Shown here one piece after another: positions 1 through 33,990 of a DNA stretch of 33,990 nucleotides. The stretch comes from Bacillota bacterium (lineage in GTDB: Bacteria > Bacillota > Bacilli > Calditerricolales > Calditerricolaceae). How positions within the stretch are numbered: the stretch's first letter is position 1; every line of letters begins with the position of its first letter. Both the position numbers and the translations under genes were made by a program. The stretch is taken from positions 1 through 33,990 of the forward strand of contig PKQU01000001.1 of assembly GCA_017577925.1 (NCBI GenBank). The letters run 5' to 3'. A model generated the notes under the pieces. That model ran no database searches and was not told where the DNA came from. It saw only the letters and a list, made by a program, of their open reading frames with translations.

Positions 1-1
1 C

Positions 2-118
2 TACGCGTACAACGAGACGCTGCGCCTGGATCCGGACTATGACGATGCCCGCGTCAGCCGCTGGCGGCTCCTCAACGCCCTGCGCCAGCGCGACCGCGAC
101 GACGCGGCCAACCGGTAG
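2..118 (+). CDS. C-terminal end of a TPR-like protein (5' truncated)
   Basis: The reading frame is open from the window edge and stops at TAG 116-118, giving 38 residues. It begins YAYNETLRLDPDYDDAR, which matches the second helix of a tetratricopeptide repeat followed by the DPDY.DA start of a next repeat, and ends in a charged tail (RQRDRDDAANR). TPR units bind proteins or peptides. The next gene is also a TPR protein in the same direction, so the two may be paralogues. Nothing can be said about the missing N-terminal part. Confidence 0.6.
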   Translation, partial: YAYNETLRLDPDYDDARVSRWRLLNALRQRDRDDAANR

Positions 119-147
119 CACGCCCTGTGGCATGAACGATTTGTGTG

Positions 148-156
148 TGGTATACT
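148..156 (+). promoter_or_regulatory. Extended -10 promoter element upstream of the TPR gene
   Basis: TGG followed by TATACT fits an extended -10 (TGnTATAAT). No convincing -35 hexamer lies 16-18 bases upstream. Transcription would begin near 163, before the hairpin at 176-206, so that hairpin would be in the leader of the TPR mRNA. Confidence 0.35.
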
Positions 157-175
157 CAATCTGATGAGCAGGTGA

Positions 176-206
176 AACGAGCACCGTGGCGGTGCTCGTT
201 CCTTTT
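176..206 (+). terminator. Perfect hairpin, terminator-like, in front of the TPR gene
   Basis: ACGAGCACCG (177-186) pairs perfectly with CGGTGCTCGT (190-199) over a three-base loop and is followed by TCCTTTT. The U tract is short and interrupted. It may end the upstream TPR transcript. Because a -10 element sits before it, it could also act as a leader attenuator of the downstream gene. Confidence 0.5.
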
Positions 207-230
207 GCTGTGGAAGCGAGGTGATCGGTC

Positions 231-2234
231 ATGGATTTGGAAAAACGGCTGTCCATGGCCCATCGCTATTACAATGCGGAAGACTATGAACGGGCGGTCG
301 AGGAATACGATTATCTCGTCCGCCTGCATCCCGATATGGCCGAAGCATGGTTCTTCAAGGGCATGGCCCACCGCTACCTCGAGGACTACGAGGAAGCGGT
401 GCAAGCGTTTCGCCGTGTCGTGGAAATCAATCCGCGCGACGCGGTGGCGTGGTATCGGCTGGCCGATTGCCTGATGGCGCTGGAACGTTACGAAGCCGCG
501 CTGGCCGCGATCGACGAGGCGCTGGCGCTGGACAAGAGCAACGCCGAGTGGTGGCAGATGCGGGCCATCTGCCTGGAAATGCTCGACCGGTTTGACGAAG
601 CCTACCAGGCCTACGAAGAGGCGTTGCGCCTTGAGCCGGACAACCCGGACATCTGGTACAGCAAGGGCGTGACCCTGGCCAACGACGAGCGCCTCGAGGA
701 GGCGCGGGAAGCCTACGAAAAGGTCCTTGCCCTGCGCCCCAACGACGAAGGCGCCCTGCTCAATTTGGGCGACATCTGGGAGCGTCTGGGCGATCTTGAG
801 CGCGCCCTGGCGTACTATGAACAGGCGCACAATCGGAACCCCGACAACCCCGAAGCGCTCGAAGGCTGCGTCCGCCTGCTGGCGTCGATGGGGAAAGCGG
901 CCAAAGCCCTGCCCCTGGCGCGGCGTTGGGTGTCCCTGGAAGGGGACAACGCCGAGGCGTGGAACTGGTACGCCCTGTGCCTCACCGACCTGGGCGATTG
1001 GGAGGCGGCGGAAACGGCCTTCAAGGAGGCCTTGCGGCGGGAGCCGGCCCAGGAGCGCTTCTGGAACAACTACGGCACCCTCCTCCTCGACCAAGGGCGG
1101 TACGAGGAGGCGTTGGGGGCCTTTGACCAGGCGATCCATTTGGACGTCTCGTACGCCTTGGGCCACTACAATCGCGGTTACGCCTTGGAACAGCTGGGCC
1201 GCCACGACGAGGCCCTTGAGGCGTACCGAAAGGCCTTGGCCCTCGATCCGCAGGACCCCAAGATCCTCTTTCGCGCCGCCAGCCTGCTTTCGGAGCGCGA
1301 GCAGTGGCCGGACGCGCGGCGGCTGTGGCGAACCTACTTGACCCTCGTGCCCGACGACTACGAGGCGTGGATCCAGTTTGGCATCGCCTGCGGAGAGACG
1401 GGGCACTATGAGGAGGCCCTGGCTGCGTTTGACGAGGCCCACCGCATCCGTCCCGAGGAGACCACCCCGCTGCACAACAAAGGGTACGCCTACGAGAAGA
1501 TGGGGCGCTACCGGGAAGCGGCCGAATGGTATGCGCGCGTCGTTGCGCAGGATGAGGACGACCACGAATCCTGGAGCCGCCTCGGGTGGTGCTATTTCCA
1601 AGCCGGCGAACTGGAACGCGCCTTGGCCGTCTGCGAACAATGCCTCCAGCGTGAAAAGGGCTGGACGGCGATGTGGAACAATAAAGCGATGGTCTTGGCG
1701 CGCATGGGGCGCCTCGAGGAGGCACGGGAGGCCTACGAACGTTACCTCGCCGTGGAATCAGGGGATGCGTCGGCGTGGGTCCGGTACGGTGAGGTCCTTG
1801 AGGCCCTCGGTCGCAGCGCGGAGGCCGGAGCAGCCTATTCGGCGGCCCTCAAGGCCGACGCGTCGTTCCTGCCGGCGCGCGTGCGCTTGGCGTGGCTGTA
1901 CCTGCGCAAGGGGGATGTCGAATCGGCCGCGCAGCTGCTCGATACGGTGCCGGAAGCGGAAATCGACGACGGGAACGTGTGGCTGTTGCGCGGCTTCATC
2001 GCCTTGCGCCGAGGTCGGTGGGCGGAGGCGCGGCAGGCCTTTGCGCGCGCCAAGGCGAAAGGCTGGGATGAGCCCCTGACGTGGCGCGAGCTGTGGACGC
2101 TCGTCCGCCACGCCCTGCTCGCCTCCCTCATCCGCATGTTTGGCCGGGGCCGAAACCTGTCGGCTGAAGGTCGGAACCAGAGGAGTGATGCCGCGCATGC
2201 GCAATCATCCGACGACGCTGCAAACGCTGGGTAA
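231..2234 (+). CDS. Large tetratricopeptide-repeat protein
   Basis: A 667-residue protein built almost wholly of 34-residue TPR units, roughly 17 from residue 1 to about 600, recognisable by recurring patterns such as AWYRLADCL, AEAWNWYALCL, ALGHYNRGYALEQLGR and AWVRYGEVLEALGR, often closing with DP, NP or EP turns. There is no signal peptide or clear membrane segment, so a cytoplasmic superhelical scaffold is likely. Start ATG 231 is preceded by GCGAGGTGATCGGTC, a good ribosome site. The C-terminal tail of about 50 residues is not TPR-like and overlaps the start of queD by about 38 bases, so the two are probably co-transcribed. The binding partner is unknown; the repeat family says nothing specific about function. 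Confidence 0.9.
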   Translation: MDLEKRLSMAHRYYNAEDYERAVEEYDYLVRLHPDMAEAWFFKGMAHRYLEDYEEAVQAFRRVVEINPRDAVAWYRLADCLMALERYEAALAAIDEALALDKSNAEWWQMRAICLEMLDRFDEAYQAYEEALRLEPDNPDIWYSKGVTLANDERLEEAREAYEKVLALRPNDEGALLNLGDIWERLGDLERALAYYEQAHNRNPDNPEALEGCVRLLASMGKAAKALPLARRWVSLEGDNAEAWNWYALCLTDLGDWEAAETAFKEALRREPAQERFWNNYGTLLLDQGRYEEALGAFDQAIHLDVSYALGHYNRGYALEQLGRHDEALEAYRKALALDPQDPKILFRAASLLSEREQWPDARRLWRTYLTLVPDDYEAWIQFGIACGETGHYEEALAAFDEAHRIRPEETTPLHNKGYAYEKMGRYREAAEWYARVVAQDEDDHESWSRLGWCYFQAGELERALAVCEQCLQREKGWTAMWNNKAMVLARMGRLEEAREAYERYLAVESGDASAWVRYGEVLEALGRSAEAGAAYSAALKADASFLPARVRLAWLYLRKGDVESAAQLLDTVPEAEIDDGNVWLLRGFIALRRGRWAEARQAFARAKAKGWDEPLTWRELWTLVRHALLASLIRMFGRGRNLSAEGRNQRSDAAHAQSSDDAANAG

Positions 2235-2661
2235 GGACATCACGCGCGAGCAGCTGCGCTACCACCAGAAACGCGTGCTCGTGGCCAAGGAGTTCACCTT
2301 TGACAGCGCCCACCATCTTCATTGCTACGAAGGAAAATGCGCCATTTTGCACGGGCACACCTATCGCCTGCGCGTCGCCGTGAGCGGGTACCCGGACGAC
2401 CGCGGGCTGGTGATCGATTTTGCCGACCTGAAGCGCATTGTCAAGGAAACGATCGTCGACCGGCTCGATCACCAGTATCTCAATGCGGTCCTGCCGCCGA
2501 TGAACACCACGGCGGAAAACATGGTGGTGTGGATGTTTGAGGAGCTGGAAAAGGCCTTGGGGCGCGAGGGCATCCCGGGCCTGCGCGTTGAAGAGGTGGT
2601 CTTGTGGGAAACGCCGACCAGCTACGCGGCCGTCAAGCGGGAATGGATGGAGGCGACGTGA
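2197..2661 (+). CDS. queD: 6-carboxy-5,6,7,8-tetrahydropterin synthase QueD
   Basis: Converts 7,8-dihydroneopterin triphosphate to 6-carboxytetrahydropterin, the second step of queuosine/preQ0 synthesis, in the cytoplasm. The zinc ligands lie in SAHHL and HGHTY, the catalytic cysteine in the C-x3-HGH motif (CAILHGH), and the family DH motif in LDHQYLN. The start is uncertain. AGGAG at 2181-2185 is 11 bases from ATG 2197 and only 2 from ATG 2188, so 2197 (154 residues) is preferred. The first ~28 residues before VLVAKEFTFDSAHH are a short extension. It overlaps the TPR gene in another frame and is followed directly by queE, with queC after that. Confidence 0.92.
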   Translation: MRNHPTTLQTLGKDITREQLRYHQKRVLVAKEFTFDSAHHLHCYEGKCAILHGHTYRLRVAVSGYPDDRGLVIDFADLKRIVKETIVDRLDHQYLNAVLPPMNTTAENMVVWMFEELEKALGREGIPGLRVEEVVLWETPTSYAAVKREWMEAT

Positions 2662-2663
2662 GG

Positions 2664-3419
2664 ATGCCGGCCCACGGTCAGCCCTCTTTCGGCGGCGAGG
2701 GGTGGGCGGAATCGGCCCGCGTGCGCGACCCAGAGGCGTGGCGGCGGGCACGCCTTCCCCTCGTGGAGCTGTTTGAAACGGTGGAAGGGGAGGGAACCCG
2801 CGCGGGGGTTCCCACCGTGTTTGTGCGCGTGTTCGGGTGTCCGCTGCGCTGCACATGGTGTGACACGCCGTACAGCTATCCCCCCGACAAACCGCAGCGT
2901 GTCCTCACCGTGGCCGAGATTCGGGAAGCGGTGGGACGCTATCCGTGGCGGCACGTCTGCGTAACGGGCGGGGAGCCGCTGATGTATGCCGAAAAATCGG
3001 CCATGCTCCTCGCCGCTCTCGCCGACCTGCCCCATGTGGTGGATGTCCACGTGGAGACAAGCGGCGCCGTTCCCCTTTCCCCCTTCTTGGCGGCCGTGCC
3101 GAGCGAGAAGGTACGCTATATTGTCGACTACAAGCTGCCCGCATCGGGGGAAGAGGCGGCGATGGTGGTCGACAACCTGCACCGGTTGCGGCCCCAGGAT
3201 GAGCTAAAGTTTGTTATTGCCGACGAGGACGACTTTCGGCGGGCCGTTGAGGTGTTGAACACCTACCGTCCCCAGGGGCAGGTGCTCTTTAGTCCGGTGT
3301 GGGATACCATGCCCCCGCGGCGGTTGGTCGAACTGATCCTGACCCACGGGCTGGCCGAGGTCAAGCTGAACCTCCAGCTGCACAAAGTGATTTGGGATCC
3401 GCAGGCGCGGGGGGTGTAG
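2664..3419 (+). CDS. queE: 7-carboxy-7-deazaguanine synthase QueE (radical SAM)
   Basis: Radical SAM enzyme that turns 6-carboxytetrahydropterin into 7-carboxy-7-deazaguanine. The cluster motif is C59-PLR-C63-TW-C66, the CxxxCxxC form of QueE/radical SAM enzymes, followed by the SAM-binding VTGGEPL segment. ATG 2664 has GGAGG ten bases upstream; GTG 2658, four bases from the same GGAGG, is an alternative. The homologous core begins near residue 31 (LPLVELFETVEGEG), so about 30 residues of low-similarity leader precede it. The protein is 251 residues, close to the family length. It starts 2 bases after the queD stop, indicating an operon. Confidence 0.93.
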   Translation: MPAHGQPSFGGEGWAESARVRDPEAWRRARLPLVELFETVEGEGTRAGVPTVFVRVFGCPLRCTWCDTPYSYPPDKPQRVLTVAEIREAVGRYPWRHVCVTGGEPLMYAEKSAMLLAALADLPHVVDVHVETSGAVPLSPFLAAVPSEKVRYIVDYKLPASGEEAAMVVDNLHRLRPQDELKFVIADEDDFRRAVEVLNTYRPQGQVLFSPVWDTMPPRRLVELILTHGLAEVKLNLQLHKVIWDPQARGV

Positions 3420-3497
3420 GGCGTCGACGCGCGCCGAAGACCGCATGTCGGCGCCCGGGGGCCGCGCTGGGTCCACCCCAGGAAAGGAGCGTGCAAC

Positions 3498-4199
3498 ATG
3501 GAAAAGCGAGCGGTCGTCATCTTGAGCGGCGGGCTGGATTCGACGACCTGCATGGGCATCGCCGCCGCGGAAGGCTACGCGCTGTATGCCTTGACCTTCG
3601 ACTACGGCCAACGCCACCGCAACGAACTTGAGGCGGCCAAGCGGGTGGCCGCGCACTACCGCGTCCGCGAGCACCGCATCACCCGCCTTGACTTCTTGCA
3701 CGATATCGGTGGCAGCGCCTTGACCGATCCCGACATTCCCGTGCCGACACATGGCCTGTCCGACGAGATTCCGGTCACTTATGTGCCGGCGCGGAATCTC
3801 CTTTTTTTGGCGCTTGCAGCGGCTTACGCTGAGGTCAAGGGAGCCGAGGCCATCTTCATCGGGGTCAACGCCCTCGACTACAGCGGGTACCCCGACTGCC
3901 GCCCGGCCTTTATTGAGGCGATGCAGGAAGCGATACGCCGCGGGACGAAGGCAGGCGTCGAGGGGCACCCCATTGCCATCCGCACGCCGCTCCTCCACAT
4001 GACCAAAGCCGAGATCATCCGCACCGGGATGAAACTGGGGGTCCCGTACCACCTTACCACGTCGTGTTACCAGGGTGGCGACGTGGCCTGCGGTGTGTGT
4101 GACAGCTGCCGGCTGCGCATCAAGGGGTTTCAGGAAGCCGGCGCGCGCGATCCGATCCCGTATGCCGTCCCCATTGCGTGGCCTGATTCGGCGGGATAG
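3498..4199 (+). CDS. queC: 7-cyano-7-deazaguanine (preQ0) synthase QueC
   Basis: ATP-dependent ligase that makes preQ0 from 7-carboxy-7-deazaguanine and ammonia. It has the PP-loop SGGLDS near residue 10, the FDYGQRH segment, and a C-terminal zinc site made by cysteines in [19 protein letters not shown]. The length, 233 residues, is normal. ATG 3498 follows GGAAAGGAGCGTGCAAC. A 78-base gap separates it from queE with no terminator visible, so D-E-C are probably one transcript. The usual Bacillus partner queF (preQ0 reductase) is not in this window. Confidence 0.95.
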
Positions 4200-4221
4200 G
4201 GGAGAACAGGACCACAATCCG

Positions 4222-4257
4222 GGCTCCATCGGTACGGCCAAGAATGCCGATGGAGCC
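4222..4257. repeat. 11-bp perfect inverted repeat after queC
   Basis: GGCTCCATCGG (4222-4232) is matched by CCGATGGAGCC (4247-4257) across a 14-base loop. No U tract follows on either strand, so it is not a standard intrinsic terminator. It lies between queC and the next gene and may be an mRNA stability hairpin or a protein-binding site. Confidence 0.6.
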
Positions 4258-4306
4258 GTAAAATCGATGGAAAAGACAAAAAAGAAAGACAACTACGTGC
4301 GCGGCG

Positions 4307-4336
4307 TTGCGCGCAGCGGTGCGGGTGTCGTAAAAT
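4307..4336 (+). promoter_or_regulatory. Possible sigma-A promoter of the HD-domain gene
   Basis: TTGCGC (4307-4312), an 18-base spacer and TAAAAT (4331-4336). It lies 84 bases before the GTG start at 4420. Confidence 0.4.
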
Positions 4337-4419
4337 ACAGGGAAACTGGGATGACGACATGGGAAATTCCCGCGGGGGAGATGTTCGACGGCGTGCGAGC
4401 TGAAGAGGGAGGGAAGCGC

Positions 4420-5697
4420 GTGAAGCTTTCCCTGCTACCCGAGGAGAAGGTGTTTAAGGATCCGGTACATGACTACATCCACGTACGCAAGCGGTTGGTG
4501 TGGGATCTCATCAATACCCGTGCCTTCCAGCGGTTGCGGCGCATCAAGCAGATGGGCACCTCGGACCTGACATTTCACGGCGCGGTGCACACCCGGTTTG
4601 CCCATTCCCTTGGGGCGTATGAAGTGATGCGCAAGTTGCTGAACTACCTGAGCCGGTTTTGGACCCGTCAGCCGGATGAGTTTGTGGCTGTGGCGTACGT
4701 TGCGGCGCTCCTCCATGACATCGGCCATGGCCCCTTTTCCCATGCCTTTGAAAAGGCCATCGGCAGCCGCCACGAAGAGTGGACGCAGCGCATCATCCGC
4801 GAAGACGAGGAAATCGCGGCCATCCTCGCGGGAATGGATCCCGGCTTCCCGGATGAGGTGGCCCGCGTTTACGACGAGGCGCAGCCCGTGCGGTTTCCGC
4901 TCATTCGTCAGCTGATCGCCAGTCAGCTGGATGTTGACCGGATGGACTACCTCCTGCGCGACGCCATCTGCACGGGCGTGACGTACGGGCGCTTTGAATT
5001 GGAGCGCATGTTTCGCATCATGGAACCCCACTGGGAAGGCGGGGGCGACATCCCCACGTCCATCGTCCTGCGCCCGAGCGGCATCCATACCGTCGAGCAG
5101 TACCTCGTGGCCCGCTACTTCATGTTTACCCAAGTGTACCTGCACCCGAACACGATCGGGTCCGACGTGCTCTTGGAGAAAATCTTGCGTCGCGCGCGCA
5201 TGCTGTACCGTGAGGGGCGGCTCGCCTTTGTCCCGCGTGCCCTGGTGCCGTTCTTCCGCAGCAACGACCCGAACCGCGAACTGAGCGTGTCCGAATACAT
5301 TGCCCTCGACGAGACGGTGATGATGGCCGCCTTCCACGAGTGGCAACACGAAGCTGACCCGGTGCTGGCCGACCTCGCCAGCCGCTTTCTCCACCGTCGG
5401 TTGTTCCAGTACGTTGATTTCCCGGGCGAGGAAGCAATGGCGCACATCCGCGACGCCCTTACACGGGAAGGACTGGACCCCGATTCTTACCTTGCCGTCG
5501 TGCGCCGCGACAACAAGCTGTTCTGCGACTTTTCCGGGGTGCGGGTGCTGGTGGGCGGGCAGCCGGTGGACATCGTCGAGCTGTCCGACATTGTCCGCGC
5601 CTTGCGCCAGCAGGCCAAGCCCATTCACAAGCTGTACTATCCGGACGACATTCCGTCGGTGCGCGACGCGGTGGCTCGCTGGGTTGCGCGGGGGTAA
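4420..5697 (+). CDS. HD-domain phosphohydrolase, YwfO family
   Basis: A 425-residue cytoplasmic metal-dependent phosphohydrolase of the SAMHD1/dGTPase-like group. The N terminus reads PEEKVFKDPVHDYIHV, typical of the Bacillus YwfO family. Metal-binding residues are the His in HTRFAHSLGAYEVM, the His-Asp in LLHDIGHGPFSHAFE, and a later Asp in LDVDRMDYLLRDA. The frame is open far upstream, but GTG 4420 is chosen because GAGGGAGGG ends six bases before it and the resulting protein has family length (about 430). The substrate is probably a nucleotide (dNTP or ppGpp-like); that is inferred from the superfamily. Confidence 0.88.
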   Translation: MKLSLLPEEKVFKDPVHDYIHVRKRLVWDLINTRAFQRLRRIKQMGTSDLTFHGAVHTRFAHSLGAYEVMRKLLNYLSRFWTRQPDEFVAVAYVAALLHDIGHGPFSHAFEKAIGSRHEEWTQRIIREDEEIAAILAGMDPGFPDEVARVYDEAQPVRFPLIRQLIASQLDVDRMDYLLRDAICTGVTYGRFELERMFRIMEPHWEGGGDIPTSIVLRPSGIHTVEQYLVARYFMFTQVYLHPNTIGSDVLLEKILRRARMLYREGRLAFVPRALVPFFRSNDPNRELSVSEYIALDETVMMAAFHEWQHEADPVLADLASRFLHRRLFQYVDFPGEEAMAHIRDALTREGLDPDSYLAVVRRDNKLFCDFSGVRVLVGGQPVDIVELSDIVRALRQQAKPIHKLYYPDDIPSVRDAVARWVARG

Positions 5698-5785
5698 GGG
5701 AAGCGCGCAGCCCGTTTTTCGTGCAGGGAAATCTGGAGGAGAAAACGCGTGGTGCCGGCGCTGGAGGCGTGGATCGGCCTGTCCG

Positions 5786-5825
5786 ATAAAAAACAGGGGA
5801 ACGGGCATGTCCCGCCTCGTTCCCC
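5786..5825 (-). terminator. Intrinsic terminator of the 44-residue protein gene
   Basis: On the minus strand GGGGAACG (5825-5818) pairs with CGTTCCCC (5803-5796) around a GC-rich loop, followed by TGTTTTTTATC. The U run is on the minus side only, immediately after the stop of the small gene at 5840. Confidence 0.8.
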
Positions 5826-5839
5826 GATGACGGCCGCCT

Positions 5840-5974
5840 TCACTTGAGCAGCAGCTCAAGGATGGTGAAAAGGACGGCCAAGCCCATAAAGAAGCTGAAC
5901 CAGATTGTAAAACCGCGCAGCGAGTGGATGAGGTCTTCGTTCTCCATCGTCTGCCGCTTGTTCGGTTCCGCCAT
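5840..5974 (-). CDS. Small single-span membrane protein, 44 residues
   Basis: ATG at 5974 is preceded by CAGGAGGGATACCC, an excellent ribosome site. The protein starts MAEPNKRQTMENEDLIHSLR, a soluble charged segment, and continues into one hydrophobic helix (FTIWFSFFMGLAVLFTILEL) ending LLK. A good terminator follows and a TATACT -10 element precedes it, so it is a complete independent transcription unit rather than a chance frame. I do not recognise the family. The topology suggests a short cytoplasmic domain tethered to the membrane, perhaps modulating a larger membrane protein. Confidence 0.75.
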   Translation of the reverse strand: MAEPNKRQTMENEDLIHSLRGFTIWFSFFMGLAVLFTILELLLK

Positions 5975-6003
5975 GGGTATCCCTCCTGTCTGCTCTCCAT
6001 TCC

Positions 6004-6009
6004 AGTATA
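6004..6009 (-). promoter_or_regulatory. -10 element for the 44-residue protein
   Basis: TATACT on the minus strand, 30 bases before the ATG at 5974. A -35 hexamer is not obvious; TGGAAT 18 bases upstream is the best match. Confidence 0.4.
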
Positions 6010-6049
6010 AATCACGCCCCGTGAAAAATTCCACCGGGTATCCCCTCAA

Positions 6050-6079
6050 TTGATCGGCGCGCGTTGTCCGTGGTACAGT
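6050..6079 (+). promoter_or_regulatory. Possible promoter of psd
   Basis: TTGATC (6050-6055), 18-base spacer, TACAGT (6074-6079). It is divergent from the promoter of the 44-residue protein and 63 bases before the psd ATG. Confidence 0.4.
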
Positions 6080-6142
6080 AAGGCTGTTGCGTGAGGACTG
6101 TAACGCGAGGGCATGTCCGAAACGCTGCGATGGAGGTTGTCG

Positions 6143-7006
6143 ATGGGTCATCGGAAGATGGTCGCAAAAGATCGCCTCATGCTGTGGTGCTTGCGTGCCG
6201 TGCCCAAGCGCAGCGTCTCGCGCCTGGCCGGGTACTTGGCCGCTTCTCCGATGAGCCGCGTGCTGATTCCCCGCTTCGCGCGGGCGTACGGCGTCAACGT
6301 GGACGAGGCGGAGCGGCCGCTGGAGGCGTACGAGAGCCTGGCCGATTTTTTCACCCGACGCCTGAAGCCCGGCGTGCGTCCGGTGGCGCCCGGTGCGGAC
6401 GTCGTCGTGAGCCCGGTCGACGGTCGGGTGTCGCAAATGGGTGGCATCACCAATGGGACACTGCTGCAGGCCAAGGGGGTAACCTACCGCGTAAGCGAAC
6501 TGCTCGGGTCTTCCGAAAAGGCCGCCGTGTACGACGGTGGCACCTTCGTCACCCTTTACCTCAGCCCGCGTGACTACCACCGCATTCACATGCCGGTAAG
6601 CGGGTGGATTACCGGGTACTGCTATGTGCCGGGCACGCTCTTTCCGGTGAATCCCTTCGGCGTGCGCTGTGTCGCCGGGCTGTTTGCCAAAAACGAGCGC
6701 CTCATCACGTACATCCGGACGGACTGGGGGGAGGTGGCCGTCGTCAAGGTAGGGGCGACGATGGTCGGCAGCGTGTGCGTCACCTACGACGAGACGGTGC
6801 GGACCAACGTCCGCCGCGGGAAGCTGACGTGCCGCGTCCTCGAGGCGCCGCGCTACGCAGGAAAAGGGGACGAACTGGGGTACTTCACCTTTGGGTCGAC
6901 GGTGATCGTGCTGTTTTCGAAGGGTGCGGTGCGGCTGCGCGACGACCTGCACCCGGGCATGCCGATCCGAATGGGCCAGCCGATCGGCCGTGCTGTCACC
7001 ATGTGA
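6143..7006 (+). CDS. psd: Phosphatidylserine decarboxylase proenzyme
   Basis: Makes phosphatidylethanolamine from phosphatidylserine at the cytoplasmic membrane. The proenzyme cleaves itself at a serine that becomes the pyruvoyl group; here the site is FGST in GYFTFGSTVIVLF (Ser about 252), close to the LGST of the family. Other signatures are ADFFTRRLKPGVRP, VSPVDGRV, the DYHRIHMPVSG active-site block and VKVGATMVGS. ATG 6143 lies six bases after GGAGG, giving 287 residues; ATG 6113 is open but has no ribosome site. It is monocistronic, ended by a strong terminator, and the partner pssA is not nearby. Confidence 0.93.
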   Translation: MGHRKMVAKDRLMLWCLRAVPKRSVSRLAGYLAASPMSRVLIPRFARAYGVNVDEAERPLEAYESLADFFTRRLKPGVRPVAPGADVVVSPVDGRVSQMGGITNGTLLQAKGVTYRVSELLGSSEKAAVYDGGTFVTLYLSPRDYHRIHMPVSGWITGYCYVPGTLFPVNPFGVRCVAGLFAKNERLITYIRTDWGEVAVVKVGATMVGSVCVTYDETVRTNVRRGKLTCRVLEAPRYAGKGDELGYFTFGSTVIVLFSKGAVRLRDDLHPGMPIRMGQPIGRAVTM

Positions 7007-7008
7007 CC

Positions 7009-7044
7009 ACGCCCCGTTGCGAACGGGGCGTCATGTTTTTTTTT
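7009..7044 (+). terminator. Intrinsic terminator of psd
   Basis: ACGCCCCGTT (7009-7018) pairs with AACGGGGCGT (7022-7031) over a GCG loop, followed by CATG and nine Ts. Confidence 0.9.
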
Positions 7045-7059
7045 CGCCCCATCCTGCCC

Positions 7060-8241
7060 TTACGGCCGGCCGCCGGCGAAGGGGATGTTGGCCGCCTGCT
7101 GCCATGCGTGGGCGACGGCGATGAGGGCGTCGGCCAGGGCGTCGACGCTCGCTTCCGTCGTGGTTCGGCCCAGGGTGATGCGCAGGCTCTCCCACGCGGC
7201 CTCCCGCGATTGCCCCATGGCCAGGAGCACATAGGAGGGTTCGTGGTTGGCGGCACTGCACGCTGAGCCGCTCGACGTGGCAAAGCCGCGTCGGTCGAGC
7301 TCGAGCATGAGGGCTTGTCCCTCGATCCGGTCGATGCGGATGTTGAGGTGCGTCGGCAGGCATTCGGTGGGGTGGCCATTCACGTGAAAACCGGGGATGG
7401 CCGTTGCCAGGCGCGCGATCAGCCGCTGGCGGAGGGCGGCGAGGCGCCGGCGCTCCGTTTCCTGTTCGGCCAGAGCCAGCTCAACGGCCTTGGCGAAGCC
7501 GACGATGCCGGGCACGTTCTGCGTTGCCGGGCGCAGGGCCCGCTCTTGCTTGCCGCCGTAGACGAGGGGGTCGATGCGCACGCCCTTGCGCACGTACAGG
7601 GCCGCTACACCTTTGGGCCCGCCGAGCTTGTGGGCGTTCACGGTGAGCAGATCGACGCCGAGGGCGTTCACGTTCACGGGGATCTTTCCGAAACTTTGCG
7701 CGGCGTCGCAGTGAAACAGGGCCGACGTCCGGCGAACGGCGGCGGCGATGGCGGCAATCGGCTGGATCGTGCCGACGACGTTGTTGGCGTGCATGACGCT
7801 CACGAGCACTGTTTTCGGTGTCAGGGCGCGTCGCACGTCATCGGGGTCGACGCGGGCGTAGGCGTCGACGGGCACCCACGTGACGCGAAAGCCTTCCGCC
7901 TCCAAGGCCCTGGCCGCTTCGCGCACCGATGGATGTTCCACCGCGCTGACAACGACGTGGTCGCCCTTGCCCAGGCGGCGCATGCGCCGCGCACCGCCGA
8001 GCACGGCGAGGTTGTTCGCTTCCGTGCCGCTGCCGGTGAAGATTAGCTCTCGGGGGCTGGCGCCGATGGCTCCGGCGATGACGGCGCGGGCGCGTTCAAG
8101 GGCTTCCTTGGCCCGGAGACCGAAGTCGTGCAAGCTGCTGGGATTGCCGAAGTGGTCCGCCCAGCAGGCGGCCATCGCCGCGATCACTTCGGGGCGGACG
8201 GGCGTGGTCGCCGCATGGTCGAAATAGCGGGTCAGGTCCAT
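7060..8241 (-). CDS. nifS: Cysteine desulfurase of the NAD cluster (NifS/NadS type)
   Basis: PLP enzyme that releases sulfur from cysteine for Fe-S assembly, here most likely for the 4Fe-4S cluster of NadA. The PLP lysine is K205 in VNAHKLGGPKG, the active-site cysteine is C328 in SSGSACSAA, and HCDAAQS and GSGTEANN are family motifs. Length is 393 residues. ATG 8241 is preceded by GGAAAGGAGGCGCGGTTC. It is divergent from nadB, the same arrangement as nifS and nadBCA in Bacillus subtilis, and shares a palindromic operator with it. A nadR/niaR gene, which follows nifS in B. subtilis, is not present here. Confidence 0.93.
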   Translation of the reverse strand: MDLTRYFDHAATTPVRPEVIAAMAACWADHFGNPSSLHDFGLRAKEALERARAVIAGAIGASPRELIFTGSGTEANNLAVLGGARRMRRLGKGDHVVVSAVEHPSVREAARALEAEGFRVTWVPVDAYARVDPDDVRRALTPKTVLVSVMHANNVVGTIQPIAAIAAAVRRTSALFHCDAAQSFGKIPVNVNALGVDLLTVNAHKLGGPKGVAALYVRKGVRIDPLVYGGKQERALRPATQNVPGIVGFAKAVELALAEQETERRRLAALRQRLIARLATAIPGFHVNGHPTECLPTHLNIRIDRIEGQALMLELDRRGFATSSGSACSAANHEPSYVLLAMGQSREAAWESLRITLGRTTTEASVDALADALIAVAHAWQQAANIPFAGGRP

Positions 8242-8295
8242 GAACCGCGCCTCCTTTCCGTGCGATCGGCGTTGTTCGAACCGCGTCTCACTTTA

Positions 8296-8323
8296 AGTTT
8301 ACACCTGTCTTGACAGCATTCAA
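8296..8323 (-). promoter_or_regulatory. Divergent promoter of the cysteine desulfurase
   Basis: On the minus strand TTGAAT (8323-8318), 16 bases, TAAACT (8301-8296). The -35 is within the same palindrome that overlaps the nadB -35, giving joint control of both directions. Confidence 0.55.
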
Positions 8324-8327
8324 GACA
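8306..8327. promoter_or_regulatory. 22-bp perfect palindrome, probable NiaR (NAD repressor) operator
   Basis: TGTCTTGA (8306-8313) and TCAAGACA (8320-8327) are exact inverted copies separated by CAGCAT. The palindrome covers the -35 and part of the spacer of the nadB promoter and the -35 of the divergent nifS promoter. NiaR (YrxA) is known to repress nadBCA and nifS in Bacillus through a palindromic site in this intergenic region, so the assignment is by position and symmetry. Confidence 0.75.
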
Positions 8328-8338
8328 CATCGGATAAT
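8310..8338 (+). promoter_or_regulatory. Sigma-A promoter of nadBCA
   Basis: TTGACA (8310-8315), exactly 17 bases, GATAAT (8333-8338). The consensus -35 lies inside the palindromic operator, so repressor binding would block polymerase. Confidence 0.8.
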
Positions 8339-8386
8339 TTGAAATAAGAATTCCGATTTGCCTTGCGCCGCAGGAAGGGATGCCCC

Positions 8387-9955
8387 GTGTACGAACGCAT
8401 CGACGCCGACGTGCTGGTGATCGGTTCGGGCCTGGCCGGACTGGCCGCCGCGCTACTGGCCTCCCGTCATGGACGGGTGGTGTTGGTGACAAAGGGGCGC
8501 CTGGGAGTCGGCAACAGCCGGCTCGCCCAAGGGGGCCTGGCGGCGGCGCTTGCCGAGGACGACAGTCCCGCGTTCCATGCCGCCGACACGCTGCGCGCCG
8601 GGCAGGGACTGTGCGACCCGCAGGCGGTACAGACGCTGGTCGCGCGCGGGCCGGGGGTGGTGCGCCTGCTGGCGGAGCTGGGTGTGCCCTTTGACGTCGA
8701 TGCCCAGGGCAACCTCCTTCTCGGGCGGGAGGGGGCCCATACGCGGCGGCGCATCGTCCATGCAGGGGGCGATGCCACCGGCTGCGCCCTCGTCGATGCG
8801 CTGTGCGTACGGGTGCGCGCCCACGACCGGATCGCCGTGCGCGAAGGCGTCCGGGTTGCCGAGCTCTTGGTGAGCGACGGGGAATGCACCGGTGCCGTGG
8901 CCACGACTGCCGGCGGAGGCGCCCTGCAGCTTACCGCCCGCGCCGTAGTCCTTGCCACGGGCGGATTGGGTCAGCTCTATCGCTACACCACCAATGCCCC
9001 CGTTGCGTTGGGGGAGGGCTACGCCCTGGCGTACCGGGCCGGGGCCGTACTGCGGGACATGGAGTTTGTCCAGTTTCACCCCACCGCGCTGGGCGCCGCC
9101 GCCTCACCGCTGCCCCTCGTTTCCGAGGCGGTGCGCGGGGAAGGGGGCGTGCTCGTCAACAGCTGTGGTGAGCGATTCCTCCGGCGCGTCCATCCGCTTG
9201 GTGAGCTGGCCGCACGGGATGTGGTGGCGCGGGCCATCTACCAGGAACTCCGGGCGGGGCGGAAGGTCTTTCTGGATGCGCGGTACGTCCCGGACCTCGC
9301 GGGGCGGTTTCCTACCGTCGTGGAGTTATGCCGGCGGCACGGCGTCGACCCTTTATCCGAGCCGATCCCGGTCGTTCCGGCGGCGCACTTTTGCATGGGC
9401 GGGGTGCTCACCGACCCGTGCGGCCGGACGACGGTACGGCGCCTGTACGCCGTGGGGGAAGTGGCGTCCAGCGGCTTGCACGGGGCCAATCGCCTCGCCT
9501 CCAATGCGCTGCTCGAAGGCGTGGCCATGGCCGAGCAACTGGCCGAAGCGCTGCCGGAGGCGCTGGATGAACCGGTGCAGAGGGTGGCGCCGCCCCTTCC
9601 CGCCGCTGCCGTCGCCGCCCTGCCCATGCAGCCGGATCCGCGGCTTCTGGCGCACCTCCAAGACCTCATGTGGGCGCACGTGGGGATCGTCCGCGACGAG
9701 GACGGGTTGGCGCGGGCCGAGCGGGCGCTCGCCGCCTGCCTGGAGCGGCTGGATCCGCTCCCGACACCCGACCGCCACCTCGTGACAACGGCCCTGCTCG
9801 TCGCACGCGCGGCCCGCTGGCGGCGGGAAAGCCGCGGGGCCCACTACCGGCAGGATGCGCCGCATCCGGATCCGGCATTTCACATCCACTCGCTCCAAGG
9901 AGGGGCCTATGCATCTGTGGTCGGTACGCCCGCTCATCGCGCAGGCCTTGCGTGA
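8387..9955 (+). CDS. nadB: L-aspartate oxidase NadB
   Basis: FAD enzyme that oxidises L-aspartate to iminoaspartate, the first step of de novo NAD synthesis. The dinucleotide-binding motif is VLVIGSGLAGLAAAL; other signatures are NSRLAQGG, RRIVHAGGDATG, MEFVQFHPTAL, and the cofactor segment YAVGEVASSGLHGANRLASNALLE. The C terminus has the family RESRGAHYR. GTG 8387 is seven bases after GGAAGGG and gives 522 residues; an in-frame TTG at 8363 has no ribosome site. Its 3' end overlaps the start of nadC by 47 bases. Confidence 0.95.
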   Translation: MYERIDADVLVIGSGLAGLAAALLASRHGRVVLVTKGRLGVGNSRLAQGGLAAALAEDDSPAFHAADTLRAGQGLCDPQAVQTLVARGPGVVRLLAELGVPFDVDAQGNLLLGREGAHTRRRIVHAGGDATGCALVDALCVRVRAHDRIAVREGVRVAELLVSDGECTGAVATTAGGGALQLTARAVVLATGGLGQLYRYTTNAPVALGEGYALAYRAGAVLRDMEFVQFHPTALGAAASPLPLVSEAVRGEGGVLVNSCGERFLRRVHPLGELAARDVVARAIYQELRAGRKVFLDARYVPDLAGRFPTVVELCRRHGVDPLSEPIPVVPAAHFCMGGVLTDPCGRTTVRRLYAVGEVASSGLHGANRLASNALLEGVAMAEQLAEALPEALDEPVQRVAPPLPAAAVAALPMQPDPRLLAHLQDLMWAHVGIVRDEDGLARAERALAACLERLDPLPTPDRHLVTTALLVARAARWRRESRGAHYRQDAPHPDPAFHIHSLQGGAYASVVGTPAHRAGLA

Positions 9956-10748
9956 AGACATCGGAACCGGTGACGTGACGACCGAAGCGATCCTCCCGCC
10001 GGGGACGCCCCTTGTCGGGCGGCTCGTGGTCAAGCAGGCGGGACGGATTGCCGGCCTCCCGGTGGCGGAAGAGGTGTTTCGCCTCCTTGACCCGCAGGTG
10101 CGCATGGAACGCCATGTGGACGAGGGAAGCGACGTGGCTGCGGGAACGGTGCTGGCCACCGTGTCCGGGGAAGGCCGGGCCATCCTGTCGGCCGAGCGTG
10201 TCGCCCTCAACCTCCTGCAGCGCCTGTCGGGCATCGCCACGGCGACGCGAGACGTCTGCCGTGCTGTGGCCGATTTCCCCGTGCGCATCGCCGACACGCG
10301 AAAGACGCTGCCGGGACTCCGCGCCCTGGACAAGTACGCCGTGCGGATGGGCGGGGGCATCAACCACCGGTTCGGCCTCTACGATTGCGTCCTAATCAAG
10401 GACAACCACATTGCCGCCGCCGGGTCCCTCTCCCGCGCCGTCGAGGCGGTTCGCCGGCACGTCGGGCATTGGATCAAGGTCGAGGTGGAAGCGGACACCC
10501 TGGAGCAGGTTGACGAGGCCGTGCGGCTCGGCGTTGACCTCATCCTTTTCGACAACATGCCCCCCGACGAGGTGGCGGCGGCGGTGCGCCGCGTGGGGGG
10601 GCGGGCCATCACCGAGGCGTCGGGCGGCATTACGCCGGAGAACGTGCGGGTGTATGCCGCTACGGGGGTAGACGTCCTCTCCCTAGGCTGGCTCACCCAC
10701 TCGGTACGGGCGCTGGACATCAGCCTGGACGTGCAGCCGGGCCGCTGA
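9909..10748 (+). CDS. nadC: Quinolinate phosphoribosyltransferase (decarboxylating) NadC
   Basis: Joins quinolinate and PRPP to give nicotinate mononucleotide and CO2. Key blocks are EDIGTGDVTTEA at the N terminus, the substrate-binding ADTRKTLPGLR, GGGINHRFGL, the catalytic LIKDNHI and the phosphate-binding EASGGI. Length is 279 residues, normal for the family. ATG 9909 follows AAGGAGGGGCCT. The start lies inside the end of nadB in another frame, so translation is probably coupled. NadA follows after 34 bases. Confidence 0.95.
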   Translation: MHLWSVRPLIAQALREDIGTGDVTTEAILPPGTPLVGRLVVKQAGRIAGLPVAEEVFRLLDPQVRMERHVDEGSDVAAGTVLATVSGEGRAILSAERVALNLLQRLSGIATATRDVCRAVADFPVRIADTRKTLPGLRALDKYAVRMGGGINHRFGLYDCVLIKDNHIAAAGSLSRAVEAVRRHVGHWIKVEVEADTLEQVDEAVRLGVDLILFDNMPPDEVAAAVRRVGGRAITEASGGITPENVRVYAATGVDVLSLGWLTHSVRALDISLDVQPGR

Positions 10749-10782
10749 ACGTGTGCCGACACAAGGACAAGGGGGGTTCGCC

Positions 10783-11883
10783 ATGGCCGTTACCGGAAAC
10801 GTGCGCTACCCGACACCGATCGACGAGGCGTACACCGGCCTTTCGTCGGAAGAGCTGGACTGCCGCATTGCCGCGGCCAAGGCGGCGCTGGGAAAGGACC
10901 TCGTCATCCTCGGCCACCACTACCAGCGCGATGACGTGATCGCCTTTGCCGATTATCGCGGCGACTCGCTCAAGCTGGCCCGCATCGCCGCCGAATTGGA
11001 CGCGCGGTACATCGTCTTCTGCGGTGTGCATTTCATGGCCGAGACGGCGGACATCCTCACCGTCGACGAACAGGTCGTCGTGCTTCCGGACTTGAACGCC
11101 GGGTGCTCCATGGCCGACATGGCGGCGATCGAAGACGTGGAGGCGTGCTGGGACCTTCTCACCGAGCGGTTTGGTGATACGATCCTCCCCGTGACGTATG
11201 TCAACTCCACCGCGGCGATCAAGGCTTTCGTCGGTCGGCACGGCGGGTTGACGTGCACCTCGTCCAACGCGGAGAAGGTGTTCGCCTACGCATGGACGCA
11301 AAAGAAACGCATCCTCTTTCTGCCCGACGAGCACCTCGGGCGAAACACGGGGGTGAAGCTCGGCCTGTCCCTGGCGGACATGGCCGTGTACGATCCGCAG
11401 GAGATGGCCCTTGTCCATCCGCACGGCGAAGGCGATGTGCGCCTCATCCTGTGGAAGGGATACTGTTCGGTGCACCAACGGTTTGCGCCGCGCCACGTGC
11501 ACGAGGTGCGGCGACGCTATCCGGGCATCCGCGTTCTCGTCCATCCCGAGTGCAGTTACGAGACGGTGCAGCTGGCCGACGACTACGGCTCGACGGAGTA
11601 CATCATCCGCGCGGTGGAGAAGGCGCCCCCGGGCACGAAATGGGCCATCGGCACGGAGCACAACCTTGTCAACCGCCTGGCCAAGGAGCATCCGGAGCAG
11701 TTCATCCTTTCACTCAACGAGAGGGTTTGCCCGTGCCTGACGATGAACCGGATCGACCGCCCGCACCTGTTGTGGGCGCTGGAGAACCTTGTCAAGGGAA
11801 CGCCGCAAAACGTCATCCACGTCGAGCCGGAGGTAGCCCGGTGGGCCCGGGTGGCCATCGATCGGATGCTGGACTTGGCCTGA
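10783..11883 (+). CDS. nadA: Quinolinate synthase NadA (4Fe-4S)
   Basis: Condenses iminoaspartate with dihydroxyacetone phosphate to quinolinate, using an oxygen-sensitive 4Fe-4S cluster. Cysteines 108 (NAGCSMAD), 228 (GYCSVH) and 318 (CPCLTM) sit where the three cluster ligands of Bacillus NadA are, at about the same spacing. Other motifs are LGHHYQRDDV, TYVNSTAAIKA and HPECSYE. ATG 10783 follows AAGGGGGGTTCGCC; 366 residues is family length. It is the last gene of nadBCA, ended by a hairpin terminator. The divergent cysteine desulfurase is the likely sulfur source for its cluster. Confidence 0.95.
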   Translation: MAVTGNVRYPTPIDEAYTGLSSEELDCRIAAAKAALGKDLVILGHHYQRDDVIAFADYRGDSLKLARIAAELDARYIVFCGVHFMAETADILTVDEQVVVLPDLNAGCSMADMAAIEDVEACWDLLTERFGDTILPVTYVNSTAAIKAFVGRHGGLTCTSSNAEKVFAYAWTQKKRILFLPDEHLGRNTGVKLGLSLADMAVYDPQEMALVHPHGEGDVRLILWKGYCSVHQRFAPRHVHEVRRRYPGIRVLVHPECSYETVQLADDYGSTEYIIRAVEKAPPGTKWAIGTEHNLVNRLAKEHPEQFILSLNERVCPCLTMNRIDRPHLLWALENLVKGTPQNVIHVEPEVARWARVAIDRMLDLA

Positions 11884-11951
11884 AACGGTGCGGAGACGGT
11901 GGGCGGATGGAAGATTGCCCGCCGGTGTGCCGTCGCTGTGCGCCCCAATCG

Positions 11952-11990
11952 AAACGGCACCGCAGGGAACGCGGTGCCGTTTGTCTTTTG
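11952..11990 (+). terminator. Terminator of nadBCA
   Basis: AAACGGCACCGC (11952-11963) pairs perfectly with GCGGTGCCGTTT (11971-11982) and is followed by GTCTTTTG. It lies between the convergent nadA and threonine ammonia-lyase genes and, being A-rich at its left foot, may also stop minus-strand transcription. Confidence 0.8.
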
Positions 11991-12019
11991 GTTCACGTTC
12001 GGTCGTGCCGGGTTTCCGG

Positions 12020-13024
12020 TCAGCTTCCCGTGCCGATTGGCGTTTTCGGCGCTGCGGCCAGGGTCGTCAGGCGGCCGAGGTCGACGTTGCCACCGCTGAC
12101 GACGAGCACCACCCGCTGCCCGCGCAGGTAGGCCAGTTGACCGCTGAGCAGGGCGGCGAGGGAGGCCGCGCCCGCCCCTTCGACCAGCAGCTTGGCCCGC
12201 TCGAGGAACAGGCGGATGGCCGCCGCGATGGCCTCTTCCGTCACGAGGACCATGTCGTCAACGTACCGCTGCATGAGGCGAAAGGGGAGCGCCCCCGGGC
12301 GGCGCACGGCCAGCCCGTCGGCCAAGGTGCGCGATGCCGGCACGTCGAGGCGGAGGCCCTTCCGCCACGAGTCGTGGGCCGCCGGCGCGTTTTGGGCCTG
12401 CACGCCGATGATGCGGATGTCCGGCTTGATCGTCTTGGCCGCCACGGCGATGCCGGAGATGAGCCCGCCGCCGCCGACCGGGACGATCAGGGCGTCGGCG
12501 TAGGGCAGCTCTTCGAGGATCTCGAGTCCCACCGTGCCCTGACCGGCGATGACGTAGGGATCGTCGAAGGCGTGGATAAACGTGGCCTTCTCCCGCTCGG
12601 CCATCTCGCAGGCTGCAGCGTAGCTTTCGTCGTAGGATTGGCCGACCAGCACCACCTCGGCACCGTAGCCGCGGGTGGCTTCGATTTTGGCCTGGGGTGC
12701 TCCCACCGGCATGACCACCGTGGCCTGCACCCCAAACCGGAACGCGGCCATGGCCACACCCTGGGCGTGGTTGCCGGCCGAGGCGGTGATGACGCCACGG
12801 GCGCGCTCGTCGGGCGAGAGGCTGGCCACCTTGTTGTAGGCGCCGCGGATCTTGAACGCGCCGGTTTTCTGGAGGTTTTCGAGTTTCAGGTATACCTCGC
12901 AGCCGCTCATCGCGCTGAAGGTGCAGGAATGCTGAAGCGGCGTGCGGTGAACCACCCGCCTTAGCCGCGCTTCCGCTTCGGCGATGTCACGGTACGTAAC
13001 GTCAAAATCCCCATTGCCAACCAC
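12020..13024 (-). CDS. ilvA: Threonine ammonia-lyase, ACT-less form (IlvA/TdcB family)
   Basis: PLP enzyme that deaminates threonine to 2-oxobutyrate, the entry to isoleucine synthesis. The PLP lysine is K58 in TGAFKIRGAYNK; TASAGNHAQGVA, the glycine loop VGGGGLISG and VVSGGN are present. At 334 residues it lacks the C-terminal ACT-like regulatory domain of long biosynthetic IlvA. The start is a problem: in frame only GTG 13024 is close, but it overlaps the GGAGG (13028-13024). An ATG at 13014, nine bases after that GGAGG, is out of frame by one base. An isoleucine T-box precedes it, which favours a biosynthetic role; serine or another hydroxy amino acid remains a possible substrate. Confidence 0.82.
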   Translation of the reverse strand: MVGNGDFDVTYRDIAEAEARLRRVVHRTPLQHSCTFSAMSGCEVYLKLENLQKTGAFKIRGAYNKVASLSPDERARGVITASAGNHAQGVAMAAFRFGVQATVVMPVGAPQAKIEATRGYGAEVVLVGQSYDESYAAACEMAEREKATFIHAFDDPYVIAGQGTVGLEILEELPYADALIVPVGGGGLISGIAVAAKTIKPDIRIIGVQAQNAPAAHDSWRKGLRLDVPASRTLADGLAVRRPGALPFRLMQRYVDDMVLVTEEAIAAAIRLFLERAKLLVEGAGAASLAALLSGQLAYLRGQRVVLVVSGGNVDLGRLTTLAAAPKTPIGTGS

Positions 13025-13068
13025 CTCCGCAGAAGGGTAACGGGATCGCGATAGGGAACTGGGCAAAC

Positions 13069-13402
13069 AAAAAACGCCCGTCCCCAAGGGACGGGCGTAA
13101 ACCCGCGGTACCACCCTTTTTCCGCCCGAAACCCCCATTCCGGGCGGCACTCCGGCAGGCACCCTTGCCGCGTGGAAAGATGTTCGGTGGCGGGACCGAT
13201 ACGCGGTTCCGCGAGCCTCTTCCGCTCCGGCAGGGTGCCCGTTCCGATAACGGCGGAATCACCGGGACTCCCTACTGGCCGCGGCGAAGTCGGCGTTCGG
13301 GAGCCGCCTCCGAGGGGATTTTCCGCGACGGGGATCGCCGGCTCGCACCGTCCGCCGGCTCTCTGGAGATACCACCTGACGCGTACTCGTCCTCGTCATC
13401 GG
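13069..13402 (-). promoter_or_regulatory. T-box leader with isoleucine specifier, upstream of ilvA
   Basis: On the minus strand, Stem I begins with GATGACGAGGACGAGTA (ending near 13384), then AGAGAGCCGGCGG and GGTGCGAGCCGGC as the distal AG-bulge and loop. The likely specifier is ATC (13319-13317) in GGAAAATCCCCTCGGAG, meaning isoleucine. The conserved T-box sequence AGGGTGGTACCGCG is at 13116-13103. The terminator is ACGCCCGTCCC/GGGACGGGCGT (13098-13074) followed by six Ts. Uncharged tRNA-Ile would favour the antiterminator and allow ilvA transcription. This fills almost the whole 455-base gap between ilvE and ilvA; an ATGGCCGG/CCGGCCAT inverted repeat (13424-13469) occupies the rest. Confidence 0.9.
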
Positions 13403-13479
13403 CTGATGGCGAACTGGATTGGGATGGCCGGCCTCCAGCGATACGCAAGCCGGAGAGGAAACCGGCCATTCTTGCACCG

Positions 13480-14451
13480 TTAGCGCTCTGCCCCGCGCGC
13501 GCCGGGGGTCGTGGTGGCCACGCGCCCATACACCGGCGTCAGCCAGTGGGCGTAGCGTTCGTCGCGCCCGCGGACGGCGGCGAAGAACCGCTCCTGCAGC
13601 GCCCTCGTCATCGGGCCCGGCTTTCCGTTGCCGATGGGCCGGTGGTCCACCTTGGTCACCGGGGCGATTTGCACCCCCGTCCCGCACAGGAACATTTCCT
13701 CGGCCACGTAGAGCTCGGTGCGGTCGATGGGGCGGACCTCCGTCTCAAAGCCGAGGTCGCGGGCCAGCTCCAGCACCATGCCGCGCGTGATCCCTTCGAG
13801 AATGCTGTCCGACACCGGGCTGGTGACGAGCCGCCCGCCGCGCACGAGGAACAGGTTGGCGGAAGAGCCTTCGGCGACGTGGCCTTCCGGGGTCAGCATG
13901 ATCGCCTCGTCAAAGCCGGCGGCACGGGCGTCGTCGGAGGCGAGCGCGGCATTGATGTAGCTGCCGTTGATCTTGGCACGGGCGGGGATGGCATTGTCGT
14001 CGACCCGCCGCCACGGCGACACCCCCATGTGCAGCCCCATCTCCGTGTCAAAGTAGTCGCCCAGCGGCACGCAGTACACGCAGAAGTCGTCGCGGATACC
14101 GGACAGCTTGACGCTGATGAGCGGTTCGGCCTTATAGAGGATCGGCCGGATGTACACGTCGGTGCGGAACGCGTTCGCCCGGAGCAGCTCCACGGTTACC
14201 TCCACCATCTCGTCGACGGAAAGCGGCGGAGTCATCTTCAGAATGTGCGCCGAACGGTGCATGCGTTCGTAATGTTCGCGCAGCTTTAAGACGAACAGTT
14301 CCTCCTGTTCTGCGTTCCAATAGGCGCGAATGCCCTCAAAGCACGCCGTTCCATAGTTGAAGGCGTGGGTGGCGATGCTGATTTTTGCTTCGGAAAAGGG
14401 TACAATGGTTCCCGCGAAGTATGCGTAGCCGGATTGTCCAGTTGCCGTCAT
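13480..14451 (-). CDS. ilvE: Branched-chain amino acid aminotransferase IlvE
   Basis: Fold-type IV PLP transaminase that makes isoleucine, leucine and valine from their 2-oxo acids. Family blocks are THAFNYGTACFEGIRAYW, REHYERMHRSAHIL, YIRPILYK, the PLP lysine in RAKINGSYINAAL, EGSSANLFLV, DSILEGITR and EEMFLCGTG. Length is 323 residues. ATG 14451 follows AAGGGGAGCGAGGAAC. The gene heads a minus-strand unit with the T-box and ilvA downstream and has a near-consensus promoter about 60-90 bases upstream. Confidence 0.95.
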   Translation of the reverse strand: MTATGQSGYAYFAGTIVPFSEAKISIATHAFNYGTACFEGIRAYWNAEQEELFVLKLREHYERMHRSAHILKMTPPLSVDEMVEVTVELLRANAFRTDVYIRPILYKAEPLISVKLSGIRDDFCVYCVPLGDYFDTEMGLHMGVSPWRRVDDNAIPARAKINGSYINAALASDDARAAGFDEAIMLTPEGHVAEGSSANLFLVRGGRLVTSPVSDSILEGITRGMVLELARDLGFETEVRPIDRTELYVAEEMFLCGTGVQIAPVTKVDHRPIGNGKPGPMTRALQERFFAAVRGRDERYAHWLTPVYGRVATTTPGARGAER

Positions 14452-14508
14452 GTTCCTCGCTCCCCTTGCTTCGGATTCCAGCCCATTTTGATCATTGATT
14501 TATTCGTT

Positions 14509-14538
14509 ATTATTTCCGCAATTCGTGCGTACTGTCAA
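14509..14538 (-). promoter_or_regulatory. Promoter of ilvE
   Basis: On the minus strand TTGACA (14538-14533), 18-base spacer, AATAAT (14514-14509), in a noticeably AT-rich stretch between the divergent ilvE and nuclease genes. Confidence 0.65.
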
Positions 14539-14613
14539 CAGGGCGAACGGATCCCCTGTCCACATTTGGATCACGTTTGGACATGGCTTTGTATCGATGG
14601 AGGTGTGTGCGGA

Positions 14614-15267
14614 ATGATCTTCAGGACTCTTATACGCGGACTGGCAGCGGTGTTATTGGTCGCATGGTTGGCGGGGTGCGTGGCCGATACGGCGTCCACG
14701 ACGATTGTGGCGCGCGTGATCGACGGCGACACGTTGGTACTGGAAAACGGGGAAACGGTTCGGCTGATCGGCGTTGATGCGCCCGAGATCGGCAAAAACG
14801 GGCGCCCGGGGCAGCCTTACAGCGAGCAAGCCAAAGCGTTCGTGCGCCGGCTGGCGGAGGGAAAGGCGGTACGCCTCGAGCGGGACGCGCAGGAGCGCGA
14901 CCGGTACGGCCGGCTCCTCGCGTATGTCTATTTGCCCGATGGCACGATGCTCAACGAGCGCCTGCTAGCCGAAGGGTACGCCTTGAAGATGACGATTCCA
15001 CCCAACGTGCGCTATGCCGAGCGCCTGATGGCCGCCGAGCGTCGCGCGCGGGACGAAGGGCGGGGCCTGTGGCGGACGCGCGACATTGACAAGCCGTACG
15101 TAGACCGCAGGGGGCGCGGGTTGATTAAGGGCAACATCAACGCCCGGGGTGAAAAGGTGTACCATCTGCCGGGCGGCCGTTACTACGACCAGGTGCGGGC
15201 GGAACGGTGGTTCCGCACGGAGCGGGAGGCCCTGGATGCCGGGTTCCGTCCGGCGCGGACGGAGTAA
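14614..15267 (+). CDS. Thermonuclease-family (SNase) lipoprotein with C-terminal sunset-like domain
   Basis: An exported nuclease. Residues 1-22 form a lipoprotein signal ending in the lipobox LAGC, so the mature protein should be anchored to the outer face of the membrane. The SNase fold follows, with VARVIDGDTLVL, the VRLIGVDAPE strand, the catalytic-arginine type motif RDRYGRLLAYVYLPDG and LNERLLAEGYA. Residues from about 170 (IKGNINARGEKVYHLPGGRYY...WFRTEREALDAGFR) match the short C-terminal module often joined to such nucleases. ATG 14614 follows GGAGG by ten bases; 217 residues. It may process extracellular DNA, possibly in competence, but that is inference. Confidence 0.88.
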   Translation: MIFRTLIRGLAAVLLVAWLAGCVADTASTTIVARVIDGDTLVLENGETVRLIGVDAPEIGKNGRPGQPYSEQAKAFVRRLAEGKAVRLERDAQERDRYGRLLAYVYLPDGTMLNERLLAEGYALKMTIPPNVRYAERLMAAERRARDEGRGLWRTRDIDKPYVDRRGRGLIKGNINARGEKVYHLPGGRYYDQVRAERWFRTEREALDAGFRPARTE

Positions 15268-15360
15268 CCGCGGGCGGTGGTGGGCAACCGGCGAGGAATA
15301 GGCAGCCGGGTGGCCGTTTAAACTGAGGGGGGAAGAAATGGGAGAAGGGAGGGCCCCCGC

Positions 15361-15753
15361 ATGCTCGTACGGCAACGGCTGCTCATTCTGTTCACCTGTT
15401 TTTCCATTGGCACACTGCTCGTGTTGTTCAACCTGGCGAAGGGAAAGGGCGAGCCGGTCACCGCGCCGACGCCGACGCTGGCGGTTACGGCCGAAGTGCA
15501 AGGGCGGGACCTCATCCTCCAGTTGAAGACGCAGCATTTCCGGTTCCGCGCGACGAAAGTGGGGCAGAAAAACGTGTATGGGGAGGGGCACGCCCATCTG
15601 TACGTCGACGGGAAGAAGGTGGCCAAAATCGTTGGGCACCGCTACGTGCTGCCCGATCTGCCGTCCGGGCACCATCGGATCAAGGTGGAGCTGGCCCACC
15701 ACGATCACACCCCGTATGGCATAGCGCAGACCTTCGACGTGACGGTGGACTGA
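15361..15753 (+). CDS. Membrane-anchored, histidine-rich exported protein
   Basis: I do not recognise this 130-residue protein with certainty. Residues 5-25 are one hydrophobic helix (LLILFTCFSIGTLLVLF), followed by a low-complexity TAPTPTLA linker and a beta-rich domain. That domain contains GEGHAHLYVDGKKVAKI, LPDLPSGHHRIKVELAHHDHTPYG, a pattern seen in extracytoplasmic hypothetical proteins with GHAHLYVDG and GxHxIxVxL strands. The clustered histidines (GHAH, GHH, AHHDH) could bind a metal such as copper or zinc. ATG 15361 follows AGGGAGG nine bases upstream. Confidence 0.75.
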   Translation: MLVRQRLLILFTCFSIGTLLVLFNLAKGKGEPVTAPTPTLAVTAEVQGRDLILQLKTQHFRFRATKVGQKNVYGEGHAHLYVDGKKVAKIVGHRYVLPDLPSGHHRIKVELAHHDHTPYGIAQTFDVTVD

Positions 15754-15800
15754 CGCTAACGCCGTATTTGGCGGCCCGGAATCGGAAGCACCTGGCTTCC

Positions 15801-15829
15801 TGTTTTCCCTGCGCGTGCTGTGGTACAAT
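15801..15829 (+). promoter_or_regulatory. Promoter of ylbF
   Basis: TGTTTT (15801-15806), 17 bases, then TGG TACAAT with the extended -10 at 15821-15829. The start codon is 20 bases further on. Confidence 0.55.
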
Positions 15830-15848
15830 GGGGTCGGGAGGTGGGCCC

Positions 15849-16295
15849 ATGCCTTCCCTGGACATGGCGCACGTGATCCGACAGGCGAGCGAACTGGGCG
15901 AATTGATCCTGGCCTCCCGGGAAGCGAAGGAGTATGTTCGCTGGAAGGCGGCGCTGGCGCGCGACGCGCGGGCGCAAACGCTCATCCGGCGCTTTCAGGC
16001 AAAAAAGCGGGAGTACGAAGACGTGATGCGCTACGGTCGCTACCACCCCGACTACAGCCGGGTGGTGGAGGAAACGCGCGCGTTGAAGCGCGAGTTGGAC
16101 GAGCTGGAGACGGTTTCCCGTTTTCGACAGGCCGAAGCACGCCTTGACGCGCTGCTCTACGAGGTAAGCAAAACCATCGCCCATGCCGTTTCGCCGAACA
16201 TCAAGGTACCCGGAAACAATCCCGTTTCCGGGTTGGGGTGCGGATCGAGCGGTTGCGGTGGTGGATGCGGTTCCGGCGGGTGTTGCGCGACGTAG
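15849..16295 (+). CDS. ylbF: YlbF/YmcA family competence and sporulation factor with Cys-rich tail
   Basis: A 148-residue helical protein of the Com_YlbF family. In Bacillus subtilis YlbF joins YmcA and YaaT in a complex that carries Fe-S clusters, aids Spo0A phosphorylation and RNase Y maturation and is needed for competence. Residues 1-115 are two long helices (ASELGELILASREAKEY, KKREYEDVMRYGRYHPDY). The tail, GCGSSGCGGGCGSGGCCAT, has six cysteines in 19 residues. ATG 15849 follows GGGAGGTGGGCCC. YlbG follows, as in B. subtilis, which supports the name. Confidence 0.88.
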   Translation: MPSLDMAHVIRQASELGELILASREAKEYVRWKAALARDARAQTLIRRFQAKKREYEDVMRYGRYHPDYSRVVEETRALKRELDELETVSRFRQAEARLDALLYEVSKTIAHAVSPNIKVPGNNPVSGLGCGSSGCGGGCGSGGCCAT

Positions 16296-16321
16296 CCTTC
16301 ATCTGACGTCCAGTTTTCACC

Positions 16322-16350
16322 TTGCTGTTTCCTCTGCCATGTGGTTTAAT
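16322..16350 (+). promoter_or_regulatory. Promoter of ylbG
   Basis: TTGCTG (16322-16327), 17-base spacer, TTTAAT (16345-16350), 30 bases before the ylbG start. Confidence 0.55.
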
Positions 16351-16379
16351 TTTACAGAGGAAACGGTGGGAGGGGCGGT

Positions 16380-16670
16380 ATGTTTCCGAAACGGATCGGA
16401 TTGGCGGTGTGGGTGCACCACACGCGCTACGCGCCGCGATTGCGGAAATTTGGCAATATCCATTATGTTTCGCAGCGGATGAAGTATGTCGTGTTGTATG
16501 TGGACGGGGAACGCGTGGACGACATCGTCCGTCAAATCGAGCGCCTTCGCTTTGTGCGCAAGGTGGAGCGTTCCCACCGGCATGAACTGCCGGTTGATTT
16601 TCCGGCCAAGCGCACGCCGCTGGACGCGTTTTATGATGTTCGCGGTACCGGAAATTCAGGACCCGCCTGA
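16380..16670 (+). CDS. ylbG: YlbG family protein (DUF2129)
   Basis: A 96-residue cytoplasmic protein that begins MFPKRIGLAVWVHHTRYAPR and has LRKFGNIHYVSQRMKYVVLYVD, the hallmark of the YlbG family, which is found beside ylbF in Bacillales. No molecular function is established. ATG 16380 follows GGGAGGGGCGGT. The last codons run into the left arm of the following terminator, whose stem includes the TGA stop at 16668-16670. Confidence 0.92.
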   Translation: MFPKRIGLAVWVHHTRYAPRLRKFGNIHYVSQRMKYVVLYVDGERVDDIVRQIERLRFVRKVERSHRHELPVDFPAKRTPLDAFYDVRGTGNSGPA

Positions 16671-16695
16671 CCGCTTGCGGTCAGGCGGGTCTTTT
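16660..16695 (+). terminator. Terminator of ylbG
   Basis: GACCCGCCTGACCG (16660-16673) pairs perfectly with CGGTCAGGCGGGTC (16678-16691), four-base loop, then TTTT. The stop codon of ylbG lies within the stem. Confidence 0.9.
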
Positions 16696-16742
16696 ATGTC
16701 TTGTCCTGATCGGATGGGCGAGAGCGCGCGGCACGCCCGGGT

Positions 16743-17141
16743 TTACCAGAAGTTGTGCGGTTCGGGAAGATACCGGCCGGAGCGCAAGAGGGCGATGAGG
16801 TGCATGTAGTACTGCTGGGGGTCGGCGTAGGCAGTGGAAGGTTTGGTGCGCAGGACGATGATCGGCTTGTTTACTTCCTGCGCGCACGCTTCCATGGCGG
16901 CGATGCGTTGGTTGGACTCCCCGGGTTTTATGCGTATGCCCTCCCGGCACAGGTACACGGGCTGGAAAGATGAGGGGGGTGCCGGGTCGAAGGCGGCGGC
17001 AAAGGACACGGCAATCCGATCGGCGATCTCGCTTTCGATGCGCAGGATGTGGCGCAAGCGGTGACGGTTGGTGCGGATAAGCATCATGAGTTCGTACAGA
17101 TCGGAGAAGCCAGGCCCGAGTTCGATCACCTTTTGGATCAT
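16743..17141 (-). CDS. YlbA-like conserved protein
   Basis: A 132-residue protein beginning MIQKVIELGPGFSDLYELM, with FQPVYLCREGIRI in the middle and QQYYMHLIALLRSGRYLPEP near the end. The N terminus resembles the small Bacillus YlbA family (MIQ-IELG-G-SDLYEL), and the neighbourhood (ylbF, ylbG) agrees, so YlbA-like is a reasonable name from recall but not verified. No signal peptide or membrane span. ATG 17141 follows AAAGGAGGAACGGC. Function unknown. It lies downstream of the tRNA-Gln terminator. Confidence 0.75.
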   Translation of the reverse strand: MIQKVIELGPGFSDLYELMMLIRTNRHRLRHILRIESEIADRIAVSFAAAFDPAPPSSFQPVYLCREGIRIKPGESNQRIAAMEACAQEVNKPIIVLRTKPSTAYADPQQYYMHLIALLRSGRYLPEPHNFW

Positions 17142-17189
17142 GCCGTTCCTCCTTTCCGCGCCTGCCCCCATGCTACCATGGGCGAACAG

Positions 17190-17221
17190 AAAAAACCAGC
17201 CGGCTTGCCGGCTGGTTTTTT
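17190..17221 (-). terminator. Bidirectional terminator after tRNA-Gln
   Basis: CCAGCCGGC (17196-17204) and GCCGGCTGG (17207-17215) form a tight hairpin flanked by six As on the left and six Ts on the right, so it can work on either strand. On the minus strand it follows the tRNA by eight bases. Confidence 0.85.
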
Positions 17222-17228
17222 CGCGTTG

Positions 17229-17302
17229 TGGCTGGAGAGGCAGGATTCGAACCTGCGATCACGGAGTCAAAGTCCGTTGCCTTACCCCTTGGCTACTCTC
17301 CA
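17229..17302 (-). tRNA. tRNA-Gln (anticodon TTG)
   Basis: Reading the minus strand from 17302: acceptor TGGAGAG, D arm AGCCAAGGGGTAAGGC, anticodon stem ACGGA, loop CTTTGAC with anticodon TTG, stem TCCGT, T arm GCAGGTTCGAATCCTGC, acceptor CTCTCCA, discriminator G and an encoded CCA. The total of 74 nucleotides folds into a complete cloverleaf. It decodes CAA (and CAG by wobble). Confidence 0.95.
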
Positions 17303-17308
17303 TCGACA

Positions 17309-17337
17309 GGCATAGGGTGTCCCGTGCGGGCGTCGAA
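17309..17337 (-). promoter_or_regulatory. Possible promoter of tRNA-Gln
   Basis: On the minus strand TTCGAC (17337-17332), 17 bases, TATGCC (17314-17309). The tRNA begins seven bases after the -10, the expected place for a transcript start. Confidence 0.4.
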
Positions 17338-17366
17338 CATGCGCCAATGCCAGCGGAAGGGGAGAC

Positions 17367-17378
17367 AAAAAAATTTTT
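17367..17378. promoter_or_regulatory. A7T5 tract upstream of comGA, possible half of a ComK site
   Basis: Seven As followed by five Ts stand out in GC-rich surroundings, 67 bases before comGA. ComK sites are two AAAA-N5-TTTT boxes; AAAA-N5-TTTC fits one box with one mismatch. No second box is evident. Confidence 0.25.
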
Positions 17379-17444
17379 CATGGAGCGGCAGGATTTCTCT
17401 ATGCGTATTGCGAATGGGAGACACTGTAATCCGTTTGACAAAGG

Positions 17445-18560
17445 GTGAGAAAATTGGACACGGTTTCCCAATGGGAGCGGTGGATTCGACAAGCCGTTCG
17501 ACAGCGGGCTAGCGATCTGCACCTGGAGCCGGAAGAGGGCGGGTGGCGGCTGCGGCTGCGTATCGACGGGCAGCTGTTCTGCCATGACCGGGTTACCACG
17601 GAAGCGGGCGTCGCCCTCGTGACAGCGCTGAAGGTGTGGGCCGGTATGGATATCGGCGAAAGGCGGCTTCCGCAGGACGGGCGGTTCACGATGACCGTCA
17701 GCGGTGTCGCCGTTGACGTTCGCGTGTCCACGCTGCCCACCCTTCATGGCGAGAAGGCCGTGCTGCGCCTGCTTGGCCGCCATGTGGAACGTTTCGAGCT
17801 GGAAGATCTGGGGATGACGCCGGAGCAGCGCGCCACAGTGGAGCGGTGGCTTGCGCGGATGGAAGGGTTGGTCCTGGTGACGGGACCCACCGGATCGGGG
17901 AAGACCACCACCCTTTACGCCATGGTGCGCCGGTTGGCTCGCCCGGAAACAAACGTCGTGACGCTGGAAGACCCGGTGGAATATTGCCTGGCGGGGGTGA
18001 ACCAAGTGCAGATCAACGAACGCGCCGGGCTCACCTTCGCTGCTGGGCTTCGCGCTGTGCTGCGGCAGGATCCCGATGTGATTCTGGTCGGCGAGATCCG
18101 GGATGCGGAGACCGCGGCCATCGCGGTGCGCGCCGCCCTGACCGGCCACTTGGTTCTGGCCACGGTGCACGCCGCCGACGCCTCCAGTGCCGCGACGCGC
18201 CTCATCGACCTGGGTGTTGAACCGCATATGGTGGCGGCGACGCTGTCCGGCGTGATCGCCCAACGGCTGGTGCGGCGGCTCTGCTCCTGCCGGCGGAGCG
18301 AACGGATGGCGGCGTCTTGTGCGCGCTGCGGCGGTGTGGGATCGATCGGCCGAACCGGCGTGTTTGAGCTCCTGGACGTGGATGAGGAGCTGTCGAGCGC
18401 GATTCGGCAGCGTTGGGAGCCGAACGGGCTTCGCCAGCTGATGCGGCGCAAAGGATGGCCGACGTTGCACGAGTTGCTGCATTGCCGATCAAGCGGGGAG
18501 GGGAGGCGTACCGACGAGCCGTTGGAGGTGGGGACGGGTGAAAGCGAACTGGTCGGATAA
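17445..18560 (+). CDS. comGA: Competence pseudopilus assembly ATPase ComGA
   Basis: Type II/IV secretion ATPase that powers assembly of the DNA-uptake pseudopilus at the inner face of the membrane. Walker A is GPTGSGKT (residues 147-154), the Asp box VTLEDPVEY, Walker B ILVGEIRD (about 212-219) and the His box GHLVLATVHA. A zinc-type tetracysteine is formed by C279, C281, C291 and C294. Length is 371 residues. GTG 17445 is given, but TTG 17454 is equally plausible because the ribosome-like AAAGGGTGAG sits just before it. It heads comGA-GG, and the next gene overlaps its end by 23 bases. Confidence 0.95.
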   Translation: MRKLDTVSQWERWIRQAVRQRASDLHLEPEEGGWRLRLRIDGQLFCHDRVTTEAGVALVTALKVWAGMDIGERRLPQDGRFTMTVSGVAVDVRVSTLPTLHGEKAVLRLLGRHVERFELEDLGMTPEQRATVERWLARMEGLVLVTGPTGSGKTTTLYAMVRRLARPETNVVTLEDPVEYCLAGVNQVQINERAGLTFAAGLRAVLRQDPDVILVGEIRDAETAAIAVRAALTGHLVLATVHAADASSAATRLIDLGVEPHMVAATLSGVIAQRLVRRLCSCRRSERMAASCARCGGVGSIGRTGVFELLDVDEELSSAIRQRWEPNGLRQLMRRKGWPTLHELLHCRSSGEGRRTDEPLEVGTGESELVG

Positions 18561-19581
18561 GGCCATCGAGGAGACCTGCGAAGCGCTTTCGGAATTGTTG
18601 GAAATCGGGGTGCCGCTGCTGTCCGCCTTGGAGACGGTGGCGGGGATCTGCCCTGCGCGCCGGCGTGAGACCCTGATCCGTGTGGCCGCCGATCTGCAGG
18701 CGGGGTGGTCGCTGGCGGGCGCGCTGGCCCGCGCCGGGATGCCGAGACCGGTGGTGGCCCTCATTCGCGTCGGAGAAGAAAGCGGTGAGCTGCCGGGCGC
18801 GCTGCGCACTGCCGCCGACTATGCCCGGGATCGCGTGCACCTGCGCCAGCGCCTGCGGCAAATCCTCGTTTACCCCCTGGTGGTGTTGGTTACGTTGACA
18901 ACGACGCTGACCTTTCTTCTCATTGGGGTGATTCCCCGCTTTGCCGATCTGTATGCCGCGATGGACGTCCCGCTTCCCCTGGCCACGCGCGCGGTGCTGC
19001 GCATCGGCCAGGGCCTGTCGCAGGGAGTGATGCTGTCAGCGGTGGGCATCGCCCTCGCGGGAGGCGCCGCGTTCCTCCTCCGCGGCACAGCTCCGGCGCA
19101 ATTCGCTGCCCTGCGCACGCGCCTGTCCTGCCTTCAGGGGCGGGTGCCGCTTCTTGCGCGTGGCCTGCGGGATGCGCGGGCACACTTTGTGGCCTTCCAA
19201 GTGGGACGGCTGCTGGCCAGCGGCGTGCCCTTGCGCCGTGCACTGGAGATCTGTGCCGACAGCGCGCCCTCCGAGCCTTGGCGGAAGGAGGTAATCCGGT
19301 TGGTCGAGGCGGTGACCTCGGGAGCCACCTTTGTCGACGCGTTACGGGCGGGCGACTATCCACCGCTTCTTCTCCAGGCCGCCTGGCATGGGGAAGCGAC
19401 GGGCCGGTTGGGGAGCTGCCTCTTGCGCGCGGCCGCGGCCCTTGAGGCGGAGCGCCAGCGCCGGGTCCAGCGCGCCGTGCAGCTGCTCGAACCGCTTCTT
19501 GTCCTGGGTACGGGGGCGTTTTTGCTCCTTGTCGTCCTGACGCTGTTCTTGCCCCTTCTCCATCTGATGGATCAATTGTAA
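18538..19581 (+). CDS. comGB: Competence pseudopilus membrane platform ComGB
   Basis: Polytopic GspF/PilC-like protein that couples the ComGA ATPase to pilin assembly. It has two T2SF repeats (residues about 12-130 and 215-335), with GEESGELPGAL closing the first and the related GEATGRLGSCL the second. Three hydrophobic spans are visible: ILVYPLVVLVTLTTTLTFLL, an internal AVGIALAGGAAFLL and the C-terminal LLVLGTGAFLLLVVLTLFL. GTG 18538 lies eight bases after GGAGG and inside the end of comGA; 347 residues. Confidence 0.93.
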   Translation: MKANWSDKAIEETCEALSELLEIGVPLLSALETVAGICPARRRETLIRVAADLQAGWSLAGALARAGMPRPVVALIRVGEESGELPGALRTAADYARDRVHLRQRLRQILVYPLVVLVTLTTTLTFLLIGVIPRFADLYAAMDVPLPLATRAVLRIGQGLSQGVMLSAVGIALAGGAAFLLRGTAPAQFAALRTRLSCLQGRVPLLARGLRDARAHFVAFQVGRLLASGVPLRRALEICADSAPSEPWRKEVIRLVEAVTSGATFVDALRAGDYPPLLLQAAWHGEATGRLGSCLLRAAAALEAERQRRVQRAVQLLEPLLVLGTGAFLLLVVLTLFLPLLHLMDQL

Positions 19582-19600
19582 CCGGGATGGAGGGATGCAC

Positions 19601-19951
19601 ATGTCATCGCGCGAACGCGGGTTTTCCCTGCTGGAGATGTTGGTCGTTCTCTTTGTGATCGGGGTTCTCTTGATGATCGCCTTGCCCAATTTTCGCGGCG
19701 CCGCCGAACGATCGCAAGCAAAAGCGTGCCACGCCAACCAGCGCCTGTTGATCGGCCAGCTCGAGCAATTCCGTCTGGACAAGGGCACGTACCCGATGGA
19801 AAACGGTACGATCGACCTGGAACAGCTGGTGGCGGAAAAGTACCTCCAGAGCGTACCGAAATGCCCCAAGGGCGCTGCCTATGCCGTCAGCATCAGCGGC
19901 GACGTTGTAACGGTAACGTGCCCCGTGCACGGGCAGCCCAAGTCGCCATAG
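19601..19951 (+). CDS. comGC: Major competence pseudopilin ComGC
   Basis: Main subunit of the DNA-uptake pseudopilus. It carries a class III prepilin signal, RERG followed by FSLLEMLVVLFVIGVLLMIA; ComC peptidase should cut after the glycine and methylate the phenylalanine. The E5 equivalent is present. Two cysteines in the C-terminal part (VPKCPKG and VTCPVHG) resemble the disulfide-forming pair of ComGC. Length is 116 residues. ATG 19601 is six bases after GGAGGG; the in-frame ATG 19595 abuts that site and is unlikely. Confidence 0.95.
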   Translation: MSSRERGFSLLEMLVVLFVIGVLLMIALPNFRGAAERSQAKACHANQRLLIGQLEQFRLDKGTYPMENGTIDLEQLVAEKYLQSVPKCPKGAAYAVSISGDVVTVTCPVHGQPKSP

Positions 19952-19962
19952 GGGGGAAGGGC

Positions 19963-20409
19963 GTGAACCGGTTTCGCTGCGAAGGAGGTGTAACCCTGTT
20001 GGAATGGGTGGTGGCCCTCGCGGTGTTGGGCGTGTTGCTCAGCATTGCCCTTCCGGCGGCGCAGGGGCCGCTGGCGGAGGCGGAGCGGCGCGCATTTCTC
20101 CGCGCCGTTGTCCGCGATGTCCAGCACGCGCAGAGCGAGGCCCTCGCCCGAGCGGAAGCGGCGGTGGTGCGCGTCGTTCCCACCGGCTATGCCGTGGCGC
20201 TGGCCAGCGGGATGCCGCTGCGTAAACGGGCCGCGCCGCCGGGCATTCACCTGGCGAGTAACTTCCCGCACGGTACCCTTCGTTTCGGCCCCGACGGGCG
20301 CATCCAACAGGGCGGATCGATCTGGGTCGAAGCCGATGGTGCGCCTTATGCCCGCGTTATCCTGCAGGTGGTGAGCGGCCGTGTGCGCGTGGAGTTCGTG
20401 GCGCCGTGA
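19963..20409 (+). CDS. comGD: Minor pseudopilin ComGD
   Basis: A 148-residue prepilin: short basic leader ending CEGG, then VTLLEWVVALAVLGVLLSIALP, with the conserved glutamate at position 5 after the cleavage glycine. The C-terminal part is beta-rich, as in GspH/FimT-type minor pilins (HGTLRFGPDGRIQQGG, VILQVVSGRVRVEF). GTG 19963 follows GGGGGGAAGGGC, 11 bases after comGC. Its last 29 bases overlap the next frame. Name rests on operon position plus fold. Confidence 0.88.
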   Translation: MNRFRCEGGVTLLEWVVALAVLGVLLSIALPAAQGPLAEAERRAFLRAVVRDVQHAQSEALARAEAAVVRVVPTGYAVALASGMPLRKRAAPPGIHLASNFPHGTLRFGPDGRIQQGGSIWVEADGAPYARVILQVVSGRVRVEFVAP

Positions 20410-20773
20410 GGCAAGCGGGCTAACGCTCGTTGAATGCGCCGTGGCCATGGGGGTGGCCGTGACCCTGCTCCTCGTCCTCACGTCCGTTTGGCAGGCGGTT
20501 CTCGACGGCCGTGCCAAGCTGCTTGCCCGGCAGCATGCGCTGGCCGTAGCGGTCTCCTGCTTGGAGCAAGCCACCGAAGCCGGCTGCGGGGAGCTCGCCC
20601 CTGGCCAGACGCGGGTCGTCGCCGCCGGGGGCCGGGCGTTTTCCACGACGTTGCGCCGCCAGCATGTTGCTGACGGACTTTGGCGACTGGAGGTGACCGT
20701 GTCGTGGGACGAGCGCGGCACCCCTCAGCGGTTGACCCTTGTCCGCGACGTGGCGGGCGCGGGTTTACCCTGA
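20381..20773 (+). CDS. comGE: Minor pseudopilin-like protein ComGE
   Basis: A 130-residue protein with a prepilin-like N terminus, REASG then LTLVECAVAMGVAVTLLLVL, keeping the glutamate after the cleavage glycine. GTG 20381 is five bases after AGGTGGTGAG and overlaps comGD by 29 bases; there is no other in-frame start before the hydrophobic helix. The rest is short, with two cysteines in a SCLEQATEAGCG segment. The identity as ComGE comes from operon position and topology, since these proteins diverge strongly. Confidence 0.78.
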   Translation: MCAWSSWRREASGLTLVECAVAMGVAVTLLLVLTSVWQAVLDGRAKLLARQHALAVAVSCLEQATEAGCGELAPGQTRVVAAGGRAFSTTLRRQHVADGLWRLEVTVSWDERGTPQRLTLVRDVAGAGLP

Positions 20774-21210
20774 CCGAACTGCTCGTCGCCCTAGCGGTGA
20801 CGACGGTGCTGATCGGCATGCTCGTTCCCGCCGTGTGGTCATGGCGCCAGGAGGAGGAGCGCGCCGCGCAGGTTGCAGCGCTCATCGCCGAGACCAACGG
20901 GTTCGTGACCTTTGTCGTCTCCGAGATGCGGCGGGCGCACGCCGTCGTTCCGGAGGGAAGCCGCCTTGACCTGTACACCTATGACGGCCAACGCATCACC
21001 TACCGGCTGGATCATGCGGGACGCATTGTGCGCACCGTAAACGGCCTCGGCTACACCATACTTTGCCAGGATGTCGCCGACGTCCGCTTTGCGGAAGCGG
21101 CCGGGGGCGTGCGCGTTACCCTTCAGCTCTCCAAGGGGGCGGTGCGGCACGCCGAGACGTTCGTTCTGGGAGGGACATGGTATAATGGCCCCAACGAATC
21201 GGATTCGTAG
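20704..21210 (+). CDS. comGF: Minor pseudopilin ComGF
   Basis: A 168-residue protein with a basic leader ending GGRG and the prepilin helix FTLTELLVALAVTTVLIGML, then a C-terminal domain with SRLDLYTYDGQRITYRLD and LCQDVADVRFAEAAGGVRVTLQL, matching ComGF-type proteins. GTG 20704 follows GGAGGTGA by seven bases, a near-perfect ribosome site, so it is preferred over TTG 20680. The start lies 70 bases inside comGE, an unusually long overlap of two signal-bearing frames. Confidence 0.85.
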   Translation: MGRARHPSAVDPCPRRGGRGFTLTELLVALAVTTVLIGMLVPAVWSWRQEEERAAQVAALIAETNGFVTFVVSEMRRAHAVVPEGSRLDLYTYDGQRITYRLDHAGRIVRTVNGLGYTILCQDVADVRFAEAAGGVRVTLQLSKGAVRHAETFVLGGTWYNGPNESDS

Positions 21211-21610
21211 GGACGTCCCCTGCACGGAAACGACAAAGGGGGAGGCGGGTGTCGCGCTGCTCGTGGTGCTCGTCTTGCTCGGCACGACGGTTTTGGCCGC
21301 GGTGGCCGCACTGGACGGCGTGCTGACGGCGCTGCACACGCAGGCAAACGTGCTGGGGGCGTGGCGGGCGCGTTATGCCGCCGAATCCGGGGTCGCCTAT
21401 GTTCAAATGGCCGTGCGCGCGGCTCCGGACGTGCTGGCGTTTCCGGTCACGCGGGCTGTGGGCGACGGGCAGGTCACGGTGTGGCGGCTGGAGGAGGACG
21501 ACACGACCCTCTACGTGCGGGCTGAGGCGTCGGTTCCGCCCTATTTCCGCCATGGCGTCACGTGCCGGTTGCGGAAGGCGGATGGAGCCGTCTTGTCGTG
21601 GGAGGAGTGA
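21185..21610 (+). CDS. comGG: Pseudopilus-associated protein ComGG (PilX-like)
   Basis: A 141-residue protein with a 25-residue polar leader, KGEAG then VALLVVLVLLGTTVLAAVAAL, and the RARYAAESGVAYVQMA segment typical of the PilX/GspK-like last pilin of such operons. The -5 glutamate after the glycine is missing (GVALL), as is common for ComGG. ATG 21185 follows GGGAGGG by nine bases and overlaps comGF by 26 bases. The comG operon is thus complete with seven genes in order. Confidence 0.82.
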   Translation: MAPTNRIRRDVPCTETTKGEAGVALLVVLVLLGTTVLAAVAALDGVLTALHTQANVLGAWRARYAAESGVAYVQMAVRAAPDVLAFPVTRAVGDGQVTVWRLEEDDTTLYVRAEASVPPYFRHGVTCRLRKADGAVLSWEE

Positions 21611-21617
21611 GACGCAG

Positions 21618-22151
21618 ATGCGCAATGTGGTGCTCATCGGCATGACAGGCACGGGGAAGTCCACCGTGGGCCGGCTGGTTGCCGAAGCCCTCGGTTGGCC
21701 CCATGTGGACACCGACCAGCGGATCGAGGCGGTCACCGGGTGCACCATCGCCGAGTTGTTTGCCGAGCGGGGGGAAGCCTGGTTCCGCCAACGCGAACAT
21801 GAGGTGCTGCGTGAGGTGCTGAAGGGGGAAGGCCAGGTGGTATCCACCGGCGGGGGCATCGTCCTGCGCCGGGACAACGTCGCCCTGCTGACGGAGGGAC
21901 AGTTTGTTGTGGCGCTGACGGCCAAAGCCGAAACGCTCGTCCGCCGCTTGCGTGGGGATACGTCCCGCCCTCTGTTGGCCGGCGATGTGGAGGCGCGGAT
22001 CCACAAGCTGCTTTGCGAGCGGCGCGGACTCTACGATTTCGCCCACGTGCGCATCGCCACGGACAACCGTTTGCCACGGGAGGTGGCGGAGGAGATTGTT
22101 CGCCTGTACCGGTGCCGGATGAATGGACGAACGGCGGGCGGATCATACTAG
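21618..22151 (+). CDS. aroK: Shikimate kinase
   Basis: Phosphorylates shikimate with ATP in the pathway to chorismate. The P-loop is GMTGTGKST (residues 8-16), followed by the DTDQRIE substrate motif, FR..EHEVLRE, STGGGIVLR and the lid arginines in RRLRGDTSRPLL. Length 177 residues. ATG 21618 is ten bases after GGAGGAG, and the gap to comGG is only seven bases, so it is probably co-transcribed with comG. The comG-aroK-yqzE neighbourhood is also known from Bacillus. Confidence 0.94.
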   Translation: MRNVVLIGMTGTGKSTVGRLVAEALGWPHVDTDQRIEAVTGCTIAELFAERGEAWFRQREHEVLREVLKGEGQVVSTGGGIVLRRDNVALLTEGQFVVALTAKAETLVRRLRGDTSRPLLAGDVEARIHKLLCERRGLYDFAHVRIATDNRLPREVAEEIVRLYRCRMNGRTAGGSY

Positions 22152-22189
22152 GACTAACGTGTCGGAATGGCGGATGGCAGGTGAATGTT

Positions 22190-22345
22190 GTGCAGGAACT
22201 GATCAAGTTCCTCACCCAGCGGTTTGTGCAATACCTCGAGACGCCGCGCGATGAGCGGCGCAAGCGGCGCCAGGCGAAGGAGCCGTGGACTGTTCGCTGG
22301 TTCGGCATGATCCCCTTGTCCCTGCGCATGTTGATCCGCCGCTGA
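22190..22345 (+). CDS. yqzE: YqzE family small protein
   Basis: A 51-residue basic protein: MQELIKFLTQRFVQYLETPRD, then a run of charged residues (ERRKRRQAKEP) and the conserved end VRWFGMIPLSLRMLIRR. This matches the YqzE family found next to comG in Bacillales; function unknown. GTG 22190 is six bases after AGGTGA; GTG 22181 is an in-frame alternative. It lies 38 bases after aroK. Confidence 0.85.
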   Translation: MQELIKFLTQRFVQYLETPRDERRKRRQAKEPWTVRWFGMIPLSLRMLIRR

Positions 22346-22380
22346 CAGCAGGCGAGGCGCTGTGAAGGAGGTGTCGTGTA

Positions 22381-22653
22381 ATGCGGCGAGTTGCCGTCGA
22401 AGAGACCCTGACTCATGTGGGGCAAGCGCTGCGTGCCGGCGGGTTTGAGGTCGTTCCGCTGCGAGAGGACGTGTTGACGCAGGTGGACGCCGTTGTCCTT
22501 TCAGGCCAAGACCCCAACGTGATGGGCATGACGGACTGGCAGACCGACGCGTCGGTCATCAACGCCCACGGCTTGACCGCGGAAGAGGTGGTACAAGTCG
22601 TACGGGAGCGCATCGGGCGCGGGCAGGAGAACGGATCCGACACCGTCGGGTGA
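22381..22653 (+). CDS. UPF0180 family protein, YkuS-like
   Basis: A 90-residue cytoplasmic protein. The block VVLSGQDPNVMGMTDWQTDASVINAHG is split here as VVLSGQDPNVMGM and SVINAHGLTAEEV, both diagnostic of the UPF0180 (YkuS) family. The N terminus VAVEETLTHVGQALRAGGFEV is the usual first helix and strand. ATG 22381 follows GAAGGAGGTGTCGTGTA. Function is not known. A terminator ends this unit. Confidence 0.9.
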   Translation: MRRVAVEETLTHVGQALRAGGFEVVPLREDVLTQVDAVVLSGQDPNVMGMTDWQTDASVINAHGLTAEEVVQVVRERIGRGQENGSDTVG

Positions 22654-22687
22654 GTGGCGCTCGCTCGGTACAAGGCAGGCAGAAGCG

Positions 22688-22722
22688 AAAGCCCCTGGGA
22701 GCACATGGTCCCAGGGGCTTTT
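22688..22722 (+). terminator. Terminator after the comG-aroK-yqzE-ykuS unit
   Basis: AAAGCCCCTGGGA (22688-22700) pairs with TCCCAGGGGCTTT (22709-22721) over an eight-base loop, followed by a further T. Confidence 0.88.
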
Positions 22723-22845
22723 GTTGTCGGCCGGCGGGCGGCATGCCGATGGTGCGGCCCCATTCTGGGGACATAATGGGGAGGGGGATGGGGGAGATTA
22801 TCAAGTAGAGATTTGGAACGCACATCTTGACGGGGAGCGACAGCC

Positions 22846-23403
22846 ATGACCGAACACACTCGGCGCTTTGTCCTCGACTGCCGACGGCTCTCCGAACGGT
22901 TGCGGGACATTGCTGCCCAACTTCGCCAGCTTCCCCCGCTGCCCTTCTACGGGGAGGCCGCTGCTGGGCACGAGACGCTGTCGCGCGTGGCCGACCTGGT
23001 GGCCCGCAGCCAGGAGCAGTTGGACAGGGTGGGGGCCATGTTGGACCGCTTGCCCCGCGCGGCGCGCGAGGCGCTGCTTTCCTCCTTCCACACCGTTTCC
23101 CTGCAGTCGGCGGATGCGCGTCCTTCCGACGGGACAGCTCACCGGGAAGCCCGGCTTCTCGACAACGGACTGAGCGAAGTCGTGGAACAGCTCGGGCTGG
23201 CAACCACACTGCTGCGCAACCTTCTCGATTCTCTGGACGAGCGTCGCGAACCTATCGGGAAACTGGCTGCGGAACTGGCCGGCGCGGCGGACGAGGCCGT
23301 CATGCTGGTTCACGAGCTGTATCACACGTACCAGACGGGCTGGATGCCGCTCCGGACGGAAGTGGAGTATGACACGCGGGGCGAGCGCATGGGCCCCGAC
23401 TGA
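22846..23403 (+). CDS. Hypothetical helical protein
   Basis: I do not recognise this 185-residue protein. It is acidic-basic balanced and almost entirely helical by inspection, with heptad-like stretches (DCRRLSERLRDIAAQLRQL, RSQEQLDRVGAMLDRL, EVVEQLGLATTLLRNLLDSL) separated by a polar linker near residue 90 (SADARPSDGTAHRE). There is no signal peptide or membrane span. The ribosome site is weak (GGGGAGCGACAGCC before ATG 22846). It stops at 23403, exactly abutting the end of the convergent ccdA gene. Codon use is like that of its neighbours, which supports a real gene. Confidence 0.7.
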   Translation: MTEHTRRFVLDCRRLSERLRDIAAQLRQLPPLPFYGEAAAGHETLSRVADLVARSQEQLDRVGAMLDRLPRAAREALLSSFHTVSLQSADARPSDGTAHREARLLDNGLSEVVEQLGLATTLLRNLLDSLDERREPIGKLAAELAGAADEAVMLVHELYHTYQTGWMPLRTEVEYDTRGERMGPD

Positions 23404-24114
23404 TCAGAAGCCGGTAAATCCGCCGTACAAATCGATGAGCCAGATCGTGATGCGCGACAGCTGGTTGGTGTAGAGGAGGATGCCCATCACGATCATGACC
23501 GCGCCCCCCACTTTCATCAACGGTTCACTGATGCGCGCAAGGATGCGCAGCCGCCCGAGGAAAAAGGACATGATGAAGAACGGCAGGGCAAATCCGGCGA
23601 TGTACGCCGTAATGAGGGGCACGCCTTTGGCCGGGTTGGCTGCCGACAGCGTCAGGATGGCCGTCAAAATCGGTCCGATGCAGGGCGTCCATCCGGCAGC
23701 AAAGGAGATGCCCACCAGGAAGGACCCCACATAGCCGGCCGAGCGTCTGGCGGGTTCCCAGCGCTTTTCCCGGTACAGCCATTTGAGGGGAAGCACACCC
23801 AGCAGGAAGAGCCCCATGGTCACGATCAACAGGCCACCCAGTTGCCGGATCAAGTCTTGGTAACGGCTGAACAAACTCCCCAGCGCCGTTGCCGATAGCC
23901 CAAGGGCAAAGAAAATCACCGAGAAGCCGAGCATGAAAAACAGTGTGTGCAAGATGGCCCCACGGCGAAACAGGGCAAGATCTTCACGGATCTGTGCGCC
24001 GGAAATGCCGGTGATGTACGAGAGGTAGGACGGATAGAGCGGGAGACAGCACGGGGAGAGAAACGACAAAAACCCCGCGCCAAAGGCCAATACGAGCGTG
24101 ACATCCGCTTGCAA
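23404..24114 (-). CDS. ccdA: Cytochrome c biogenesis protein CcdA
   Basis: Membrane thiol-disulfide transporter that passes reducing power from thioredoxin to extracytoplasmic partners, used for cytochrome c maturation and spore coat/cortex formation in Bacillus. Six hydrophobic segments are visible. The two redox cysteines are in FLSPCCLPLYPSYLSYITG and in AAGWTPCIGPI. The frame is open upstream, but TTG 24114 is chosen since GGAGGTGA lies five bases before it and the product, 236 residues, then begins like other CcdA proteins (LVLAFGAGFLSF). It shares a short region with the divergent YhcN-like lipoprotein gene. Confidence 0.9.
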   Translation of the reverse strand: MQADVTLVLAFGAGFLSFLSPCCLPLYPSYLSYITGISGAQIREDLALFRRGAILHTLFFMLGFSVIFFALGLSATALGSLFSRYQDLIRQLGGLLIVTMGLFLLGVLPLKWLYREKRWEPARRSAGYVGSFLVGISFAAGWTPCIGPILTAILTLSAANPAKGVPLITAYIAGFALPFFIMSFFLGRLRILARISEPLMKVGGAVMIVMGILLYTNQLSRITIWLIDLYGGFTGF

Positions 24115-24142
24115 CCGACTCACCTCCGGTCGTTTCCTTTCC

Positions 24143-24151
24143 ATCATAGCA
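24143..24151 (-). promoter_or_regulatory. Extended -10 element for ccdA
   Basis: On the minus strand TGC TATGAT (24151-24143), about 30 bases before the TTG start. No clear -35. Confidence 0.35.
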
Positions 24152-24199
24152 CAGTTCGTTTGTGGCTGGGTTGCAGTTCTACGAAGGGAGGATGATGGG

Positions 24200-24655
24200 G
24201 TGCGCGCCTTGCTCTTGCTCGCCGTCAGCGTGTGCTTGTTGGCCGGATGCGGCGACATGGTCCCCAAGCAGAACGCCGCGAAGCAGGGTCAGGGGCAAGT
24301 AACCGCACAAGCAGTGCCACGGGAACCGGCCTTTGACCGCCGGGCGGCCGAACGGGCCGAGGCAATTGCCGAAGGCGTGCGCGGCGTCGACCAGGCGGTG
24401 TCCGTCGTGGTGGACCGGCAAATCAGCATCGCGGCCAAGGTCTCGGGGTTTCAACGCTTTCGCCTCAAGGGCATTCGCCAAGACGTGCATCATCGGCTCA
24501 AGGCGGCCTTCCCCAACCATGAGATCCACGTCACAACCGACAAGAAACTGTTTTGGGAACTGGAAAAACTAAAGGCCAAAGTCAACCGGGGCGAGATGGG
24601 GTTTCGTCAAGCCAAGCAGCGCGTTGAAAAGATCAACGAGGACATGAAGGGGTAG
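24200..24655 (+). CDS. YhcN/YlaJ family sporulation lipoprotein
   Basis: A 151-residue lipoprotein: signal RALLLLAVSVCLLAGC with lipobox LAGC, then a linker and the YhcN/YlaJ domain. The domain is seen in DQAVSVVVDRQISIAAKV, GFQRFRLKGIRQDVHHRL, FPNHEIHVTTDKKLFWELEKL. Members are found in the spore inner membrane of Bacillus. GTG 24200 follows GGGAGG by eight bases. It is divergent from ccdA and ends at a terminator that faces the peptide gene at 24746. Confidence 0.85.
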   Translation: MRALLLLAVSVCLLAGCGDMVPKQNAAKQGQGQVTAQAVPREPAFDRRAAERAEAIAEGVRGVDQAVSVVVDRQISIAAKVSGFQRFRLKGIRQDVHHRLKAAFPNHEIHVTTDKKLFWELEKLKAKVNRGEMGFRQAKQRVEKINEDMKG

Positions 24656-24683
24656 CGTAGAACCGCGTTGGCCCATAACAAAT

Positions 24684-24710
24684 GGGGTGGCGACGCGCCA
24701 CCCCGCTTTT
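24684..24710 (+). terminator. Terminator after the YhcN-like gene
   Basis: GGGGTGGCG (24684-24692) pairs with CGCCACCCC (24696-24704) over ACG, followed by GCTTTT. The minus side has ATTTGTT after the stem, so it may also weakly end the regulator-peptide transcript. Confidence 0.8.
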
Positions 24711-24745
24711 GAGTTTCCATTCCCATGTTGTGAACGCAGATTCGC

Positions 24746-24865
24746 TTATTTGACCGCTTCGAGGGGGATCTGGAAAGCGCCGATGATCTCCCTGGCCGAG
24801 CAGACGCCGGCAACCAGGACCGAGAACACGGCGGTCAAGAACAGGACTTTCCAAAACGTCTTCAT
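24746..24865 (-). CDS. 39-residue secreted propeptide, candidate quorum-sensing signal
   Basis: ATG 24865 overlaps the stop of the upstream regulator (ATGA), and AAAGGAGG lies 9 bases before it. The 39-residue product begins MKTFWKVLFLTAVFSVLVAG, one lysine-led hydrophobic signal. It continues VCSA, a good signal-peptidase end, and then the short polar tail REIIGAFQIPLEAVK. This is the form of Phr, NprX and PapR propeptides, which lie immediately downstream of their RRNPP regulator, are exported, trimmed to 5-10 residues from the C terminus and re-imported by an oligopeptide permease. The mature peptide may be the last 7-10 residues. Role is inferred from form and context; no known signal sequence is matched. 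Confidence 0.75.
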   Translation of the reverse strand: MKTFWKVLFLTAVFSVLVAGVCSAREIIGAFQIPLEAVK

Positions 24866-26151
24866 TCCACCGTTCCTCCTTTCTGGAAGGTTGTTGCAAG
24901 TTTATAGTATTTTGCGGCTTCCTTGTATTTCCTTTTACCGTGGAACAGGTCGCCTATTTTTTCGGCCGTTTGAGCGGCCTGTTCCCGGTAGTTGTGTTGC
25001 GCGTAAAAGGCTAACGCTTCCTGGAGGAGTTTCTGGGTCCGGTCGTCGTTTCCGAGAGCCTGTTCGGCCATGGCGAGGTAGACTTGTAAATCGTATTGCT
25101 CCACCAGGAGGTTGAGTTGCTTCGCCAGGCGGATTCCTTCTTTCGTGGAATTGCGCAAATTCAGAACATCGCCGATTTCCTGGTAATGTTGGGCCAAGGC
25201 CAGGTAAATCCGCAAGCTGTCGATTTCGTAACCGTGTTGTTGCAAGATTTTGATCGCTTCCCGGTATTTGGCCACTCCCTGCTCGTGCATGTTCTTTTTA
25301 ATCAAGAGGCTTCCCATGTTGAAATGGAGATAGCCTTGAAGATAAGGGCTTTCAAAGCGCGAAAGGATTTGCTGGGCCGCTCGCAGGCAGGTTTCGCAGG
25401 CGAGCAAATCCCGGTAACGCATATGAATGACGGCCAGCGCCAGTTGTGCCACGCCCATCTCGTACCAGCGGCCGAGCAACTGGGCGATTTCGTAAAACTT
25501 GGTCCAGTAGTATAGGATTTCGCGATTGTCCTTTTTCATGCGGTCCAATACCGAGGCCATGTTGTAGTGGACATAAGCGACCTCCACATCGATGGGCAGG
25601 TGGTGGGTGATCTCGAGCGCCGCACAGAAATAGTCGTATGCGGTGATGTAGTCGCCCCGGTAAAATGCGTACGTGCCCTTCGTGCGCAGCGCCAGCATTT
25701 TGGTGTAGAGCGAGATGCCCTCGTCGATCCACCAGTCCATTTTTTCCAGCCAGGTTTTGGCGTCCTCCAGCTTTCGCCGGCGGATGTGGTACGTCGCCAT
25801 CAGCCGGTAGGCGTTGACTTTCTTGTCGATGTTGGCAATCTGTTCGGCGAGGGCTTCCACCCGGGGCCGGAGCGCATCGGCCGTCTGCAGATTGTAGAGG
25901 ATCAACGCCTCGTTGAACTCGGGAATCACCTCATCGTATTCTTCCGTTAGGCTCGGCGGGTCGTCCCCGCGCAGGAATTCCGGGGAAACCCCCAGTTTCG
26001 ACGCAAATTTTGAAATGTAGTAATCCGAAATTTCGCTTTTCCCGTTTTCCATGTTGCTCAAATGCGCGATGGAAGCGATCCCGCTGGCCAACTCCTCTTG
26101 GGTCCAGCCGCGCATGCGGCGGAGAATGCGCAAACGACGGCCTGCGTTCAT
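24862..26151 (-). CDS. HTH-TPR transcriptional regulator of the RRNPP (NprR/PlcR-like) type
   Basis: A 429-residue cytoplasmic regulator. Residues 1-60 are an XRE-type helix-turn-helix (GRRLRILRRMRGWTQEELAS, IAHLSNMENGKSEISDYY). The rest is a helical TPR array of about nine units (AYRLMATYHIRRRKLEDAK, YLHFNMGSLLIKKNMHEQG, RIYLALAQHYQEIGDVLNL), the peptide-binding domain in NprR, PlcR and Rap proteins. Length equals NprR (about 420). ATG 26151 follows GGGGAGGGACCCCC; ATG 26181 lacks a ribosome site. GC content is visibly lower than in the neighbours (one line about 45 percent). The downstream peptide gene overlaps by 4 bases. Targets are unknown; a palindrome at its own promoter suggests autoregulation. 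Confidence 0.88.
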   Translation of the reverse strand: MNAGRRLRILRRMRGWTQEELASGIASIAHLSNMENGKSEISDYYISKFASKLGVSPEFLRGDDPPSLTEEYDEVIPEFNEALILYNLQTADALRPRVEALAEQIANIDKKVNAYRLMATYHIRRRKLEDAKTWLEKMDWWIDEGISLYTKMLALRTKGTYAFYRGDYITAYDYFCAALEITHHLPIDVEVAYVHYNMASVLDRMKKDNREILYYWTKFYEIAQLLGRWYEMGVAQLALAVIHMRYRDLLACETCLRAAQQILSRFESPYLQGYLHFNMGSLLIKKNMHEQGVAKYREAIKILQQHGYEIDSLRIYLALAQHYQEIGDVLNLRNSTKEGIRLAKQLNLLVEQYDLQVYLAMAEQALGNDDRTQKLLQEALAFYAQHNYREQAAQTAEKIGDLFHGKRKYKEAAKYYKLATTFQKGGTVE

Positions 26152-26248
26152 GGGGGTCCCTCCCCGAGGGCAAAGTTCCATCGATTGGGCGATCGGAAGC
26201 GCGGTCCGGTGGTTTTGCGTTTTGCAACGAGGAGGGGGGTTACTTCAT

Positions 26249-26278
26249 ACTATACCAGAAATTGATGGTTTAGACCAT
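26249..26278 (-). promoter_or_regulatory. Promoter of the RRNPP regulator with overlapping palindrome
   Basis: On the minus strand the extended -10 is TGG TATAGT (26257-26249). The -35 position is occupied by the 14-bp palindrome ATGGT-CTAA-ACCAT (26278-26265), with a further ATGGT copy just upstream, giving TATGGTCTAAACCATC. It resembles the TATG-N8-CATA form of the PlcR box, though the inner bases differ. A regulator-binding site is likely. Confidence 0.6.
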
Positions 26279-26368
26279 ACCATTCACAACATTATGGCAA
26301 AAGCGCAAGAAAATCCGGACAGAGATGTACCGGACAGGCTGAGGCCATTCGCGTCATGCCGAGGCGAT

Positions 26369-26396
26369 AAAAACACCCCCTTCATTCGGAAGGGGG
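26369..26396 (-). terminator. Terminator of the YbjQ-like gene
   Basis: On the minus strand CCCCCTTC (26396-26389) pairs with GAAGGGGG (26383-26376), loop CGAAT, followed by TGTTTTTATC. Confidence 0.85.
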
Positions 26397-26415
26397 ATGG
26401 TGTGCTGAAATCGTC

Positions 26416-26733
26416 TCAATCAGCTAGTTTGACTGCCGTTCCCGTCGCCACAACGACCATCATGCCGTCGCGCATCGTCTCAAAATCGAGATCGATGCCT
26501 ACCACCGCATCAGCGCCCAGCCGGCGGGCGCGTTCCGCCATCTCGTTCAACGCCAGCTGCCGCCCCTCTGCCAACTTGCTTTCATATGCCCCGCTGCGCC
26601 CGCCGATGATGTCGGTGATGCTGGCCAAGAAATCGCGCACCACATTGGCACCCATAATTGTTTCCCCGGTTACGACGCCGAGGTACGCCACGATCCGCTT
26701 GCCTTCCACATTGGGTGTCGTGGTGAGGATCAC
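26416..26733 (-). CDS. YbjQ/UPF0145 family protein
   Basis: A 105-residue protein with [35 protein letters not shown], the helix [21 protein letters not shown] and a closing [11 protein letters not shown], all typical of the YbjQ/UPF0145 family, which forms ring-like oligomers of unknown cellular role. GTG 26733 follows AAAGGAGGGAATCCC. It has its own promoter and terminator, so it is a separate unit between the regulator and the esterase. Confidence 0.9.
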
Positions 26734-26763
26734 GGGATTCCCTCCTTTCCCATCGTTACCTTA

Positions 26764-26792
26764 ACCATAGCGTACCCGATAGCGCCCGGCAA
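26764..26792 (-). promoter_or_regulatory. Promoter of the YbjQ-like gene
   Basis: On the minus strand TTGCCG (26792-26787), 17 bases, TATGGT (26769-26764), 31 bases before the GTG start. Confidence 0.5.
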
Positions 26793-26875
26793 TCGGCTGA
26801 GCCGGCTTTTTCACGCTCGTCCCCGGTGGACGATGTGCAAGAAATTGTAGGGGCCGAACCGGTTTCAGAATGCAT

Positions 26876-26909
26876 CACCCCTTCCGGAGGTGCCCGGAAG
26901 GGGTGTTTT
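26876..26909. terminator. Hairpin downstream of the esterase gene
   Basis: CACCCCTTCCGG (26876-26887) pairs perfectly with CCGGAAGGGGTG (26894-26905). TTTT follows on the plus strand, but the nearest gene ends from the minus side (26938), where no U tract follows. It probably stops the esterase-lipB transcript or works on both strands; direction is uncertain. Confidence 0.6.
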
Positions 26910-26937
26910 GGTGTCGCGATCGAGGATCCAAATGGCC

Positions 26938-27678
26938 TTAGCCTGTCCGGGAAGTGTGGAAAAAGTGGCGCAAGGCGTCAGGGAGCATCGTTTGCCAGAA
27001 GCCCCACACATGCGTCCCCTCGGCCTCGCGGTAGGTAACGGCAGCGCCTTTTTGCCTCAGGAGGTCCCGCGCCTGGCGGTTGATGGCCACAAAGTCGACG
27101 GGGCCGATGTGGGTTTCCACCGCTGTCTCCGCCGTGCCGACGCACATGAAGATGTCATAGCCGGAGAGGTCGCCGGATGCGGCAATGCGTTCCTGGAGTT
27201 TCGGGTAGAAGGCGCCGGAGAGGGACAGCACGCGGCGGAACCGGTCCGGATGTTCCAGGGCCAGCTGAAGGGAGACACTGGCTCCCAGGGAGTCTCCGGC
27301 CAGGACGCGTGCTTGGGGGGTACGGCGTGCGGGATAGTGTGCTTCAATGAAAGGGACGAGCGTGTCGACGAAAAAGCGTGTGTAGGCCGGGTTGCGGTCG
27401 CCGGTGATGGCGTACTCGGCCGTGCGACGCTTGATGTCGACGGTGACGCCGACGATCAGGATGGGTTCCATCCCTTCGTCGAGGATGAGTTTGTTCGCAA
27501 TCGTGGCGATGCGTCCGAAGTTGAAGAATTCGCGTCCGTCTTGGCAGTACACCACCGGGTACGTCTGCCCTTCGTTGTACCCCGGCGGGAGATAGACCAG
27601 GATCTCCCGCTCGTGGTCCAGGTGCGGGCTGGCCAGGTTGTGGCGGTGGATGGTGCGCTTCAGGTACGGATTGCTCAC
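26938..27678 (-). CDS. Alpha/beta-hydrolase, putative esterase family
   Basis: A 246-residue cytoplasmic hydrolase of the esterase D/enterochelin esterase-like group. The nucleophile is S130 in AGDSLGASVSLQLAL, the oxyanion region VVYCQDGREFF, and the catalytic histidine is in the C-terminal EGTHVWGFWQTMLP. There is no signal peptide. GTG 27678 follows GAGGTGAGGCCGTC and overlaps the lipB stop (GTGA), so translation is coupled. The substrate is unknown; coupling to lipB may hint at an acyl-thioester or acyl-ester role, but that is speculation. Confidence 0.85.
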   Translation of the reverse strand: MSNPYLKRTIHRHNLASPHLDHEREILVYLPPGYNEGQTYPVVYCQDGREFFNFGRIATIANKLILDEGMEPILIVGVTVDIKRRTAEYAITGDRNPAYTRFFVDTLVPFIEAHYPARRTPQARVLAGDSLGASVSLQLALEHPDRFRRVLSLSGAFYPKLQERIAASGDLSGYDIFMCVGTAETAVETHIGPVDFVAINRQARDLLRQKGAAVTYREAEGTHVWGFWQTMLPDALRHFFHTSRTG

Positions 27679-28418
27679 GACGGCCTCACCTCGGAGGCGG
27701 GACCGGGCGCGACCGATGGCAGTCCTTCCGCGTAGGCCGGCTTGTCCGGGTCGCCTTCCGCTACGTCCGAGAAGACGGCGCGAAAATGGTGGACAACCCG
27801 CTCCTTCACGTCCGCCATCGCCACCCGTTTCCCCAACAGCCGTTCCATGGACGTCACGCCATATTCGCGGATACCGCAGGGAATAATGAGGTTGAAATAC
27901 CGCAAGTCGGTGTTGACGTTCAGCGCAAATCCGTGGCTGGTGATGATGCATCCCCGGTGGCGGCGCGCACGGGTAAACTTCACTCCGATGGCGGCCACCT
28001 TTTCATCACCGACCCACACCCCGGTATACGGCGCTTTCCGTCCGGCGTCGATGCCAAAGTCTCCCAAGGTGCGGATGAGCACCTCTTCCAGGTCACGCAG
28101 GTAGCGGCGCGGGTCGGCGCGGTGGCCGCACAAACGGAGCAGCGGGTAGCCGACCAGCTGGTCGGGGCCGTGGTAGGTGATGTCGCCGCCGCGGTCGATT
28201 TCGTAGACGCGGATTCCGCGCTTGGCCAGTTCGTCCTGCGGGGCCAGCAGGTGCTCGTAGGTGCCGCCGCGGCCTAGGGTGTAGGTGTGCGGGTGCTCCA
28301 GAAGCGCGAGCACGTTGGACGAGCGGCCCTCGTCCAATTCGGCGATGAGGCGTTTTTGGCGGTCCCACGCTTCCTGGTAGTCGATGAGCCCCCAGTCTTC
28401 CACGCGAAGGGGTGACAT
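27675..28418 (-). CDS. lipB: Octanoyltransferase LipB
   Basis: Transfers octanoate from acyl carrier protein to the lipoyl domains of E2 subunits and GcvH, the first step of lipoylation. Motifs are LLEHPHTYTLGRGG, RGGDITYHGPDQLVGYPLL, the lysine in VAAIGVK, SHGFALNVNTDL and the catalytic cysteine in IIPCGI. Length 247 residues. ATG 28418 is eight bases after GAGG, whereas ATG 28424 is only two. The gene is divergent from pdhABCD, whose E2 is the main protein lipoylated. The 3' end overlaps the esterase gene by 4 bases. Confidence 0.92.
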   Translation of the reverse strand: MSPLRVEDWGLIDYQEAWDRQKRLIAELDEGRSSNVLALLEHPHTYTLGRGGTYEHLLAPQDELAKRGIRVYEIDRGGDITYHGPDQLVGYPLLRLCGHRADPRRYLRDLEEVLIRTLGDFGIDAGRKAPYTGVWVGDEKVAAIGVKFTRARRHRGCIITSHGFALNVNTDLRYFNLIIPCGIREYGVTSMERLLGKRVAMADVKERVVHHFRAVFSDVAEGDPDKPAYAEGLPSVAPGPASEVRPS

Positions 28419-28470
28419 GGCCATCACCTCAGTGAAACAGATCGAATTTCCTGTTTGATACAGGGCGCTA

Positions 28471-28499
28471 TTGAAATGGCTTACGCCAACTTTTATAAT
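28471..28499 (+). promoter_or_regulatory. Sigma-A promoter of pdhABCD
   Basis: TTGAAA (28471-28476), exactly 17 bases, TATAAT (28494-28499). The 5' leader to the start at 28620 would be about 115 bases. Confidence 0.75.
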
Positions 28500-28552
28500 A
28501 GGGGAGGACGCTAAGAAAATAAATGCTTTTTCCTGATTCGGGCGGAGCTCGG

Positions 28553-29702
<1,150 letters not shown>

Positions 29703-29705
29703 GGG

Positions 29706-30686
29706 ATGGCGCAATTGACGATGATCCAGGCGATTACCGACGCGCTGCGTCTCGAACTGGAGCGCGACCCGTCGGTGCTGGTCTTCGGCGAGGACGTCGG
29801 GGTTAACGGCGGGGTTTTCCGTGCCACGGAAGGATTGCAGAAGCAGTTTGGCGAAGAACGTGTATTTGATACGCCGCTGGCCGAGTCGGCCATTGCCGGG
29901 CTGGCGGTTGGCCTCGCGGTGCAGGGCTTCCGGCCGGTTGCAGAGATCCAGTTCTTCGGTTTCGTGTTTGAGTGTTTCGACGCCATTGCCTCGCAGGCGG
30001 CGCGGATGCGCTACCGCTCCGGTGGCCGCTACCAGGCGCCGATCGTGTTTCGCTCGCCCTTCGGCGGCGGCGTGAAGACGCCGGAGCTGCACGCCGATAG
30101 CCTCGAGGGGCTCTTCCTCCAGACGCCCGGGGTGAAGGTGGTCATCCCGTCCAACCCGTACGATGCAAAGGGGCTCCTCATTTCGGCCATCCGCGACAAC
30201 GATCCGGTCATCTTCCTCGAGCACATGAAGCTGTACCGCTCCTTCCGCCAAGAAGTGCCGGAGGAGGCGTACACGATCCCCCTCGGGAAAGCCAACGTGG
30301 TGCGTGAGGGGACCGACGTCACCGTGATCGCCTATGGCGCGATGGTGCACACGGCCCTCAAGGCGGCCGACGAGATCGAGAAGACGCGCGGGGCGAAGGT
30401 GGAAGTGATCGACCTGCGCACGATCAACCCGCTGGACGAGGAGACGATCATCCGCTCGGTGGAAAAGACGGGACGCGCCGTTGTCGTGCAGGAGGCCCAG
30501 AAACAATCCGGCGTGGCGGCGGAAGTGATCGCGCGGATCAACGAGAAGGCGCTCCTTTCCCTGGAGGCGCCGGTGGTACGGGTGACGGCGCCGGATACGG
30601 TGTATCCGTTCGCGGCCATCGAGGACGCGTGGTTGCCCGATCCGGCCCGCGTAGCGGAAGGCATCAACAAGGTGCTTGACTTCTAA
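29706..30686 (+). CDS. pdhB: Pyruvate dehydrogenase E1 component, beta subunit
   Basis: Partner of PdhA in the E1 heterotetramer. Typical blocks are [36 protein letters not shown], the [19 protein letters not shown] loop, and [15 protein letters not shown] with [11 protein letters not shown]. Length 326 residues. ATG 29706 starts three bases after the pdhA stop, with GGGAGGGG inside the end of pdhA as ribosome site. Confidence 0.94.
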
Positions 30687-30747
30687 CATTTAACATTAAG
30701 AAGCAGTGGAAGCTCGAGGGATCTGAACGCCAGAGGAGGGGGTCCGC

Positions 30748-32076
30748 TTGGCCGAGTTTCACTTTAAGCTTCCGGACATCGGGGAAGGCATCCACGAAGG
30801 CGAGATCGTCAAGTGGCACATCAAGGAAGGCGACACCGTCGAGGAGGACCAGGTTATTCTCGAGGTGCAAAACGACAAGGCTGTGGTGGAAATCCCCAGC
30901 CCGGTGACGGGCAAAGTGAAGGAGATCAAGGTGCCGGAGGGGACGGTGGCCGTCGTCGGCGACGTGCTCGTCGTGTTCGAGACGGAAGGCGCCGCGCCGG
31001 AAGCGGCGGAGGCCGGCCAAGAGGCGCCCAAGGCGGACGCGGCCGGCGGAGCGAGCTGCGACGTCGGACAGCAGGTGGCCCAGGCGATAGCCCAAACAGA
31101 AGCGGCGCCGGCTCCCGCGGCAGAAGCGGGCGAGCGCAAGCGCGTGCTGGCCACGCCGGCGGTGCGCAAGTTTGCCCGTGAAAAAGGCGTGGACATCCGC
31201 CTGGTGCCCGGAACGGGGCCGAACGGCCGCGTGACGAAGGAGGACATCCTCCGCTATCTCGAGGGCGGGGCACAACCGGCACCGGCGGCGCAACCGGCCC
31301 AGGCGGCCGAGGCGACGCCCGAGCGCGAGGCCGTCCAACAGCCGGCTCCGGCGACGGTGGCGGCAGCGGGCGAGCGCGTCGAAGAACGCGTGCCGCTCAA
31401 GGGCATCCGCAAGGTGATCGCCGAGGCCATGGTCAAGTCCATGTACACCGCGCCCCACGTGACGGTGATGGACGAGGTAGAGGTGTCCAAACTCGTCGCG
31501 CTGCGGGAGCGGGCCAAGGTTATCGGCGAAGCGAAGGGCATCAAACTTACGTACATGCCGTTCATCATCAAGGCGGCCGTGGCCGCACTCAAGCAGTTCC
31601 CGGCGCTGAACGCCTCCATCGACGACGAAAGGCAGGAAATCGTCTACAAGAAGTACTACGACATCGGCATCGCCACCGACACCGAGCGCGGCCTTGTCGT
31701 GCCGGTCATCCGCGATGCCGACCGGAAGAACATCTGGACGCTGGCCCAGGAGCTGCGTGACCTTGCCACGCGGGCGCGCGAGGGGAAGCTTGCACCGCAG
31801 GAGATGAAGGGGAGCACGTTTACGATCACGAACATCGGCTTCGCCGGCGGCATGTTCTTCACGCCGATCATCAACCATCCGGAAGTGGCCATCCTCGGTA
31901 CGGGCCGCATCACCGAAAAGCCGGTGGTGAAAGACGGTGAGATCGTCGCGGCGCCGGTGATGACCCTGTGCCTCAGCTTCGATCATCGCCTGATTGACGG
32001 CGCGATGGCCCAGCACTTTGTCAACACCCTCAAGCAGCTCTTGAACGATCCGGAGCTGCTCCTTCTGGAGGTGTAA
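30748..32076 (+). CDS. pdhC: Dihydrolipoamide acetyltransferase E2 of pyruvate dehydrogenase
   Basis: Core of the complex: moves the acetyl group to CoA. One lipoyl domain (residues 1-78) has K44 in [10 protein letters not shown] as the lipoylated lysine. An Ala/Pro/Glu linker follows, then the peripheral-subunit-binding domain ([19 protein letters not shown]...[12 protein letters not shown], about 132-172), a second linker, and the catalytic domain ending with the [11 protein letters not shown] active site. Length 442 residues. The start is TTG 30748 after GAGGAGGGGGTCCGC. The 61-base gap from pdhB has no terminator. Confidence 0.94.
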
Positions 32077-32078
32077 TT

Positions 32079-33491
32079 ATGGTCGTCGGAGAGTTCACGC
32101 TCGAGGCGGATGTTCTGGTCATCGGCGGCGGACCGGGCGGGTACGTGGCGGCCATTCGCGCCGCCCAGCTGGGCAAAAGCGTCACCCTGGTGGAGCGGGA
32201 CAAGCTGGGCGGCGTCTGCCTCAATGTCGGCTGTATCCCCTCCAAAGCCCTCATCTCCGCGGCGAGCACCTACGAGCGCGTCAAACGCGGCAGCGAGATG
32301 GGCATCGTGGCGGAAAACGTCACCCTGGACTTTGCCAAGGTGCAGGCGTGGAAGCAGGGCGTGGTGGACAAGCTGACCGGCGGTGTGGCCAGCCTGCTGA
32401 AGGGCAACAAGGTTCAGGTGGTGAAAGGGGAAGCCCTGTTCGTCAACGAGCGCGAGGTGCGTGTCATCAACGGCTACGAGGCGAACCGCTACCGGTTCAA
32501 CCACTGCATCATCGCCACCGGATCGCGACCGGTGGAGCTGAAGACGTTGCCCTTCGGCAAGCGCGTCCTCTCCTCCACGGAAGCCCTGTCGCTGGAGGAG
32601 GTGCCGAAGCGCCTCGTCGTCGTCGGCGGCGGGTATATCGGCGTCGAGTTGGGCACGGCCTACGCCAAGTTCGGGTCCCAGGTGACGATCGTCGAGGGTC
32701 TCGATTCTATTCTGTCGGCCTTTGACAAAGAACTGGTCCGCTACGTCGAGCGCAAGCTGAAGAAGCTCGGCGTCAAGGTGCTGACGAAGGCCCTGGCCAA
32801 GGGCGTCGAGGAGAAGGAGGACGGCGTTGTCGTTACCGTCGAGGTCGGCGGCAAGGAGCAGAAGCTGGAGGCCGACTACGTCCTCGTCACCGTCGGCCGC
32901 CGTCCGAACACCGACGAGCTGGGCCTCGAGGCTATCGGCATTGCCGTGGACGAGCGCGGCCTGATCCCGGTTGACCGGCAGGGCCGCACGAAGGTGCCGC
33001 ACATCTTCGCCATTGGCGATGTTGTGGCCGGCCCAGCCCTGGCCCACAAGGCCTCCTACGAAGGGAAGGTAGCGGCCGAGGCGATCGCCGGCCTGCCCAG
33101 CGAGGTTGATTACACGGCGATCCCGTCGGTGGTCTTCTCCGATCCGGAAATCGCCGCCGTGGGCCTCACCGAGGCCGAGGCGAAAGAACAGGGCTACGAG
33201 GTGGCGGTGGGCAAGTTTCCCTTCGCGGCGAACGGCCGCGCCCTGTCGCTTCTCGAGGCCGAAGGGTTTGTCAAGGTGGTGGCCGACAAGGCATCCGGCC
33301 TCGTCCTCGGTGTGCAGATCGTCGGCCCCGAGGCGTCGGACCTCATTGCCGAGGCGGCGCTGGCCGTCGAGATGGGGGCGACGCTGGAGGACATCGCCCT
33401 CACCATCCACGCCCATCCGACCCTCGGCGAGACGATGATGGAAGCGGCCGAGGTGGCCCTGGGGCACGGGATCCACGTACTGACCAAGTGA
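32079..33491 (+). CDS. pdhD: Dihydrolipoamide dehydrogenase E3
   Basis: FAD enzyme that reoxidises the lipoyl groups with NAD+. The FAD motif is VLVIGGGPGGYVAAI, the redox disulfide C47-LNVG-C52, the NAD motif VVVGGGYIGVELG, the second FAD motif IFAIGDVVAGP, and the C-terminal base in HAHPTLGETMMEAA. Length 470 residues. ATG 32079 lies two bases after the pdhC stop with GGAGG inside pdhC. It ends the operon; the same E3 may serve other 2-oxo acid complexes. Confidence 0.96.
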   Translation: MVVGEFTLEADVLVIGGGPGGYVAAIRAAQLGKSVTLVERDKLGGVCLNVGCIPSKALISAASTYERVKRGSEMGIVAENVTLDFAKVQAWKQGVVDKLTGGVASLLKGNKVQVVKGEALFVNEREVRVINGYEANRYRFNHCIIATGSRPVELKTLPFGKRVLSSTEALSLEEVPKRLVVVGGGYIGVELGTAYAKFGSQVTIVEGLDSILSAFDKELVRYVERKLKKLGVKVLTKALAKGVEEKEDGVVVTVEVGGKEQKLEADYVLVTVGRRPNTDELGLEAIGIAVDERGLIPVDRQGRTKVPHIFAIGDVVAGPALAHKASYEGKVAAEAIAGLPSEVDYTAIPSVVFSDPEIAAVGLTEAEAKEQGYEVAVGKFPFAANGRALSLLEAEGFVKVVADKASGLVLGVQIVGPEASDLIAEAALAVEMGATLEDIALTIHAHPTLGETMMEAAEVALGHGIHVLTK

Positions 33492-33499
33492 CGTGTAAC

Positions 33500-33541
33500 C
33501 ACAGCCGGTCTTGCTACGGCAAGGCCGGCCTGTGTATTTTT
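33500..33541 (+). terminator. Terminator of pdhABCD
   Basis: CACAGCCGGTCTTGC pairs with GCAAGGCCGGCCTGTG (one bulge, one mismatch) around TACG, followed by TATTTTT. Confidence 0.8.
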
Positions 33542-33578
33542 GCACGTTGCATGGTGTGCACGCGGCAAGAGAGGGCTT

Positions 33579-33613
33579 AAAAAAATGCCCGCGCGGTATA
33601 TGATGCGCGGGGC
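33579..33613 (-). terminator. Terminator of the AT-rich minus-strand genes
   Basis: On the minus strand GCCCCGCGC (33613-33605) pairs with GCGCGGGC (33594-33587) with one bulge, followed by ATTTTTTTAAG. It lies 36 bases past the stop of the 36-residue gene. Confidence 0.75.
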
Positions 33614-33648
33614 TTGTGGACATAATTGAGCAGAAGATCATTGCAATA

Positions 33649-33759
33649 CTATTTTTTGGATAGCATCAAGAGAATTTTAACTAATAAACCTACAACAACA
33701 ACTGTTACTGCAAGAATTACAAGTCCCATACCATGATATATGGCAGTACCGATCTCCAT
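33649..33759 (-). CDS. Small membrane peptide, 36 residues
   Basis: ATG 33759 follows TAGGAGGAATACTT, a strong ribosome site. The product is MEIGTAIYHGMGLVILAVTV, then more hydrophobic residues (VVVGLLVKILLMLSKK), one transmembrane helix with a basic end. It is AT-rich (about 30 percent GC in one line), unlike the rest of the window. It resembles the first helix of OadG-type or holin-like small proteins only superficially; I do not recognise it. It lies 21 bases after the stop of the partial exported gene and is probably co-transcribed with it. Confidence 0.7.
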   Translation of the reverse strand: MEIGTAIYHGMGLVILAVTVVVVGLLVKILLMLSKK

Positions 33760-33780
33760 AAGTATTCCTCCTAAAGGGAT

Positions 33781-33990
33781 CTAGTAGTTGGCTGAAGAAT
33801 AATATTTGTCATTCCCAACGTGCAATTTTAGCCTAAATGTAGTCGAATAGTAACCTCCTGGAGACGTTCCCACCCATTCTAAAGTTGCATAAGCAGGACC
33901 AGAAAGATTTTCCTGTGCTTTATTTACTCTAAAAGATGTAACTGAGTAAGATCCGACCATACTTATGGACCAGTCGTAAACACTACTGAT
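33781..33990 (-). CDS. C-terminal part of an exported-like protein (5' beyond window)
   Basis: An open frame from the window edge to TAG (33783-33781), 69 residues, read on the minus strand. It is rich in Ser, Thr, Tyr and Gly with alternating strand-like segments (VYDWSISMVGSYSVTSFRV, YATLEWVGTSPGGYYSTTF, LKLHVGNDKYYSSANY), like a secreted beta-sandwich or toxin-like protein. AT-rich composition suggests transfer. The family is not recognised, and the N terminus and any signal peptide lie outside the window. Confidence 0.6.
   Translation of the reverse strand: MSSVYDWSISMVGSYSVTSFRVNKAQENLSGPAYATLEWVGTSPGGYYSTTFRLKLHVGNDKYYSSANY

Follow-up and report, generated by a model that had tools for sequence, protein, structure and literature searches.

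The locus described here raises the question of whether an XRE-type HTH regulator and the small frame overlapping its 3' end form a peptide quorum-sensing pair and, if they do, whether this pair is NprR-NprX itself or another member of the RRNPP kind. Receptors with an HTH domain and nine TPRs that are accompanied by a neighbouring gene for a Sec-exported propeptide are a known kind (PMC10075063, PMC9765709, PMC12700828); three clans are distinguished, and the non-degenerate 9-TPR receptors QssR, NprR, and Rap are placed in clan B (PMC12700828). The window, i.e. the whole stretch of 33,990 nucleotides analysed here, is one entire contig of a 1.95-Mb genome available as a 283-contig draft.

Organization of the locus

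Both frames were located on the minus strand as originally predicted, with the start codon of the 39-residue gene and the stop codon of the regulator sharing the sequence ATGA, and the strong ribosome-binding site claimed for the small gene is present (Table 1). The regulator is a candidate transcription factor that would sense peptides in the cytoplasm. Because terminator-like hairpins lie on both sides, the regulator and peptide genes look like a single transcription unit; these hairpins are consensus matches only, and the region contains seven terminator-like sites in total versus 3.3 expected. The Sec-type signal proposed for the small protein was judged by rule only, and the leader passes the rule-based test. 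A lipoprotein leader was rejected, since a V precedes C22 and, by rule, leaves no lipobox. By analogy with published propeptides (PMC10075063), the active signal probably lies in the last 4–10 residues of the predicted tail REIIGAFQIPLEAVK. The tail is distinct, as had been claimed, from SSKPDIVG of NprX (PMC4970707) and ADLPFEF of PapR (PMC6568020), and a limited search of the literature found no occurrence of IPLEAVK.

The palindrome listed in Table 1 might be an operator, but this is speculation: its exact sequence occurs twice in the genome, no second copy of the surrounding 16-mer has fewer than three mismatches, and the counts are similar to those of a control, i.e. it is not repeated beyond chance. 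A promoter scan of the region found no consensus promoter near the palindrome and its TATAGT hexamer, no Rfam element was found at the pair, and no target gene of the regulator was found.

Table 1. Features of the locus and of the surrounding window
Feature	Position	Strand	Remarks
HTH (XRE) + 9-TPR regulator, 429 aa	24862–26151	-	ATG at 26151, stop 24862–24864
Candidate propeptide gene, 39 aa, MKTFWKVLFLTAVFSVLVAGVCSAREIIGAFQIPLEAVK	24746–24865	-	ATG at 24865, stop 24746–24748
Sec-type leader MKTFWKVLFLTAVFSVLVAGVCSA	24794–24865	-	Predicted signal peptidase I cut A24/R25, inferred by rule
Predicted exported tail REIIGAFQIPLEAVK, 15 residues	24749–24793	-	Active signal probably in its last 4–10 residues
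Ribosome-binding site AAAGGAGG (GGAGG)	24875–24882	-	9 nt 5' of the peptide ATG
Terminator-like hairpin 3' of the pair	24684–24704	-	Same hairpin scores on the + strand, 24683–24705
Terminator-like hairpin 3' of the YbjQ gene	26376–26396	-	Parts YbjQ from the pair
Palindrome ATGGTCTAAACCAT, speculative operator	26265–26278	-	Just upstream of a TATAGT hexamer (26254–26249)
YbjQ gene	26416–26733		Between the two arms below
Left arm of imperfect inverted duplication, 84 nt	26330–26413		
Right arm of imperfect inverted duplication, 91 nt	26860–26950		
667-aa protein, largely TPR repeats	231–2234	+	
T-box leader	13084–13408	-	102 bits

Domain composition and predicted fold of the regulator

Pfam matches in the regulator were HTH_3 (9.8e-10; residues 7–60) and TPR_12 (4.5e-10; above the cut-off). 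The AlphaFold model, built from a 35-row alignment (A1), has a pLDDT of 94.8 and consists of a five-helix HTH domain and 18 paired helices, i.e. nine TPRs. RapJ was the best PDB match by E-value in Foldseek (4.7e-8), next to apo NprR and eukaryotic LGN (both 7e-8); the fold alone is not decisive, because the TPR domains of eukaryotic LGN score like those of Rap and NprR. When the A1 profile was used, NprR (4gpk) was the top natural protein (7e-60), followed by RapF (2e-50), and a designed TPR protein ranked above NprR; a single-sequence PDB search with the regulator returned the HTH match only. An IQ-TREE analysis of 36 rows places the regulator alone on a long branch, with weak support for its fork (61/87).

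Coding potential of the 39-codon frame

The GC contents of the three codon positions of the peptide frame are 0.50, 0.38, and 0.83, respectively, which is a coding pattern; G or C occupies 33 of the 40 third positions, for which the binomial p is 0.0005 given the mean of the gene itself. The regulator itself has a GC content of 0.54 versus 0.638 for the window, in agreement with the lower-GC DNA noted earlier. When the 300 nt around the regulator stop were shuffled with dinucleotides preserved, none of 5,000 trials gave a leader-like ORF comparable to the peptide frame, where comparable means a strong ribosome site, a positive start, an uncharged hydrophobic stretch, and small residues at the cut site; under a slightly looser rule, the peptide ORF is the only one of its kind in the window, all six frames considered. 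The published RRNPP_detector rules specify a TPR-containing receptor of 250–500 aa and a propeptide of 10–100 aa located at -60 to 400 bp (PMC10075063), and the 429-aa receptor and the 39-aa peptide at -4 fall within these length and spacing ranges. That survey covered complete genomes only and reported 21 new clusters (PMC10075063), to one of which the regulator may belong.

Relatives and their downstream small genes

A class search of 398 genomes at E 1e-12 yielded 37 with a match to the regulator, including its own genome; among the others, identity is 23% for the best match by E-value and 27% at most. Running the class search from G097 gave the same matches again. A phylum search of 398 genomes at E 1e-20 returned only the regulator itself, a genome-contig scan returned one false relative matching the HTH only, and no close relative carrying the pair was found. 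We examined 34 of the 36 loci (L005 and L013 being near copies), with nine further places without a locus left out, and scored as a small gene any leader-bearing ORF with a ribosome site that starts within 200 nt of the stop.

Such an ORF, encoding 38–67 aa, lies downstream of 12 of the 34 relatives (L024 being the one added to the first 33), and a thirteenth leader-bearing ORF, downstream of L035, has a weak ribosome site. None was found behind 235 control genes encoding 200 aa or more, taken from twenty 20-kb regions of genomes with relatives, or behind the 19 other window genes; for 12 of 33 relatives versus the controls, Fisher's test gives p = 1.6e-12 with kinship ignored. The remaining 22 of the 34, including the best-scoring L020–L024, have no such gene by the rule. 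The regulator family is thus mixed, in line with the report that 40% of NprR genes have a propeptide and that many receptors are without a propeptide gene (PMC9765709).

Some of these relatives (e.g. L012, L033, L036, and L042) are similar to the regulator in length and are followed 7–15 nt after the stop by a leader-bearing gene of 38–51 aa, but they share only 17–21% identity with it and have no tail sequence in common. The ORFs downstream of L009, L029, and L031 contain SEPDHPKIV three times, which resembles SSKPDIVG of NprX (PMC4970707), and that of L011 contains GLSHDFPD four times. Repeated tails have been published for NprR propeptides (PMC9765709), and these tandem-repeat propeptides are possible further signals. 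In a well-supported group of nine HTH-TPR relatives (L007, L010, L024, L026, L027, L028, L030, L034, and L039), no propeptide was detected, and the anchor-asparagine column discussed below holds E in six, G in two, and N only in L027; this group may have left peptide sensing.

Peptide-contact residues

NprR (4gpk) was added to A1, and all 11 residue numbers given in PMC4970707 landed on the correct letters; the regulator and NprR are only 15% identical over 349 columns, and residue matches are unsure at such identity. The asparagine that anchors the peptide in RRNPP receptors is kept (N278, corresponding to NprR N275), and N227 of RapF falls in the same profile column. Also kept are R126, which is an R in the regulator as well and is essential for NprX binding in NprR (PMC4970707), N194 (N197 in the regulator), and Y410. 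The four NprR residues that contact Spo0F, D107, Y118, E188, and Y223 (PMC4970707), are all replaced, by N, M, V, and G, respectively. Only Y410 is retained among the tetramer/dimer residues Y223, F225, N407, and Y410, with F225 changed to W and N407 to A, and Y165, W167, and R343 (to L) are changed as well. The original description as NprR-like is therefore supported for the architecture and unsupported for the residues underlying Spo0F contact and tetramer formation.

Many relatives also lack several of the NprR residues missing here, including those for Spo0F contact, so their loss is a sign of distance from NprR rather than of a novel function. That none of the four contacts is present argues against an NprR/Rap-type sporulation block. 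An N occupies the N278 column in 12 of the 13 relatives that have a peptide gene and in 13 of the 20 that do not (p = 0.08), and the residue is not diagnostic alone because so many peptide-less relatives keep it. In the N197 column, N occurs in 3 of the 13 with a peptide gene versus 15 of the 20 without, and the W229 column holds W in 10 of the 20 without; at these two positions, the regulator looks like the peptide-less relatives. The R126 column is R in 5/13 and 2/20, respectively.

Comparison with the sister genome and history of the locus

The order is represented by two genomes, and the regulator occurs only in that of the window. In the sister genome (G001), the pair is absent, the flanks are conserved at 82–89%, and the YbjQ gene (L043) has the opposite orientation. 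The YbjQ gene of the window lies between the arms of an imperfect inverted duplication (Table 1) with a local score of 73, versus at most 35 in 200 shuffles, and the flanks of the sister's own YbjQ gene contain no such repeat (score 28). Aligned to the sister, the right side (26876–26990) matches in unchanged orientation (score 85) and the left arm mainly in reverse (43 versus 27). The structure could be either a breakpoint duplication or an invertible segment. From these comparisons, we infer that a rearrangement occurred in the lineage of the window and that gain of the pair is likelier than its loss in the sister. The sister carries an XRE-TPR gene of its own (positions 796–1716 of L045, from G001:C43), which encodes at most 307 aa, near the length of PlcR (~285 aa), and matches the A1 profile at E 4e-31; it has no propeptide-like ORF downstream and no counterpart in the genome of the window at E 1e-5.

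The pair had been proposed to be mobile or lineage-specific. Within the two genomes of the order it is lineage-specific. A mobile element was rejected as unsupported, the sole hints being the lower GC content and the absence from the sister: neither plasmids nor phages contained a match to the regulator, a scan of viral contigs, sensitive to close relatives only, returned none, and no recombinase was present among the 14 window frames run through Pfam. A viral-structure search returned mostly generic TPR proteins. PHROGs matches were mostly confined to the first 120 residues of the regulator, with phrog_5208 (unknown function) spanning residues 158–421. A defence or toxin-antitoxin system was rejected, since PADLOC matches the HTH only and neither PADLOC nor PHROGs matches the peptide.

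Comparison with known systems and alternative explanations

NprR-NprX of the Bacillus cereus group shares with the pair an HTH + 9-TPR receptor followed by a small propeptide gene with a Sec leader, as well as R126 and N275, but differs in overall sequence, in the Spo0F-contact and tetramer residues, and in the tail, which here is a different sequence in a single copy. Rap-Phr likewise combines a 9-TPR receptor with a neighbouring small secreted propeptide, and RapF N227 and the RapJ fold have their counterparts here; Rap, however, is described as carrying a three-helix bundle and no HTH (PMC3601957), whereas the regulator has an HTH. PlcR-PapR also pairs an HTH-TPR regulator with a secreted propeptide, but PlcR has five TPRs (PMC3601957) instead of nine, the regulator being 429 aa long, and the tails are unlike.

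We consider it likely that the two genes together form an RRNPP-type unit for peptide quorum sensing. The receptor–propeptide arrangement recognized in the original prediction is borne out by the HTH and nine TPRs, the anchor asparagine, and the propeptides found at the same place in some relatives. An alternative is that a genuine regulator is followed by a gene whose small membrane or secreted product serves some other purpose, e.g. as a membrane partner or a stress peptide. A predicted mature tail of only 15 residues that is fairly hydrophobic would suit such a protein, as would the absence of a family match above the cut-off in the libraries searched (DUF2721 is a sub-threshold match, E 0.043), but RRNPP propeptides have just this position, size, and kind of leader, such genes lie 3' of 12/34 relatives and 0/235 controls, and the receptor retains the anchor asparagine, all of which makes this explanation unlikely. 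That the frame is a chance ORF, with the regulator being an orphan XRE-TPR protein whose ligand is something else or a foreign peptide on which it eavesdrops, seems still less likely: the shuffles (0/5,000), the uniqueness of the ORF across all six window frames, the coding-type GC pattern, the strong ribosome site, and the ATGA coupling oppose it, against the 22/34 relatives without a propeptide by the rule, the resemblance of N197 and W229 to peptide-less relatives, the many published receptors without a propeptide gene (PMC9765709), and the failure to find a homologue of the 39-codon frame.

Identity with NprR-NprX proper, in which the peptide-free regulator blocks sporulation via Spo0F and the peptide-bound tetramer activates genes, is disfavoured and appears very improbable. 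The HTH with nine TPRs, the top rank of NprR among natural proteins in the A1 profile search, and the retention of R126 and Y410 speak for it; all four Spo0F contacts, F225, N407, and R343 are altered, however, the tail is unlike SSKPDIVG, and the tree does not join the regulator with NprR (long branch, 61/87). The pair is thus probably a new RRNPP member with an unreported tail and not NprR proper.

Proposed mode of action and implications

By analogy with known RRNPP systems, the 39-aa propeptide would be translated along with the regulator, leave the cell by the Sec route, and be cut by signal peptidase I after CSA. The exported product would then be trimmed to a short peptide within REIIGAFQIPLEAVK and re-enter the cell via an oligopeptide permease; the genome encodes two peptide-type (SBP_bac_5) binding proteins and one signal peptidase I. 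Inside the cell, the peptide would bind in the groove on the inner face of the 9-TPR domain, where N278 and possibly R126 would hold it; the regulator would thereby change in shape or oligomer state and hence in how its HTH binds DNA, perhaps at the promoter of the regulator gene itself and at other targets. Secretion, maturation, import, binding, the direction of regulation, and the targets are all modelled on the known systems.

A more specific reading, quite possible but put forward tentatively, is that the pair is the first representative of a separate RRNPP receptor subfamily from an isolated order, probably of the class Bacilli to judge from the sporulation gene and the relatives, in which the peptide anchor is kept without the NprR/Rap contacts of the sporulation relay, the receptor acts as a pure peptide-controlled transcription factor, a new signal is released from REIIGAFQIPLEAVK, and the unit was gained with a local rearrangement that the sister lacks. 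As small overlapping genes are easily missed, draft genomes probably hold more such pairs, an expectation also expressed in PMC10075063. If the proposal is true, RRNPP would gain a divergent HTH + 9-TPR receptor and a further signal from an order of which two genomes were examined, and a receptor with the peptide anchor and without the Spo0F contacts would bear on the question of whether NprR had its sporulation function ancestrally or acquired it later.
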